Translations under genes and position numbers: made by a program
In this document: in pieces, positions 1 through 64,000 of the stretch
Numbering within the stretch: position 1 is the stretch's first letter
Layout of the letters: each line of letters starts with the position of its first letter
The notes under the pieces: model-generated
Seen by the model: only the letters and a program-made list of their open reading frames with translations
Databases searched by the model: none
Told to the model about the DNA's origin: nothing
Source of the DNA: Beggiatoa alba B18LD
GTDB taxonomy: Bacteria > Pseudomonadota > Gammaproteobacteria > Beggiatoales > Beggiatoaceae
DNA length: 64,000 bases
Direction: 5' to 3'
NCBI RefSeq assembly: GCF_000245015.1
Contig: NZ_JH600070.1
Span: 1,050,010-1,114,009 of the forward strand

Positions 1-40
1 AGGTCTCTGTTTTATTTTATAAAACTCGCCGAACTCAGGG
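1..40. repeat. Tail of hairpin-tail intergenic repeat (family C), partial
   Basis: The sequence from a TCTGTTTTATTTTATAAAAC stretch to GAACTCAGG matches the tails at about 31572-31607 and 31651-31683, and a weaker copy at 62503-62539. The hairpin that normally precedes it would lie outside the window. Confidence 0.7.
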
Positions 41-93
41 TAAATCTAGGACTGGCAGTCCTTCATGTCGTTTTATAATGCGTTTGCTATATA
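41..93. repeat. Palindromic intergenic repeat (family A), truncated copy
   Basis: This copy carries TCTAGGACTGGCAGTCC followed by TTCATGTCGTTTTATAATG and ends in CGTTTGCTATA. It matches the right half of the complete copies at 31193-31288 and 53365-53459. The left terminus is missing and a family C tail directly precedes it. Confidence 0.7.
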
Positions 94-97
94 TTGC

Positions 98-138
98 AAA
101 AAAGGTCTGCCAATCCTTCAAGGACTGGCAGACCTTTT
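98..138 (-). terminator. Rho-independent terminator downstream of mltD
   Basis: A 13-bp stem (AAAAGGTCTGCCA paired with TGGCAGACCTTTT) encloses a further short TCCTT/AAGGA stem. Read on the minus strand it runs into a T6 tract. A second stem at 156-187 (CTAGATTTT/AAAATCTAG) lies between it and the mltD stop codon. Confidence 0.65.
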
Positions 139-193
139 CGCATGTACTAAAGGACAGACCGACTAGATTTTTAAAATCTAGCTGGTCTTTTCA

Positions 194-1756
194 CTAACCA
201 TCTTGCCAAATAATCAATTTTTGTCCTTGTTTCAGTTTGCCTTTTTTCAGGTTATTCCACTGATTAATGTCGGCGACATCTACGCCATAACGACGGGCAA
301 TCGTCCAAACGCTATCACCTGATTTAACGGTATAACTCAATTTTTGCCGTAAATTCTTTGTCGATTTCCCTTTTGCTGTCGTTGGGTGATTGGTCGCTTG
401 TGCAACCATTTGCAAGCCTTTATCAGCAGTTTCTAAGGGTACGCGGAGTCTTTGTCCTGCACGTAAGCGCGGTTTACTCCCCAAATCATTTAATTGCCGT
501 AAGTCATCTACGCTTGCATGATACAACTGTGCAATTTTATTGAGTGATTCTCCACGTCGGACTTGGTGCACACGGGTTGGCTTTTCTTGAGCGGTCGTTG
601 CTAAACGAAGATTTGCATTAGAAGTTTGGCTTAATGACATCTTCGTATTGTATGTATTTAACGTGTAGTCATTGTCTGCTAATTGTGCAATATTATCTTT
701 AAAGACAGCAACTTTTCCAACAGGTAGCGTTAGGTAATGAGGACCATCAGGGGCGGTCACTGCATTGCTATAGGCAGGATTTAAGCGTTTTAACGTTGCA
801 GAAGATAATCCCACCATTTTTGCTGCGGTATTAATGTCGATTTGTTGCCCAACATCAATTTGCTCAAAGTAGGTTTTATTAGGAATATCGTAGAGTTTTA
901 CCCCATATTGATCGGGGTTGCCTACGATTTCTGCAAGTGCGAGTAAGCGAGGTACAAATAGGCGGGTTTCTTGTGGTAGGTCTAGTGACCAATAATCTGT
1001 TGGTTTGCCCGCATCTCGATTACGTTGAATGGCTTTTTTGATATTTCCTTGCCCGTAGTTGTAAGCAGCAAGGGCTAATAACCAATCATTATCAAAAAAT
1101 TCATACAGTTCTTGTAGATAATCAAGGGCTGCTTGGGTTGATTCGACAATGTCGCGTCGACCGTCATACCAATCGTCGAGGCGTAAACCAATGCCTTTGG
1201 CTGTACTTGGGATAAATTGCCAGATACCTGAAGCACTTTCAGAAGAAACTAAGTTAGGCTCGAAACTGCTTTCAATGGCGGGAAGTAACGCGAGTTCTAA
1301 GGGCATACCGCGATATTCCAATTCTTCAACAATGTAGTACAGGTAAGGCTCTGCATTGCTGGAGAATTGGTTAAAGTAACGAGGAGATTTTTGATATTTA
1401 TTCAAAGCAGTGCGAATGGCATTATTTTCCATTTTGCCTAATTTATAGCCTGCTCGAACTCTATGCCAGAGATTGTCCTTTTTTGTGTCCGTGCTTCTTG
1501 TTTTTTTATTCGTAGCGGGCGGGGCTACGTCATCGTCTATTATTTCAGGTGTTTTTAAGTAGCCTTGTAAATTGTCAAATGTCGTGGTTGTCTTGTGTCG
1601 TTCTATAACGGAAGCAACACGATTTTGTAATGCAGTGTAAATCGATGCATCACCCGCAAACAGTGAATCGTTTGATTCATCTAAGGTAGCACATCCCCAA
1701 AGGCTGGACATGCAGGTAACAGTTAAGATTATTTTACAGGTTCTCATATCTATCAT
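194..1756 (-). CDS. mltD: Membrane-bound lytic murein transglycosylase D with LysM domains
   Basis: The protein is predicted to cleave the MurNAc-GlcNAc bond of peptidoglycan, forming 1,6-anhydro-muropeptides at the inner face of the outer membrane. It is 520 aa with a lipoprotein signal whose lipobox is LWGC (C22). The SLT domain covers about residues 130-280, with the catalytic Glu in a PAIESSFEP motif, then SGIWQFIPSTA and ALAAYNYGQGN, all typical of MltD. Two clear LysM domains follow (about 395-440 and 473-518), with a weaker one near residue 300. No strong ribosome site distinguishes the ATG at 1756 from the one at 1747. The gene stands alone, with psd upstream in the same direction 180 bp away. 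Confidence 0.93.
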   Translation of the reverse strand: MIDMRTCKIILTVTCMSSLWGCATLDESNDSLFAGDASIYTALQNRVASVIERHKTTTTFDNLQGYLKTPEIIDDDVAPPATNKKTRSTDTKKDNLWHRVRAGYKLGKMENNAIRTALNKYQKSPRYFNQFSSNAEPYLYYIVEELEYRGMPLELALLPAIESSFEPNLVSSESASGIWQFIPSTAKGIGLRLDDWYDGRRDIVESTQAALDYLQELYEFFDNDWLLALAAYNYGQGNIKKAIQRNRDAGKPTDYWSLDLPQETRLFVPRLLALAEIVGNPDQYGVKLYDIPNKTYFEQIDVGQQIDINTAAKMVGLSSATLKRLNPAYSNAVTAPDGPHYLTLPVGKVAVFKDNIAQLADNDYTLNTYNTKMSLSQTSNANLRLATTAQEKPTRVHQVRRGESLNKIAQLYHASVDDLRQLNDLGSKPRLRAGQRLRVPLETADKGLQMVAQATNHPTTAKGKSTKNLRQKLSYTVKSGDSVWTIARRYGVDVADINQWNNLKKGKLKQGQKLIIWQDG

Positions 1757-1937
1757 GACATATTAACGAGAACAGTAAGCGGTCAACAATTGGTCATGTG
1801 AGATGAGAATCGTCTGTTGTAAAAAACAGGCTTAATATCACAGGTTGACATTACGTTCTAACGAGATGTTGCAATGCTGGATAAAGTGGGAGAAAAAAAC
1901 TCCAAAAAACAGGTTTTATCCAGTAGTTCCTACCAAA

Positions 1938-2804
1938 TCAGGTAGCCAGTTCAGCCAGTGCTTGCCCCATTCTTAATGCAGAATCAGGCTCATACTGTGC
2001 TAACCAACGGGCACGGTTAGGTGGAAGCAACAGGATAACTGTTGACCCCATGTTAAACCGCCCCATTTCTTCACCACATTGCAGACTTAGCTCATTGGGT
2101 AGATATTGCCAAGACTGCATCTGTCCTTGATAAGGTGGCGTAATAGTCCCTGCCCATTTGGTTTCCATACTCCCCACAAATAGTGCTCCCACAAAAATAA
2201 CAGCAACTTTGCCGATAGCGGTTTCTAAAATACAAATGAGCCGTTCATTACGGGCAAATAATTGAGGCACAACTTGGGTTGTGCGCTTATTCACACTGAA
2301 TAATTTTCCAGGGATATAAGTCATTTCTCGTACATAACCCGTGATAGGGCTATGAATACGATGGTAATCTTTAGGAGATAGATAAATGGTACAGAATAAC
2401 CCATTGTCAAAATATGTACTGAGATGTGTAGAACCTCCGAGTAATGCCGTTAGGGAAAACTCATGTCCTTTTGCTTGTAATAATTGATGTTGGCTGATTG
2501 CCCCTAATTGGCTAATCACGCCATCAACAGGGCTGATGATGTGATTAGCCGCAATAGGACGCGCATCAGTCCGTAATGTGCGGGTAAAAAATTGATTAAA
2601 ATTTTTGTAATCGGTGGGCTTCGATAATTCAGCCGCTTGCATATCAACTTGGTAATGCTGAACAAATTGCTTAATTGCCCAGTGCGTGACACATCCACCT
2701 TGCCAACGCATTACATGATGTATCCATTGCGAGAGTAGGTGCTGTGGAATCACATATTGCGGGAACGTTTTTAATTTATCTGTGAATGAACTGGTTTTCA
2801 GCAT
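1938..2804 (-). CDS. psd: Phosphatidylserine decarboxylase proenzyme
   Basis: This pyruvoyl enzyme makes phosphatidylethanolamine from phosphatidylserine at the inner membrane. It is 288 aa, the length of the bacterial type I enzyme. The catalytic residues known from E. coli Psd are recognisable: Asp in SPVDG (D94), His in DYHRIHSP, and the self-cleavage Ser in NMGST (S254). The usual motif is LGST, so Met replaces Leu just before the cleavage pair. Self-cleavage at G253-S254 would give the beta chain and the pyruvoyl alpha chain. No other phospholipid gene is adjacent. Confidence 0.95.
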   Translation of the reverse strand: MLKTSSFTDKLKTFPQYVIPQHLLSQWIHHVMRWQGGCVTHWAIKQFVQHYQVDMQAAELSKPTDYKNFNQFFTRTLRTDARPIAANHIISPVDGVISQLGAISQHQLLQAKGHEFSLTALLGGSTHLSTYFDNGLFCTIYLSPKDYHRIHSPITGYVREMTYIPGKLFSVNKRTTQVVPQLFARNERLICILETAIGKVAVIFVGALFVGSMETKWAGTITPPYQGQMQSWQYLPNELSLQCGEEMGRFNMGSTVILLLPPNRARWLAQYEPDSALRMGQALAELAT

Positions 2805-2904
2805 GTACCGTTAAGTTGAGTTCGTCGCATTTAGAATGCGTGGTTAATAAAAGAATTCTGTCTGTTTATCTGTCGTTAGTAACTTGAATGCATAAAACCA
2901 TCGT

Positions 2905-3378
2905 TTAGTGATGATGTTCACTCATTCCATCTGTTTCGGCAGTTGGCGCGGCAGCCTTTACTTCCACACTCAATGGTAGGGTTTGCCCATCTTTTAGTTG
3001 TAAGGTGATGTCAATTTTATCGCCAGTTTTTACTTCATGTTGACGATTTAATAACATGATATGTATGCCACCAGGGGCGAGGGTGACGGATTTCTTTGCA
3101 GGTATAACCAATTTAGGAATTGGCAACATTTTTGCTACATCATTTTCTAGGACGGTTGTATGTATTTCTACTTTCCCAAAATCTTTGCTTTGACCACCAA
3201 CAATCATTAAATCGTTGTCACTGTCGTTACGCAGTTCCATGTAGGCAGCATTCATCGTCATATTGGGCGGTGCTTCACGTACCCATGGTTGATGTGCCAT
3301 TAATCCAGTTTCTGCAAGACATGTTGAGCCTATTGTTACACCATAAAGGCAAGTGAAAGCAAGTAATATTTTTTTCAT
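2905..3378 (-). CDS. Periplasmic copper chaperone PCu(A)C
   Basis: The protein belongs to the PCu(A)C (DUF461) family, which delivers Cu(I) to the CuA site of cytochrome c oxidase, alone or with SCO proteins. It is 157 aa with a signal peptide ending near LAETG. The family scaffold is visible: PWVREAPPNM, NAAYMEL, KVEIH, and PGGIHIMLLNRQ. The family copper motif normally has H-x-M after VE-h; here it reads HTT (H73-T75), so one Met ligand appears to be lost, while M40, M42, H73 and M84 remain. The C terminus ends SEHHH, which may supply extra ligands. Its start overlaps the stop of the SCO gene by ATGA, so the pair is translationally coupled. Confidence 0.9.
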   Translation of the reverse strand: MKKILLAFTCLYGVTIGSTCLAETGLMAHQPWVREAPPNMTMNAAYMELRNDSDNDLMIVGGQSKDFGKVEIHTTVLENDVAKMLPIPKLVIPAKKSVTLAPGGIHIMLLNRQHEVKTGDKIDITLQLKDGQTLPLSVEVKAAAPTAETDGMSEHHH

Positions 3379-4016
3379 ATCTGTTTCTCCAGAAAACGGC
3401 GCATTTTTAAATAACGTTGTAATACAACGTCTGGAATATGAGGGGCTGCAAAAGTGCCCACAAATTGGGCTTTCGGGTTAATCAATAAAATAGAGGATGA
3501 GTGATCAACGAGATAACTACCATCTGCTTGTTGTGAACCACGAAAATAAACAATACCCAATTGACGAGTGAGGGCTAACACTTCGCTAGCATTGCCTGTT
3601 GCACCAATAAATTCAGGATCAAAATAATTTAAATATTGCTTTAATAAAACAGGGGTATCGCGTTCACCATCCACAGAAATAAAAACGAATTGTGTATCCG
3701 TACTTTCGGATAAATTAGTAAGCGATAATTTAACACTTTTTAAAACACTGAGTGCTAAAGGACAAATATCAGGACAATGGGTATAACCAAAAAAAATTAA
3801 TGTCCACTTTCCTTTAAAGCTATCTAAGGTAAAAGGCTGATTTAGCTGATTAGTTAGCTTAAATTCAGTCAGCATTGGTGCATCGGGATAATGTAACCCT
3901 TCAATTGTGGTAGAAGTCCGCTGACTGAGCCAAAATCCAACACTAATACCTGTAATCATTGCGAGTAAGGAAATACCCGCGACCCATGGCACAAACGATT
4001 TTTGAGTCATCATCAT
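3375..4016 (-). CDS. SCO1/SenC family copper-binding thioredoxin-fold protein
   Basis: SCO proteins bind copper and reduce or metallate the CuA centre of cytochrome oxidase. This 213-aa protein has one N-terminal membrane anchor (about residues 11-30) and a thioredoxin-like domain facing the periplasm. The copper ligands are present: HCPDICP (C81, C85) and the distal His in YLVDHSSS (H172). It is the first gene of a two-gene operon with PCu(A)C (4-base overlap), matching their joint role in oxidase maturation. The oxidase genes are not in the window. Confidence 0.92.
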   Translation of the reverse strand: MMMTQKSFVPWVAGISLLAMITGISVGFWLSQRTSTTIEGLHYPDAPMLTEFKLTNQLNQPFTLDSFKGKWTLIFFGYTHCPDICPLALSVLKSVKLSLTNLSESTDTQFVFISVDGERDTPVLLKQYLNYFDPEFIGATGNASEVLALTRQLGIVYFRGSQQADGSYLVDHSSSILLINPKAQFVGTFAAPHIPDVVLQRYLKMRRFLEKQI

Positions 4017-4079
4017 GTATTCTTTAACATATGAATTATGCTAAACGAGGAAATGTAACGTAGTTGAAATGAGATAACA

Positions 4080-4130
4080 ACCTTTTTTTTATTACGTGTT
4101 ACATTATACCTTTGTTTCAAAAACAATTAA
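4080..4130 (-). promoter_or_regulatory. Possible promoter of the SCO-PCu(A)C operon
   Basis: On the minus strand a perfect TATAAT (plus-strand positions 4103-4108) lies about 90 bp upstream of the SCO start, in very AT-rich DNA. No convincing -35 element is seen at 17 bp. Predicted from consensus only. Confidence 0.3.
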
Positions 4131-4262
4131 TCATTGTTAATGTTTGCAATTCCAACCAAGATTATGTCAATCTTTTGTTGACAAATAGCAATCAGTTATA
4201 AATTATCTAAGTGTCTCACCAGCATAACGATGTTATAGTGAGAAAGATAGCGTGTTAAAAAC

Positions 4263-5894
4263 CTAGCGTTGTTTTAACACAATTAAACTAATATCGTCTA
4301 ATTGCTTATTACTCCCCATAAAAGCTAATACGTCCGCAAGAATAGCCTCTTTTATATCTGTTGCAGTACATTGCCAAACATTTTGCACACACTGACAAAG
4401 GCGAGTGATGCCATATTGCTCCCGTCCTTTATTACTTATCCGTTCCGCCTCTGTAATACCGTCCGTATAAAGGACAACAACATCATCAGGATTCAAGACT
4501 AATTGGAACATTTGGACATAGGACGCAACAGAATCTATCAAACCAATAGGAAAGCCTAAATCAATAGTATCAATAAGCTGTAACTGCCCATTTTGTACCA
4601 AAATAACACTTTCATGTTGCCCTACTACCCGTAAACAGCCATTACCATCATGTCGATATTGATAATCTAACAGTGAAAAAGTAAGACATTTGTCAGAGCC
4701 CATCCGTCGCGCATTATCATAAATAACTTTATTGGCTGACTCTAAAAAGCGTGTGTAATTATACTCTTGCTGTGTTAATAAAGTACGTACAACGGCTTGC
4801 ACCATAATCGTAAAAACACCACTTTCTAACCCATGCCCTGTCACGTCTCCAATACTAATAACGACCCTTCCCTGTTCACATTGCAAAATATCATAATAGT
4901 CGCCCCCGACTTCAGTTGCTGGACGCATAAAATTAGCAATGTCTAAATAGTTGATATTCTCTAACTCATTATCTTTAGGCAATAAAATTTGTTGCAATTG
5001 GCTCGCAATCGTCAATTCCATACTCATGCGCAAATTCTCAGAAGTCAACTTTTTATTTAACTCAGTGATATGTTCATGAGCTTCTAATAATGCAAGGTCT
5101 CGTTTTTTAAGGCGATGTAGGACTTGAAAGACCAAAATAATAAAGTTAATAGCAACCAAAATAATACCAATTATTTGAATTAATTGAATAGTTGCTGCTT
5201 TATGATTAGCAATATATTCTAACTCTGTTGTGAGTTGATTCATTAAATCAAGCAAGATTAAATTATTTGCTAATCCATATTCAATTGCCTGATTTAAATA
5301 TTCTTTATTGATATTCTCAGAAGAAGTTAAAACCAATTGTAACTTTGTATAATAAGGTTGCCAAATTTGTACGGCTTGAGAAACTGCCAAACGAGCCGCA
5401 GGTGTTGCCACTTCAGGTAAAAAAACAATATCTCCATTCCCCCCTCTTGTTGTATCACCTTTATCAAATGCATTTAAAGTTAGGGAAAATAAATCAACGG
5501 TTTTCTTTAACTCAGTCAATGTTGTTGCGTGATAAGAATTAGAAATAGTTAGGAAAAGTGGAATTTGAGATAAAGGAAACTGTCCATGTTGAAAAGCAGT
5601 GAGGGTTAAATCAAATAATTGCGTTGTATCTTGTAATTCTGAGAGAATTTTTTGCAGACGAACGTTATCTAACTGCTCTATTTCTAATTGTAATAAGACT
5701 TTAACCATCCGTTGTGACAACATTCGTTGTCGTCCCGCTAAGTTAATGCCAACAGCATCCTGTTTAATTTGTGAAGACAGTATAAAGTTTGGAATTAACA
5801 CACCAACATCAATCATAATAAATAATGCAATAGAAATAATAACAAAGCGATATTTCCCTGCATTAAGTTGCAATAACTTCTCTTTAGTTAACAT
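4263..5894 (-). CDS. Membrane sensor PP2C (SpoIIE/RsbU-type) serine phosphatase
   Basis: The 543-aa protein is a likely stress or partner-switching phosphatase. The N terminus has a transmembrane helix (about 15-36), then a periplasmic region of the PilJ/NIT type (GINLAGRQRMLSQRM is the hallmark), and a second membrane helix near 235-260. A short coiled coil leads to a C-terminal PP2C domain with metal-binding aspartates in GGDYYD, GDVTGHG, YTDGITEA and DDISLIV. RsbU-like enzymes dephosphorylate anti-sigma-factor antagonists, but no STAS or anti-sigma kinase gene is adjacent, so its target is unknown. It is monocistronic; the nearest upstream DNA is a repeat cluster. Confidence 0.88.
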   Translation of the reverse strand: MLTKEKLLQLNAGKYRFVIISIALFIMIDVGVLIPNFILSSQIKQDAVGINLAGRQRMLSQRMVKVLLQLEIEQLDNVRLQKILSELQDTTQLFDLTLTAFQHGQFPLSQIPLFLTISNSYHATTLTELKKTVDLFSLTLNAFDKGDTTRGGNGDIVFLPEVATPAARLAVSQAVQIWQPYYTKLQLVLTSSENINKEYLNQAIEYGLANNLILLDLMNQLTTELEYIANHKAATIQLIQIIGIILVAINFIILVFQVLHRLKKRDLALLEAHEHITELNKKLTSENLRMSMELTIASQLQQILLPKDNELENINYLDIANFMRPATEVGGDYYDILQCEQGRVVISIGDVTGHGLESGVFTIMVQAVVRTLLTQQEYNYTRFLESANKVIYDNARRMGSDKCLTFSLLDYQYRHDGNGCLRVVGQHESVILVQNGQLQLIDTIDLGFPIGLIDSVASYVQMFQLVLNPDDVVVLYTDGITEAERISNKGREQYGITRLCQCVQNVWQCTATDIKEAILADVLAFMGSNKQLDDISLIVLKQR

Positions 5895-5978
5895 GTTAAA
5901 TCCATACTGATTGTTTTAAATTTTGGTAAATCATACATAGGATACCCCCAGTTTTGCGAGATTTATAAAAAAATAGAA

Positions 5979-6007
5979 ACCTGCTAGATTTTCAAAACTT
6001 AGCAGGT
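5979..6007. repeat. Family C-type hairpin
   Basis: The stem ACCTGCTAGATTTT...AAAACTTAGCAGGT has one mismatch and is followed on the plus strand by T7. It resembles the hairpins at 31541, 31621, 57005 and 62472 but lacks the AT-rich tail; a GTCTGAATCAG junction replaces it. Confidence 0.6.
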
Positions 6008-6015
6008 CTTTTTTT

Positions 6016-6080
6016 GTCTGAATCAGAATTCACAGAATTCACAGAATTTTCAGAATTAGCAGAATTAAAAAGCGTGATTC
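6016..6080. repeat. GAATT short-unit repeat tract (family B)
   Basis: Roughly 9-base units built on CAGAATT (CAGAATTCA, CAGAATTCA, CAGAATTTT, CAGAATTAG, CAGAATTAA) are strung together after GTCTGAAT. Related tracts occur at 25789, 31333 and 62281. Confidence 0.65.
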
Positions 6081-6116
6081 GCATTCATTTCTTGGTTTAA
6101 GGGGTTTAAATCTTGT

Positions 6117-6193
6117 TATAGTAAACGTACGATAAAGTGATTTAAATTTAGGACTGGCAGTCCTTCGTACCGTTTTATAGTGCGTTTACTATA
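6117..6193. repeat. Palindromic intergenic repeat (family A), short form
   Basis: Both termini are present: TATAGTAAACGTAC at the left and GTGCGTTTACTATA at the right. Only one of the two central arms (GGACTGGCAGTCC) is kept, which makes it about 18 bp shorter than the copies at 31193 and 53365. Confidence 0.7.
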
Positions 6194-6196
6194 CAG

Positions 6197-6236
6197 ACAA
6201 AAAAAGACCCAATAGCATTAAATGTTATTGGGTCTT
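6197..6236 (-). terminator. Rho-independent terminator of the macroglobulin gene
   Basis: A 16-bp stem (AAGACCCAATAGCATT paired with AATGTTATTGGGTCTT, one G-T pair) lies 53 bp past the stop codon. On the minus strand it is followed by TTTTTGTC. Confidence 0.8.
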
Positions 6237-6288
6237 ACTCGATAATTTGGCTTGAATCAATGAGTCAATGCCAAATGATTACTTATTT

Positions 6289-9200
6289 TTATTTGCCTGC
6301 ATCGGCTGAGGGGTCACGGGTGACTTTTAACTTTGCAGGGGTGCTCTTGCCATAGACATCAGGGTCATACATTTCTTCGGTATGCGTTGGCAGAATCGTA
6401 AATTCACCAGGTGCAATGGCTTGCGCGATATAAGACAAGTGATAATTGCCAACAGGAAGATAATCCGCGTAGAAAATTGCAGCGTTATGGCGTAGCTCTT
6501 TATGGTAGAAGCTCCAGAAGGAGAAGGCGTATTCACGCCAATCACTGAAGCGAAACCAAATAGACCCCCCCGCATAAGTCCCTTTTGCTTCATCCGCCGC
6601 GACGGTGGAGGCTGTCGCTAAATCACGGTTGACAGGTTCTAATCCCCCTGGAATGGGGTCATCTACCACAACAAAATGACGCGCCGCAGGTAAAGAGAGG
6701 AATAAATCCACGCGCACTAATTCGCCTGTTTTCAATTCAAAGGGACTGGTCAGTAATTCCCATTTGTCATTGCGTTTGACGTAGTATTCGCGGTTAATTT
6801 CCATCCCTGCATTAACAGCGGTTGCTTTCTCTTCCTTCATGGCATATTGCATCCGCACGGTGTAGTAAACACGTCCATCGCCTTGTTTATCTAACTTAAC
6901 CGTTGCTTTGCGGGCGGGGTCTTGTTCATTGATAGGACGGGCGAAGGTTTGGGCGGGGTTTTTCACATCGTCAAAACGCACTTCGGTTTCTGTCGGTTTA
7001 TTTAATAAACTTAATGGTTTGTCATCAATGAAGGTTTTAACAATCATCGCAGGTTTATCTTTTTCATAAACTCGTGCATATGAGGTTAACGCATTCATAC
7101 AAAACATATTTTCTTGCGTATTTTCCCAATGTCCTTGATATTTCCGTGTCTGAGAAATATGACGTACCAATTTATAGGGGATATCACTGACTAAGTTATT
7201 GTTTTGCATTACTTCATCGTATTTGACTAACACGTCTAAAATAGCGCATTCAGTGCGTAAATTAGAGCTTAAAAGATGGTTGTAGCCATCGTCTAAGGTT
7301 TCTTGGAAGGTGATTTTTCCGCCCGTTTGGTTGAGCTGTGACAATATCGCGTTTGCCGTTTCCATACGGATTTTATTTGTATTAGGAATGGCTAAAGCGG
7401 CATCTAAGTATTGGCTTTTGCCAAATAAGTCCATGTCTTTTAAAGCGCGTTGATAACGATTGATGTCATCCCGTACAACTTTGCCATGTTTTGCCAGTGC
7501 CGCCAGTGCGACCGCACGCACGCTGGATGCCATGCCTTGCGAATAAAAATCAGGCATCACATCTTTACGTAACAGGGTCAGTAAGTATTCATGCAAGCGA
7601 TTTTCTACTTGGTCAGGAATCACGTAACCGCTGGCACGTAACCAGTTAAAGGCTAAAGCGGTGTAAGCACTGAGGTAGGGGCTGACATATTGGTCTTGGG
7701 CAATAAAGAAGGTCATGCCACCATTGGGGGCTTGATAATCAGCGGCTAAATCTAACGTCGCTTGTGGTAAAGAAGCTGAACCTTCCCACATTACCGTGTT
7801 GGGTAGATAGGCTTTGAGGTTATTATAGTGCGCTGCCATCGTGCCTTTGCTCAGCTTTTGTTCCCAGCAGGCATAGGGATAGTCGCGCATGTATTGGAAC
7901 GCGCCATTAATATCACTGATAACCGTTGGAGAGACGACAACGCTTACTTGTCCGACATTGCCATAAATATCCGCAGGGAATTGTAAGGATTCACTGAGAC
8001 TTGCCTCTGTGGTTGTGCCGTAAGTGGCGGCGGTATCTAGTGAGCGACGGGGTAACACTTTAAGCGTTTGAGTTAAACCATCTTTATCGGTGGCATCACC
8101 TGCAGTGGCAGTAAATTGGATATCGCCAATATCAGTTGTGCTAATGGGCAGCCAAACATTGTAACGTTTATAAGGCTCTGCTTTTAGCTTCACGGTCATG
8201 TTGGTTTTATCTGCCCCTGCTGTTTTTTGCACTGGACCTGTCGCGCTGATGGTTACTTCTAACTCGCGGGCATTCTCGGTGCGATTCATCACGGTAAAAC
8301 CTGCATCGAAGGTGTCACCAACCATCACTTGATTAGGTAAGGCAGGACGTACTTCGATGGGTAAGTTGACTTTAAAGTTTGCATTGCCTAAGCCTAGACG
8401 GTCAGCAGGGGTTGCGGCTAGGGCTAATACTCGCCAACCTGTTAAATTGTCTGGGGTGTTAAATTGAACTTGGGCGTTACCTTCCGCATCGACGGGAACG
8501 CTTGGATTCCAATAACTGACGAATTTAAAGAGTGAGCGGAGATTCGGCCCCATGCCACCATCACCGCCAGGGGTCGCGCCTTTCTTTTCAAACTTTTGTC
8601 GACCGACTAAACGCATGAGTAAACTGTAATTGCTCATGTCTAAGTCGCTGAGATGATAGAAACCACGATAAGGGTCAAAGTAGCTGAGTCCGCCTTGAAT
8701 TAAGTCAAAAACGGATTCGTCGAGGACAATTACTGCTAACTCAATCGGTTGAGCTTTAACATCCGCTTGTTTTGCATGGGCGTTAAATTTTACCGTAACG
8801 GGTTCGCGGGGTTTGTAAACAGGTTTATCGGTTTTAATGTCAACGACTAATTCTTTATAAGGCTCTTCTACTAAGGTTTTAGCGTAGCCCATGCGGAATG
8901 TTGGCTTGCCTAAATCAACTTGTTCTGCATCGATGGGTTTATCCACACGCGGAGAAACCACCGTGACAGAGACATAAAAACCGGGGGTGTAATCGGCTTC
9001 TACAGGCACACTGATAACTTCAACGCTGTTAGGTAGCGTCACTAACCAGCTTTTTAAAATGCCTAAACGTTCTACGGTGACTAATGCCGTTGCATTAGGG
9101 AATGGGTTTTTAACCAGATATTTTGCCGTTTCACCGACTTTATACTTTTCTTGTTCGGGAACGATTTCTAAACCGTTACCCGCTTCCATTTGCCAGACCA

Positions 9201-12200
9201 CTTCGCCCGCACCAACAGCCCACTGATTAACAGTCGTTTTATGTTCACGTTCTTTGGTGTCTTTAATTGTAGCAACCAGTCGATAAGTGCCCGCGCTGGG
9301 TGGGGTAAAGCGACAAATATAAGGCTCTGCGGTTGCAGTTGTTTCACAACGGTTTGTTTCAACCCATACCGTTTCGTATTGGGTTAAATAAGCATTACCT
9401 GCACCTTTGACCCGTGAGGCTTTGGTATCTTCACGTTCAATGAGAACATTCACAGGTGTTCCTGCAATCGGATTGCCACGCTCATCAACCACCAGAACAT
9501 TAACCGTATTTTCTTTGCCTGCATTTAAGAGCCAGTTTTCAGTTTTTAAGCCGACAAATCTATCGCGTCCGACATAAGTTGCGGTAGCACTGCTCGCAAC
9601 GTCTTTGCCTCGGTCATCCCGCACCGCGCTTTCAATTCGTAATGTGCCATATAAAACTTTAGTCTCTTTTAACGGAATCTCTGTTGTTAATAAGCCTTTT
9701 GCATCCACTGCACTTTCTGTATGAAAGAGGGTTTCATCATCGGTATTGTCTGCAAAGGTGTCAAATTGAAAACCTTTTGCTAACGGACTGGCAGGAACAA
9801 ATTCATTTTGACTGAGTACAGCGGCAACTAAGGTTTGCGCATCCCCATAAGCCCCCCCTGCGTGTAAACTGGCTTGCGTCTCAACGCTGACGGTATCGCC
9901 AAGGTGAAATAAATCGCCATTTAACGTTGTTTTGACACGGAAAGGCGAAGGTGTAAAGTCACTGACTAAAACGCGCATAGGCGACCATGTATTTTCGTAA
10001 AAGTCAGCACTTAATTCAAAGCGATACCAGCCAACTGCCCCCGTTGTAGGTACGACAAACTCACCATGAAACGCGCCAAATTCAGAAAGTTGAACAGTCG
10101 GCACTTCATTGATAACTTTGCCCGTCGGGTCATAAACAGAAAGTTTATAAGTCCCTTTTGGTGCAGGTTCTAATTTGTTATTGCCTTCATTGCGCACATA
10201 AATTTTATATTGAATAGTGTCGCCAACTTTATAAACCCCTTGCGCGGTCGTGCCCCATGCTTGGATATAGGCATATTTTTGGCGCGGATAGCTATAGACT
10301 GAGTAATCAGGCGAAATTTGATACATCTCAATCGCATAATTTTGGTCTAAGGGTAATAACGCCACTTCTTCGCCTTTTTGTACGTGAACGAAAAAGCGTT
10401 GTTCGCTGGGGTTATAGACATAGTTATGTTGCAAGGTTGGGTCTAACGTTTCCCGTCCTGCTAAGGTAGCAAGCCCGTTTTCGTCTGTTGTTGCCGTTGC
10501 AATTGGGTCTGGTAGTTTATCTTTTCCTACATAATCATCTAAATATAAACTAATTTTTGCATCAGCAACGGGTTTACCTGTGGCAAAGTCAGTAATCCAC
10601 ACAAGGCTATTGTAGTGTCCCACTTTAGCTTGCACGTGGTACGGCGTTACTTGGCTAAAAAACCAATTACCCCATTCGTAACCCCCTTGATTAGTATTGG
10701 GTGTCGTGGTGTAACGTCCTTGAATAATGCCTGATTTGCCGTTTAATAACTTTCTAATGCCAACAGGGAGTTTGACCGCGAGGTTTTTAATGGTTGGGGC
10801 TTGGGTGACAGCATTTTTTAAGGCTGTCCAACCTTGTCCTGTTAATTCTTGATAAGAAATTGTAATATCTTTTAAATTCGTGGTGTACATCGGCAATTCG
10901 CTGTCTGTAATGCCACTTTCTAAAACAGAATGTTCATATTCAAAAACAAAATTTGGTTCACGATTATCGGTTGCAAATTCTAAATTAACCGCACTGGGTA
11001 AAGCACGCCCAAATTCGTCTTTTAGCGTGTTAGGGTTAAGAATAGCAACTTTATAAATTTGATAGGCTTTTAATAACTCTGGTAGCCAAATTTTATAAGT
11101 GTCGCCTTTGGTATGACTGTCTCTTAACCGATTGTAATCAGAAACTTTATCCCAAGGATCATAATCTGTCCGTCCGCCTGCTAAATCAGGGGTTAGCAAT
11201 AAATTTTGTTTGACCATCGTATTGCTGACAGGACTGGAAAATACTAAAGCAACTTGGCGTAAGGGGTTACAACGTTTAGCTTTATTAACAGCGTCTTTGG
11301 GCGCAATAAAGACATCTTCATTTCCTAATGTCGTACATGAAACGCCTAAAAAACGAAATTCTGGCAACGTATCAAAATTAGTGACAACTTGATTTTCAAT
11401 CCCTTTCTCCGTTCCGCCCTCGCCTGAAATTAAACCTTCTGTTACCCATAACTCATAAGAAGTATCTAAGGCTAACAATTGTTTAGGGGCAATAACCCAT
11501 GCTCTTGCCGCCGTTGGCTCAGGGCTTGGAGGCGTTGCGGGGGTTTCTGCTTTTGGGGGAGTGTCTGCTGGCGGGGGTAAATCAATCGTTTCGCCGTTAT
11601 CTGTCTCACCTTCTTCCGTATCGTCGGTTTCTTGAGTGGGTAAAACATTAATCGCAATGCGTTGTCCGTTCGGTTTGCGAATGTACAAACTACTTTCGAC
11701 AGAGACTTTCGTCACGGATTGATTAAAACTGACGCGAATTTGCGGACTATTCGGGGCTTTCCATGTGTCAAATGAGGTATAAGAAACACGCGGGCGTTGG
11801 GTAATAAATTCGTGTTTAATCGCTTGGGCAATTGTGCGACCGTCTTCGGTTTTAATACCTGTTTGCATGACGATTCGATAGCGGGTTGCTGGTTTTAACG
11901 CATCTTCATCGCGCAATTGGCAGGCTAAGGCGGAAGTGTCAACCCACCGCCATTCGCATTTGACTTCAGGTTGAATGGTAATAGGAATTTCTGCCGCGCT
12001 GCGTTCCATTTTACCAATTGGCACGACAGGTTGATTGAATTGGAAAACAATTTGTCGTTCTGCTTCCACATCTTCGCCTGTTGGGGTAATCCGACTGATT
12101 TCTAAAGGCTTAGACTGATTAAACTTCGCAGAATCAAAAACCGCCCATGACGGCATACTGGTTAATAAGCTATTTAAAGTAACCAGCAAAATAAGTAAAT

Positions 12201-12213
12201 GCTTGCTGTTCAT
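6289..12213 (-). CDS. Bacterial alpha-2-macroglobulin with thioester motif
   Basis: This 1974-aa exported protein is a bacterial alpha-2-macroglobulin, a family that traps proteases by covalent thioester capture in the periplasm or at the cell surface. It starts with a type I signal peptide (hydrophobic 4-20, then SWA), then MG1-like domains, a central bait/MG region and a complement-like TED domain. The thioester motif CxEQ is intact as CWEQ (C1449-Q1452). A region near residues 190-230 is rich in E, T and P. It is larger than E. coli YfhM (about 1650 aa) and shows no lipobox, so it may be periplasmic or secreted rather than lipid-anchored. The usual partner, penicillin-binding protein 1C, is not adjacent. 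An exported metalloprotease gene lies directly upstream in the same direction. Confidence 0.9.
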   Translation of the reverse strand: MNSKHLLILLVTLNSLLTSMPSWAVFDSAKFNQSKPLEISRITPTGEDVEAERQIVFQFNQPVVPIGKMERSAAEIPITIQPEVKCEWRWVDTSALACQLRDEDALKPATRYRIVMQTGIKTEDGRTIAQAIKHEFITQRPRVSYTSFDTWKAPNSPQIRVSFNQSVTKVSVESSLYIRKPNGQRIAINVLPTQETDDTEEGETDNGETIDLPPPADTPPKAETPATPPSPEPTAARAWVIAPKQLLALDTSYELWVTEGLISGEGGTEKGIENQVVTNFDTLPEFRFLGVSCTTLGNEDVFIAPKDAVNKAKRCNPLRQVALVFSSPVSNTMVKQNLLLTPDLAGGRTDYDPWDKVSDYNRLRDSHTKGDTYKIWLPELLKAYQIYKVAILNPNTLKDEFGRALPSAVNLEFATDNREPNFVFEYEHSVLESGITDSELPMYTTNLKDITISYQELTGQGWTALKNAVTQAPTIKNLAVKLPVGIRKLLNGKSGIIQGRYTTTPNTNQGGYEWGNWFFSQVTPYHVQAKVGHYNSLVWITDFATGKPVADAKISLYLDDYVGKDKLPDPIATATTDENGLATLAGRETLDPTLQHNYVYNPSEQRFFVHVQKGEEVALLPLDQNYAIEMYQISPDYSVYSYPRQKYAYIQAWGTTAQGVYKVGDTIQYKIYVRNEGNNKLEPAPKGTYKLSVYDPTGKVINEVPTVQLSEFGAFHGEFVVPTTGAVGWYRFELSADFYENTWSPMRVLVSDFTPSPFRVKTTLNGDLFHLGDTVSVETQASLHAGGAYGDAQTLVAAVLSQNEFVPASPLAKGFQFDTFADNTDDETLFHTESAVDAKGLLTTEIPLKETKVLYGTLRIESAVRDDRGKDVASSATATYVGRDRFVGLKTENWLLNAGKENTVNVLVVDERGNPIAGTPVNVLIEREDTKASRVKGAGNAYLTQYETVWVETNRCETTATAEPYICRFTPPSAGTYRLVATIKDTKEREHKTTVNQWAVGAGEVVWQMEAGNGLEIVPEQEKYKVGETAKYLVKNPFPNATALVTVERLGILKSWLVTLPNSVEVISVPVEADYTPGFYVSVTVVSPRVDKPIDAEQVDLGKPTFRMGYAKTLVEEPYKELVVDIKTDKPVYKPREPVTVKFNAHAKQADVKAQPIELAVIVLDESVFDLIQGGLSYFDPYRGFYHLSDLDMSNYSLLMRLVGRQKFEKKGATPGGDGGMGPNLRSLFKFVSYWNPSVPVDAEGNAQVQFNTPDNLTGWRVLALAATPADRLGLGNANFKVNLPIEVRPALPNQVMVGDTFDAGFTVMNRTENARELEVTISATGPVQKTAGADKTNMTVKLKAEPYKRYNVWLPISTTDIGDIQFTATAGDATDKDGLTQTLKVLPRRSLDTAATYGTTTEASLSESLQFPADIYGNVGQVSVVVSPTVISDINGAFQYMRDYPYACWEQKLSKGTMAAHYNNLKAYLPNTVMWEGSASLPQATLDLAADYQAPNGGMTFFIAQDQYVSPYLSAYTALAFNWLRASGYVIPDQVENRLHEYLLTLLRKDVMPDFYSQGMASSVRAVALAALAKHGKVVRDDINRYQRALKDMDLFGKSQYLDAALAIPNTNKIRMETANAILSQLNQTGGKITFQETLDDGYNHLLSSNLRTECAILDVLVKYDEVMQNNNLVSDIPYKLVRHISQTRKYQGHWENTQENMFCMNALTSYARVYEKDKPAMIVKTFIDDKPLSLLNKPTETEVRFDDVKNPAQTFARPINEQDPARKATVKLDKQGDGRVYYTVRMQYAMKEEKATAVNAGMEINREYYVKRNDKWELLTSPFELKTGELVRVDLFLSLPAARHFVVVDDPIPGGLEPVNRDLATASTVAADEAKGTYAGGSIWFRFSDWREYAFSFWSFYHKELRHNAAIFYADYLPVGNYHLSYIAQAIAPGEFTILPTHTEEMYDPDVYGKSTPAKLKVTRDPSADAGK

Positions 12214-12540
12214 ATGATTACTCGCGTTATTTTGTATGAGTTTTTAAGGCTTGATCATACGTTTGAATTTTGACAATTTTCTGAGATTGCTCGAGTTTTT
12301 TAAATCCCTTGCTCATTTTCTCAAACAATAGAAAAAGACGTGATATTTTACGATTGAAAGGCTTAATTGAGATATAAGGCTGATTGCTATTATTTAGGCA
12401 ATTAGCTGTTATTAAAACGTAAATTAAATTTATAGCTGTTCAGATTGGCATTTATTTTAGGAAATCCTTTTTAGGATGAGGTCAGTTTTGTAAGATTAAG
12501 ACTGGCTAGATTTTTCATTCAAGTCTAGCCAGTTTATCGT
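12214..12540. other. Intergenic region upstream of the macroglobulin gene
   Basis: These 327 AT-rich bases separate two minus-strand genes. Apart from the hairpin next to the metalloprotease stop I see no gene or repeat. The macroglobulin promoter probably lies here, but no box stands out. Confidence 0.5.
12501..12533 (-). terminator. Hairpin downstream of the M4 metalloprotease gene
   Basis: A perfect 10-bp stem, ACTGGCTAGA with TCTAGCCAGT and a 13-base loop, begins 8 bases after the stop codon. The following T-tract is weak, so termination is inferred. The stem sequence recalls the palindromic repeats elsewhere in the window. Confidence 0.5.
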
Positions 12541-15500
12541 TTAGCGCGGGGTGTATTCGTGCCGACTATATCGACGACTCAATGTCACATCGCTATTTTG
12601 GAAATTAGTTTGTGTTTCTAAGCGAGAATTAACGACAATGTCGGGGACAGAAACATGGAAAAAATTAACGTCAATGCGTCCACTGACATCCCACCAAATT
12701 TTATAAAAAACTTCAGGATTATTGGCATTGCCCCACGTCACGAGGTCAGGATTTGCATAATAATATCCCCAAGCAACTTGGTCGCCACGTGCGGATTGTC
12801 CTAAACCGCCATTAAACAGTAAGCCTGCTATCGCGCCTTTTTCTTCGGTTTTAATCTGGGTATTCATGAACATTGTCGGGAAATTATTAGGGCGATTATA
12901 GGCGGTGCTTAATACAGTGGCGTTTTGGGTTGCTTCTACGCTTGCTTGTTGGGTGTTGTTGGGGTTGTAAGTATGGCGGACATAGCGTTGTTCAGTGGTG
13001 CTTGTGCCTGTTAAATAACTGCCGTTATTCCGTCGGCTATATACGTTAATATTTGGGACAGAGACGTGGAAAAAGTTCACGTCAATACGTCCGCTAACAT
13101 CAAACCAGATTTTAACGTATAAGTCTGGATTATCAGGGCTACCCCATGAAACATCTGTCGGATTTGCATAGAAATAGCCCCAGATAACACGGTCGCCACG
13201 TGCAGTGAGTGAATCGCCCCCTAATCGCCATAGGGCATTAATCGCCCCTTTCTCGACGCTGATAATTTCTGCTTTCATCCAAATATCGCTGGTGATTTGT
13301 GTGCCTGCGTCTGTGGTTTGAGGTGCGGAGGGGGAATTGTTGGCGGGCGGGGTTGGAACTGGTGTTGGTGTCGGTGTGCTGGTGACACCACGACGGTAAA
13401 CTGTGCCATAACTGGCATCTTTGAGCCATAAGGCAAGCTCGCCTTGTGGATAAATTTTTTCTTTGACTGCTTGATAAACGAGAGAAAATTGGGTCGGTGT
13501 GTTCTCGTCGTAAGTATCAAACACAATCCCTGTATCATCCCCCGTGTAGCTAGCAACGCTATATTCGCCACGAGCGTTACCTATCCATCGCAACTCGCCT
13601 GTATTTAAGTTAGCCGCATAAATACTTGAGATACCTGTATTTGGTTCTGTTGCAGTAAACGTTAAGTTGTTGTCGCTGGTTTGGCTTAAACTGGGGTTTC
13701 CGATGTCTAAACCTGCAACGGGGGGAACGATGCTGATAATTTGTGTACTGGCGAGGTCTAATGCGTAAATACTCCATGAGGCGACTTGTTCGCCATCACT
13801 GAGTTTTAGGATATTCAGGGCATCATAAACAAGATTTTCTCCATCGGCAGTAAAGTCTAAAGCATCCGCAAATAAAATCGTGTTTGTCATCACCCCTTCT
13901 GTGGCGGGGGCTTGTATGGTGTATTCCTGCACGCTGTTTTGTGCAATATCCATGATAGTAATGGTATTTGTCGGGCTACCATTTTCATCTTGTAAGACAA
14001 ATGCGTAACGATTTCCATCAGGCGACATGGCTACAGAATGGATTAAGCCTGCTTCTCCTAAACAGCGTTCTTCAACGGCAGTGGTGCTGTTTAAGGGAAT
14101 TAAACAAAAATCGTGAATGGAGTCGACAAAAGCGGCAAGTGTTCCGTTGGCAGTAACAGAAGCCCGTCGTGGAGCGACATCAAAACGGGTGAGATAAACG
14201 CCTAATGTGCCATCGTTTAGGCTTGGGTCACGTCGACAGAGAAAAAAATTACCGCCTGATACGCAGATGGAAAGGGTGGCATCAGGGGCATCAATAGGTG
14301 CGTAAGTAGGGGCATCAGGGGTGCTTTGTCCGTCATAAATTTGCACGGCGTTAAAGGCTTCAGCGACTTTTTGGCTTTGTGGGGAATTTGAGCCAAATAA
14401 ATCATCAGCGGCTTTAATCGTCGCTAAACGAGCATCGATAAATTGGGCATTTTTAGTGAGGTAGGTATTTAAAGCACGGAAAAAAATTCGTTCTGCATCA
14501 GTTTTGCCAATAGCGTTGTTTAAACCGTCTGCCAGTAAATAGAACGCATGGGCGACAATAGTCATGTTTAAATGAACCCCGCCATTGTCTTCTGTTGTAT
14601 TGATATATTGCGCCATTGTTGCAGGGGCATTCAAACGGTTAGGATTGATTAAGTCACGTAATACGCCACTTTTAAGACTCGTCCCCATTTGCCAATCAGT
14701 CCGCCCTTGTACATAAGACTCAAGCATTTCGCCAAAAATATCGGAATACGCCTCGTTTAATGCACCAGATTGATTTTTATAAACTAAATTAGCTGTGTGT
14801 TGGGTGACAGCATGTTGAAATTCGTGCGCTATAATGTCTAAAGAACCTGCATAACTATCCGCATTGCCAAAAAATAAGCCTGCACCATTCCAAAACGCAT
14901 TATCTGCGTATTCTTCCCCCATTCTAACAACCCCTAATATAGAAGCTCCTTCCCCATCATAAGAATTGCGTTGATAACGTTGCTGATAATAATTATAAAT
15001 ATTGGATAAGTGATAAGCTAAACTGACCCCTTCTGGAATAAAGCCACTATTAGCATTACGGCTACTGACTAGAATTAATGCCTCCTCTTTATCGGGCGAA
15101 CGTCCATTTAAATCGTAGATATAAATAGAGCCTTTCTCTTCATTAGGTGTACCTGTAAACATCGGTTTTGACGTGTCGATTAAGTAATATTGTCCCCTAT
15201 CTGCCCATAGATTAAGGGCAACAATTTGGTTAAATAAATCTTCACCTGTGCCTTGCACATTCGCGCTCGGATTTTGATTGTAATCGTCGATAATTTCACC
15301 TGTTAAGGCATTAATCACCACTAACCAATTTTCACGGGCAGAGCTAATAATGCTTATTCGCCATGCTAATTGTGGTGTTTTGTCTTCAGGGGCATAGATA
15401 ATTAGTTCAGGCTCACTGACTTTTCCTACATGTCGAGCAAGTGCTTGTGTGCGGGCAACGTCGCGGGAGATTTGGGGGGTTGTGGCTAATAATTTGCGTG

Positions 15501-16176
15501 GGGTTGGAATATAAGCCCCATTCATTAAATCGACATTTCCTTGCGAATCTAAATGAATAGCAATTTCAGCGGGATAAATGGGCAAATTTTTATAAAATTG
15601 TTCAAAACGCAATTGTGTTCGCTGTAAGCTATCCGTTTGTTGACGCTGTAAAATAAATTCTTTATCAGGGTCATCAATCCGTAATAACTGACGATTCTCA
15701 CGGAGAAATTGGCGGGCAGTGGCTTCATAACGCGCTGTTTTACCCAGATTATCCACGCCTTGTAATAACAAGGGTGTGGCTAAAATCCCGCCACCGATTT
15801 GCAAAGGTGTGCCATTGGCTCGCCATTTAATCGAAAACTTCTCGCCCACTTGCTGACTTAATGTGCTTAAATTATCCGCCTGCTTTGCTATTGGGGTCTG
15901 TGTTTCTGCTGTATAAACTTGTCGAACCCCTTCATCAACATTTTTTGGGTTTGCTTGTCGCGCTTTTAAGGCATGTAATTGCTCAAGCAATGTTTGTGCT
16001 GTTTGAGATTGTGCAGACGGGTTGGCTTGAATTTTTGGCGTTGCGGGCAGATGTAAGGGATTGACATGAATGGCTGGGAATGATGGCTTGTTCTCAATCT
16101 CTTCTGCGAATACAGATGATACAAGTATCATTCCACCGAATAACAATAAGCTATTTAAACGCCATAAGATGAACAT
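12541..16176 (-). CDS. Secreted M4 (thermolysin-like) metalloprotease with duplicated C-terminal module
   Basis: The 1211-aa protein has a signal peptide (to about VFAEE), an FTP-type propeptide, and an M4 peptidase domain. Zinc ligands are H451 and H455 in HEFQH and E475 in GALNEAYSD; the catalytic-site His is in GGVHLN. After the protease comes a region with TolB/beta-propeller-like phrases (SPDGNRYAFV), a Thr-Pro linker near 950, and two copies of a roughly 105-residue module ending the protein. Each copy contains ARGDxxxWGYxYANP and then DVSGRIDVNFFHVSVP. I do not recognise this module; binding or anchoring is a guess. The ribosome site AGGAT precedes the chosen ATG. Its neighbour, a protease-trapping macroglobulin, may protect the producer. 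Confidence 0.9.
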   Translation of the reverse strand: MFILWRLNSLLLFGGMILVSSVFAEEIENKPSFPAIHVNPLHLPATPKIQANPSAQSQTAQTLLEQLHALKARQANPKNVDEGVRQVYTAETQTPIAKQADNLSTLSQQVGEKFSIKWRANGTPLQIGGGILATPLLLQGVDNLGKTARYEATARQFLRENRQLLRIDDPDKEFILQRQQTDSLQRTQLRFEQFYKNLPIYPAEIAIHLDSQGNVDLMNGAYIPTPRKLLATTPQISRDVARTQALARHVGKVSEPELIIYAPEDKTPQLAWRISIISSARENWLVVINALTGEIIDDYNQNPSANVQGTGEDLFNQIVALNLWADRGQYYLIDTSKPMFTGTPNEEKGSIYIYDLNGRSPDKEEALILVSSRNANSGFIPEGVSLAYHLSNIYNYYQQRYQRNSYDGEGASILGVVRMGEEYADNAFWNGAGLFFGNADSYAGSLDIIAHEFQHAVTQHTANLVYKNQSGALNEAYSDIFGEMLESYVQGRTDWQMGTSLKSGVLRDLINPNRLNAPATMAQYINTTEDNGGVHLNMTIVAHAFYLLADGLNNAIGKTDAERIFFRALNTYLTKNAQFIDARLATIKAADDLFGSNSPQSQKVAEAFNAVQIYDGQSTPDAPTYAPIDAPDATLSICVSGGNFFLCRRDPSLNDGTLGVYLTRFDVAPRRASVTANGTLAAFVDSIHDFCLIPLNSTTAVEERCLGEAGLIHSVAMSPDGNRYAFVLQDENGSPTNTITIMDIAQNSVQEYTIQAPATEGVMTNTILFADALDFTADGENLVYDALNILKLSDGEQVASWSIYALDLASTQIISIVPPVAGLDIGNPSLSQTSDNNLTFTATEPNTGISSIYAANLNTGELRWIGNARGEYSVASYTGDDTGIVFDTYDENTPTQFSLVYQAVKEKIYPQGELALWLKDASYGTVYRRGVTSTPTPTPVPTPPANNSPSAPQTTDAGTQITSDIWMKAEIISVEKGAINALWRLGGDSLTARGDRVIWGYFYANPTDVSWGSPDNPDLYVKIWFDVSGRIDVNFFHVSVPNINVYSRRNNGSYLTGTSTTEQRYVRHTYNPNNTQQASVEATQNATVLSTAYNRPNNFPTMFMNTQIKTEEKGAIAGLLFNGGLGQSARGDQVAWGYYYANPDLVTWGNANNPEVFYKIWWDVSGRIDVNFFHVSVPDIVVNSRLETQTNFQNSDVTLSRRYSRHEYTPR

Positions 16177-16282
16177 ATAAAATCCTATATAAAATAATGT
16201 GATTAAATAACTAAACTAGTATAGCGATAAATAAACTACTATTTCAATTAGTTAAATTCCCATAAAAACTTTTTATCACTTC

Positions 16283-17233
16283 ATGACTGACATACCTTGT
16301 ATTTTCTTAATGGGACCAACGGCAGCAGGAAAAACTGACCTAGCCGTTGCCATCGTCCAACATTTTCCTTGTGAAATTATCAGCGTTGACTCAGCCCTTG
16401 TTTATCGGGGTATGGATATCGGTACAGCCAAGCCTAGCGCAGAAATTTTAAGCATCGCCCCCCATCGTCTGATTGATATTTGTGACCCGTTAGAATCCTA
16501 TTCTGCCGCCCGTTTCTGTAAAGATGCCTTACAACACATTGCAGAAATTCAAGCACACGGCAAAATCCCGCTACTGGTTGGCGGAACAGGCTTATATTTT
16601 CGCAGTTTACAGCAAGGATTATCCGATTTACCGCCCGCAGATGTGAATGTTCGTGAACGCTTAAATCAACTGATTGAAAGTGAAGGATTAACAGCGTTAC
16701 ATGCGCGACTTGCCCAAGTTGACCCAATTGCTGCACAACGCATCCATCCCAACGACCCACAACGCATTCAACGTGCCTTAGAAGTTTATGAAATATCAGG
16801 TATATCTATGACAGATTGGTATGCAAAAGCTGACAAGGCATGGTCATTGCCCGATGTGGTTAAATTCGTTATTGCACCTGCGCAGAGAGAAGTATTACAT
16901 GCTAGAATAGCAAAGCGGTTTAAACTCATGTTGCAACAAGGGCTCGTCGATGAAGTCGAAACCTTGTTTAAACGTGGCGACTTAGATCTGAGTTTACCAG
17001 CCATGCGAGCAGTGGGTTATCGTCAAGTATGGCAATATTTAACAGGCGAGTTGGATTACACAAGTATGGTAGAACAAGGGATTGTCGCAACGCGCCAACT
17101 GGCTAAACGCCAATTAACATGGTTACGTGCTGAAGCCGACGCCGTTTGGTTTGATAGTCAAGAAACCAATATAACCGAACTTGTATTGAAAAGACTTGCC
17201 AAAATCCCCATGCTTTCTCAAATACGTCAATAA
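16283..17233 (+). CDS. miaA: tRNA dimethylallyltransferase
   Basis: MiaA transfers a dimethylallyl group to N6 of A37 in tRNAs reading UNN codons. The 316-aa protein matches family length. The P-loop GPTAAGKT is at residues 11-18, followed by SVDSALVYRGMDIGTAKP, VGGTGLY, and the C-terminal RQLAKRQLTWLR motif. It opens the conserved miaA-hfq-hflX-hflKC cluster and is divergent from the metalloprotease gene across about 106 bp. Confidence 0.97.
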   Translation: MTDIPCIFLMGPTAAGKTDLAVAIVQHFPCEIISVDSALVYRGMDIGTAKPSAEILSIAPHRLIDICDPLESYSAARFCKDALQHIAEIQAHGKIPLLVGGTGLYFRSLQQGLSDLPPADVNVRERLNQLIESEGLTALHARLAQVDPIAAQRIHPNDPQRIQRALEVYEISGISMTDWYAKADKAWSLPDVVKFVIAPAQREVLHARIAKRFKLMLQQGLVDEVETLFKRGDLDLSLPAMRAVGYRQVWQYLTGELDYTSMVEQGIVATRQLAKRQLTWLRAEADAVWFDSQETNITELVLKRLAKIPMLSQIRQ

Positions 17234-17317
17234 TAAAAGTGCGAGTGTATCAGCTTCATTCCCACTCGAAAAAAACAAATGTCCTATTAAGAAGATAATA
17301 AGACGGAGAATAAAATT

Positions 17318-17563
17318 ATGAGTAAAGGGCAGTCATTGCAAGACCCTTTTTTGAATGCCTTGCGTAAAGAACGTGTGCCAGTGTCTATTTACCTAGTCAA
17401 TGGTATTAAATTGCAAGGACAAATTGAATCTTTTGATCAATTTGTAGTGCTCCTCAAAAACGCTGTCAGCCAAATGGTTTACAAACATGCGATTTCTACA
17501 ATTGTTCCTGCACGTAATGTCAAGATTCCGCATGAAGATTTAATGCAAGATGAAAATGGTTAG
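17318..17563 (+). CDS. hfq: RNA chaperone Hfq
   Basis: Hfq forms a hexameric Sm-like ring that pairs small RNAs with mRNAs. The 81-aa protein has the Sm1 region ([26 protein letters not shown], split over the distal and proximal faces) and the Sm2 signature [10 protein letters not shown]. The C-terminal tail is short, as in many non-enteric Hfq proteins. A GGAGA site lies 9 bases before the ATG. A short CGAGTG/CACTCG hairpin precedes it in the miaA-hfq gap. Confidence 0.98.
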
Positions 17564-17573
17564 TCATTAGCGA

Positions 17574-17628
17574 TTTGTGATAATCGCTGATAAAGATAAT
17601 CTAAAGGTTTTTAGGTGATTATCACAAA
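17574..17628. other. Stem-loop between hfq and hflX
   Basis: TTTGTGATAATC (17574-17585) and GATTATCACAAA (17617-17628) form a perfect 12-bp stem with a 31-base loop. It fills the intercistronic gap and ends 22 bases before the hflX start. There is no T-run, so RNA processing, stability or Hfq-related control is more plausible than termination. Confidence 0.5.
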
Positions 17629-17649
17629 TTCACAAGGGGTATAAAGCTC

Positions 17650-18954
17650 GTGTTTGAACGCCCACGTACTGGGGAACGCGCCTTATTAGTGCATATCACC
17701 ATTCATCAATTCACTGAACAAGCCAGTTTAGAAGAATTTACTGAACTAGTCCGTTCAGCAGGCGCACTGCCTATCCTCTCCATCACAGGGACACGCCCAA
17801 TGCCCGACCCCGCTTTATTTGTTGGGTCAGGCAAATTACAAGAAATTCTCGATGCCATTCAAAGTAATGACATTGAAATTGTTTTATTTAATCACACATT
17901 AAGCCCTGTTCAAGAACGTAACTTAGAAAGAGAGTTAAAATGTCGTGTTCTTGATAGGACAGGCGTTATATTAGACATCTTCGCCCAACGCGCCCGTTCC
18001 TTTGAAGGTAAATTACAGGTCGAATTAGCGCAACTGCAACACCTCTCAACCCGCTTAATTCGCGGTTGGACACACTTAGAACGACAAAAAGGTGGGATAG
18101 GTTTACGTGGACCTGGGGAAACTCAATTAGAATTAGACCGTCGTTTAATTGCAGGGCGGATTAAAAATATTAATAAACGCTTAGAAAAAGTCAGCCAGCA
18201 ACGCGAAATTAGTCGCCGAGCACGACAACGTGCGGAAATTCCCGTTGTTTCCCTTGTTGGTTACACCAATGCGGGCAAATCAACCCTATTTAATCGACTC
18301 ACTAACGCTGAAGTTTACGCCGCTGATCAACTCTTTGCGACACTAGATGCAACTTTACGACGTATTGATTTACCTGATAAAACCCCGCTTATTTTGGCGG
18401 ACACTGTTGGATTTATCCAACAACTCCCCCATGATTTAGTTGCTGCTTTTCGCGCCACCTTAGATGAAACTCGATTAGCGAATATTTTGTTACATGTTGT
18501 TGATGCCAGTGATCCTGAACGTCAAAATAGAATTAATCAGGTTAATCAGGTACTCACGGAAATTGAAGCACAACAGGTTAGCCAAATTTTAATTTATAAC
18601 AAAGTTGATAAATTAGGCGATGAACAACCACACATTGAGCGTGATGAAACAGGGCGAATTTGTAAAATTTGGCTCTCCGCAGTCACAGGGGCAGGCATAG
18701 ACCTGTTACATTTAGCACTGAGTGAGCAACTCCATGAAACCAGTATTCAACAATGGGTGCAAGTATCTGCTAATAATGGACAATTACGCGCCCGTTTATA
18801 TCAACTCAGCACAGTTTTAGCAGAAGAATACAGCGAAAACGGTGATAGCTTATTAAAAATTCAGTTGCTACCAAAAAACCTTACTCAATTACTTGAATCA
18901 GAAAAAGATTTGCAAATAGTAGAAAAACTTGCAGGTCTGCCTAAAGCTTCTTAA
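17650..18954 (+). CDS. hflX: Ribosome-associated GTPase HflX
   Basis: HflX splits stalled 70S ribosomes under stress. The 434-aa protein has the N-terminal HflX domain with GLRGPGETQLELDRR, a G1 motif GYTNAGKST, the G3 motif DTVGF, and NKVDK as G4. The start codon is GTG, supported by an AAGGGG site 11 bases upstream and alignment with the family N terminus. The sequence following its stop is the remnant of a toxin gene rather than hflK directly. Confidence 0.96.
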   Translation: MFERPRTGERALLVHITIHQFTEQASLEEFTELVRSAGALPILSITGTRPMPDPALFVGSGKLQEILDAIQSNDIEIVLFNHTLSPVQERNLERELKCRVLDRTGVILDIFAQRARSFEGKLQVELAQLQHLSTRLIRGWTHLERQKGGIGLRGPGETQLELDRRLIAGRIKNINKRLEKVSQQREISRRARQRAEIPVVSLVGYTNAGKSTLFNRLTNAEVYAADQLFATLDATLRRIDLPDKTPLILADTVGFIQQLPHDLVAAFRATLDETRLANILLHVVDASDPERQNRINQVNQVLTEIEAQQVSQILIYNKVDKLGDEQPHIERDETGRICKIWLSAVTGAGIDLLHLALSEQLHETSIQQWVQVSANNGQLRARLYQLSTVLAEEYSENGDSLLKIQLLPKNLTQLLESEKDLQIVEKLAGLPKAS

Positions 18955-18984
18955 AATAACGATTTTTAGTCGTGGTACGATAAA

Positions 18985-19158
18985 AGAAGCCATTAACATA
19001 CAAAAACATGGTATTTCATTTGAACAAGCCGCTTATGTTTTTGCAGAACCTTTCACATTAACCCTATATGATGGTGACATTCTTTTGTGTGTATCATCAG
19101 TGCTCGAAAAGCAACCAAAAAAGAAAAACAGACCTATCAGCAAAGATGTCTAACATGA
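18985..19158 (+). pseudogene. Decayed BrnT-family toxin gene
   Basis: In one frame (from about 18985) the translation gives INIQKHGISFEQAAYVFAEP, the conserved N-terminal block of BrnT RNase toxins. The C-terminal BrnT block appears in another frame as IISARKATKKEKQTYQQ (from 19093) and ends with TGA at 19156-19158. The very N terminus and roughly 20 central residues are missing, with a frame change between 19065 and 19093. The family assignment is from memory of the BrnT consensus. The locus is presumably inactive. Confidence 0.7.
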
Positions 19159-19301
19159 AAGATAAACACGATTTTAGTAACGCTGAACAAGGGAAGTTTT
19201 ATAGACCACTAGAAGAATTAGACATCCCCATTTATTTAGACAGTGAAGTAAACGCTTTTTTATTCAAAAGCTATGGGCTAAAGGTTAATCTTTTTCTTTA
19301 A
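19155..19301 (+). pseudogene. Truncated antitoxin partner of the brnT remnant
   Basis: The 48-codon frame starts with an ATGA overlap with the toxin remnant's stop, the usual coupling in these modules. It begins MKDKHDFSNAEQGKFYRPLEELDIPIYLDSEV, a block typical of small antitoxins of the BrnA-like type, then diverges after AFLFKSYG and stops early. Intact relatives continue with a helical dimerisation segment, so this copy looks truncated. Confidence 0.6.
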
Positions 19302-19413
19302 TAGTGCATTACCCAACAGCGTTTTATTCAGCATTGTTTGTTTTTGTTAAAGCAAAAACGCTAGTTATCCATGATTACTTAACGATTTAATTCAACAAAA
19401 CGGAGTAGCATAC

Positions 19414-20643
19414 ATGGCTTGGAACGAGCCGGGCAATAATGGTAATAAAGACCCTTGGGGACATCGTAAAAACGAGCAAGGCCCTCCCGATTTAGACGAA
19501 GTCCTGAAAAAAATACAGGATAAACTCAATGGCTGGTTTGGGGGCAGCGGTTCAGGCGGTAGCTTTGGTATGGGCGACATGGGAAAAGGCATTAGCTGGT
19601 CATTGATTGGGCTGATTGCTGTCGCTTTACTTTTCCTCTGGAGCATGTTCGGCTGGTACGTGGTGCAACCCGCAGAGCAAGGGGTAGAAACTCGTTTCGG
19701 TCGCTATGTTGCCACAACCAACCAAGGCTTAAACTGGCATTTCCCTTATCCCATTGAATCTGTGCAAAAAGTCAATGTTGAGCAAGTACGCGCAATTAAT
19801 CACCGCGCTTTAATGCTGACGCAAGATGAAAATATTGTTGATATTGAACTGGTTGTACAATATCGCATTACTAATGCACGCGATTATCTATTTAACGTCA
19901 ATGACCCCGACGGCACATTACAACAAGCCACAGAAAGCGCGTTGCGTGAGGTAGTTGGCACTAGTGAAATGGAAAAAGTCTTAACCAGTGAGCGCGATAA
20001 AGTCACGTTAAAGACCAAAGAGTTGATTCAAATCATTGTTGACCGCTATCAAACAGGCTTAATCGTTATCAGCGTAAACATGCAAAACGCACAACCCCCA
20101 ACTGCTGTACAAGCTGCATTTGCTGATGTCATCAAAGCCCGTGAAGACGAAGAACGCGACAAAAACCGTGCACAAGCTTATGCAAATGGTGTTTTGCAAC
20201 GGGCAACAGGGCAAGCTGAATTATTACGTCAAGAAGCGCAAGCCTATAAAGCCGTGGTTATCGCCCGTGCTGAAGGTCAAACACAACGCTTTTTAAGTAT
20301 TTTAAACGAATATGAAAAAGCACCCGATATTACTCGCAAGCGTATGTATATAGAAACCATGGAATCTATATTGAGTAACTCCACCAAAATGATGATTGAT
20401 GTCAAAGGCGGTAATAATGTCATGTTATTCCCCTTAGACAAATTACTGGGTGATCGGAATACCGCAACTATCCCGCCTGTAACGGATAAAAGTACACTTA
20501 ACAACACCTCATCCGTCATCAGCAATTCAACCTCTAGCCCGAATCAGCCTTTTACGGTATTTCCTCCGCAAACAGACCTACAACCCATTGTACGACCTTC
20601 GCGTGATGACAACCGTACAAGTACAAGCAGAGGAAATCCTTAA
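19414..20643 (+). CDS. hflK: HflK subunit of the FtsH-modulating HflKC complex
   Basis: HflK and HflC are SPFH/band-7 proteins that assemble around the FtsH protease in the inner membrane. This 409-aa protein has a Gly-rich cytoplasmic N terminus, one transmembrane helix (about 66-86), and the SPFH domain starting VVQPAEQGVETRFGRY. The C terminus (after about 340) is Ser/Thr/Asn-rich and poorly conserved. A CGGAG site precedes the ATG. The stop codon overlaps the hflC start by one base (TAATG). Confidence 0.96.
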   Translation: MAWNEPGNNGNKDPWGHRKNEQGPPDLDEVLKKIQDKLNGWFGGSGSGGSFGMGDMGKGISWSLIGLIAVALLFLWSMFGWYVVQPAEQGVETRFGRYVATTNQGLNWHFPYPIESVQKVNVEQVRAINHRALMLTQDENIVDIELVVQYRITNARDYLFNVNDPDGTLQQATESALREVVGTSEMEKVLTSERDKVTLKTKELIQIIVDRYQTGLIVISVNMQNAQPPTAVQAAFADVIKAREDEERDKNRAQAYANGVLQRATGQAELLRQEAQAYKAVVIARAEGQTQRFLSILNEYEKAPDITRKRMYIETMESILSNSTKMMIDVKGGNNVMLFPLDKLLGDRNTATIPPVTDKSTLNNTSSVISNSTSSPNQPFTVFPPQTDLQPIVRPSRDDNRTSTSRGNP

Positions 20644-21521
20644 TGTTACAAAATAAAATGATTCTTGGGGCTATCAGTATCGTTGTGTTACTGATTCTGA
20701 TGATGTCCATGTTCTACGTACAAGAGACTGAAAAGGCTTTAAAACTGCAATTCGGACGGGTTGTTAAATCAGACTATACCCCCGGTTTACATTTTAAAGT
20801 GCCCTTTTTGCAAACCATTCGCAAATTTGATGCGCGTATTCAATCCTTTGATTCTAACCCGCAACATTTTTTAACAGGGGAACAAAAGAACTTAATTGTT
20901 GACTCCTTCATTAAATGGCGAATTACTGATACTGAAACCTATTTCAAGAGCGTTGGTGGTAATCCCATCAATGCAGGACGACGCTTATCTGAATTTATCG
21001 CGGACGGTTTACGCAGTGAATTCGGTAAACGAACCATTCAAGAAGTTGTTTCAGGCGACCGCGCAAAAATCATGGATATTATTACCGCTGAAGCCAATCG
21101 CCGTGGTAATGAATTCGGCATTGAAGTCGTTGACGTGCGCATCAAACAAATTAACCTACCTGATGATGTGAGCACCTCTGTTTATCAACGGATGGATGCC
21201 GCACGGGAACAAGTGGCGCGTGAATTACGCTCTCGCGGGGAAGCCGCAGCAACCCGTATTCGCGCAGAAGCGGATCGAGAAAATATGGAAATCATTTCCA
21301 AAGCTGAACGTGACGCGGAACAAATTCGTGGGGAAGGGGATGCAACGGCAACAGAAATCTACGCCAATGCTTTCAGCCGTAATCCTGATTTTTACAGCTT
21401 CACGCGGAGTTTAACTGCCTATCGCGAAACCTTTAAATCCAAAGATGACATTCTGTTGTTGGAACCTGACTCAGATTTCTTCAAATTTTTTAAAGGAATA
21501 GAGACAGCCCCAGCGCATTAA
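20643..21521 (+). CDS. hflC: HflC subunit of the HflKC complex
   Basis: The 292-aa SPFH-domain protein has an N-terminal membrane helix (about 5-25), then YVQETEKALKLQFGRVV and a long coiled-coil stretch (REQVARELRSRGEAAATRIRAEADR) typical of HflC. It is coupled to hflK by a TAATG overlap, as expected for a 1:1 complex. A large interrupted hairpin follows the stop. Confidence 0.97.
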   Translation: MLQNKMILGAISIVVLLILMMSMFYVQETEKALKLQFGRVVKSDYTPGLHFKVPFLQTIRKFDARIQSFDSNPQHFLTGEQKNLIVDSFIKWRITDTETYFKSVGGNPINAGRRLSEFIADGLRSEFGKRTIQEVVSGDRAKIMDIITAEANRRGNEFGIEVVDVRIKQINLPDDVSTSVYQRMDAAREQVARELRSRGEAAATRIRAEADRENMEIISKAERDAEQIRGEGDATATEIYANAFSRNPDFYSFTRSLTAYRETFKSKDDILLLEPDSDFFKFFKGIETAPAH

Positions 21522-21538
21522 TTGCTAAGGGATGATAA

Positions 21539-21601
21539 AACGGATACTTGCGGCTGTTCTTCACTTGATAAAAAAGTAAGACACAGCGACTAGTATCCGT
21601 T
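21539..21601 (+). terminator. Long interrupted hairpin after hflC
   Basis: AACGGATACT (21539-21548) pairs perfectly with AGTATCCGTT (21592-21601), and an imperfect inner stem (GCTGT/ACAGC and CACTT/AAGT) extends it. The flank is TATTGTTT. It may end or attenuate the hfl transcript before yjeT-hisZ. Confidence 0.5.
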
Positions 21602-21657
21602 ATTGTTTCCAAGCATCATAATACGTTTAATGCACTCTTAACTTGGTTTTGCCCTAC

Positions 21658-21846
21658 ATGATGTGGACTGAACTCGGGACAGCCTTCGCCCTATTGATTA
21701 TTTTTGAAGGTATTATGCCCTTTATTAATCCGTCGCGGTTTCGCCAAACGCTTCAGGCGATGGCTGAATTGAACGATAAAACCTTACGCATTGTCGGTTT
21801 TGTCAGCATGTTATTTGGTTTACTCTTACTCTACCTCGTTCATTAA
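21658..21846 (+). CDS. yjeT: DUF2065 (YjeT-like) small membrane protein
   Basis: The 62-aa protein consists of two hydrophobic helices (about 5-22 and 43-60) around a conserved PFINPSRFRQTLQ segment, the signature of DUF2065. Its function is unknown; the family sits between hflC and hisZ/purA in many gammaproteobacteria. The frame extends upstream to a TTG at 21643, but the ATG at 21658 matches family length better. The stop overlaps the hisZ start (TAATG). Confidence 0.85.
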   Translation: MMWTELGTAFALLIIFEGIMPFINPSRFRQTLQAMAELNDKTLRIVGFVSMLFGLLLLYLVH

Positions 21847-23018
21847 TGAATCATCAGGATCGCTGGTTACTCCCTGCGGGCATTACCGATGCCCTGCCCG
21901 ACGAAGCGGCACATTTAGAACATCTCCGCCGCACTATCTTAGACCTATATGCAACATGGGGTTATGAACTCATCATCCCCCCGATGATTGAATACTTAGA
22001 CTCCCTCTTAGTAGGAGCAGGTCATGACTTAGACTTACAAACGTTTAAACTCATTGACCAATTAAACGGACGACTGATGGGAATTCGTGCAGATATGACC
22101 CCTCAAGCTGCCCGTATCGATGCCCACCGCTTAAAACGTGATATTCCCAGTCGTCTTTGCTATCTTGGCACTGTCTTACACACCCGTCCAACAGGCTTTA
22201 CAGGCACACGCTCCTTATTACAAGTTGGTGCTGAACTTTACGGACATGCAGGCATAGAAAGCGATGCAGAAATTTTAGCCTTACTGCTCACCACCCTAAC
22301 GGTAACGGGAGTGCAAGCCTTTCACGTTGACGTTGGACATGTGGGTATTTACCGTGCATTAGTCGAACAAGCCCAGTTAAATAGCGAACAAGAAAGCCTC
22401 TTATTTGCTGCCATTCAACGCAAAGCCCTTGCCGAAGTGCGTGAATTACTCACCACATGGCAGACTCCTACCCGCTTACAACACCAACTCACCGCCCTGA
22501 TCGAACTCAATGGCGATGTTCACGTTTTAAACGAAGCGCGTCGAGTCTTACAAAATGCTCCCGACAGCGTACAACAAGCCTTAACGACTTTAGAACAACT
22601 GAATACCCATTTAAGCCGTTATACCCTACATTTTGACCTTGCCGAATTACGGGGATACAACTACTACAGAGGCTTAGTTTTTGCCGCCTATGTACCCGAA
22701 CATGGACAAGCCATTGCACTGGGTGGACGCTATGACAATATCGGCAAAGCTTTCGGACATGCCCGCCCTGCGACAGGATTCAGTACCGACTTACGCATAT
22801 TAGCAGAACTTACTACCGTTCCATCTGCGAAAAAAACCGCGATTTTTGCCCCTGCGGGACTCGATGCCAATTTACAAGCAACGATTCAACAACTCCGCCA
22901 ACAAGGCGAGCGCGTCATCCAAGCTTTACCCCAACAACAAGGCGATGCCAAAGCAATGGGCTGTAACCGCGAATTACGCTGGCAAGCAGGACACTGGCAA
23001 ATACACGCGCTCAGTTAA
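21846..23018 (+). CDS. hisZ: ATP phosphoribosyltransferase regulatory subunit
   Basis: HisZ is a catalytically inactive HisRS-like paralogue that activates short-form HisG in histidine biosynthesis. The 390-aa protein has the class II synthetase fold: MGIRADMTPQAARI (motif 2 region) and a LGGRYDNI block near the C terminus. It is shorter than HisRS and lacks the anticodon-binding domain. Its place between yjeT and purA is conserved in gammaproteobacteria with this HisG type. It is coupled to yjeT by TAATG. Confidence 0.95.
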   Translation: MNHQDRWLLPAGITDALPDEAAHLEHLRRTILDLYATWGYELIIPPMIEYLDSLLVGAGHDLDLQTFKLIDQLNGRLMGIRADMTPQAARIDAHRLKRDIPSRLCYLGTVLHTRPTGFTGTRSLLQVGAELYGHAGIESDAEILALLLTTLTVTGVQAFHVDVGHVGIYRALVEQAQLNSEQESLLFAAIQRKALAEVRELLTTWQTPTRLQHQLTALIELNGDVHVLNEARRVLQNAPDSVQQALTTLEQLNTHLSRYTLHFDLAELRGYNYYRGLVFAAYVPEHGQAIALGGRYDNIGKAFGHARPATGFSTDLRILAELTTVPSAKKTAIFAPAGLDANLQATIQQLRQQGERVIQALPQQQGDAKAMGCNRELRWQAGHWQIHALS

Positions 23019-23075
23019 ACAATCATGCAATACACACTGTTTTCAAGACTTATTTAACCTACTTCAAAAGTTTAG

Positions 23076-24383
<1,308 letters not shown>

Positions 24384-24395
24384 GTTTTAATGATT

Positions 24396-24428
24396 GCGAA
24401 TGCGTTAATTCTCTGATAACGCATTCGC
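24396..24428 (+). terminator. Terminator hairpin after purA
   Basis: A perfect 12-bp stem, GCGAATGCGTTA with TAACGCATTCGC and a 9-base loop, starts 13 bases past purA. The T-run after it is short (TCATTTCC). Confidence 0.6.
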
Positions 24429-24478
24429 TCATTTCCAATCCATTTCTTTTTTCCAATACCGCCCTGTTACAATCGCCC

Positions 24479-25183
24479 ATGTCCTGCATTGCCGATGCCT
24501 TAACCCATGTTCGCCAACAGATTTTAATGGCAGAACAACAATTTAACCGTCAGCCCCACAGCGTGCAATTATTAGCGGTTAGTAAAACCCATCCACCTGA
24601 TGCTGTCATTCAAGCGATACAAGCAGGACAGCTTTGTTTTGGTGAGAATTATGTACAAGAAGCTGTCGATAAAATTCAAATTTTACGAGCAGACCATCCG
24701 CAACTGGAATGGCATTTTATTGGCGCGTTACAATCGAATAAAACGCGCGTTGTCGCCGAACATTTTCACTGGGTGCATACGCTAGACAGTTTGAAAAATG
24801 CAGAACGCTTAAATCAACAACGCCCCGCCAATTTACCCGCATTACAAGTTTGTATTCAAGTGAATATCAGTGCAGAACCTCAAAAAGCAGGGATTAGTGT
24901 TGATGATGTGCCTACATTAGCGCGGGCAATTCAGACATTACCGCGTTTACAATTACGTGGGTTAATGGCGATTCCTGCGCCTGCGCCCGATTTTGCAACA
25001 CAACGCCAATCTTTTCGCCAATTACGCGAAATTTTTGAACAGTTACAAGCACAAGGGATGAGTTTAGATACTTTATCGATGGGCATGACGGACGATATGC
25101 AAGCGGCGATTGCGGAAGGTGCGACCCTCGTGCGGATTGGTACGGCGATTTTTGGGGCGCGTGCGAAAAAAATTGAAGCGTAA
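24479..25183 (+). CDS. yggS: PLP homeostasis protein (YggS/PROSC family)
   Basis: The 234-aa protein is a single-domain alanine-racemase-fold PLP-binding protein that buffers pyridoxal phosphate rather than catalysing a known reaction. Visible signatures are LLAVSKTHP (the PLP lysine), FGENYVQEA, WHFIGALQSNK, and LSMGMTDDMQAAIAEGAT followed by VRIGTAIFG. In many gammaproteobacteria it sits beside proC and pilT; here a CoA-binding protein gene follows instead. Confidence 0.95.
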   Translation: MSCIADALTHVRQQILMAEQQFNRQPHSVQLLAVSKTHPPDAVIQAIQAGQLCFGENYVQEAVDKIQILRADHPQLEWHFIGALQSNKTRVVAEHFHWVHTLDSLKNAERLNQQRPANLPALQVCIQVNISAEPQKAGISVDDVPTLARAIQTLPRLQLRGLMAIPAPAPDFATQRQSFRQLREIFEQLQAQGMSLDTLSMGMTDDMQAAIAEGATLVRIGTAIFGARAKKIEA

Positions 25184-25207
25184 TGAATTCATGAGGGAGT
25201 GATAAAC

Positions 25208-25678
25208 GTGGATGATGTGCAAAGTTTACGGCGTATTTTAAAAGCTTATAAAACTGTGGCGATGGTTGGTTTATCTAATAATTGGTATCGTCCCAGTTAT
25301 TTTGCTGCAAAATATTTGCAAAAACAGGGTTATAAAGTTATTCCTGTTAATCCTGCTTATACAGAAGTGTTAGACGAAAAATGTTACCCTGATTTAGCGT
25401 CAATCCCTGAACCTATTGATATCGTTGACTGTTTTCGTAAGGTAGAAGAAATTCCCGCCTTAACTGAACAAGCCATTGCAATTAACGCTAAAGTTTTATG
25501 GATGCAATTAGGCATTGTCGATGAGGTCTCGGCGAAAAAGGCGGAGGTGGCAGGTTTAGAAGTGGTCATGAACCGTTGTATGAAAATTGAGTATGCGCGT
25601 TTATTTGGTGGACTCAATTTTATTGGGGTTAATACAAAAGTGATTTCGTCAAAGCGTCCGTTATGGTTGCCGTATTAA
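25208..25678 (+). CDS. CoA-binding domain protein (YccU-like)
   Basis: The protein (156 aa from the chosen GTG) is a stand-alone Rossmann-type CoA-binding domain: TVAMVGLSNNWYRPSY for the nucleotide loop, VIPVNPAY, and VVMNRCMKIEYARL at the end. Its cellular role is not established. Two in-frame GTG codons compete; the one at 25208 has AGGGAG 8 bases upstream, whereas that at 25199 would overlap the site, so I chose the later one. It is only 24 bases from yggS and probably cotranscribed. Confidence 0.88.
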   Translation: MDDVQSLRRILKAYKTVAMVGLSNNWYRPSYFAAKYLQKQGYKVIPVNPAYTEVLDEKCYPDLASIPEPIDIVDCFRKVEEIPALTEQAIAINAKVLWMQLGIVDEVSAKKAEVAGLEVVMNRCMKIEYARLFGGLNFIGVNTKVISSKRPLWLPY

Positions 25679-25707
25679 TGGATAGCCGAATTTGGATTTG
25701 TTATCGA

Positions 25708-25787
25708 TATAGCAAACGTATTATAAAACGACATGGAGGACTGGCAGTCCTGTGAGGACTGCTAGTCCTAGATTTAAATCACTTTCG
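25708..25787. repeat. Palindromic intergenic repeat (family A), inverted copy
   Basis: The element lies in the opposite orientation to the other copies. It begins TATAGCAAACGTATTATAAAACG, contains both central arms GGACTGGCAGTCC and GGACTGCTAGTCC, and ends at ATCACTTTCGC without the outer left terminus. Confidence 0.7.
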
Positions 25788-25788
25788 C

Positions 25789-25869
25789 TTTTTAATTCTG
25801 CTAATTCTGTGAATTCTGATTCAGACAAGCTGTTGTCTTTTTTAACAGAAACTCGCTGAACTCAGGTTA
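25789..25869. repeat. Family B tract and family C tail reaching a stop codon
   Basis: TTAATTCTGCTAATTCTG tract units lead to TCAGACAAGC, then AGAAACTCGCTGAACTCAGG. The last bases, TTA, are the reverse complement of the TAA stop of the lipoprotein gene at 25867. Confidence 0.6.
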
Positions 25870-26706
25870 TCGATAGGTATTAACTCGATTTGTCCATCCA
25901 GCTAACCAGCGTTGTTCATTGCGTTCAACAGGCGCATTTTTAACCCGTTGAGTTAATACTTTAATCGCGGCGGTTGCAAATTCTGCTGTTGGTTGCTTGG
26001 TGTCCCCACTCATATTTTCCAAAACTTGCAATAATCCCCAGCCTTGTCCTTGATAACGTTCTGTTGTGGATGTGCCTTCACCTTTAAAATTGACATAGTC
26101 GATTAAGGCATAAATGCCGTTTGCAGATTGGGCGACGCGGTAAAATTGTTGTTTGACTTTTTCCCGTTGTGCTTCATGAGGCAGGCTTGCCAACAAGGTC
26201 GGTAAACTTTGTTCAACCCGATATGCCATAAATTCTACTTGGGTGGATAGGGTTTCATGTAAGAAACTACGCAAGGCTAACATTTCTTTACTGTTAATAG
26301 CTTTATTAAAGGTTTCTCGACTTTCCCAAGGGCAATAGGGTGTATTTGCAAGCCATTGTGGTATCGCTATTTTTTTAGTTTGCATAAATTGCAGTAACAG
26401 CGGAAACCCTTCTGTAAAAACAGGCTTTTTCCCTTTAGGGGCCCAAATAAAATGCCCAATGCCTAAAGAAGCAAACTCTTCCCCTGCATTCCAAACGGTT
26501 AAGCCCTCAACTTTTGCCCCGCTTTCGTTTTGCCAAATTTTATAACCGATGGCTAAGGCTTCTTGTTCACTCAGTTGTACTTGAAATTTATCATTATTAT
26601 TACTGTCTTTTGCCCCTGTCAATGAGGTACACGCGCTTAAATAGGCGATAAAAATCAGGGTTAGTGAGTAAATATAATGCTTTACTGGGAATACTTTCAT
26701 ATCCAT
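25867..26706 (-). CDS. Conserved lipoprotein of unknown function
   Basis: The 279-aa protein has a lipoprotein signal (hydrophobic 10-22, lipobox LSAC, C26). The mature part has a distinctive WNAGEEFASLGIGHFIWAP block and CPWESRETF, found as I recall in other uncharacterised proteobacterial proteins; the SLGIGHF phrase hints at an enzyme active site but I cannot name one. AAAGGTTG upstream of the first ATG supports the start. It stands alone between a repeat cluster and a Nudix gene 70 bp upstream. Confidence 0.75.
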   Translation of the reverse strand: MDMKVFPVKHYIYSLTLIFIAYLSACTSLTGAKDSNNNDKFQVQLSEQEALAIGYKIWQNESGAKVEGLTVWNAGEEFASLGIGHFIWAPKGKKPVFTEGFPLLLQFMQTKKIAIPQWLANTPYCPWESRETFNKAINSKEMLALRSFLHETLSTQVEFMAYRVEQSLPTLLASLPHEAQREKVKQQFYRVAQSANGIYALIDYVNFKGEGTSTTERYQGQGWGLLQVLENMSGDTKQPTAEFATAAIKVLTQRVKNAPVERNEQRWLAGWTNRVNTYR

Positions 26707-26775
26707 TCATGCAACCTTTGGCTTAGTGTCAATAATTTAGGTAAGTCAACTAGATAAGCAGTTGTAACTATGTTT

Positions 26776-27402
26776 TTAATAAGATGAATTGTGTACAGTA
26801 AAGAGGTTTTCTTGTGCTTTTGCCTGTTGTAACCGTTGGTAAAAGTTGACCAGTATGCCAGCCGTCGCGCCCCAAATCATCCGATTTTGATAATAAAATA
26901 CGTGGTAAAAATGTGCTTGTCCGCGATAGTGCATGATTTCCCGTTGATGATTTCTTTCGTCTAAGATAAAACTTAGTGGAACTTCAAAGACTTCTGCTAC
27001 TTCAAAACTATCTAGTTTTAAATGAAATCCTGTTTTTACAAATCCGACAACTGGCGTGATTAAAAAGCCTGTGCCTGTTTCGTAAGTATCTAATGTGCCA
27101 ATAATGTCTATGAAAGGACGTGATAAGCCGATTTCTTCCATGGTTTCGCGCAATGCTGTCTCTGTCACATTGCGATCATCCACATCTACACGTCCACCAG
27201 GGAAACAAATTTGTCCTGGATGGTTATGTAAATGCGCAGTGCGTTGCGTCAAGATGATTCGGTATTCGTCCGCATATTCGACTAGGGGAAGAAGCACCGC
27301 AGCAGGGACTAATGGCGTTTTTTTAGAAAGATGTGGATTTAACGTAAAATCATCATTACTGGGTAGGCTATGCAATACAGCTTGTTGTATGAGTTGACGC
27401 AT
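26776..27402 (-). CDS. CoA pyrophosphatase, Nudix family (NudL/YeaB-like)
   Basis: The 208-aa protein matches the CoA-diphosphatase branch of Nudix hydrolases, which splits CoA to 4'-phosphopantetheine and 3',5'-ADP. The branch-specific block LTQRTAHLHNHPGQICFPGG directly precedes the Nudix box GGRVDVDDRNVTETALRET ending MEEIGL. Its C-terminal half carries the TPVVGFV segment of the family. It is transcribed separately, with about 250 bp of AT-rich DNA upstream. Confidence 0.88.
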   Translation of the reverse strand: MRQLIQQAVLHSLPSNDDFTLNPHLSKKTPLVPAAVLLPLVEYADEYRIILTQRTAHLHNHPGQICFPGGRVDVDDRNVTETALRETMEEIGLSRPFIDIIGTLDTYETGTGFLITPVVGFVKTGFHLKLDSFEVAEVFEVPLSFILDERNHQREIMHYRGQAHFYHVFYYQNRMIWGATAGILVNFYQRLQQAKAQENLFTVHNSSY

Positions 27403-27654
27403 CTATGAGACCTCTAATCTGCTTTATAAACCGCTAATTTCCAATTATCCTGTTTTTATTCTATGAGCAGTTTTCTTATTTTCCTTATGATTTACCAAAT
27501 TATAGATTTTTTACAATGTCTGCCAAGTCAATTGGCAAGATTTGGCTGATATGCGTGTAAAAAGAGAATAAAAATTGCTTCTTGAGTGTGCGTATTATAT
27601 TCATGCAATGAAATATTTTTATTTATTCATTCCCGCTTAATTTAAGGAGAACGC

Positions 27655-28218
27655 ATGTTTTTTAAAAAAACGTTGTTTATGATGAGTTGGGTCGTTTTAT
27701 GGCAGTTATCAGGGTGTGCAAGTTTGTCTCAAGAAGAGTGCCAACAAGGTGATTGGCGCAATATTGGCTATAATGACGGTGCACAGGGTTATCAAGCCGA
27801 GCGGTTTTCTGAGCATCAAAAGGCTTGTTCTGAATATAAAATCCGTCCTGATTTTTCCTTGTATAAACAAGGTCATGACAATGGCATTGTCTCTTATTGT
27901 CGCCCAAATAATGGTTATGATGTCGGTCAACGCTTAAATAGTTATGAAGGGGTTTGTCCAAGCCATTTGGAAAATGCCTTTTTAGAGGCGTATTTAGATG
28001 GTTTAGCGGCAACTTATCGTAGTAATCAAACGACGCTAAACAGTAAAAATAGTGAATATCGCCGTTTGACAGCTTTACTCAGTGCATCTCGTGAAGAAAA
28101 AATACGTCGTAATATTCAAGAGCAGTTGAAAACTTTAAATAATGAAATAGAACAGCTTGAAAGTAAACAAGAAACTGCGACTAATCTTCGCAATCGTGCA
28201 GAGTCGGCATTACGTTAA
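27655..28218 (+). CDS. DUF2799-type lipoprotein
   Basis: The 187-aa protein has a lipobox LSGC (C21). The mature part repeats a GY(N)DG/GxxxG pattern with paired cysteines: DWRNIGYNDGAQG, YKQGHDNGIVSYC, YDVGQRLNSYEGVC, typical of DUF2799. The C-terminal 50 residues form a predicted coiled coil (NNEIEQLESKQETATN). A strong AAGGAG site lies 7 bases before the ATG. Function is unknown; an outer-membrane lipoprotein with a helical tail is inferred. The TRAP genes follow 75 bp later. Confidence 0.75.
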   Translation: MFFKKTLFMMSWVVLWQLSGCASLSQEECQQGDWRNIGYNDGAQGYQAERFSEHQKACSEYKIRPDFSLYKQGHDNGIVSYCRPNNGYDVGQRLNSYEGVCPSHLENAFLEAYLDGLAATYRSNQTTLNSKNSEYRRLTALLSASREEKIRRNIQEQLKTLNNEIEQLESKQETATNLRNRAESALR

Positions 28219-28292
28219 TAATCAAAATCATGTGTTGAAGAGGGAGAGTGATTGCCTCTCCTTTTTCTTATCATCCACCAAAGTTCTTATTT

Positions 28293-28823
28293 ATGAAACC
28301 AATCCAAAAAATAGTGAGAGGCATTGACTCATTCAGTGAATGGACGGGTATTGTCACTGCGTGGTTAATCCTCTTGATGGTTTTGACCATTGTTTATGAT
28401 GTATTTATGCGAGCAATGTTTAATCAAGGCTCTGTGATGTTGCAGGAATTGCAATGGCACTTGTTTGCTATTGCATTTCTGCTGGGTTCTGCTTATACCC
28501 TTAAATATGATGATCATGTCCGTGTCGATATTATTTATCGTAGCCGTTGGGTGAGTCCTAAAGCGCGGGCATGGATTGATTTATTAGGGAGTGTATTTTT
28601 CCTGATTCCCTTTAGCATTTTAATCGTTTATAGCTCTTACGATTTTGTTTATAACGCTTATGCCTTTCAAGAAGGTTCACCCGACGCTGGGGGGTTGCCT
28701 TATCGTTTTGTGCTGAAAGCAGCGTTACCACTCTGTTTTATTTTCTTAATTTTACAGGGTATTGCTGATGCATTGCGTCAAATAATGAGGATTGTAGGTC
28801 AACCGATAGAGGAGCATCCATAA
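28293..28823 (+). CDS. dctQ: TRAP transporter small permease (DctQ-like)
   Basis: The 176-aa protein has four membrane helices and the family pattern MVLTIVYDVFMRAMF in helix 1 and LQELQWHLFAIAFLLGSAYTL in helix 2. DctQ couples with DctM to form the Na+-driven permease for organic acids such as C4-dicarboxylates. The frame extends to a GTG at 28248, but the ATG at 28293 fits the family N terminus. The stop overlaps dctM (TAATG). The substrate-binding gene dctP is not adjacent, so the substrate cannot be inferred. Confidence 0.88.
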   Translation: MKPIQKIVRGIDSFSEWTGIVTAWLILLMVLTIVYDVFMRAMFNQGSVMLQELQWHLFAIAFLLGSAYTLKYDDHVRVDIIYRSRWVSPKARAWIDLLGSVFFLIPFSILIVYSSYDFVYNAYAFQEGSPDAGGLPYRFVLKAALPLCFIFLILQGIADALRQIMRIVGQPIEEHP

Positions 28824-30160
28824 TGGACTTTGTTAGCATGGACGTTTGGGCATTGATTATGTTTGCTGTCCTCATGTTTACCTTGTTATTAGGATATCCC
28901 GTTGCATTTACCCTAGGTGCAATTGCATTATTGTTTGGTTTAACTTTTTTAGGCATAGGCTTTTTAAATTTGTTACCCCTGCGGATTTGGGGGATTATGA
29001 CAAATTTCACCTTGTTAGCTGTCCCTTTATTTATTTTTATGGGAATAGTGCTAGAAAAGTCGGGACTTGCTGAAGATTTATTAGAAACTATGGGCTTGCT
29101 GTTCGGTAAACTTCGCGGTGGCTTGGCGATTTCTGTCATTTTCGTTGGGGCTTTATTAGCGGCAACAACGGGGGTGGTCGGTGCGACGGTGGTAACAATG
29201 GGCATTATTGCCTTGCCTGCGATGTTAAAGAATAACTATTCTGCGGTATTAGCTACTGGAACGATTGCCGCCTCGGGGACTTTAGGGCAAATCATTCCCC
29301 CCAGTGTGATTTTAATTTTATTGGGGGATGTGATGGGTGTTCCTGTTGGGCGTTTATTTATTGGGGCAGTCATACCCGGTTTACTGTTGGTATTGATTTA
29401 TCTGCTTTATGTGGTTTTTGTTGCGTGGCGTTATCCTAGTAGCGCGCCTGCTTTAGCAACGGAAGCACATCGTTGGGATTGGCTGTTTTTTAGAAAATTG
29501 GTTAAAAGTGTCTTTCCTGTTCTTTTTCTAATTTTAGGGGTGTTAGGCTCTATTTTCTTTGGGGTTGCTTCGCCGACCGAGTCCGCCGCGATTGGGGCAA
29601 TTTTTGCGTTGATATTAGCAGCGGTTCATAGACGCTTGAGTTTACGGAATTTATTAGATGCAATGCAACACACGCTCCGTTTAACCAGCATGGTATTTTT
29701 AATTTTAATCGGGGCAACCGCTTTCGGTTTAGTGTTTAAAGGGATGGGCGGGGATCAATTGGTTCATCACATTTTTACCAATTTACCGGGGGGAATGTGG
29801 GGATTTTTAGCGGTGTCTATGCTGATTATCTTCTTATTAGGTTTTTTCTTAGACTTTTTAGAGATTTGTTTTATTGTTGTACCGATTGTGACACCCATTG
29901 CAGCACATTTTGGCATTGATTTATTATGGTTTGCCATTTTAATTGCCGTCAATTTACAAACGTCGTTTTTAACGCCACCGTTTGGATTTTCTCTATTTTA
30001 TTTAAAAGCTGTTGCACCACCGACAATACGTATTAGTATGATTTATTTAGGCATTATTCCATTTGTTATCCTACAGCTTTTAGTCTTATCGTTAATGCTG
30101 GCTTTTCCTCAAGTGACTTTATGGCTACCTAACTTTATGGATCAGTTACAGGGTTATTAA
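28823..30160 (+). CDS. dctM: TRAP transporter large permease (DctM-like)
   Basis: The 445-aa protein is almost entirely hydrophobic with about 12 helices. It shows DctM hallmarks: VPLFIFMGIVLEKSG, GATVVTMGIIALPAM, ASGTLGQIIPPSV, ASPTESAAIGA and FLTPPFGFSLFYLK. It forms the ion- and substrate-translocating subunit with DctQ, encoded in the overlapping upstream gene. A terminator hairpin follows. Confidence 0.95.
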   Translation: MDFVSMDVWALIMFAVLMFTLLLGYPVAFTLGAIALLFGLTFLGIGFLNLLPLRIWGIMTNFTLLAVPLFIFMGIVLEKSGLAEDLLETMGLLFGKLRGGLAISVIFVGALLAATTGVVGATVVTMGIIALPAMLKNNYSAVLATGTIAASGTLGQIIPPSVILILLGDVMGVPVGRLFIGAVIPGLLLVLIYLLYVVFVAWRYPSSAPALATEAHRWDWLFFRKLVKSVFPVLFLILGVLGSIFFGVASPTESAAIGAIFALILAAVHRRLSLRNLLDAMQHTLRLTSMVFLILIGATAFGLVFKGMGGDQLVHHIFTNLPGGMWGFLAVSMLIIFLLGFFLDFLEICFIVVPIVTPIAAHFGIDLLWFAILIAVNLQTSFLTPPFGFSLFYLKAVAPPTIRISMIYLGIIPFVILQLLVLSLMLAFPQVTLWLPNFMDQLQGY

Positions 30161-30190
30161 TCTGCGTTCTGTGAAAAAAGATTGTTTTAG

Positions 30191-30230
30191 AACTGGCAGT
30201 CTTCAAAAGATTGCCAGTTTTATTTTTAGC
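30191..30230 (+). terminator. Rho-independent terminator of dctQM
   Basis: A 13-bp stem (AACTGGCAGTCTT / AAGATTGCCAGTT, one G-T) is followed by TTTATTTTT. It lies between convergent genes and may also slow transcription from the Nudix gene on the other strand. Confidence 0.8.
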
Positions 30231-30233
30231 GAG

Positions 30234-30854
30234 TTAAGCCACTTGCCAACGTTGTTTAACCATCGCTTTGTGTAGTGCTAGCCATTGCAGGGCAATAATA
30301 GCGGGAGAGGAGCAAATTATGCCTTTATCGATAAGGGCTAAGGCTTCATCTAAGGTTACGACGTGTACTTGAATATCTTCGTTTTCTTCTGCAAGCCCAT
30401 AAATGCCCCCCACAGTGCTTGCATCGACTCGCCCACAGTAAAGTTGACAGGTTTCAGTCGTCCCCCCTGGGCTGAGTAATACTTTATGCAAGGGTATCAA
30501 ATCAGTGACGCGACAGCCTGCTTCTTCTTCTGCTTCTCGGTGAGCGACTTCAATCGGGGTTTCTTCAGGTTCAATAATGCCTGCAATGATTTCCCATAAC
30601 CATGATTGTTCTGGGTTTTCTAAGCTTAACGCACCTGCACGAAATTGTTCAACTAAAACAACTTGTTCCCGAATAGGGTCGTAAGGTAGTAATGCAACTG
30701 CATGACCGCGTTCAAACACTTCGCGGGACATTTCACCGCTCCAACCGCCACGAAATAGGGTATGGCGTAGGTGATATTTAACAATTTTAAAGTAACCGTT
30801 ATAAGCAAGAATTTTATCAACTAATTCTATTTTTTTAGGATAGGGAGGCGACAC
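30234..30854 (-). CDS. nudF: ADP-ribose pyrophosphatase, Nudix family
   Basis: The 206-aa protein matches the ADP-ribose diphosphatase branch: hydrolysis of ADP-ribose to AMP and ribose 5-phosphate. The Nudix box is GIIEPEETPIEVAHREAEEE followed by AGCRV, preceded by WLWEIIAG and followed by LSPGGTTE, where downstream residues are typical of NudF. The gene lies downstream of a small exported peptide gene, separated by a hairpin. Confidence 0.9.
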   Translation of the reverse strand: MSPPYPKKIELVDKILAYNGYFKIVKYHLRHTLFRGGWSGEMSREVFERGHAVALLPYDPIREQVVLVEQFRAGALSLENPEQSWLWEIIAGIIEPEETPIEVAHREAEEEAGCRVTDLIPLHKVLLSPGGTTETCQLYCGRVDASTVGGIYGLAEENEDIQVHVVTLDEALALIDKGIICSSPAIIALQWLALHKAMVKQRWQVA

Positions 30855-30920
30855 AGAGGAGTTCCTAATAGAAAAAAGTAGGTTGGGGAAATCGCGGATA
30901 TGAGCGTCAGGATTAAATGA

Positions 30921-30940
30921 GGAGGGAAGCGATTCCCTCC
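30921..30940. terminator. Hairpin between the peptide gene and nudF
   Basis: The perfect stem GGAGGGAA/TTCCCTCC has a 4-base loop and lies 19 bases beyond the stop of the peptide gene at 30959. The T-run on the minus strand is poor (TCATTTAAT), so it may attenuate rather than end transcription. Confidence 0.45.
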
Positions 30941-30958
30941 TGTTTGTACAGCGGAAGA

Positions 30959-31108
30959 TTATTCGGGGTCTTTCTTGTCAACATCACCACAAGCAATAAT
31001 GGGGGCATCTGTTTGAATCATGCCGACAGGGGCGGTTTGAGCAAAGGTGCTCATGCTGGCAAATAAGGCAGTAATAAACGCAAAACCTAAAACAGATTTC
31101 ATCAACAT
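30959..31108 (-). CDS. Small exported peptide, 49 aa, unknown function
   Basis: The frame starts ATG at 31108, with GAAGG about 8 bases upstream on the minus strand, and ends TAA at 30959-30961. The translation begins MLMKSVLGFAFITALF and ASMSTFA is a clear signal-peptidase site near residue 23. The mature peptide is only about 26 residues, QTAPVGMIQTDAPIIACGDV then DKKDPE, with one Cys and an acidic end. A ribosome site, a signal peptide and a downstream hairpin support a real gene. I do not recognise the family. Confidence 0.65.
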   Translation of the reverse strand: MLMKSVLGFAFITALFASMSTFAQTAPVGMIQTDAPIIACGDVDKKDPE

Positions 31109-31192
31109 AGTTATGTACCTTCAGAATGTGTAAGAGTAGAAAGGTAAGTAAATAATAGGTGTCAATTTAAGCGTTTTCAAGTTGTTGTGAAT

Positions 31193-31288
31193 TATAGTAA
31201 CCGTACCATAAAAGTGATTTAAATTTAGGACTAGCAGTTCTGTGAGGACTACCAGCCATCTATATTGTTTTATAGTACGTTTACTATA
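31193..31288. repeat. Palindromic intergenic repeat (family A), complete copy
   Basis: The 96-bp element begins TATAGTAACCGTACCATAAA and ends TTTATAGTACGTTTACTATA, imperfect terminal inverted repeats matching at 18 of 20 positions. The centre, GGACTAGCAGTTC TGTGA GGACTACCAGCC, is a degenerate version of the palindrome at 53399. No coding sequence is inside. Confidence 0.75.
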
Positions 31289-31295
31289 TTGATAG

Positions 31296-31460
31296 TAACC
31301 TGAGTTCGGCGAGTTTCTTTTAAAAAGACAACAGCTTGTCTGAATCAGAATTCACAGAATTTTCAGAATTAGCAGAATTAAAAAGCGTGATTCACCTTAA
31401 CTTTTTGGTTTGAGGGTTTTAAATCCTGTTAATCCTGAAAATCCTGATTCAGACAATGTT
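31296..31460. repeat. Inverted family C tail plus family B tracts
   Basis: AACCTGAGTTCGGCGAGTTT (inverted tail) leads through GACAACAGCTTGTC, a small palindrome, into CAGAATT units (31333-31380). After a TTGAGGGTTTTAAA spacer come ATCCTG units (31420-31450) ending GATTCAGACAA. Confidence 0.65.
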
Positions 31461-31540
31461 TTAATCTTGTCTGGTGAATCCCGATGAAAAACAAGAGAAT
31501 AATCTCTGCCAGTCCTTCAAACCTTTTCGCGTGTTCCAAC

Positions 31541-33595
<2,055 letters not shown>

Positions 33596-33630
33596 TTAAA
33601 ACAAACAGCGCGGGCGTAATCTGCGGTTAA

Positions 33631-33724
33631 ACGCGCATCCCTCCGCTGGTACTAACCAGTTCAGGTTCAAAGGGTCTTTCTCAGTTTTTAGCCTGTTAGT
33701 CGGTTGCTAAAAACACCCCTAGCC
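33631..33724 (-). promoter_or_regulatory. TPP riboswitch (thi box) controlling thiC
   Basis: Read on the minus strand the RNA contains GGGGTG near its start, ACTGAGA, CCCTTTGAACCTGAACTGG, TTAGTACCAGCGGAGGGA. These are the conserved P2-P5 elements of the TPP aptamer. It lies about 50 bases before the thiC start, so control at translation initiation is plausible. A variable P3 arm (GACTAACAGGC) is visible. Confidence 0.93.
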
Positions 33725-34098
33725 GTTTTTGACAGTATTTTGACTATCTCAGTGAGATAGTAGCATTACATGCTTGGCTAAAACATCTTTATTGATGGTG
33801 AGTGGTATGGAAAAAAGGCGATGTTAATCTGAATTAATGGGTTTATGAGAAAGCATGTTGTGTTGTGCAAGCAACAAAACTGTCAAGTTTCTATGTCACA
33901 ATTGAAGGTGTTTTATCTTGGGCTTCTGTGCGTCTGTGTGAGTATTTCAGCTTTTTTATAAAAACTGCTTGTTTTTTACAGTAAGTATTGAGAGTTATTA
34001 AGTATTCACACGCTGTACAGCTTGTTTAATTCTATGAAAAACCTGACTAATTTTAGGGGTGTAACATTGTTGTCATAATTCAACAATAAAATCATTTT
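33725..34098. other. Intergenic region between the thiC leader and pstC
   Basis: These 374 bases must hold divergent promoters for thiC (minus) and pstC (plus). No gene is seen. A weak Pho-box-like sequence lies at 33880. Confidence 0.45.
33880..33899 (+). promoter_or_regulatory. Possible degenerate Pho box upstream of the pst genes
   Basis: CTGTCAAGTTTCTATGTCAC resembles two CTGTCA half-sites, but the spacing is 13 rather than 11 bases and it lies 200 bp before pstC. The operon type makes PhoB control likely; this particular site is uncertain. Confidence 0.25.
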
Positions 34099-36384
34099 AT
34101 GAATACTACTGCATCCAATAATCCCTCTGTTACTTCCTTATTTGATAACCCCAGCACTGAGCGTTTACATCGGTGGCGACGGCTAAAAGACCGAATTGCC
34201 CATCATAGTATGACGATTGGTGGCTCGGGCGTTATTATTGCCGTTGTCCTCATTTTCTTTTATCTCTTATATGTGGTTTTTCCGCTGTTATTACCTGCTC
34301 AAATGGAAGCCGTAAAACAGTATGCGTTGCCTGTCGCTGACGCAGGAAAAAGTCTGTATATCATGACGGAAGAGCGTGGGGAAATTGGTGTCCGTTATAC
34401 TGCATCAGGTCAGGTCGTTTTCTTTGATGTTGCATCAGGTCAGCATTTACAAACGCAAACAATTAGTTTGCCCGAAGGGGTTAGCGTTACGAGCTTTAAT
34501 AAAGCCGATTTTACCAGTAATGCGGTGATATTTGGTTTAAGTAACGGTCAAGCGATTGTGACACAAGCCGCTTTTGGTATTTCATTTGGGGCTAATAATG
34601 CACGCAGTGTTGAGACGACTTTAAAATATCCCATGGGACAAGCCCCCATTGTTATTGATACACAGGGGAAACCTTTATCTAAAGTAGCCGTACAGGTCGG
34701 TTCGGATGCGAATACGATTGCCGCAGTGACTGAGGATAATCGCTTAGTCTTAGCGGGGGTTACTAAGCAAAAGAATTTTATGACGGACGAGGAAACTTTA
34801 CAAAGTGTGACAGGTGAAGTTGCCTTATCGCAAATGGGCAAAGCCACGCATTTATTGATTGATAAAGAACAGCGGGTTGCTTATTTAGCGGATGAAAAAG
34901 GGGAGATTCTGCGCGTTAATATCGTTGAGAAAACTGCCCCTGTGATTGAACAGAGTATTAATGCGTTAGAGCCTAATATCACGTTAACCGCACTTGCTTT
35001 TTTAAATGGGGATATTTCTTTGCTTGTTGGGGATTCTTCTGGACGCATTACCCAGTGGTTTCCTGTACGTAATGAAAAAAACGAGTCTGTTTTAACCCGT
35101 ATTCGTTCATTTCATGAGCAACGCACCCCTATCACCAGTATTGATATTGAGCAACGGCGCAAAGGCTTTATTGCTGCGGATAAAGATGGCTATGTTGGCG
35201 TTTATTACACAACCTCTGAACGGGTATTGAAAGTTGAAAAAGTCAGCGATAGCCCCTTACAACAAGTTGCCTTGTCACCACGTGGCGAGGTTATTGTTGC
35301 AGAAAATGAAAAAGGGAATATCAGTGTTTGGCATTTAGAAAATCCGCACCCTGAATCTTCTATGCACGCACTGTGGGAAAAGGTTTGGTATGAAAGTTAT
35401 TCCACGCCTGCCTATACATGGCAATCGACATCAGCAACTAATGATTTTGAATCTAAATTCAGTTTAGTACCTTTAGTTTTTGGGACATTAAAAGCCGCTT
35501 TCTACGCGCTTATTGTTGCGATTCCTTTATCCATCCTCGGCGCGATATATGCCGCTTATTTTATGTCGCCTGCGATGCGTACAGTAGTTAAACCCACTAT
35601 CGAAATTATGGAAGCCTTACCAACGGTTATTCTTGGCTTCTTAGCAGGTTTATTGCTCGCTCCCTTTGTAGAAAGTAATTTACCGGGTGTATTAATGCTC
35701 TTGTTCTTCCTGCCGATTGGGGTCTTACTCGCCGCTTATACATGGCATATTCTGCCTAAATCCTTTACTGAGCGTGTCCCTGAAGGCTGGCAAGCGGGTT
35801 TATTAATTCCCGTTATTCTCTTCATTGGCTGGCTCTCTTTTGCCTTAACCCATCCTGTAGAAGCCTTGTTCTTTGCTGGCGATATGCCGCACTGGTTAAC
35901 ACAACACGGTATCGGTTTTGACCAACGTAACGCGCTGGTTGTCGGTATTGCGATGGGATTAGCGGTGATTCCTAATATTTTCTCGATTGCTGAAGATGCC
36001 ATTTTTAGCGTTCCTAAACATTTAACCTCTGGTTCATTAGCCTTAGGGGCAACGCCTTGGCAAACCTTAACCCGTGTTGTCATTCTCACTGCCAGTCCAG
36101 GAATTTTCTCCGCCATTATGATAGGTGTTGGACGTGCGGTGGGGGAAACCATGATTGTATTAATGGCAACAGGGAACACGCCTGTGATGGATTTCAGTAT
36201 TTTCCAAGGGTTGCGTACTTTATCAGCGAATATTGCTGTTGAATTACCTGAATCAGAAGTGAATAGCACGCACTATCGAATTTTATTCCTCGCGGCATTA
36301 TTCCTGTTTTTAGTCACCTTCTTCTTTAATACCGCTGCTGAAATAGTACGCCATCGTTTACGTAAAAAGTACAGCTCGCTGTAA
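34099..36384 (+). CDS. pstC: Phosphate ABC transporter permease PstC, long form
   Basis: PstC is one of two membrane subunits of the high-affinity phosphate importer. The 761-aa protein is much longer than E. coli PstC (about 320 aa). After one N-terminal helix (about 38-65) comes a roughly 380-residue extracytoplasmic domain with repeated beta-propeller-like strands (SGRITQWF, DGYVGVYY, KGNISVWHL). The permease domain follows (about 455-755), with EALPTVILGFLAGL and the EAA-like loop SLALGATPWQTLTRVVI. Long PstC forms exist in other proteobacteria such as pseudomonads. A 141-bp gap containing a strong hairpin separates it from pstA. Confidence 0.92.
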   Translation: MNTTASNNPSVTSLFDNPSTERLHRWRRLKDRIAHHSMTIGGSGVIIAVVLIFFYLLYVVFPLLLPAQMEAVKQYALPVADAGKSLYIMTEERGEIGVRYTASGQVVFFDVASGQHLQTQTISLPEGVSVTSFNKADFTSNAVIFGLSNGQAIVTQAAFGISFGANNARSVETTLKYPMGQAPIVIDTQGKPLSKVAVQVGSDANTIAAVTEDNRLVLAGVTKQKNFMTDEETLQSVTGEVALSQMGKATHLLIDKEQRVAYLADEKGEILRVNIVEKTAPVIEQSINALEPNITLTALAFLNGDISLLVGDSSGRITQWFPVRNEKNESVLTRIRSFHEQRTPITSIDIEQRRKGFIAADKDGYVGVYYTTSERVLKVEKVSDSPLQQVALSPRGEVIVAENEKGNISVWHLENPHPESSMHALWEKVWYESYSTPAYTWQSTSATNDFESKFSLVPLVFGTLKAAFYALIVAIPLSILGAIYAAYFMSPAMRTVVKPTIEIMEALPTVILGFLAGLLLAPFVESNLPGVLMLLFFLPIGVLLAAYTWHILPKSFTERVPEGWQAGLLIPVILFIGWLSFALTHPVEALFFAGDMPHWLTQHGIGFDQRNALVVGIAMGLAVIPNIFSIAEDAIFSVPKHLTSGSLALGATPWQTLTRVVILTASPGIFSAIMIGVGRAVGETMIVLMATGNTPVMDFSIFQGLRTLSANIAVELPESEVNSTHYRILFLAALFLFLVTFFFNTAAEIVRHRLRKKYSSL

Positions 36385-36416
36385 CGCCCTAGTCATGTAG
36401 CATTTGTAGGATGTAA

Positions 36417-36459
36417 CGCAACATAAAACACAGCGATTGATAGGATGTTTTATGTTGCG
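36417..36459. other. Perfect 14-bp inverted repeat between pstC and pstA
   Basis: CGCAACATAAAACA and TGTTTTATGTTGCG pair perfectly around a 15-base loop. There is no T-run after it. Inside an operon such a hairpin could set relative mRNA levels, or be a REP-like mobile palindrome. Confidence 0.6.
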
Positions 36460-36525
36460 ATATAAACCAACACAAACCGCGATGACATAACTGATACTCT
36501 TCAAAATATAACCGATTAGACGCTT

Positions 36526-38181
36526 ATGAAAAACTGGTGGAAAAGTGGTGCCCCTTGGATTTGGCTAACAGCCTCCGCAGTCAGTGTTAGCATCATCGTC
36601 GTGGTGGGCTTATTAATTTTCATTGCCGTGCGTGGCTTAGAGCAATTCTATCCCTCGCCTGTGATGCAAGCCCAATATCAAGAACGTGATGGAACACGCT
36701 ATCGACTGATAGCAGAAGTACGGAGCGAGGAAGAAATTCCTGCGGCTCGTTTGCGCGAATCAGGCTTTAATATCGATGCAAATATCGAATGGGTTGACCG
36801 TTATCTGGTAAAAACAGGTAATCGTGAATTGTTAGGGTTAGATTTCCGTCCCATTTTGGCAATGAATCTCAGTCAAATTGAATATCCACAAGATATTATG
36901 ATTGTTGAACGTTACGAATGGGGCAATTTTTATGGCATGTTGCGTGAAGTTAAAGAAAACGGCAACGTCATTAAATCTGGCGAAGGAGTATGGGCTGAGT
37001 TACAAACCCGCATCCAACGCGCTAACCAATTAGTTACGCAAATTAGTGAGTTAAAAAAGCATAAGATAGGGAAAATTAACTATCGTTTAGAACAACTGCG
37101 TTTAGAAGAACGCCGTTTAGAATTAGCTAACGATAACGACCCCGATAAACACGCTTATATCGCAAAACAACGGGCTGAATATCAAAAAGAATTTGATGGC
37201 ATTATCGCCCAAGTTGCAGAGTTAACCACACAACTCAACCGTGATAGCTTTACCGCAGAAGTCATGGATGGAAAAGTTGTAGAAATCCAATTATCCAAAG
37301 TCGTGCGGGCTTATTTACCCAATGCAATGACCTTTAGCGAAAAATTGAGCTTCTATTTCACGAAAATATGGGAATTTGCCACAGAAGAACCCCGTGAAGC
37401 GAATACCGAAGGCGGTATTTTCCCCGCGATTTTCGGCACGGTTTTAATGGTCTTCATCATGTCTATCTTTGTAACCCCTTTCGGCGTGATTGCGGCAGTT
37501 TATCTCCGCGAATATGCAAAACAAGGCGTTTTGACGCGCATGATACGCATTGCGGTTAATAATTTAGCGGGCGTTCCCTCCATTGTTTATGGTGTATTTG
37601 GTCTAGGCTTCTTCGTCTATATGATGGGTAGCACAATAGATAAAATTTTCTATCCCGAAGCATTACCTGCCCCCACTTTTGGCACAGGTGGCATTCTCTG
37701 GTCAGCGGTGACGCTGGCTATTCTAACGTTACCCGTAGTAATTGTTTCGACAGAAGAAGGCTTATCTCGGATTCCTAGCGCGATTCGTGAAGGCAGTTTA
37801 GCCCTAGGTGCAACCAAAGCAGAAACGTTATGGCGTATTATTCTCCCCATGGCAAGCCCATCTATTATGACGGGTATGATTCTCGCCATTGCTCGGGCAG
37901 CGGGAGAAGTTGCGCCCTTGATGTTGGTCGGTGTAGTAAAACTTGCCCCCACATTACCGATGGATGGCAATTTTCCCTACCTACATTTAGAACGTAAATT
38001 CATGCACTTAGGTTTCCACGTTTATGATGTGGGTTTCCAAAGCCCCAATATTGAAGCGGCTCGTCCTTTAGTGTACACAACCTCCTTACTACTGGTTGCG
38101 GTGATTGTTATTCTTAACTTATCCGCTATCGCTATCCGTAACCGCTTACGGGAAAAATACAAGGCTTTAGAATCAGCTTAA
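36526..38181 (+). CDS. pstA: Phosphate ABC transporter permease PstA, long form
   Basis: The 551-aa protein is the second permease subunit. An N-terminal helix (about 13-37) is followed by an extracytoplasmic region with a coiled coil (about 150-245, rich in E, Q, L and R) and then the permease domain (about 300-545), with GVPSIVYGVFGLGFFVY and the coupling loop SLALGATKAETLWRIILP. E. coli PstA is about 296 aa; the extension parallels that of PstC, suggesting the two extra domains act together. Confidence 0.93.
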   Translation: MKNWWKSGAPWIWLTASAVSVSIIVVVGLLIFIAVRGLEQFYPSPVMQAQYQERDGTRYRLIAEVRSEEEIPAARLRESGFNIDANIEWVDRYLVKTGNRELLGLDFRPILAMNLSQIEYPQDIMIVERYEWGNFYGMLREVKENGNVIKSGEGVWAELQTRIQRANQLVTQISELKKHKIGKINYRLEQLRLEERRLELANDNDPDKHAYIAKQRAEYQKEFDGIIAQVAELTTQLNRDSFTAEVMDGKVVEIQLSKVVRAYLPNAMTFSEKLSFYFTKIWEFATEEPREANTEGGIFPAIFGTVLMVFIMSIFVTPFGVIAAVYLREYAKQGVLTRMIRIAVNNLAGVPSIVYGVFGLGFFVYMMGSTIDKIFYPEALPAPTFGTGGILWSAVTLAILTLPVVIVSTEEGLSRIPSAIREGSLALGATKAETLWRIILPMASPSIMTGMILAIARAAGEVAPLMLVGVVKLAPTLPMDGNFPYLHLERKFMHLGFHVYDVGFQSPNIEAARPLVYTTSLLLVAVIVILNLSAIAIRNRLREKYKALESA

Positions 38182-38241
38182 ATTTAAACCTGTTCTCGTA
38201 CTCACGGGGCGAGAACACGCCCCACACGGAGAATAGAACAC

Positions 38242-39096
38242 ATGCAGGATTTAGAACCAATGACCCAAGCTAATACGATTACGCACGGATTTGATATCGC
38301 TTCACTCGGACGCGGTGAGCCTACGCTCAATTTAGAACAAGAAGATATTTGTTTAGAAACAAAAGACTTCAATTTATTCTATGGCACAAAACAAGCCTTA
38401 AAAACTATCAATATGAAAATTCCCCGTAAACGGGTGACGGCTTATATTGGACCTAGCGGATGCGGTAAATCGACCTTATTGCGTTGCTTTAATCGCATGA
38501 ATGACCTTGTTGATAGCGTTAATGTCAAAGGCGAAGTTTTATTAGATGGTAAAGATATTTTCCATCCCTCTGTTAATGTCGCTGATTTACGTCGTCGGGT
38601 TGGCATGGTTTTCCAAAAACCCAACCCCTTCCCCAAATCCATTTACGAAAACGTTGCCTATGGATTACGTTTACAAGGGATTAATAACCGCCGCGTTCTT
38701 GATGAAGTCGTAGAAAAATCCTTACGCGGTGCGGCACTGTGGGAAGAAGTGAAAGACCGTTTACACGAAAATGCGTTAGGGATGTCAGGCGGACAACAAC
38801 AACGTTTAGTCATTGCTCGCGCTATTGCGATTGAACCTGAAGTGTTGCTTTTAGACGAACCTGCATCAGCACTCGACCCCATTTCAACCCTTAAAATTGA
38901 AGAACTGATTAGCGAATTAAAATACAAATACACCATCGTGATTGTGACTCACAACATGCAACAAGCCGCACGGGTTTCTGACTACACGGCATTTATGTAT
39001 CTAGGCGAATTGATTGAATTTGGCGATACCAGCACCCTATTCACCAATCCCAAAGAAAAACAAACAGAAGACTATATTACAGGACGTTATGGCTAA
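38242..39096 (+). CDS. pstB: Phosphate ABC transporter ATP-binding protein PstB
   Basis: The 284-aa ATPase powers phosphate import. Walker [13 protein letters not shown] signature MSGGQQQRL, Walker [14 protein letters not shown], and the His switch VTHNM are intact. It is longer than E. coli PstB by about 27 residues at the N terminus. A CGGAGA site precedes the ATG. The 60-bp gap after pstA holds a small GTTCTCG/CGAGAAC hairpin. Confidence 0.97.
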
Positions 39097-39167
39097 ACAG
39101 GCAGACAAAATGCTTGCCAAGTACTAGCATGACGGAATAGCACAGCCTTAATTTTCGGAGTCAAAAC

Positions 39168-39881
39168 ATGATGGAAGAGACCGAACATCACATATCGCAA
39201 CAATTTAACCAAGAATTACGTGAACTACGTAACCAAGTGTTAAGTATGGGCGGTCTGGTTGAAGAACAGTTGCAAAACGCGCTCACAGCCCTTGTCGAAT
39301 GTGACATTCAACTTGCAAAACGAGTTTATAACTCAGATTATAAAATCAATGCGTTAGAAGTCGCCATCGATGAAGACTGCTCACGCATTATTGCGCGTCG
39401 TCAACCAGCCGCCAGCGATTTACGCCTATTGATTACCGTGATTAAAACCATTGGTGATTTAGAACGTATTGGCGATGAAGCAGAACGCATCGCCCAAATG
39501 GCAATGCAGGAAGGAGAAGAAGCCCCAAGCCGTTATTTTGTGGCTATCAATCACTTCGGTAATCACGTCAAACAGATGTTGCACGAAGCACTAGACGCAT
39601 TTGCGCGGATGGATATTGATGCCGCCTTACATGTGATTCGTGAAGATTTAAAAGTCGACAACGAATATGACAGCGTCAGTCGTCAACTCATGACTTACAT
39701 GATGGAAGATGCACGAGCAATTCCTTTAGTCATGGATATTATGTGGGCAGCACGTGCTTTAGAACGTGTTGCGGCACACTCTCGCAACGTCTGCGAATAC
39801 GTTATTTACTTTGTACGTGGTAAAGACGTTCGTCATGTCAGCGTTGACAAGATTGAAGAAGTCGCACGGGTTGGTAAATAA
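39168..39881 (+). CDS. phoU: Phosphate signalling protein PhoU
   Basis: PhoU links the Pst transporter to the PhoR kinase and represses the Pho regulon when phosphate is ample. The 237-aa protein is two three-helix bundles; metal-binding motifs of the family are recognisable in IKTIGDLERIGDEAERIA and MWAARALERVAAHSRNVCEY. A GGAG site precedes the ATG. It ends the pstCAB-phoU operon, which here lacks pstS and phoBR. Confidence 0.97.
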   Translation: MMEETEHHISQQFNQELRELRNQVLSMGGLVEEQLQNALTALVECDIQLAKRVYNSDYKINALEVAIDEDCSRIIARRQPAASDLRLLITVIKTIGDLERIGDEAERIAQMAMQEGEEAPSRYFVAINHFGNHVKQMLHEALDAFARMDIDAALHVIREDLKVDNEYDSVSRQLMTYMMEDARAIPLVMDIMWAARALERVAAHSRNVCEYVIYFVRGKDVRHVSVDKIEEVARVGK

Positions 39882-39912
39882 CGCGCGATTTAAATTTAAA
39901 TTGATTTAAAAT

Positions 39913-39950
39913 GGGATGCGTAAGCCAATAGGGTTACGTGTCCTTTTTTA
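39913..39950 (+). terminator. Rho-independent terminator after phoU
   Basis: GGGATGCGTAAGCC and GGGTTACGTGTCC form an imperfect stem followed by T6 (TTTTTTATT). Confidence 0.6.
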
Positions 39951-39976
39951 TTATGAAATAGTGGAATAAACCAGTT

Positions 39977-41278
39977 ATGAATCCATCGTGGACTTTAGAA
40001 GTTGAAGGCTTTGGCAAGATAAAACAAGCCAGTATTGCGGTTAAACCACTCATGTTATTTGTGGGTGATAATAACAGTGGCAAGAGTTATCTAGCTTCAT
40101 TGTTCTGGGGAGTGACAGAATGGATGAGAAGGTTAGATTTTTCAGAAGATGATATAAAAACCGATATTTTTTTACGCAATTTCTTGGAGCAAGAAAAAGG
40201 TAAGCCAGAAATCACTATTACCAATGAAGTTTTTGAACATTTATTGCCTTTCATTAATAAGAGGCTAGATTCAGAAAAAGATACACTTATTCAACGCATA
40301 TTAAATAATCAAGAAATAAACATTAAAAGACTAACAATAAAAAATATTATTCTTAATGAAAGTTTAGTGTTATATAAAGATGACCATCCTAATTCAGTAG
40401 CAATATTAGAAAAATACAAGCTTAAAGCTAAGGGAGACTATTTTTTATTGCATAAAAAAGCTGGACATAGTCATAGAGGTGTTTCCTCACCTTCTATTCT
40501 AGCTTGTGCCATAAATGCATTAGTGATTAAATTCTTATTTTCACTGTATTTTCCCGCCTCACGTACAGGCTTTATGCTGACATACAAATCACTTATTGCA
40601 GATTCAATAAGTTCATGGGGAATCGATAAAGAACCTAAAAGCCGCTTTTCACGTCCCACTATTGATTTTTTACAGCGACTCACAAAACTTGAGCCAAAAA
40701 AAGATATATATCATAATATTGCAGAGTCTTTAGAATCAGAAATTCTCAACGGTCAAATAATTTCTACAGCAATAGTTGCTAACGATTTTTCCTATCAACC
40801 ACAAGGCACAACGCAACCACTGCCCTTATATTTAAGCTCTTCTTTAGTCACAGAACTTGCGCCTTTAATTATTTTTTTAAAATACAGTTCTGAGTACGGC
40901 GCGATTATTTTAGAAGAGCCTGAAGCTCACCTACATCCTGCTGTACAACGTATTTTAATCCGTCACTTAATTAAATTAGTTAATCGTGGCATTCCTGTTT
41001 TAATCACAACACACAGCGATACTATTTTTCAACAAGTTAATAACCTCATAAGTTTATATCAACATCCTAAACGTGAAAAACTACAAACAGAATTTGGTTA
41101 TCATGATGATGAACTCATAGCCCCTAATGAAGTATCTGCTTATCAATTTACCAATACGCCTGATGGCACTGATGTTGAAGCATTAAAACAAGTAGATGGC
41201 AATGGCTTTGCTGTTCCAACCTTTAACCAAACTATTTTAGATTTATCCAAAGAAACTATTGCATTACAACGAGATTAA
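39977..41278 (+). CDS. AAA ATPase of the OLD/RecF-like group, probable defence ATPase
   Basis: The 433-aa protein starts FGKIKQASIAVKPLMLFVGD with Walker A GDNNSGKS (30-37). The C-terminal half has IILEEPEAHLHPAVQR (signature and Walker B, near 310) and LITTHSD, typical of ABC-type ATPases of the OLD/AAA_15/AAA_21 group. The middle (about 55-280) is AT-rich and unlike anything I recognise. It is 5 bases from a PD-(D/E)XK-like gene, so the two are one operon. Such pairs (for example Septu, Gabija and PARIS) are anti-phage systems, but the partner here does not match a system I can name. Lower GC than its neighbours suggests transfer. Confidence 0.8.
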   Translation: MNPSWTLEVEGFGKIKQASIAVKPLMLFVGDNNSGKSYLASLFWGVTEWMRRLDFSEDDIKTDIFLRNFLEQEKGKPEITITNEVFEHLLPFINKRLDSEKDTLIQRILNNQEINIKRLTIKNIILNESLVLYKDDHPNSVAILEKYKLKAKGDYFLLHKKAGHSHRGVSSPSILACAINALVIKFLFSLYFPASRTGFMLTYKSLIADSISSWGIDKEPKSRFSRPTIDFLQRLTKLEPKKDIYHNIAESLESEILNGQIISTAIVANDFSYQPQGTTQPLPLYLSSSLVTELAPLIIFLKYSSEYGAIILEEPEAHLHPAVQRILIRHLIKLVNRGIPVLITTHSDTIFQQVNNLISLYQHPKREKLQTEFGYHDDELIAPNEVSAYQFTNTPDGTDVEALKQVDGNGFAVPTFNQTILDLSKETIALQRD

Positions 41279-41283
41279 TCAAC

Positions 41284-41877
41284 ATGCTGACAGAAAATCT
41301 CGAAGAGCGTTTAAAATGGCTTGATGTTAATAAATATAAACATATTCAAGCAGAAACTATTTTTAGTTTGGAAGAAGAAAAAAAGAAACCTGAAAATTAC
41401 GCCAAGATAGCCATTGAAGTAAAAACAGGTATGATTTTATATATCAAAGGCGAGGATGTTTGTCTTGAGTGCTTACATGAAAGAACGGTAGCTGATGCGA
41501 TTATTTTCTACTTGTCTGAAACAGAAACACATCTACATATTATCGAGTGTAAAACAACGGTTAGAAGTGACGAATGGGAACACATCAAAAAACAATTTAA
41601 AGGTGCATTACTCAATGCTTTTGCATTGCATGGTCTGCTTGCGCTGAAAAAAATTACAGCGATTTATGTTTATACCGCTTTTCGCCGCGATAAGATTCAA
41701 CCGCAAAATAATCCAAACCCTGTTCTATTAAAAACAGGTGTGGGCACAAACTTAAACCTAACTAATAGCCTTGATTGGTTTGATGAAACCATCAAATTAT
41801 TATCTATCCCTAATATCCCCCATCAAAAAATAGAACTTGATGAGAATGGCTGTGCAAATACCTCTATTATTTTTTAA
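41284..41877 (+). CDS. Probable PD-(D/E)XK-fold nuclease partner of the ATPase
   Basis: The 197-aa protein is unrecognised as a family. It contains an arrangement compatible with the PD-(D/E)XK nuclease core: D71 in VADAIIFYL, then E88-C89-K90 in HIIECKTTV at the end of the next strand, followed by a helix with KKQFKGALLNA. The spacing is normal for restriction-like nucleases. It follows the ATPase by 5 bases. I infer that it is the effector nuclease of a two-gene module; sequence alone does not prove activity. Confidence 0.55.
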   Translation: MLTENLEERLKWLDVNKYKHIQAETIFSLEEEKKKPENYAKIAIEVKTGMILYIKGEDVCLECLHERTVADAIIFYLSETETHLHIIECKTTVRSDEWEHIKKQFKGALLNAFALHGLLALKKITAIYVYTAFRRDKIQPQNNPNPVLLKTGVGTNLNLTNSLDWFDETIKLLSIPNIPHQKIELDENGCANTSIIF

Positions 41878-41880
41878 AAA

Positions 41881-42393
41881 TTAACTTATCCCCCCTTTTT
41901 CCCAAATCATCTGCAATAACGGCGTAAACCGCAATTTTTCCCGCTGTATCCATGCATCCACAAATGCAGGCGTAAACCACGCGCCTAACTCGATTTCATC
42001 AGGGTCTGGTTTTGGCGTTTCTGTTGTCACACAGCGATATACCCAGCAAAATTCCTGCGTTGTGCGCGGGCTGGCTTCTAATTGAAATAAGGCTTGTAAC
42101 GGCGCGTTAATTTGTAATTCTTCTAATAATTCCCGTTCTGCGGCTTGCGCGTAACTCTCTCCCGTCGCCACATGTCCCGCTGCGGACGAATCCCAATGCA
42201 ATGGAAAACTTTTTTTCTGCGCATTGCGTTTATGCAAAAAAATCTCGCCTTGTGGGTTAAAAACTAAAATATGTACGGAACGATGACGCAAGCCTAAATG
42301 ATGAATTTCCGAACGTAATCGGCTTTCTATCACCATATCGTTAGTATCAACAACATCTAAATATTCCGCATTGGGTAGGGATGAAATTGTCAT
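41881..42393 (-). CDS. Nudix hydrolase of the IPP-isomerase-like (YfcD) group
   Basis: The 170-aa protein has the fold of isopentenyl diphosphate isomerase-like Nudix proteins: VVDTNDMVI, HRSVHILVF, LHKRNAQKK, WDSSAAGHV. The Nudix box runs GHVATGESYAQAAERELLEE LQI, with Gln where the signature has Gly. The substrate is unknown. It is convergent with the nuclease gene, just 3 bases apart, and its upstream region is shared with the YhaN-like gene on the other strand. Confidence 0.88.
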   Translation of the reverse strand: MTISSLPNAEYLDVVDTNDMVIESRLRSEIHHLGLRHRSVHILVFNPQGEIFLHKRNAQKKSFPLHWDSSAAGHVATGESYAQAAERELLEELQINAPLQALFQLEASPRTTQEFCWVYRCVTTETPKPDPDEIELGAWFTPAFVDAWIQREKLRFTPLLQMIWEKGGIS

Positions 42394-42524
42394 ATTCTGC
42401 CCTTATTTTGCTTTTTTAATGGGTAAAAATCTTAAAAACATTGATAATTTGTCAAATATGTGCTGTATTTTGCAATAGAATCCTTCATAAACGTCATTTA
42501 TATCGACCTTAACTTTAAAAAATC

Positions 42525-45500
42525 ATGAAACTTTTGCATCTCAATCTAGCCGCTTTTGGACGTTTTACCAATAAATCTTTAGATTTCTCTGCAACAGATA
42601 CAAATTTTCATGTCATTTATGGCGCGAATGAAGCAGGAAAAAGTACCACACGACGCGCTTTAACCCATTGGTTATTTGGGATTCCTGAGCGGACTAATGA
42701 TGCTTATTTACACGCGCCCGACCAGTTACGCATTGGTGGAAAATTGCGCAGTCTGACAGGGGAAGAATTATTATTTTATCGACGCAAAGGGCGCAAAAAT
42801 ACTTTGCTCGATTGGCAAATGAATCCCTTGCCTGAAGAATCATTGCTCCCTTTTTTAAATGGGATGACAGAAGCACGATTTACCGCGCTGTTTTGTTTTG
42901 ACCATGAACGCTTAAGACAAGGCGGAGAGGATTTATTGCACGGTGGGGGGGATGTTGGCGAAAGTTTATTTGAGGCAGGAACAGGTAGTTTAAAACTCCG
43001 TGAGTTACTCACTGAATTAGACCGCGAAGCCGATGAATTATTTAAAGCCCGTGCCAGTAAACCGCGTTTAAATCAGACAATTAAAGCCTATAAAGAAGCC
43101 TGCCAACGGATGAAAGAGTGTTCACTCTCCGCTACGCGCTGGTCAGAGCAAGCCAAATCATTGGACGAAGCGTATATTCAACATCAACAGTTAAGCGATA
43201 AATTGCGCACGTTACGCGCTGAACAGCACCGCCTCGCCCGTATCCAACGCACTCGCCCCTTATTACACCGTCATCAAGCCTTAAGCCAAGAATTAGCCGA
43301 GTTACGCGATGTGATTACCCTCGCGGATGATGCCAGTGCGCGTCGAATTCAAGCCAATTTAACCTTAAATACGGCGCAATCTCAAGAAAAGCAAATCCGC
43401 CAAACCATTGCCGACTTACAAGCCCAAGTAGAAAGCCTGATTATTCCCGATGCCTTATTAACGCATAAAGAAACGATTTATAACTTACGCGAGCGTTTAG
43501 GCAGTCATCAAAAAGCCGCACGCGACTTGCCCGGTGTGCGTACAGAAATGCGCACTATTGAAGCAGAAGCACAAACTTTGCTACGGCGAATTTATCCGCA
43601 TTTAACATTAAGCGATGTACCGAGTCTGTTTATCAGCAATCCACAACGTGAATGCTTGAAACAACTTGCCGATGCTTATCCTGCTTTGCGTGAAAAACAA
43701 ACGAGCTTACAAGACCGTTTAGAAAAAATTCAACAGCAACTGATTCAACAAAAAAATAGCTTAGAGATATTAGCCTTACCGCCCGACTTAACCGAATTAA
43801 AAGCCGCTTTAGGACGCGCTTTAAAACAAGGCGATTTAGAAGACAGCCTTGCGAAAGAAGATAAAGAAGTCCGATTATTAACGGTTAAAGCCGACATCGG
43901 CTTAAAACAACTGGGGTTATGGGTTGGCAGTTTAGAAGCCCTAGAACAAGTCGCCCTCCCGCCAGCAGAACGGGTCGAACACTACGACCGTCGTTTTAAA
44001 GAACTCGATAACGACCGCCAACGGATTAAAGAAAAACTATTAGAAACCCGCCAACGGGTCAGCGCAGCCACGCAAAAGATTAACGCTTTACAATGGGCGG
44101 GCGAAATTCCCACCGAAGCTGACTTGCACAAAGCCCGCGAGTTACGGCAACAACGTTGGCAATCACTGAAACACACCCAAGCCAACGCAGAAATGTATCA
44201 ATCTTATGAAGAAACTGTGCAACAAGCCGACGACATCGCCGACCGCTTACGCCGTGAAGCCCATCGCGTCGCCGAACTCGCTGCCCTGATGGCAGAACAA
44301 CAAAACGCCCAACGCGAACAAGAACAACAAGCAAAAAAATGGCATGGTTTAAATGACCAACTTGCCGCCCTAACCAACGAATGGGAAGCCATTTGGCAAC
44401 CGCTGAATATCAAACCCTATTTACCCGCCGAGATGCGTGGCTGGTTTAACGACTGCCTACAATTGCGCCAACAAGCCGAACTCCTGCGCGAACGTCGCCA
44501 ACATCTAGAAGTTAAACAACAACTCATTGCTAGTCTTTGCCAATCGCTCACGCAAGCACTCGTCAAACTGCCACAAAACAGCCTACCCCTCACCCGTTTA
44601 GCCGACTTAATCGAACAAGCACAAGCCTGCATCGCAGAAACTACTGATTTACAACATCATCGTGAAGACCTAGAACGCCAAATTCGCAACCTCAGCATTG
44701 AACAACAACGCCTAGAATCCACCCATCAACAAGCCAGCGACGCACTCGCCACATGGCAAACTGATTGGACAAAAGCCTTACAACCGCTACAACTGTCCGC
44801 CGATACCGCACCCGATACCGCTCGCAACGTCTTAGACAGCTTAGAACAAGTGCTGAATAAAATTGATAAAATCAGTAGTTTACGGCGACGTATTGAACGC
44901 ATGGACGAAGACGCAGAAGTTTTCCGCCACGATGTCGAGCGCGTTGTGCAAAGTTTAACCCCTGAATTATTTAACGAACCTGTTGAGCAAAGCGTGCCCA
45001 TGCTTTCTAATCGCGTCAGCCAAGCCGAGCGTGAACTGACCCGCTTTGAACAATTACAACAACGTCTCCACAGCGAAAATGACCGCTTACAAAAAATTAT
45101 CGACTCAGTTCAAACCACGCAAGCCCAACTACAAGCCTTACTCACGCAAGCCCGCTGTCAAGATTTAAAATCCTTAGAAATCGCCGAACAAGCCTCCGCC
45201 AAGAAACAAACCTTACAACGCCAACTCCGCGAGCTAGAACAACAGCTTGCAGAACATGGCGAAGGTTTATCTTTACTAGACCTCACCCACGCAGCCGATG
45301 CCGTTGATATTGAACAACTCACCGAACAACTGGAAAACTGCACCACACAAATACAAGCCCTAGAACAAGAACGCTCCGAATGGGATCAGAAAATCGGTGA
45401 ACTCCGCCTATTACTGAAACAAATGGACGGCAACGCCGATGCCGCTCGGGCTGCGGACGAGGCACAACTTGCCCTTGCCGAAATGCAAGAACTCAGCGAA

Positions 45501-45992
45501 CGCTACACTCACATTTATCTAGCCGCCAGCGTATTGCGCAAATCTATCGAACGCTACCGCGAACAGCACCAAGCCCCGCTTTTACAAAGGGCGAGCGAAC
45601 TTTTCGAACGCCTAACGCTCGGCAATTTTCAAGGCTTACAAGTTGGCTTTCACAACCAAACAGACCAACCGATTTTATTAGGACTACGACAATTAAACGG
45701 CGAAGGCATCGCCACCACAGGCATGAGCGACGGCACACGCGACCAACTCTATTTAGCCCTTCGTTTAGCCAGCATAGAGCGTTATTTAACCCGTCAATCA
45801 CTTATGCCGTTAATTGTGGATGATATCTTGTTGAATTTTGACGATGACCGCTCATTAGCGACTTTAACCGTTTTAAACGAACTTGCCCAACACACACAAA
45901 TATTATTTTTCACCCATCACCGCCGTTTAGTCGAACTCGCTCAAACAGCCGTAACAGGGTTGAAGGTGCATGATATGCGCAATGTGGCGTAG
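42525..45992 (+). CDS. YhaN-type SMC/Rad50-like ATPase
   Basis: The 1155-aa protein has an N-terminal ABC half (LAAFGRFTNKSLDF, Walker A YGANEAGKST), long coiled coils from about 190 to 960 rich in Gln, Leu and Glu, and a C-terminal half with the signature GMSDGTRDQLYLALRL and Walker B LIVDDILLNFDD. This is the AAA_27/YhaN branch of SbcC-like proteins, which normally works with a YhaM/SbcD-like nuclease in DNA repair. No such nuclease gene is adjacent. The coiled-coil section is enriched in CAA codons. Confidence 0.88.
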   Translation: MKLLHLNLAAFGRFTNKSLDFSATDTNFHVIYGANEAGKSTTRRALTHWLFGIPERTNDAYLHAPDQLRIGGKLRSLTGEELLFYRRKGRKNTLLDWQMNPLPEESLLPFLNGMTEARFTALFCFDHERLRQGGEDLLHGGGDVGESLFEAGTGSLKLRELLTELDREADELFKARASKPRLNQTIKAYKEACQRMKECSLSATRWSEQAKSLDEAYIQHQQLSDKLRTLRAEQHRLARIQRTRPLLHRHQALSQELAELRDVITLADDASARRIQANLTLNTAQSQEKQIRQTIADLQAQVESLIIPDALLTHKETIYNLRERLGSHQKAARDLPGVRTEMRTIEAEAQTLLRRIYPHLTLSDVPSLFISNPQRECLKQLADAYPALREKQTSLQDRLEKIQQQLIQQKNSLEILALPPDLTELKAALGRALKQGDLEDSLAKEDKEVRLLTVKADIGLKQLGLWVGSLEALEQVALPPAERVEHYDRRFKELDNDRQRIKEKLLETRQRVSAATQKINALQWAGEIPTEADLHKARELRQQRWQSLKHTQANAEMYQSYEETVQQADDIADRLRREAHRVAELAALMAEQQNAQREQEQQAKKWHGLNDQLAALTNEWEAIWQPLNIKPYLPAEMRGWFNDCLQLRQQAELLRERRQHLEVKQQLIASLCQSLTQALVKLPQNSLPLTRLADLIEQAQACIAETTDLQHHREDLERQIRNLSIEQQRLESTHQQASDALATWQTDWTKALQPLQLSADTAPDTARNVLDSLEQVLNKIDKISSLRRRIERMDEDAEVFRHDVERVVQSLTPELFNEPVEQSVPMLSNRVSQAERELTRFEQLQQRLHSENDRLQKIIDSVQTTQAQLQALLTQARCQDLKSLEIAEQASAKKQTLQRQLRELEQQLAEHGEGLSLLDLTHAADAVDIEQLTEQLENCTTQIQALEQERSEWDQKIGELRLLLKQMDGNADAARAADEAQLALAEMQELSERYTHIYLAASVLRKSIERYREQHQAPLLQRASELFERLTLGNFQGLQVGFHNQTDQPILLGLRQLNGEGIATTGMSDGTRDQLYLALRLASIERYLTRQSLMPLIVDDILLNFDDDRSLATLTVLNELAQHTQILFFTHHRRLVELAQTAVTGLKVHDMRNVA

Positions 45993-46011
45993 TTTTTTGA
46001 TTTTAAAATTA

Positions 46012-46049
46012 AAACCTGATAGATTTTGTTAAATTTATCGGGTTTTTTT
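46012..46049 (+). terminator. Rho-independent terminator after the YhaN-like gene
   Basis: AACCTGATAGA and T-TATCGGGTT form an imperfect stem followed by T7. The next gene begins 26 bases later. Confidence 0.65.
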
Positions 46050-46074
46050 AATGCGTTTTTTAGGAGAATGGGGA

Positions 46075-49000
46075 ATGGATGAGCGATTGATTGAGGCGGT
46101 GAAGGCGTTTCTTCAGGTTTCTAGTAATGAAGAATTAGGGCAAGTTTTGCAGGCTTTTCCTGAATTATTAACGCAGGAAACAGAAATTAACGCCATCTTT
46201 GAATTTGGGATTGCACAAGCACGCGGAATAAATGAAATAGAGAAAGCAGAATTTTTTGAGCAACGCCATCAAATGCTAAAAAAAATTCAACAAAATTTTG
46301 CGCAACAAAATAACAATCCTTTTATATCCTTTATTCAACAAGCTCAAACCGCAGAACAACAGTATCTCCGTACAAGTGACAGAAATAGTTTAGATAGAGC
46401 CATTCAGGCATGGGAACACATCTTACAGCATCCAGAATTTGAAAAAATGGGAGCTGATTTTAAACTGAGGGTACTTAATGATAGCGCAATTACATATTCG
46501 CGCCGTTATCGGGCAAGAGGTCAGTTAGCTGATTTAAATACAGCGCTGAGAGCATGGGAGTTTGCGGTTGCTAACACCCCGCCCGATTCTCCTGACTTGC
46601 CCTCTATGTTCAACAATTTGGGCAATGGGCTAAGTAACCGCTATTCGCGCTCAGGAGAGTTAGCGGATTTGCAAGTGGGGATTGAGGCCTACCAACAAGC
46701 CACAGATAAAACCCCGCCCGATTCCCCTGACCTGCCCTCTCGGCTCAACAATTTGGGCACTGGGCTTCGAAACCGCTATTCGCGCTCAGGAGAGTTAGCG
46801 GATTTGCAAGCGGGGATTAAGGCTTTCCAACAAGCCATAGAGAAAACTCCGCCCAATTCCCCTGAGCTGTCTGGCTATCTCAACAATTTGGGTGCTGGGC
46901 TTACAGACCGCTATTCGCACTCAGGAGAGTTAGCGGATTTGCAAGCGGGGATTGTGGCTTACCAACAAGCCATAGAGAAAACCCCGCCCGATTCCCCTGA
47001 CTTGCCCTCTCGGCTCAACAATTTGGGCACTGGGCTTCGAGACCGCTATTCGCGCTCAGGAGAGTTAGCGGATTTGCAAGCGGGGATTGCGGCTTTCCAA
47101 CAAGCCATAGATAAAACCCCGCCCGATTCCCCTGACTTGCCCTCTCTGCTCAACAATTTGGGCAATGGGCTTCGAGACCGCTATTCGCGCTCAGGAGAGT
47201 TAGCGGATTTGCAAGCGGGGATTGCGGCTTTCCAACAAGCCATAGAGAAAACCCTGCCCGATTCGCTTGTCTTGCCCGCTATGTTCAACAATTTGGGCAT
47301 TGGGCTTACAAACCTCTATTCGCACTCAGGAGAGTTAGCGGATTTGCAAGCGGGGATTGAGGCTTACCAACAAGCCATAGAGAAAACCCCGCCCGATTCC
47401 CCTGACTTGCCCTCTCGGCTCAACAATTTGGGCAATGGGCTTCGAGACCGCTATTCGCACTCAAGAGAGTTAGCGGATTTGCAAGCGGGGATTGCGGCTT
47501 TCCAACAAGCCATAGAGAAAACCCCGCCTAATTCCCCTAAGCTGTCTGGCTATCTCAACAATTTGGGTGCTGGGCTTCGATACCACTATTCGCGCTCAGG
47601 AGAGTTAGCGGATTTGCAAGCGGGGATTGCGGCTTTCCAACAAGCGGTTGGGTTAGGCGAAAAACATTCAATTGCTGATTGGCTCACTTCAGCCCGTAAC
47701 TGGCTCAACTGGGCATTTGAACGCAATAGCTGGACGGAAATAGAAGAAGCCTATCCAGCCCTCCAAAAAGCCAGTAAACAATTGGTTGAAAAACAATTAT
47801 TGCGTGAGCATCAAGAAGCCTTTTTACAAGATACACAAGGTATTGCGGTTAAAGTCGCTTACGCACGGATTCAAACAGGGCAACTTGAAAAAGCGGTTGA
47901 AGCCTTAGAACAAGGGGTTGCGCGTTTATTAAGTAATGCCTTAGCGCGTTCTAACGCCGATTTAACCCAGTTACAACAAGATAGTCCTGAGTTATATGAG
48001 CGTTATCAAGAGTCTTTGCAAGCCGTTAATACGACACAACGCTTTTATCAAAATGCCACTGATGACCTCCGCGAAAAAGCACAATCTGATTGGCAAACCG
48101 CAGAAAAGCAATTTAACGAATTGCTAGAAAACATTCGCCAGTTACAAGGACATGAAAACTTTTTACTCATTGCAACCGATATCAACACGGTTAAACAAGT
48201 TTCCCAACAACAGCCATTAATTTATGTTTTCTTTACAGAAAAAGGCGGTTATGCCTTAAACGTTTTTCAGGGGCAAATTCAAGCAATTGCTTTACCTGAA
48301 TTAACAAATACCGTTTTATCAGAAAAAGTAAATAGCTATTTTCAGGCTTATAACAAACGTAAAGAAAATAGAGACGCTTGGTTTAATGCAATTGAGACAA
48401 TGACAACATGGTTGTATCAAGCTGTCATGCAACTGATTTTACAAAATATCCCCACAGATTCACAAATCACACTAATTCCTATCGGATTATTAAATTTATT
48501 ACCGCTTCATGCTGCTTATGCTACGACGGATAATAAACGCCGTTATGTGCTTGATGATTATATGATTAGCTATGCACCGAACGCGCTTTCTTTACAAACC
48601 GCTCGTAAACGCACACAAATCCCCAGACAGAAGTTATTAGCAATTGAAAATCCTACAGAAGATTTGATTGCTTGTACTATTGAAATTGAAGCTCTCGAAA
48701 AATATTTTGAGGAGCGTAAGATTTTTACTCATGAAGAAGCAACCCAAGAAGCTGTTAAAAATGCGCTGAATAATGACTATTCCGTACTACATTTTTCTTG
48801 TCATGGTGGCGCAGAACTAGAAGACCCATTAAAAACAGGGTTGTTAATGGCACATAATGAAATGCTGACCGTGCAAGATTTCTTAAACGCACAACTCAAT
48901 GCGCGTTTAGTCAGTTTATCCGCTTGTGAAACGGGGATGATAGGCGTAAAACAAGTTGAGGAAGTGGTGAGTTTACCCACCAGCTTATTGCAAGCGGGTG

Positions 49001-49293
49001 TAGCTTGTATTGTGTCGTCCTTGTGGAGCGTAGATGCATATTCAACAGCATTTTTAATGATAAAGTTTTATGAATATTTCAAAGATAAAGGAAACGAGCC
49101 TGTTATTGCGTTAAGTAAGGCACAACAATGGCTTAGAATGGTAACTAAAGTAGAATTATTAAAATTAAGCAAAACTTTTCCTACTACAATGCAAGGAAAA
49201 ATTGAACAACAATTAGGTGAATGCATTTATTCTAATGATAAACCTTATGAAGCAGCTTATTATTGGGCTGCTTTTTACGTTACTGGGGAATAA
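46075..49293 (+). CDS. TPR-CHAT protein, caspase-like protease (1)
   Basis: The protein is 1072 aa from the chosen ATG, which has TAGGAG 9 bases upstream; an in-frame ATG 24 bases earlier lacks a site. The N terminus is helical (about 1-165), followed by eight 45-residue TPR-like repeats (168-527) with consensus NNLGxGLxxRYSRSGELADL then QAGIAAFQQAI, and a further helical segment to about 700. The C-terminal CHAT domain (about 715-1072) has the catalytic dyad H910 (SCHGG) and C951 (SACETG), plus LLQAGVACIVSSLWSVD. CHAT enzymes are caspase-relative cysteine proteases; those with TPRs are often conflict or signalling effectors. No signal peptide, so cytoplasmic. Twin Rpn nucleases follow. Confidence 0.9.
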   Translation: MDERLIEAVKAFLQVSSNEELGQVLQAFPELLTQETEINAIFEFGIAQARGINEIEKAEFFEQRHQMLKKIQQNFAQQNNNPFISFIQQAQTAEQQYLRTSDRNSLDRAIQAWEHILQHPEFEKMGADFKLRVLNDSAITYSRRYRARGQLADLNTALRAWEFAVANTPPDSPDLPSMFNNLGNGLSNRYSRSGELADLQVGIEAYQQATDKTPPDSPDLPSRLNNLGTGLRNRYSRSGELADLQAGIKAFQQAIEKTPPNSPELSGYLNNLGAGLTDRYSHSGELADLQAGIVAYQQAIEKTPPDSPDLPSRLNNLGTGLRDRYSRSGELADLQAGIAAFQQAIDKTPPDSPDLPSLLNNLGNGLRDRYSRSGELADLQAGIAAFQQAIEKTLPDSLVLPAMFNNLGIGLTNLYSHSGELADLQAGIEAYQQAIEKTPPDSPDLPSRLNNLGNGLRDRYSHSRELADLQAGIAAFQQAIEKTPPNSPKLSGYLNNLGAGLRYHYSRSGELADLQAGIAAFQQAVGLGEKHSIADWLTSARNWLNWAFERNSWTEIEEAYPALQKASKQLVEKQLLREHQEAFLQDTQGIAVKVAYARIQTGQLEKAVEALEQGVARLLSNALARSNADLTQLQQDSPELYERYQESLQAVNTTQRFYQNATDDLREKAQSDWQTAEKQFNELLENIRQLQGHENFLLIATDINTVKQVSQQQPLIYVFFTEKGGYALNVFQGQIQAIALPELTNTVLSEKVNSYFQAYNKRKENRDAWFNAIETMTTWLYQAVMQLILQNIPTDSQITLIPIGLLNLLPLHAAYATTDNKRRYVLDDYMISYAPNALSLQTARKRTQIPRQKLLAIENPTEDLIACTIEIEALEKYFEERKIFTHEEATQEAVKNALNNDYSVLHFSCHGGAELEDPLKTGLLMAHNEMLTVQDFLNAQLNARLVSLSACETGMIGVKQVEEVVSLPTSLLQAGVACIVSSLWSVDAYSTAFLMIKFYEYFKDKGNEPVIALSKAQQWLRMVTKVELLKLSKTFPTTMQGKIEQQLGECIYSNDKPYEAAYYWAAFYVTGE
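46576..47655 (+). repeat. Eight tandem 135-nt coding repeats
   Basis: Units starting ACCCCGCCCGATTC repeat every 135 nt (for example 46576 and 46711). They encode 45-residue TPR-like units. Units differ mainly at PDLPSRL versus PELSGYL and at the residues after LNNLG; several are nearly identical in DNA, indicating recent duplication or conversion. Confidence 0.9.
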
Positions 49294-49332
49294 ATTACTT
49301 TTCCCTTAAATTAACCAAGATTAGAGTAAAAC

Positions 49333-50163
49333 ATGATAGAAGTCGCCCCATTAAAATTCGGTGTGGTATTTAAACACGCTTTTAGTCAACTTAATGTTTT
49401 TAAGAGCTTTGTTAAAGATGTGTTAGGGATAGAGATTAATATCGATAAAGTTCACACCGAGTATGAATATCCCACCCAAATCGGTTTTGTGAAAAGTAAA
49501 TATGATTTATTCGCTGAGGACGTGGAAAAGCGCATTATTGTCGAAATTCAGCATATTAAAGAAGAAGACTTTTTTGATAGGTTTCTGTATTACCATTTAA
49601 TCAGTTTAGTAGAGCAAATCGGGACTTATCAGAAATATCAGTTTGATAAAACGGTTTATACGATAGTTGTCTTAACCAGCGTTCCCCGTGATAAAAGCGT
49701 AAAGTTTAGTTGTGCGGTCAGTGATATGAGTCCGATAGATGAACATGGTAAAAAACATGATATTTACCCACATCGTTTAATTTTCCTTTGTCCGCGTTTA
49801 GTGAATGAACAAACGCCCATAGCGATTAAAGCATGGTTAGAGTTAATCGAGGATTCTTTAGACGGGAAGTTAGAAGAAAACCGTTTTACTGCGCAAAAAT
49901 TTCAAGAAATATTGAACGCAATTCATCAGCAAAAAATTGACCCTGCGTTATTAGCGCAAATCAAAGACGAAGCTGCTTGGGAAGAAGTGAAGCGGGAGGA
50001 ACGCAAAGAGGGATTTGAGGAGGGTGTGCAACAAGGCGTTCAGCTTGCACATTTAGAAACGGCTCAAAAGATGTTAAAAAAAGGATTTAACTTAGAGGAA
50101 GTTGCCGAATTAACAGGATTAACGATGTCTGAGTTAAACCGATTTATACAGGAAAAACCTTAA
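49333..50163 (+). CDS. Rpn/PD-(D/E)XK family protein (copy 1)
   Basis: The 276-aa protein belongs to the Rpn/PDDEXK transposase-like nuclease family (PDDEXK_2 group), whose characterised members are DNA endonucleases that promote recombination. It starts LKFGVVFKHAFSQLNVFKSF; the core has D58 (SKYDLF) and E71-x-Q73 (VEIQH), the ExQ variant common in the family. The C terminus has a charged helix and a small helix-turn-helix-like segment (LEEVAELTGLTMSELN). It lies 39 bp after the TPR-CHAT gene in the same direction and one base before a near-identical copy. Confidence 0.88.
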   Translation: MIEVAPLKFGVVFKHAFSQLNVFKSFVKDVLGIEINIDKVHTEYEYPTQIGFVKSKYDLFAEDVEKRIIVEIQHIKEEDFFDRFLYYHLISLVEQIGTYQKYQFDKTVYTIVVLTSVPRDKSVKFSCAVSDMSPIDEHGKKHDIYPHRLIFLCPRLVNEQTPIAIKAWLELIEDSLDGKLEENRFTAQKFQEILNAIHQQKIDPALLAQIKDEAAWEEVKREERKEGFEEGVQQGVQLAHLETAQKMLKKGFNLEEVAELTGLTMSELNRFIQEKP

Positions 50164-50164
50164 C

Positions 50165-51010
50165 ATGATAGAAGTCGCCCCATTAAAATTTGGTGTGGTA
50201 TTTAAACACGCCTTTAGTCAAATCAATGTTTTTAAGAGCTTTGTTAAAGATGTGTTAGGGATAGAGATTAATATCGATAAAGTTCACACCGAGTATGAAT
50301 ATCCGACCCAAATCGGTTTTGTGAAAAGTAAATATGATTTATTCGCCGAAGATGTAGAAAAGCGCATTATTGTCGAAATTCAGCATATTAAAGAAGAAGA
50401 CTTTTTTGATAGATTTCTGTATTACCATTTAATCAGTTTAGTAGAACAAATCGGGACTTATCAGAAATATCAGTTTGATAAAACGGTTTATACGATAGTT
50501 GTCTTAACCAGCGTTCCCCGTGATAAAAGCGTAAAGTTTAGTTGTGCGGTCAGTGATATGAGTCCGATAGATGAACATGGTAAGAAACATGAAATCTATC
50601 CACATCGTTTAATTTTCCTTTGCCCGCGTTTAGTGAACGAACAAACGCCCATAGCGATTAAAACATGGTTAGAGTTAATCGAGGATTCTTTAGATGGGAA
50701 GTTAGAGGAAAACCGTTTTACTGCGCAAAAATTTCAAGAAATATTGAACGCAATTCATCAGCAAAAAATTGACCCTGCGTTATTAGCGCAAATCAAAGAC
50801 GAAGCTGCTTGGGAAGAAGTGAAGCGGGAGGAACGCAAAGAGGGATTTGAGGAGGGGGTTGTGCGGGGATTGCAACAGGGATTACAAGAAGGCGAAAAAC
50901 GCAAAGCGGTTGAAACTGCTTTGAAGTTGTTAGAAAAAGGGTTTCATGTAGAAGATGTCGCTGAAATTACAGGGTTAATGTTGTCTGACGTAAAGGCATT
51001 AGGAACATAG
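50165..51010 (+). CDS. Rpn/PD-(D/E)XK family protein (copy 2)
   Basis: This 281-aa tandem paralogue differs from copy 1 at only three of the first 232 residues (L20I, D to E in KKHEIYPH, A to T in AIKTW); catalytic D58, E71 and Q73 are unchanged. After EEGV the sequences part: copy 2 has VVRGLQQGLQEGEKRKAVET and ends VKALGT. The start ATG follows the stop of copy 1 by one base. The pattern suggests duplication with exchange or selection confined to the C-terminal tail. Confidence 0.88.
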   Translation: MIEVAPLKFGVVFKHAFSQINVFKSFVKDVLGIEINIDKVHTEYEYPTQIGFVKSKYDLFAEDVEKRIIVEIQHIKEEDFFDRFLYYHLISLVEQIGTYQKYQFDKTVYTIVVLTSVPRDKSVKFSCAVSDMSPIDEHGKKHEIYPHRLIFLCPRLVNEQTPIAIKTWLELIEDSLDGKLEENRFTAQKFQEILNAIHQQKIDPALLAQIKDEAAWEEVKREERKEGFEEGVVRGLQQGLQEGEKRKAVETALKLLEKGFHVEDVAEITGLMLSDVKALGT

Positions 51011-51042
51011 TTTTTTATAGTTGTTATCATTCTTTCTTTTCT

Positions 51043-53313
51043 TTATAGCCAGTTTCCTATCATCAGAAATGCCGCCCAAAATGCAGGATGGCGGTATTTT
51101 TCTTGTTTTAGCATAAATAATTGCGCGTTTTGTAGGGCTTTGGCTTTCGACATGCCTTCTTTTTGGAGTTGGCGATAAAATTCGGCGATAAGTTGGGTGG
51201 TCGCTTGGTCGTCGATTGACCAAAGCGTTGCTAAAGCACTGCGTGCGCCTGCTTTTAAGGCAATGCTGGCGAGTCCTAAAGCGGCTTGGTCATCACCGAC
51301 TGCCGTTTGGCACGCGCTCAGGGTTAATAATTCCATCGGTTCATTGCGTAAGTTATTTAGACGAATCACTTTTTCTAGGCGATTCATGTCTAAGCGTCCA
51401 TCGTAGGTGAGTAAAAAAGTTTTTTGCGGGTCGCTGTTAAATTGCCCGTGTGAGGCGATGTGTACGACATTGTAAGGGGTAATGTTGAGCGCGTTGGAGA
51501 AGTTGGCAACGGTGAATTCTCGATTCATTAAGATGTTCGCTTTATCTCCATAAAGTTGTTTTAGTATATTGATTTCTTGGTTGATATTGCTCAATGCGGG
51601 GTAGCCTTGTACGCCTTCGGATAAGCCTGTTAGTAAGACGTTAAGTTGTTTTTTATCAATGGGTTTTGGGTCTGTTAAAGTAAGTCCTAGGGTGGTTACG
51701 ACGGCGTAGCGTTCAATGAGGAATTGTTTACCGTCATGTAGGGTAGCAAGTGGAATCGTGCGTAAAACGCCATCGGGAATCAGTACCAGTGTGTTTATAG
51801 CTTGTTTTTGGAGTTCGGCTTCTAAGGGGCGTATCAGCCAGTTATAAAGGCGTTGCGCATAGGGAAGATAGTCCGTTGTGTTGCGGGTTTCGAGTTCGAA
51901 GCGAAATTCGTTCACTTCGTCTTTTAGGGCATTTTGGGTAAAGGGGATAGTAAATTGTTGAATTCCATCGGGGAGACTCAATAGCATTTCTATGCGGTTA
52001 TTGAGCAAAATGGGGTAAATAACAGCCGTGTGGGGAATGCCTGTGTCTAAGATGCGTTGTTTCGCTTGGGAATTGGTGACGCATTCGTCTTGGAAATAGT
52101 CTTGTAGTTCTACGGTTTTCAGTTTTTCTATGGTGTCGCGGGCTTCATCTAGCCAAATTTTTTTATTTTCTGCCGTTTTTGCCGTTTGTAGCAGTAAATC
52201 AGCCAGTTCAAAATATAGGGGGCTGATGGTATCGCGGAACGATTGGGTTGTATTGCGATAGCCGAAAGCGATTTCTTGACGGATAGGTTGAAGTTGGGCG
52301 ATGGCTTGACGATAAGTGGGGATTGCGTCGTTGATTTGGTTTTGTTTGGCTAAGATGCGCCCAAGTTGCCATTGCCAGCGGTAGAGAATTTCGGGAATAT
52401 GGCTTTGTTGTGCAAAGAAAATGGCTTGTTGGGTGAGTTTTTGCGCGTCTGCAAGGCGGTTTTCGCGTTCGTAGAGTTGTCCTAAATAGCCTTTTGCATA
52501 GGATTGTAGGCGGTTATCTTTGAGTTGTTCGGCAAGGCTTAATGCAGTATTGAGGCTGTTGTAGGCGAGTGTCACGCCATCGGGATTTTTTTGCGTTTGT
52601 AGTATTCGTTGTGTGAGTTCGCCAATGCTGATGAGGTTAAAGGCTTTTGTGTATTGGCTAGGGAATTGGTTCAAGGTGTCATAGGCTAGTTTTAAGGAGT
52701 CTAAGGCTTGGGGAATTTGGGTATTTTTCCAGTAAGCATGGGCGCGATTGATAAGAATACGTATTGATAAGATAGGGTCATCGGCTTGTTGGGCGTTGTG
52801 CAAACTTTGGGTATAGATGTCGATAGCGTCGGTGTAGTAGGCTTCAACGGTGAGGACATTGGCGTGATTATTCAGGACGGTAGCCCGTAGGCGTTGTGAG
52901 GCGTTATCAGGAATATTGAATAAACTGCGGTCGGCATAATCGCGGGCGAGGCGTTCTTGACGGGTGGCTAGGGCTAAATCGCTGAGTCCGACATAAAGAG
53001 CGGTTAAGCGGAGTTTATCGTTGTTTGCAAGAGTTAGTGCTTGTTGTAATGCATCGATTGCTTTTTGGCTCAGTCCCATAGCTTGATAGGCTTGTGCTAG
53101 TTGGCTAAGAATGTCAATTTTTTGCGGTACGGATAGTTTTTCGGTATTAAGCCGTTGTTGCCATTGTTGTACGGCTTGTTCATATTGCCCTTGTTGGAAA
53201 AATAAACGCGCGTTTTGTTCATAAGGTTGAATAAAATCGGTAATTTCTGCTTCTGCTGATAGCACAGTGTGACAGAATAGGGATAGCAGGAAGCAATAAG
53301 CAATATATTTCAT
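51043..53313 (-). CDS. Exported TPR-CHAT protein (2)
   Basis: The 756-aa protein has an N-terminal signal peptide (hydrophobic 5-17, then VLSAEAE), so it is probably periplasmic or anchored. TPR repeats cover about 30-380 (QYEQAVQQWQQRL, SQKAIDALQQALTLA, DAIPTYRQAIAQL). The CHAT domain (about 430-756) has H622 in IASHGQF and C668 in LSACQTA, with ALATLWSID and HPAFWAAFLMIG at the end. This TPR-CHAT layout is common in cyanobacteria and other filamentous bacteria. It converges on the second Rpn gene, 32 bp apart, so it is a separate unit. Confidence 0.88.
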   Translation of the reverse strand: MKYIAYCFLLSLFCHTVLSAEAEITDFIQPYEQNARLFFQQGQYEQAVQQWQQRLNTEKLSVPQKIDILSQLAQAYQAMGLSQKAIDALQQALTLANNDKLRLTALYVGLSDLALATRQERLARDYADRSLFNIPDNASQRLRATVLNNHANVLTVEAYYTDAIDIYTQSLHNAQQADDPILSIRILINRAHAYWKNTQIPQALDSLKLAYDTLNQFPSQYTKAFNLISIGELTQRILQTQKNPDGVTLAYNSLNTALSLAEQLKDNRLQSYAKGYLGQLYERENRLADAQKLTQQAIFFAQQSHIPEILYRWQWQLGRILAKQNQINDAIPTYRQAIAQLQPIRQEIAFGYRNTTQSFRDTISPLYFELADLLLQTAKTAENKKIWLDEARDTIEKLKTVELQDYFQDECVTNSQAKQRILDTGIPHTAVIYPILLNNRIEMLLSLPDGIQQFTIPFTQNALKDEVNEFRFELETRNTTDYLPYAQRLYNWLIRPLEAELQKQAINTLVLIPDGVLRTIPLATLHDGKQFLIERYAVVTTLGLTLTDPKPIDKKQLNVLLTGLSEGVQGYPALSNINQEINILKQLYGDKANILMNREFTVANFSNALNITPYNVVHIASHGQFNSDPQKTFLLTYDGRLDMNRLEKVIRLNNLRNEPMELLTLSACQTAVGDDQAALGLASIALKAGARSALATLWSIDDQATTQLIAEFYRQLQKEGMSKAKALQNAQLFMLKQEKYRHPAFWAAFLMIGNWL

Positions 53314-53364
53314 AAGTGGTACAAAATCCGTGAATTAGGTGCAAATTTAACTGTTTTTATAATT

Positions 53365-53459
53365 TATAGTAACCGTACCATAAAGTGATTTAAATCTAGG
53401 ACTGGCAGTCCTGTGAGGACTGCCAGTCCTTCATGTCGTTTTATAATACGTTTGCAATA
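53365..53459. repeat. Palindromic intergenic repeat (family A), best-preserved copy
   Basis: The 95-bp element starts TATAGTAACCGTACCATAAA and ends TTTTATAATACGTTTGCAATA. Its centre, GGACTGGCAGTCC TGTGA GGACTGCCAGTCC, is a 13-bp perfect inverted repeat around a 5-base loop. It lies just upstream of ureE. Confidence 0.78.
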
Positions 53460-53517
53460 ACCATTTTTATAAAAATTTTGCAAAAAATCAACTAATTATA
53501 AATTAAGGGCGTGCATC

Positions 53518-53961
53518 ATGTTAAAAGTTTTAGAACGTCTTGCTTATCCACAACCTGCAAGCCTATTTTTAAGTTTATCGTTTGATTTACGTCAAAAAAG
53601 CCGTTTATGTACGCAGTTAAACGATGGGACAGCGGTCTTGCTGGATTTACCCCGAGGGCAAATTTTGCGCGGGGGGGATTGTCTAAAAGCGGAAGATGGT
53701 CGGATTATTGAGGTACAAGCCGCTTTAGAACCCGTGACGCATGTTGAGATTGTTGAGCCTTTATTATTAGCGCGGGTGTGTTATCACTTGGGCAACCGCC
53801 ATATTGCTTTACAAATTACATCGCAATGGCTACGTTATCAGCCTGACCATGTATTAGATGATATGTTACGACACTTCGGCTTAAATGTACGTGTCATCGA
53901 TGCCCCGTTTGAACCTGAAGGCGGCGCATATCAAACAGGACATCATCATCACGCACATTAA
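53518..53961 (+). CDS. ureE: Urease accessory protein UreE
   Basis: UreE is a nickel chaperone that delivers Ni2+ to apo-urease with UreDFG. The 147-aa protein shows LNDGTAVLLDLPRGQILRGG, the metal-site CYHLGNRHIALQI, and DHVLDDMLRHFGL. The C terminus ends in a short GHHHHAH tail that can hold extra nickel. No other ure gene is in the window, so it is detached from its usual operon here. Its promoter must lie in or next to the family A repeat upstream. Confidence 0.92.
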   Translation: MLKVLERLAYPQPASLFLSLSFDLRQKSRLCTQLNDGTAVLLDLPRGQILRGGDCLKAEDGRIIEVQAALEPVTHVEIVEPLLLARVCYHLGNRHIALQITSQWLRYQPDHVLDDMLRHFGLNVRVIDAPFEPEGGAYQTGHHHHAH

Positions 53962-53976
53962 ACCGACAGTGACAGC

Positions 53977-55491
53977 TTAATGTTCACTACCGCCTTTAAA
54001 ATGGAATTGTGCACCGCGTAAACCTGTCGTCCAACGGGTCGTAATGGTTTTTAAACGGGTGTAGAAATGCACCCCTTCTGCGCCATGAATGGAATGGTCG
54101 CCAAATAATGAGCGTTTCCAACCGCCAAAACTGTTATAAGCCACAGGCACAGGAATCGGCACATTTACGCCAACCATGCCAATATTAACCGTATGGGTAA
54201 AATTCCGTGCACAATCTCCATCACGGGTAAAAATCGCCGCACCATTACCATATTCATGCACATTGATTAACTGCACCGCTTCGGCGTAGCTATTGACCCG
54301 AACCAAGGACAACACAGGACCGAAAATTTCTTCTAAATAAATACGCATGGTTGGCTTCACGTGGTCAAACAAACAACCGCCTAAGAAAAAGCCTTTTTCT
54401 CCACCCGCGACTTGCACCCCACGCCCATCAACGACTAATTCCGCCCCTTCTTGCACACCAATATCAACGTAACCTTTCACTTTTTGCAAATGTTGCGCAG
54501 TAATTAAAGGACCCATTTCTACGGTTTTATCCGTATAAGCACCGATTTTTAAGCCTTGAATCCGTGGGATTAACTGCTCACGCAAACGTTGTGCCGTTTC
54601 CTCACCCACAGGCACAACCACAGAAATTGCCATACACCGCTCACCCGCAGAACCATAAGCAGAACCAATAATTGCATCAACCACTTGATTCATATCCGCA
54701 TCAGGCATCACCACCAAATGATTTTTTGCCCCACACAAGGCTTGAACCCGTTTACCATGTTCACAACCAACACGATAAATATACTCACCGACAGGCGTAG
54801 AGCCGACAAAACTCACAGCGGCGACATCAGGCGAGGTCAACAGCGCGTCCACCGCCTCTTTTTCACCATTAACCACATTAAATACCCCATGTGGTAAGCC
54901 CGCTTGTGTCAATAAATCCGCCAACAATAAACTCGTTGTTGGCACTTTTTCCGACGGCTTTAACACAAAAGTATTGCCACAAGCCAACGCTATCGGAAAC
55001 ATCCACAACGGCACCATTGCAGGAAAATTAAACGGCGTAATCCCTACACACACCCCCACAGGCTGACGCAATGAATAACTATCGACCACATTCGCCACAT
55101 TTTCGCAAAAATCCCCTTTTAACAAATGCGGAATACCCGTTGCAAATTCGACAACCTCTAAACCTCGCGTTAAATCACCCAACGAATCAGGCAACGTTTT
55201 CCCATGCTCTTGCGACATCGTTTGCGCGATTTCATCTTGATGTTGCAACACCAATTCACGGAATTTCATTAAAATTCTGGCTCGTTGCAACGGAGGCGTA
55301 CTCGCCCATGCAGGCAAAGCATCACGGGCGACTTGAATCGCCTGCGCTACCTCAGCTTTACTAGCCAAAGGCAATTTTGCACAAACATCACCCGTTGCGG
55401 GGTTATATACATCCCCCATCCGTCCACTACGCCCTACAACCTTCTCCCCATTAATATAATGATACAGCGTTCTTATCGTTTGATGAGCCAT
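53977..55491 (-). CDS. mmsA: Methylmalonate-semialdehyde dehydrogenase (CoA-acylating)
   Basis: MmsA converts methylmalonate semialdehyde or malonate semialdehyde to propionyl-CoA or acetyl-CoA in valine, inositol and beta-alanine breakdown. The protein (504 aa from ATG 55491) is an ALDH with GITPFNFPAMVPLWMFP, FVGSTPVGEYIY, and the catalytic Cys in SAGERCMAISV. A longer TTG start at 55512 is possible but adds seven residues unlike the family. No valine-degradation genes are adjacent. It converges with ureE, 15 bp apart. Confidence 0.93.
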   Translation of the reverse strand: MAHQTIRTLYHYINGEKVVGRSGRMGDVYNPATGDVCAKLPLASKAEVAQAIQVARDALPAWASTPPLQRARILMKFRELVLQHQDEIAQTMSQEHGKTLPDSLGDLTRGLEVVEFATGIPHLLKGDFCENVANVVDSYSLRQPVGVCVGITPFNFPAMVPLWMFPIALACGNTFVLKPSEKVPTTSLLLADLLTQAGLPHGVFNVVNGEKEAVDALLTSPDVAAVSFVGSTPVGEYIYRVGCEHGKRVQALCGAKNHLVVMPDADMNQVVDAIIGSAYGSAGERCMAISVVVPVGEETAQRLREQLIPRIQGLKIGAYTDKTVEMGPLITAQHLQKVKGYVDIGVQEGAELVVDGRGVQVAGGEKGFFLGGCLFDHVKPTMRIYLEEIFGPVLSLVRVNSYAEAVQLINVHEYGNGAAIFTRDGDCARNFTHTVNIGMVGVNVPIPVPVAYNSFGGWKRSLFGDHSIHGAEGVHFYTRLKTITTRWTTGLRGAQFHFKGGSEH

Positions 55492-55562
55492 AATTAAATC
55501 ACTAATAATCAAAGAAATAATAAAAATATTAAAATCAAGACTTGCAGGATAAAATCGATTAA

Positions 55563-55598
55563 CGGCTTTAAATCCTGCTCATCCTGATTCAAACCGTT
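55563..55598. repeat. Short ATCCTG tract (family B relative)
   Basis: TTTAAATCCTGCTCATCCTG followed by ATTCAAACC resembles the ATCCTG units at 31420-31450. It sits between the M48 and mmsA genes. Confidence 0.5.
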
Positions 55599-55603
55599 AA
55601 GGA

Positions 55604-56845
55604 CTACGCCCCCATATTTAAATGCGCAATGCGCACTGGTGCGGGCGGATGAGAATCATAAAACGCCGAATACAAAGGGTCAGGCGTTAACGTATTCGCA
55701 TTTTCACGATACAACTTAACCAACGCATGAACTAAAGCCTCCGATTGCGCTTGCTGTGTTGCAAAACTATCTGCCTCAAACTCATGCTTGCGAGCTGCCC
55801 ACGCCATTAAAGGGCTGAGGAAAAAAGTAAAAACAGGCATAATCAACATAAACAACAACAACGCCATATAAGTGCTTGCGTCAGCAATTTGAAACGCCTG
55901 ATAAAAAAACGCCTGTTGCATCAACCAACCCAACAACGCCAAACTTCCCAACATTAATAAACCCATCCAAACTAACCGCTTATGAATATGATTATGCTTA
56001 AAATGCCCCACCTCATGCGCTAAAACCGCCTCGACCTCATCCGTATTTAAACCTTCCAACAACGTATCAAAAAACACAATCCGTTTATGCTTGCCTAAGC
56101 CCGTAAAATAAGCGTTTCCATGCCCTGAACGTTTTGAACCATCCATGACAAAAATACCATCATTCGCAAAACCATTACGCTGTAACAACTGACTAATTCG
56201 CTGCTTTAACTCGCCATCTTCTAATGGCTTAAACTTATTAAACAAAGGCGCGATAAAAGTTGGATAAATCAACAACATCAAAAACGTAAAACCAAGCCAA
56301 ACCAGCCAAACCCACAACCACCAAAATGCCCCCGCTACCTCCATTAACCACAAAACTAATGTTAATAACGGCAAACCAATCACCAACGACAACCCCAACC
56401 CCTTTAAAGTATCGCCAATAAATGTGCTAATACTCATACGATTAAAGCCAAACATCGACTCAATACGAAAAGTTCGATACCAACTCAAGGGAATATCTAA
56501 CAATGACGAAATCAGCATAAAACTCATGATAACCGCCACCCCCGTCCACAACGGCGACCACGCCAATGTCCGCCAACTTTGGTCTAACCAAGCCAACCCA
56601 CCGCCCAACGTCCACACCAATAAAATTCCCGTTTCCAACAACAACATCTTTTGTGCAAAGCGGGTTTTAACTTGCGTATAAGTCGCCGCTTTTTGATGCT
56701 CGGCTAAAGAAATTTTCTCAGCAAATAAAGCAGGTACTTGATACTGATGCGCTTGCACCGTTTTAATATGTCGCTGTGCTAACCACCACTGCAAACCCAC
56801 ACTTGCAACAACAGCCAATAAAAACACAACCGTCAATTCATTCAT
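55604..56845 (-). CDS. M48 family membrane metalloprotease (Ste24-like)
   Basis: The 413-aa inner-membrane protein has about six to seven helices and a zinc site HEVGH (H277 and H281) after DEVEAVLA, with the third ligand in KHEFEADSFA. The layout matches the Ste24/CAAX prenyl protease 1-like branch of M48 rather than HtpX, with the N-terminal peptidase_M48_N region. Its substrate in bacteria is unknown; a role in membrane protein quality control is inferred from the family. Monocistronic. Confidence 0.9.
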   Translation of the reverse strand: MNELTVVFLLAVVASVGLQWWLAQRHIKTVQAHQYQVPALFAEKISLAEHQKAATYTQVKTRFAQKMLLLETGILLVWTLGGGLAWLDQSWRTLAWSPLWTGVAVIMSFMLISSLLDIPLSWYRTFRIESMFGFNRMSISTFIGDTLKGLGLSLVIGLPLLTLVLWLMEVAGAFWWLWVWLVWLGFTFLMLLIYPTFIAPLFNKFKPLEDGELKQRISQLLQRNGFANDGIFVMDGSKRSGHGNAYFTGLGKHKRIVFFDTLLEGLNTDEVEAVLAHEVGHFKHNHIHKRLVWMGLLMLGSLALLGWLMQQAFFYQAFQIADASTYMALLLFMLIMPVFTFFLSPLMAWAARKHEFEADSFATQQAQSEALVHALVKLYRENANTLTPDPLYSAFYDSHPPAPVRIAHLNMGA

Positions 56846-57000
56846 GCAGATACTCTCTATATTTATGATTTTACAAAAGGAATAAAAAATTATTTTGTAT
56901 TATTAACGCTAAGGTAAGGGTTAAACAATGTTATTAAAATAGGGCTTCTACAAAAATTCAACATTTTAAAATGCACTCTATGCTTACTAACTCGAATAAA

Positions 57001-57066
57001 AAAAGACCTGCTAGGTTTTTAAAACCTAGTAGGTCTCTGTTTTATTTTTAGAATCCTGCTGAATTT
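57001..57066. repeat. Hairpin-tail intergenic repeat (family C)
   Basis: The stem GACCTGCTAGGTTTT/AAAACCTAGTAGGTC (57005-57034) is followed by a TCTGTTTTATTTTTAGAATC tail. It lies downstream of xisI and may serve as its terminator. Confidence 0.65.
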
Positions 57067-57091
57067 AAGCTATCTTAACAAAAGTGAATTG

Positions 57092-57424
57092 TTAAGCTGC
57101 TCGTTGCCATTTAGGACGACGATATTCAGGGATAAAACCTAACACAATATGTTCAGGTGCAACGCCAAGAGCCACTAACTCATTATCTAATTCAACTTCA
57201 GTGCTATTATGTTGAATCCAGATTTTTTCATCTTTAAGGTCAAAGTGCATAAGGCAATGATGAACACGCTTATCATTACACCAGCCGACACTCAGTAATT
57301 GATAATGCCCACGTATTTGATCTATCCACACTTGTAATTCTACTTCTTCATTGTGTGGCTTTAATAAGGCATAACGTTGTAGTAAAGCCTCTAATGCATT
57401 GTGATAGTTGATTATTTCTGCCAT
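57092..57424 (-). CDS. xisI: XisI-like protein, unpaired
   Basis: The 110-aa protein matches the XisI family, first described as a control factor for fdxN element excision in heterocystous cyanobacteria and now widespread. Key blocks are YQLLSVGWCNDKRVHHCLMH, KIWIQHNSTE, ELVALGVAPEHIVLGF. XisI genes normally follow xisH, which encodes a nuclease-like protein; none is adjacent here. The role outside cyanobacteria is unknown. Confidence 0.85.
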   Translation of the reverse strand: MAEIINYHNALEALLQRYALLKPHNEEVELQVWIDQIRGHYQLLSVGWCNDKRVHHCLMHFDLKDEKIWIQHNSTEVELDNELVALGVAPEHIVLGFIPEYRRPKWQRAA

Positions 57425-57767
57425 CTAATAATCTCCTCTGTTTGTACATCATAAACTAATAGCAGGATTTAAAAGACTGATTCGCGTTAGATTATTAAGC
57501 AGGAGTGCAATCGCTTCAGCTATTGCGTCTTTTTTCTTTCCGCTACGCGGGGTAAAGGAAGAAAACCCCCTATCCTTGTAAAATGGCTAAAGCGATTTTA
57601 CTCCTGAACTAACTGTTTAGTTGATAAAATCTTGCAAAACTTGGGTTATTCCCCCTAAAAATTCTAATCCCCCTATGAATCCTGATTCAAATAAGTTATT
57701 TTTAATTGCGCATAAACTTTAATTCACTGAAAATTAATCCAATCCCCTTGTTCACGAAGCCTAGACC
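57425..57767. other. Intergenic region upstream of the STAND-CHAT gene
   Basis: These 343 bases hold an imperfect inverted repeat (57501-57605) and a GAATCCTGATTCAAAT fragment related to family B. I see no gene. The chosen start of the STAND-CHAT gene has no strong ribosome site. Confidence 0.5.
57501..57605. repeat. Inverted repeat with AATCGCTTTAGCCATT arms (family D)
   Basis: AGGAGTGCAATCGCTTCAGC TATT at 57501-57524 and its near complement at 57582-57605 agree at 20 of 24 positions, with a 57-base loop containing a CCGCTACGCGGGG hairpin. A related arm recurs at 62556-62577. Confidence 0.6.
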
Positions 57768-60700
57768 ATGCCCCAACAAGTCCACGTCTCCCCATTTATC
57801 ATCAATCCCCCCGCTGATTTATACACCCCCGCCCGTCGTCAGGTTTCTGCTGATTTTGCTTTGCGGTATGCCAATCGGCAGAAAATTGAAGAAAATGAGT
57901 TAAAAGCCTTTGGGGCGGATTTATGGCGGGCTTTAAATATCGACGAGGCATTTGATACCGCTTATCGACAAGCTTGCCCCGCTATATTACCGATTATTCT
58001 CGAAAGCCAAGACGCACAACTGCAACAGCTTGCATGGGAATGTTTATACCATCCGCAACATGGTTTTTTAGCTAAACATCCACATTTCACCCTGTCACGC
58101 CGTGTGCCGACGCAATGTGTTGTAACGCCTATTCAGCAACGCCCCTTAAAAGTCCTGTTATTCACCAGTTTGCCCGAAAATCTCACCGAGCAAGGGCGGT
58201 TGAATGTTGAAAATGAACAAGCCCATGTTTTAGAAGCCTTACTCGAGCCAGTTCAGCGCGGTATTGTACAGTTAGAAGTGCCCGACGATGGACGTTTTCA
58301 GACTTTACAACAGTTTTTAAAACAAGGGTTTGATGTGGTGTTTTTAAGCGGGCATGGGATATTTCATGATGACGCACATTTAACGGAAAAATATGGCGAA
58401 TTTTGTTTCGAGGATGACAACGGCAATGCTGTGATGGTGCGCGATAGTGAGCTGGCAAAGGCTTTTCGTGGGCAGGGGGTGCAATGTGTTGTGTTGTCGG
58501 CGTGCGAATCGGGACAAAGTGCATCGGCAGATTTAAGTACAGGTTTGGCGCAATCGTTGGTAAATATCGGCTTACCGCATGTTGTTGGGATGCGCGAATC
58601 AGTATTAGAGATTGCAGGCATTGCTTTTGCGCGGGCATTTTGTGAAGCCATTGCCCAACAAGCGCGGATTGATGAAGCGGTGCAAGCAGGACGGCAGGCG
58701 ATTGAGCGCGGGGACACAGTCAGCGAAGATTTAAAAAATCATTGGCGTGAATTGAGTATAACGCAATGGTCTTTGCCAATATTGTGGAGTCGTGACCCTG
58801 CTGTGCCTTTGGTGAATTGGGGGTTTGAGGTTAAACCGCCTGCTGATACGGTTTTATCTTCTTCATTATCAGGGTTACCACCTTTACAACGTTTTATCGG
58901 ACGACGGCGCGAACTGAGGGAATGGCGCAACCGTTTAGAAAGTCGTCAAGTTAAACAGTTGCTCATCACAGGCGAAGGGGGACAGGGAAAAACCGCGCTT
59001 GTCACCTATTTAGCGCAACGGTTACAGCAAAAAGGCTTTATTGTTCATGTATATTCAGCGCGTCCTGAAAATAGTTGGACAGAGTTTGAAACACTTTTAC
59101 AGTTTAGTTTAGATGGAGTACATACGCCTGAATTTACAGCGAAACAGGAAAAATGCAAGACTGTAAAATTATTTGCCCAGTTATTAATCTCAACCTTACA
59201 GAAACAAACCCAACGTAAATTAGTATTGATTTTTGACAATTTAGAGTCTTTACAAGATTTAAAAACACATGCATTAACTGATGAAACAATAACAACATGG
59301 TTAAGCGTTATTCAGCAAATGGGCGACAGTGCGCCAACGGTTTTATTAACATCGCGTTGGAAATTACCGAATTGGCAAGCAGGATATTTGTCTTTATGTC
59401 ATGCAAATTATGGCGATTTTATTCAATTCATTTATTTACAAAAAACCCCTTTACCCAATGAAAAAGAAGCGCGGTTTAAATTACTTCGTGAACTTTATCA
59501 AGCCTTTCAAGGTAATTTTCGTGGCTTAGAGTTCTTTCTTAAATTGCTCCCCGATTTAAGCCAAACTGACCGCGAACAGTTATTAACAAACATTAAAACT
59601 GCTCAAACAGATTTACAAACCAATCAACTTTTAGAAAAAATCATTCAAACCGCGTTAGAAGCAGATGAACGCGAGTTATTAAGACGTTTAACGGTTTATA
59701 CAACCGCTGTCCCACAAGAAGGGGTGAAAAAAATTGCCCTGAGTGAGCCTCAATTAAAGCCTGTCGAGAACCTACTTCAACGCTTAAGTCATTATTCTTT
59801 AATCGAATGTGTTTTTAACCCACCTTTACAACGCGAGATTTTCTATTGTGGTGCAATGGTGCGTTTATGGATACAAGCACATTTACCCCCCATCACCACC
59901 ACGTTATACAGTCAAGCGGCTGACTATCAACGCTATCTTTTTGAGACTGATAAAAAAGATTATGAACAAGCCCTTGCAGTGCACGAATCCTTGACACTGG
60001 CAGGAAAAAAAGCAGAGGCGGATAGCTTTGCGTTAGATAAACTTGTGCCCTCTTTCTACCTCGTGGGTTTATATCGTACCTTGTTGGAATGGGTAGAGCC
60101 GATGCAAGGCGGAGAAGATAAAGCAATTGAAAGTCGAGTTTTAAGTTGGCTAGGCACGACAAACCACGCACTAGGAAACTACGAAACCGCCCTGCGCTAC
60201 TTGCAACAGTCCTTAGCGATTTTCAAAGAATTGGGAGATAAAAAAAGCGAAGGCACGACGCTCAACAATATGGCAACTATCGCCCATGCCCGAGGCGACT
60301 ACGAAACCGCCCTGCGCTACTTGCAACAGTCCTTAGCGATTCAACAAGAAATCGGCGATAAAAGTGGCGAAGGCGCGACGCTTAACAATATTTCTCAAAT
60401 CTATGATGCCCGAGGCGACTACGAAACCGCCCTGCGCTACTTGCAACAGTCCTTAGCGATTCAACAAGAAATCGGCGATAAAAGTGGCGAAGGCACGACG
60501 CTCAACAATATGGCAACAACTGCTTATGCCCGAGGCGACTACGAAACCGCCCTGCGCTACTTGCAACAGTCCTTAGCGATTCAACAAGAAATCGGCGATA
60601 AAAGTGGCGAAGGCGCGACGCTTAACAATATTTCTCAAATCTATGATGCCCGAGGCGACTACGAAACCGCCCTGCGCTACTTGCAACAGTCCTTAGCGAT

Positions 60701-61178
60701 AAGACAAGACATCGGCGATAAAAGTGGCGAAGGCACGACGCTCAACAATATTTCTTCTATCTTTCAAGCCCGAGGCGACTACGAAACCGCCCTGCGCTAC
60801 TTGCAACAGTCCTTAGCGATAAGACAAGAAATCGGCGATAAAAGTGGCGAAGGCACGACGCTCAACAATATTGGACAAATATTTAAAGCCCGAGGCGACT
60901 ACGAAACCGCCCTGCGCTACTTGCAACAGTCCTTAGCGATAAGACAAGAAATCGGCGATGTGGCAGGCTTGTGTGCGACGTTGTTTAATATGGGACATAT
61001 TCATTTACAAAATGAAGAAGTGCAGGAAGGAATCGCGAAATTTGTAGAAACGTATCGAATTGCTCATAAGATTGGTTATGCACAAGTCTTGCGGGCGTTG
61101 GAGCAGTTGGCGAAGGATTTGGGACAGGATGGCTTAAATTTTTGGAAACAATTAAGTAAGCAATTTCCTGAATCATAA
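57768..61178 (+). CDS. STAND-type protein: CHAT protease - P-loop NTPase - TPR array
   Basis: The 1136-aa cytoplasmic protein has three parts. The N-terminal CHAT domain (about 1-330) has H196 (LSGHGIF) and C246 (LSACESGQ). A STAND/NB-ARC-like NTPase follows, with FIGRRRELREW, Walker A GEGGQGKT (402-409) and Walker B KLVLIFDNLES; a winged-helix-like part extends to about 740. The C terminus holds TPRs, including seven near-identical 40-residue units (about 805-1090). Effector, switch and repeat sensor in this order is the plan of NLR-like immune proteins, where ligand binding to the repeats drives oligomerisation and activates the protease. Defence or programmed death is inferred; no target is known. 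The genes downstream may belong to it. Confidence 0.9.
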   Translation: MPQQVHVSPFIINPPADLYTPARRQVSADFALRYANRQKIEENELKAFGADLWRALNIDEAFDTAYRQACPAILPIILESQDAQLQQLAWECLYHPQHGFLAKHPHFTLSRRVPTQCVVTPIQQRPLKVLLFTSLPENLTEQGRLNVENEQAHVLEALLEPVQRGIVQLEVPDDGRFQTLQQFLKQGFDVVFLSGHGIFHDDAHLTEKYGEFCFEDDNGNAVMVRDSELAKAFRGQGVQCVVLSACESGQSASADLSTGLAQSLVNIGLPHVVGMRESVLEIAGIAFARAFCEAIAQQARIDEAVQAGRQAIERGDTVSEDLKNHWRELSITQWSLPILWSRDPAVPLVNWGFEVKPPADTVLSSSLSGLPPLQRFIGRRRELREWRNRLESRQVKQLLITGEGGQGKTALVTYLAQRLQQKGFIVHVYSARPENSWTEFETLLQFSLDGVHTPEFTAKQEKCKTVKLFAQLLISTLQKQTQRKLVLIFDNLESLQDLKTHALTDETITTWLSVIQQMGDSAPTVLLTSRWKLPNWQAGYLSLCHANYGDFIQFIYLQKTPLPNEKEARFKLLRELYQAFQGNFRGLEFFLKLLPDLSQTDREQLLTNIKTAQTDLQTNQLLEKIIQTALEADERELLRRLTVYTTAVPQEGVKKIALSEPQLKPVENLLQRLSHYSLIECVFNPPLQREIFYCGAMVRLWIQAHLPPITTTLYSQAADYQRYLFETDKKDYEQALAVHESLTLAGKKAEADSFALDKLVPSFYLVGLYRTLLEWVEPMQGGEDKAIESRVLSWLGTTNHALGNYETALRYLQQSLAIFKELGDKKSEGTTLNNMATIAHARGDYETALRYLQQSLAIQQEIGDKSGEGATLNNISQIYDARGDYETALRYLQQSLAIQQEIGDKSGEGTTLNNMATTAYARGDYETALRYLQQSLAIQQEIGDKSGEGATLNNISQIYDARGDYETALRYLQQSLAIRQDIGDKSGEGTTLNNISSIFQARGDYETALRYLQQSLAIRQEIGDKSGEGTTLNNIGQIFKARGDYETALRYLQQSLAIRQEIGDVAGLCATLFNMGHIHLQNEEVQEGIAKFVETYRIAHKIGYAQVLRALEQLAKDLGQDGLNFWKQLSKQFPES
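60180..60959 (+). repeat. Seven tandem 120-nt coding TPR repeats
   Basis: Units of 120 nt begin at 60181, 60301, 60421, 60541, 60661, 60781 and 60901. The first 40 nt of each (ACGAAACCGCCCTGCGCTAC onward) are identical in all seven. Units two and four are identical over all 120 nt. Variation is confined to the residues before and after DKSGEGTTLNN and to the loop before ARGDYE. Confidence 0.95.
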
Positions 61179-61261
61179 CTTACATAATTTTCTTAATTAT
61201 CATTATTGTGCTAGTTTTATTTATTAAGTGAATTGTGGTTTAGAACTAAAGGAAACAAACC

Positions 61262-61444
61262 ATGCATTCTAGCCAAGATGCCCCCCTTTTACAAAAACTT
61301 GATAATTTAACTAAAAAAATATCTTTAGTTTCTCCAACTATTCGCAACTGGCAAACTGTTTTCCATATTGCCCAACAATTTAGCGACGACTTTATGCAAG
61401 AGGAAAGAAAACAACCTGAAATACAAACAAGAGAACTATTTTAA
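61262..61444 (+). pseudogene. VapB-like antitoxin remnant (C-terminal part)
   Basis: The 60-codon frame has an AAAGGA site and could be expressed. Its C terminus, WQTVFHIAQQFSDDFMQEER followed by KQPEIQTRELF, matches the toxin-binding tail typical of VapB antitoxins (DDFM-ERNQP-Q-RE-F). The usual N-terminal AbrB/SpoVT DNA-binding half is replaced by unrelated sequence. The stop overlaps the next frame as TAATG, as in vapBC operons. This assignment rests on remembered consensus. Confidence 0.55.
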
Positions 61445-61584
61445 TGAATTATTTAATAAATACAAATATCTATATTAAACAAAATCATTTTAACCACAAG
61501 ATACTTATAAACAGTATGGAACATCATGACCGACCAAACCCCACCGCCGATTATTCAAACTCGCCCGCCTTCGGAAACAGATAA
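61444..61584 (+). pseudogene. VapC-like toxin remnant (N-terminal fragment)
   Basis: The frame opened by the TAATG overlap reads MNYLINTNIYIKQNHFNHKI, close to the PIN-domain VapC N terminus (M-YLLDTNICIY-IKQ). The first catalytic Asp appears as Asn. After about 20 residues similarity ends and the frame runs into the start of the next gene, stopping at 61582-61584. The rest of the toxin is missing. Confidence 0.55.
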
Positions 61585-61996
61585 ATACTTACAACAAAAA
61601 TTTGTAGAAGAAATCGTACAGCAAGCAAATCGTTTAGATGAGCTTGCAAAACAGTTATTCACTTTAGAGTTAGCTGTGCCGAGTGTGTATGTGACTGTTT
61701 TGCAATTGGTACAAGGTGAAAAAGCGAGTTTGGGTTTAAATGCTTATTTAATCAGTGCTTTTACTTTATGGTTTCTCGCGCTCTTACTGACTTTTTTCAC
61801 CTTATTTCCTAATAATCGTTATAAAGTGAGGCGCAATCTTATCCGCCGTGAAACTTCCAATAATCCAACAGAGGGCATTAGTATCGAGGAATTTTTCCAA
61901 AAAAGTGCGCGGGATAAATATTGGGAATTAGTCGCGGGTAGTGTGTGCTTTTTTCTAGGTTTAGCCTGTGCAGGCTTGAGCATCTTTATTCGTTAA
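61526..61996 (+). CDS. Small two-helix membrane protein, unknown function
   Basis: The 156-aa protein has a Pro-rich N terminus, a helical segment (about 24-60), two strongly hydrophobic helices (about 74-97 and 133-155), and a charged region between them (KVRRNLIRRETSNNPTEG). I do not recognise the family. Position downstream of a STAND-CHAT gene, after a decayed vapBC, makes a membrane-acting partner possible, but nothing in the sequence proves it. It shares the strand and a 13-bp gap with the zinc-ribbon gene. Confidence 0.65.
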   Translation: MTDQTPPPIIQTRPPSETDKYLQQKFVEEIVQQANRLDELAKQLFTLELAVPSVYVTVLQLVQGEKASLGLNAYLISAFTLWFLALLLTFFTLFPNNRYKVRRNLIRRETSNNPTEGISIEEFFQKSARDKYWELVAGSVCFFLGLACAGLSIFIR

Positions 61997-62009
61997 ATGA
62001 GGCAATCTC

Positions 62010-62246
62010 ATGGCAAAACAAAAACAACGTTTTCAGTGTCACAAATGCCAAGAAACTTTTGATTTATTGATTGATTCAGAAGAACAACCTGTTTTAATGG
62101 GCTATTGTCCCTATTGTGGGGAAACATGGGAAGTTGATTTATTACCCGAAGCGAGCACGGTGACCATTTATAAGAGTCCAACGCAAAAAATAGCGGAGTC
62201 TATGCAGTTGCCCGCTGTTTTGATTACACGACCAAGACAAGAGTAA
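62010..62246 (+). CDS. Small zinc-ribbon protein
   Basis: The 78-aa protein carries two CxxC knuckles (CHKCQETF and YCPYCGETW) spaced 23 residues apart, a single zinc ribbon, then an acidic and a short hydrophobic tail. A GAGG site lies 7 bases before the ATG. The function is unknown; it is probably cotranscribed with the membrane protein upstream. Confidence 0.7.
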   Translation: MAKQKQRFQCHKCQETFDLLIDSEEQPVLMGYCPYCGETWEVDLLPEASTVTIYKSPTQKIAESMQLPAVLITRPRQE

Positions 62247-62280
62247 GTCATATAAAAACATTTAGTTAACCTGAATTCAG

Positions 62281-62465
62281 TGAAATTTCTTTAAAAAGAC
62301 AAACGTTTGTCTGAATCAGGATTTTCAGGATTAAAAGATTGTCTGAATCAGAATTTTCAGAATTAACAGAATTTTCAGAATTAAAAAGACAAGAAAATTA
62401 AAAGAATAAAAAATTATGTTTTTAATTCTGCTAATTCTGAAAATTCTGTGAATTCTGATTCAGAC
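62281..62465. repeat. Long GAATT/ATTCTG tract (family B)
   Basis: The tract holds a small palindrome GACAAACGTTTGTC, then CAGGATTTTCAGGATT, CAGAATTTTCAGAATTAACA, and a complementary ATTCTGCTAATTCTGAAAAT block. The two halves are inverse complements, so the whole can fold as a long imperfect hairpin. Confidence 0.65.
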
Positions 62466-62470
62466 AAAAA

Positions 62471-62540
62471 AAGACCTACTAGATTTTCAAAACATAGTAA
62501 CTATCTGTTTTATTTTATAAATCTCGCGATTTCAGGTTAG
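62471..62540. repeat. Hairpin-tail intergenic repeat (family C), degenerate
   Basis: GACCTACTAGATTTTCAAAA followed by CATAGTAACTATC, then the TGTTTTATTTTATAAATCTC tail and TTTCAGGTTAG. The right stem arm has decayed relative to other copies. Confidence 0.6.
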
Positions 62541-62550
62541 ATTAATGAGG

Positions 62551-62580
62551 CAGGCGAGCAATCGCTTTAGCCATTTTAGC
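62551..62580. repeat. Family D repeat arm
   Basis: GAGCAATCGCTTTAGCCATT closely matches the arm at 57501-57524 and the complement of 57582-57605. Confidence 0.55.
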
Positions 62581-62775
62581 TTTAAAGCGTTATTCGTTCT
62601 TTTTAAGAAAACGTTATATCTAGTTAATAATTTTATAAAAAGCGTAATTATTTTTATACATCCTCTTGTTTAATCTCAAAAATCTCATGAACTACACCTT
62701 GTAGTTTCCCTTTTTCTGTCCCAAATTATTCAGCACCAACACCCCAACACTTTCTAAATAATAACGAGGTTTTCT

Positions 62776-63228
62776 ATGGAGCTGATTATTAACGGTAAAA
62801 CCGTCACGGTGGAGGTTGAGCCAGATACTCCTTTGTTATGGGTTCTCCGCGACCATTTACACATGACGGGTACTAAATTCGGCTGTGGGATGGCTTTGTG
62901 TGGTGCATGTACAGTGCATGTTGATGGACAACCAACCCGTTCCTGTTCGATGCCCGTCTCTGCCATGGCAGGTAAACAAATTACTACCATCGAAGGGATT
63001 AGTAGTAAAGCTGCGCAAGCGGTGCAAACAGCGTGGGAAAAGTTAGATGTGGTGCAATGTGGTTATTGCCAATCAGGGCAAATCATGAGCGCGACCGCGT
63101 TGTTAGAACGTAATCCCAACCCCAGCGATAGCGATATCGACACCGCAATGGGCGGTAACGTTTGCCGTTGTGCAACTTATGTTCGCATCCGTGCGGCTAT
63201 TAAAGAAGCTGCAAAAACGCTGGTCTAA
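62776..63228 (+). CDS. 2Fe-2S subunit of a molybdenum hydroxylase (IorA/XdhC-like small subunit)
   Basis: The 150-aa protein transfers electrons from the molybdenum site. It carries the plant-type 2Fe-2S motif ([20 protein letters not shown], then C) and the C-terminal second cluster with QCGYCQSGQ and [11 protein letters not shown]. It pairs with the molybdopterin subunit downstream, 17 bp away, as in isoquinoline 1-oxidoreductase or aldehyde dehydrogenase operons. The substrate cannot be predicted. Confidence 0.92.
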
Positions 63229-63245
63229 TTTAGGAAAAGTTCACT

Positions 63246-64000
63246 ATGAATACGATTTTTAATCTGAGTCGTCGGACATTTTTAAAAACAGGGGCAAGCG
63301 TTGGTGCAGGACTCACGTTAGGCTTGTATTTGCCGAAAACCCTCGCAGAATCTGAAAAAATTCCCGTTACTACCACTGAAATTGTTTTAGAACCGAATGC
63401 TTTTGTACGCATTGGCACAGATAATACGGTGACAGTTACCGTTAAGCATGTAGAAATGGGACAAGGGACTTATACAGGTTTACCGACCTTAGTCGCTGAA
63501 GAATTAGATGCAGATTGGGCGCAAATTAAGGTGGTTGGCGCACCTGCGGATGCGGGACGCTATAACAATTTATTCTGGGGCCCTGTACAAGGCACAGGTG
63601 GCAGTACCGCAATGGCAAATTCTTTCGAGCAAATGCGCGTTGCAGGCGCGACCGCTCGAAAAATGTTGATTACCGCCGCCGCGCAGGCATGGAAAGTGCC
63701 CGCTGAGGAAATTGTGATTAAAGCGGGTGTTGTCAGTCATCCCGCATCTAAACATCAAGCCAGTTTTGGCGAATTAGCCGAATTAGCTTCGCATGTGGCT
63801 GTCCCTGAACATGGGGAAATTAAATTAAAAGAGCCGAAAGATTTTGTTTATATCGGCAAAATGGCGATAAAACGCAAAGATACTAAAGCGAAAACGAATG
63901 GCACGGCGATTTATACCCAAGATATTAATTTCCCTGATTTACTGACTGCTGTTGTTGCTCATTCCCCCCGTTTTGGCGGTAAAGTCAAAAGTGTCGACAT
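63246..64000 (+). CDS. Molybdopterin-binding subunit of a molybdenum hydroxylase (IorB-like), partial
   Basis: Only the first 251 codons are in the window; the gene runs off the right end. It begins MNTIFNLSRRTFLKTGASVG, a Tat signal (SRRTFLK), so the folded enzyme is exported. Then come IVLEPNAFVRIGTDNTVTVT, KHVEMGQGTYTGLPTLVAEE and GTGGSTAMANSF, typical of the IorB branch of xanthine dehydrogenase-like large subunits. The Tat signal and the absence of an FAD subunit next to it suggest a periplasmic enzyme donating electrons to a cytochrome. Confidence 0.92.
   Translation, partial: MNTIFNLSRRTFLKTGASVGAGLTLGLYLPKTLAESEKIPVTTTEIVLEPNAFVRIGTDNTVTVTVKHVEMGQGTYTGLPTLVAEELDADWAQIKVVGAPADAGRYNNLFWGPVQGTGGSTAMANSFEQMRVAGATARKMLITAAAQAWKVPAEEIVIKAGVVSHPASKHQASFGELAELASHVAVPEHGEIKLKEPKDFVYIGKMAIKRKDTKAKTNGTAIYTQDINFPDLLTAVVAHSPRFGGKVKSVD

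Follow-up and report, generated by a model that had tools for sequence, protein, structure and literature searches.

Among small repeats, MITEs, which are moved by DDE enzymes, and REPs, which are moved by HUH enzymes, are usually regarded as distinct classes. The best-known IS630-family MITEs are the Correia elements of Neisseria, which are about 100 bp long, have short terminal inverted repeats that start with TATAG, duplicate a TA, lie between genes, and depend on a transposase from elsewhere. REP/RAYT (TnpAREP) systems, or REPtrons, consist of short, many-copy palindromes with arrays beside a Y1 HUH transposase gene, and the cited sections also report REPs inside various genes and flanking repeats that extend into tyrosine transposase genes at either their 5' or their 3' end (PMC2817692, PMC3733652, PMC6006769). 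In Pseudomonas putida and P. fluorescens, degenerate GTAG-1 REPs are joined to unrelated stem-loops in hundreds of copies, and Rickettsia palindromic elements are palindromes inserted in coding genes (PMC3733652). Candidatus Thiomargarita nelsonii carries many copies of MITEs that are TATAG-ended hairpin elements, with no parent IS identified in the cited part of that report (PMC4853749).

Here, we describe a repeat of Beggiatoa alba B18LD that is probably a chimera of two mobile DNAs, with the arms of an IS630 MITE surrounding a REP-like core. It resembles the Correia elements in all of the features named above, but its centre is a REP-like double palindrome common to other phyla and to RAYT-like genes. 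As in REP/RAYT systems, the core is a short, many-copy palindrome with arrays beside a Y1 HUH gene (PMC2817692, PMC3733652, PMC6006769); unlike in those systems, no GTAG or CGTC tag was seen with it, each of its halves is itself palindromic, a RAYT-like gene contains an in-frame copy midway along its sequence, and in B. alba it rides inside a DDE-type MITE. The Pseudomonas GTAG-1 fusions similarly join a REP unit to another inverted-repeat sequence, but the cited section does not describe that partner as the end of a DDE transposon (PMC3733652), whereas the B. alba arms are IS630-type ends with a TA duplication. The T. nelsonii MITEs come from the same broad bacterial group and have similar TATAG ends, and a link to the present core is not described in the cited part of that report (PMC4853749). 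The in-gene palindromes discussed below are reminiscent of the Rickettsia elements (PMC3733652), but they have other sequences and occupy one recurrent site in a transposase family.

We analyzed a 64-kb stretch of the B. alba genome (4.27 Mb, labeled G000 here), which we call the window. The initial annotation reported a palindromic repeat at five positions in it, and this repeat is real, with a copy at each. The following features belong to it or are related to its core:

53365-53459, + strand: 95-bp MITE copy between a TPR-CHAT gene (51043-53313, -) and ureE (53518-53961, +)
53365-53397, + strand: arm A of this copy, TATAGTAACCGTACCATAAAGTGATTTAAATCT, an IS630-type end
53398-53430, no strand: REP-like core, a 33-bp hairpin in which a GTG spacer separates two 15-bp palindromes
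53431-53459, - strand: arm B of this copy, inverted, with terminal bases GCAATA vs the usual GCTATA
6117-6193, + strand: complete 77-bp copy with one 15-bp palindrome
31193-31288, + strand: complete 96-bp copy whose double core has decayed
25708-25785, - strand: copy with a double core and a truncated right arm
41-91, + strand: copy that loses its left arm where a second repeat element ends (end motif at 25-41)
100-138, no strand: stand-alone, core-related hairpin GGTCTGCCAATCC..GGACTGGCAGACC, terminator-like, flanked at the base by A and T runs, no MITE arms
30188-30222, no strand: stand-alone, degenerate core relative without MITE arms, followed by TTTTT

Three copies are thus complete (77, 96, and 95 bp) and had been placed correctly, whereas the two truncated ones needed small corrections: the copy at 41, which lacks the left arm, ends at 91 rather than 93, and the copy at 25708, which lacks the end of the right arm, aligns to 25785. 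All five copies lie between genes and both orientations are present, the copy at 25708 being reversed, as had been stated. The proposed common centre, GGACTGGCAGTCC, is exact in four of the five copies, but the copy at 31193 has GGACTAGCAGTTC instead. The description of the inverted repeats as near-perfect was slightly generous, as the outer 20 bp agree well but the inner parts of the arms differ. With up to two mismatches, the centre pattern matched 18 times in the window, with the palindrome counted on both strands and three places lying outside the five copies; 100 shuffles gave a mean of 0.73 and a maximum of 4. An Rfam scan of the window at gathering thresholds returned only a TPP riboswitch (33621-33730, - strand; RF00059, 65.2 bits), so at this threshold the element matches no listed RNA family.

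Several other repeats share this window. A second family with ends AACCTGAGTTCGGCGAG occurs at 25-41, 25852, 31297-31608, 31670, and 62268; its copies sit between MITE ends in other stretches, and locus L099 contains an IS that has such ends and encodes a DDE_Tnp_1_3 transposase. A second REP-like hairpin with the same stem-loop design (e.g. AGACCTGCTAGGTTTTTAAAACCTAGTAGGTCT) lies at 156-188, 31541-31573, 31617-31653, and 57002-57038, and RAYT-like genes of relatives also contain this design. In addition, 9-mers resembling TCAGAATTA form short direct repeats in intergenic repeats (31330-31385, 6008-6072, and 62333-62388), and tandem repeats of 135 and 120 bp lie inside long ORFs (46438-47682 and 60048-61067).

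A genome-wide search with the consensus, which the initial annotation had proposed as a check, found many copies with defined ends beyond the window. The terminal 20-mer, with up to three mismatches, matched G000 140 times forward and 131 times in reverse (271 in total; reversed control, 1), which translates into a copy number of the order of 130, some of the copies being broken. A search with the 95-mer found at least 41 places with at least 84% identity over 72-95 of the 95 bases, a lower bound in that 40 of 225 candidates were scored. We then paired facing ends by script in 80 G000 stretches (76 around copies and 4 chosen regardless of copies) plus the window, 614,076 bp altogether. This yielded 93 elements, comprising 43 of 77 bp, 38 of 95 bp, seven of 65-96 bp, and five of 220-307 bp; the last group has extra sequence between the ends, and one of its members has its right end in common with a 95-bp copy. 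Another 43 ends were unpaired, and these are partly chance matches at three mismatches.

The two main sizes differ in their centres. The 95-bp copy at 53365 consists of a 33-bp arm, a 33-bp hairpin, and an inverted 29-bp arm, and across the family the facing arms are of two types, A (the form listed above) and B (TATAGTAAACGCACTATAAAACGATGCGA). Between them, the long form has AGGACTGGCAGTCCT-GTG-AGGACTGCCAGTCCT and the short form a single AGGACTGSCAGTCCT, giving a core consensus of a 33-bp hairpin, AGGACTGGCAGTCCT-NNN-AGGACTGCCAGTCCT, or one 15-bp half. The two units of the core are near-identical 15-bp palindromes set 18 bp apart, so slippage would delete exactly one unit, and the 77-bp form may have arisen from the 95-bp form by such a loss of 18 bp. 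The direction of the core relative to the arms is not fixed: the spacer reads GTG in 25 of 41 long forms and CAC in 9, and the centre base of the short forms is G in 24 of 44 and C in 18. Two typed representatives folded as single hairpins with RNA energies. Nearly every double core in the G000 stretches, which had been picked around ends, lies in or beside MITE ends: of 48, 40 belong to paired elements, 7 lie next to one end, and 1 stands by itself.

The outer ends mark the element as an IS630-family MITE. Neither the 77-bp nor the 95-bp form has any coding capacity, and the arms, about 30 bp each, appear to be the ends of an IS630-family insertion sequence minus its transposase gene. The genome encodes IS630-family copies with HTH_Tnp_IS630 and DDE_3 matches in two overlapping ORFs, and PF13358 has three matches without stops and two that are damaged or partial. 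One such copy, L097, is an 880-bp IS with two overlapping ORFs (its HTH_Tnp_IS630 part was identified in the copy at L099). Its end, TATAGCAAACGAATTATAAAA, agrees with the arm form TATAGCAAACGTATTATAAAACGAC at 22 of 24 positions, a level that is also reached by 4 of 3934 24-mers starting with TATA outside paired elements, a control in which unpaired ends are still included. The remaining arm forms agree with IS ends at 17-20 of 24 positions, making the overall range 17-22, and a clean one-to-one pairing is absent. In the sister genome G001, the IS630-type copy L337 has an end, TATAGTAACCGTACTATAAA, that is identical over 20 bp to G000 ends; its first ORF encodes approximately the same protein as in L097, and its second ORF is broken in two. 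Two other candidates for the parent IS were rejected: L336 of G001, with ends 1111 bp apart, holds only a partial IS630 gene and another ORF that is presumably IS1-like, and L101, despite its perfect arm, consists of an IS fragment fused to a different repeat. Across 40 genomes, the arm pattern matched 271 times in G000, 22 times in G001, and at most once in each of the 38 others, whose reversed controls gave 0 to 5 matches; among these genomes, the MITE ends thus appear confined, or nearly so, to the genus.

The target site was examined by joining the flanks of the 87 complete elements with a single TA and searching these junctions against the stretches. Matches were obtained for 32 of the 87, including self-matches and gapped ones. 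By our reading, eight are gap-free nested insertions (56-82 bp, 89.6-98.8% identity, one TA), the empty sites being other repeats that received the element. The predicted TA duplication is seen at these eight sites, which have a single TA when empty. The search for empty sites in relatives had a mixed outcome: the ureE interval of G001 is without a copy, but it is too diverged for a base-exact empty site. Together, the IS630-type ends and the duplicated TA support the miniature-element reading of the initial annotation as regards the arms, and the IS630 transposases encoded elsewhere in the genome would be the enzymes that recognize the arms, excise the element, and insert it at TA with duplication of the TA.

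These sites also bear on whether the entire 95 bp could instead be a REP or REPIN moved by a RAYT, with the likeness to IS630 ends being incidental. The core does accompany RAYT-like genes elsewhere, as described below, and G000 does have one RAYT-like gene, L259 (G000:C2:3963125-3963406; 111.4 bits over 94 residues, cut-off 80). However, L259 has no core within 1.5 kb and is flanked by GTAGGGTGGAATA..TATTCCACC repeats, which are of another type. A RAYT with matching hairpins, as envisaged in the initial annotation, was not found in G000, where the core-linked RAYT-like group has no match at E 0.001. Already disfavored by the TA-flanked empty sites and the IS630-type ends, and at odds with the near absence of the arm pattern outside the genus, this explanation strikes us as highly improbable. 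Separately, repeats like those flanking L259 were also observed inside larger elements in L025 and L072.

In contrast to the arms, the core is widespread. With up to three mismatches, it is present in 8 of 42 genomes of the order (control, 0), and G000 has the most full hairpins (65), followed by G046 (35), G008 (33), G016 (14), and four others with 1 or 2. Ten genomes chosen from behind core hits had 1 to 54 matches, and their controls had none; overall, G000, G008, G046, G057, G058, and G063 have 20 to 65 matches and the other matched genomes at most 14. A wider scan found the core in at least 102 stretches, and the 80 listed include Thiomargarita, Venteria, and Thiotrichaceae records as well as MAGs labeled Methylomonas, Methylococcales, Chloroflexaceae, Chloroflexota, and Anaerolineae; every cross-phylum record that has a title is a MAG, so binning errors are possible among them. 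In the core variants of G046 and G063, both sides of the stem have changed together, so the hairpin is kept. Core flanks read by eye had no constant GTAG or GGAG tetranucleotide tag, and IMG/VR contigs contained no exact match to the core. A literature text search with six core 12-15-mers gave no match for five of them, and the 12-mer actgccagtcct occurred in two papers that, by their titles, concern other subjects.

Outside the genus, the core is often surrounded by different arms. We compared outer inverted repeats with those in shuffled flanks, as an earlier null had been contaminated by arms common to different genomes. In 33 of 111 copies, which were assigned to genomes by title or handle and exclude L193-L214, the outer inverted repeat exceeded the 99% level of the shuffled flanks. 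These comprised 18 of 53 in Thiomargarita, 8 of 14 in S06.Bin195, 4 of 7 in Venteria, 2 of 7 in the Methylomonas MAG, and 1 of 2 in GS09, and a few of them (at least L177, L187, L148, and one in L175) are neighboring palindromes rather than arms. No significant outer repeat was found in STC_44 (0 of 16), PL24a (0 of 5), or the others (0 of 7). The arms themselves differ (GGTAGTGATGCAATG, CCATTAAGTTAAGG, and AGTACAG). Judging from these comparisons, the core is the centre of several apparently unrelated terminal-repeat elements and elsewhere stands without such arms, and core and arms thus seem to occur independently of each other. As a side observation, L112 and L154, two similar large proteins from different organisms, carry the core in frame in what by eye is apparently the same loop (before W-D-x-H-P-L-I-R), with the core read in different frames.

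Relative to ORFs of at least 100 aa, 1 of the 87 complete elements lies inside and 8 overlap partly, whereas 84% of random placements fall inside. Of the gaps that hold an element, 30 of 85 are convergent vs 39 of 190 gaps of at least 60 bp without one (P = 0.011), and 6 of 85 are divergent vs 43 of 190 (P = 0.0019); the ORFs were crudely called and these P values are uncorrected. Such a bias would suit a plain IS630 MITE in which the central hairpin is only a terminator or mRNA hairpin and its likeness across phyla reflects convergence on an efficient terminator. Stand-alone core relatives with T-runs do exist in the window and the genome. However, terminators would not be expected to have the same 30 defined bases in records labeled Chloroflexota and gammaproteobacteria, or to lie in frame inside ORFs, as the core does in 19 of 148 places (a crude ORF test with some places duplicated), and the T-run is often absent when core copies are judged by eye. 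We therefore regard convergence as unlikely and continue to read the core as REP-like.

This reading draws its support from other genomes in which the hairpin is associated with RAYT-like genes. A 192-aa Y1-type gene of G058 has a full core 22 bp upstream and contains a half core in frame; G057, G064, and G065 have full cores in frame inside RAYT-like genes. The core flanks a Y1 HUH transposase gene in G058, G064, and G065 (as a 2-mismatch variant in G065), and cores are near 3 of 30 Y1 gene loci, the G000 locus not being among them. The REP-like hairpin proposed in the initial annotation thus holds for the core, and RAYT-like proteins may mobilize it in such genomes. Relatives of the G058 protein (E ≤ 0.001) occur in 38 of 52 genomes, many of them distant; a phage collection had no match to it, and plasmids had 12 records, all below 60% identity.

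These proteins resemble RAYTs, but at scores under the threshold of the family model. Seven matched the NCBIfam model REP_Tyr_transpos (NF047646) at 38.8 to 57.6 bits, below the cut-off of 80, and an eighth, P0001 of G064, had no model match; the G064 gene seems broken further downstream, as its halves match in different frames. A profile of 13 RAYT-like proteins searched against the PDB gave a single match with E ≤ 1, 4er8 TnpArep (E 0.0029). H58, H60, and Y88 are invariant in these 13 proteins, and Y88 is a candidate for the catalytic tyrosine. Fold prediction for three sequences produced no usable model (pLDDT 41).

Palindromes inside the RAYT-like genes are recurrent. Among 19 genes or fragments, 12 have a palindrome with a 15-17-bp stem, 4 have a 15-bp half, and 3 have none. 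The centre of the palindrome lies 16-30 codons past the start of the HUH motif, at 18 codons in 9 of the 12, and none of 1900 codon shuffles gave a stem of at least 12. A further 16 stretches contributed seven new RAYT-like genes, one with the palindrome and six without. The in-gene palindrome is absent from L320, L321, and L322, whose proteins are 61-63% identical to the query, and from L284, L295, L300, L325, L329, and L333; L327 and L330 have no motif match. The sequences vary (AGGACTGCCAGTCCT, AGACCTGACAGGTTT, AGACCTTCCAGGTTT, AAACCTTCTAGGTTT, AGACCTCTGAGGTTT, and others); RAYT-like genes contain palindromes that have the 15+3+15 design of the core but other sequence, and AGACCTGACAGG represents the other palindrome design. 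At 13 loci, in-gene palindromes match their own flanking palindromes at a mean of 13.1 of 15 positions, vs 10.7 of 15 for those of other loci, and 1 of 20,000 permutations reached the observed own-locus match; thus, the 15+3+15 design goes with RAYT-like genes. Arrays of palindromes on both sides of the gene at L285, L289, and L322 look like REPtrons.

The match between in-gene palindromes of other sequence and their own flanks also speaks against a core that arose within MITEs, without a RAYT origin, and later spread to other elements, intergenic sites, and transposase genes. G000 is the genome with the most full hairpins in the order, and almost all of them lie in or beside MITE ends, in stretches picked around ends, which is what such an origin would produce. 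Given the palindromes of the RAYT-like genes, we consider it quite improbable, and favor capture of a REP by a MITE.

More tentatively, and at somewhat less than even likelihood in our estimation, a RAYT-like subgroup may carry its own REP in frame, between the HUH motif and a conserved downstream motif, FSNLFSTY, that turns over with the flanking REPs; REPs of this design may have been captured at the centre of unrelated terminal-repeat elements, so that two transposition chemistries would carry one palindrome across genera and phyla. In the sections consulted of PMC2817692, PMC3733652, and PMC6006769 and in related literature searches, we found no REP described midway along a RAYT gene.

Both alternatives of the initial annotation, the miniature element and the REP-like hairpin, therefore hold together, and the best reading of the core is that a MITE has captured a REP. 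It would be a REP-like double palindrome of the kind seen with RAYT-like HUH transposase genes in other bacteria, and once captured it would multiply along with the MITE. Because the core-linked RAYT-like group was not found in G000, the MITE is likely the vehicle of the core there.

A MITE with a central REP would provide a route for REP multiplication in a genome in which no cognate RAYT was found, and it is relevant to the problem of orphan REPs. An in-frame REP in RAYT-like genes ties a transposase to its site in a concrete way that can be tested, perhaps for self-regulation.
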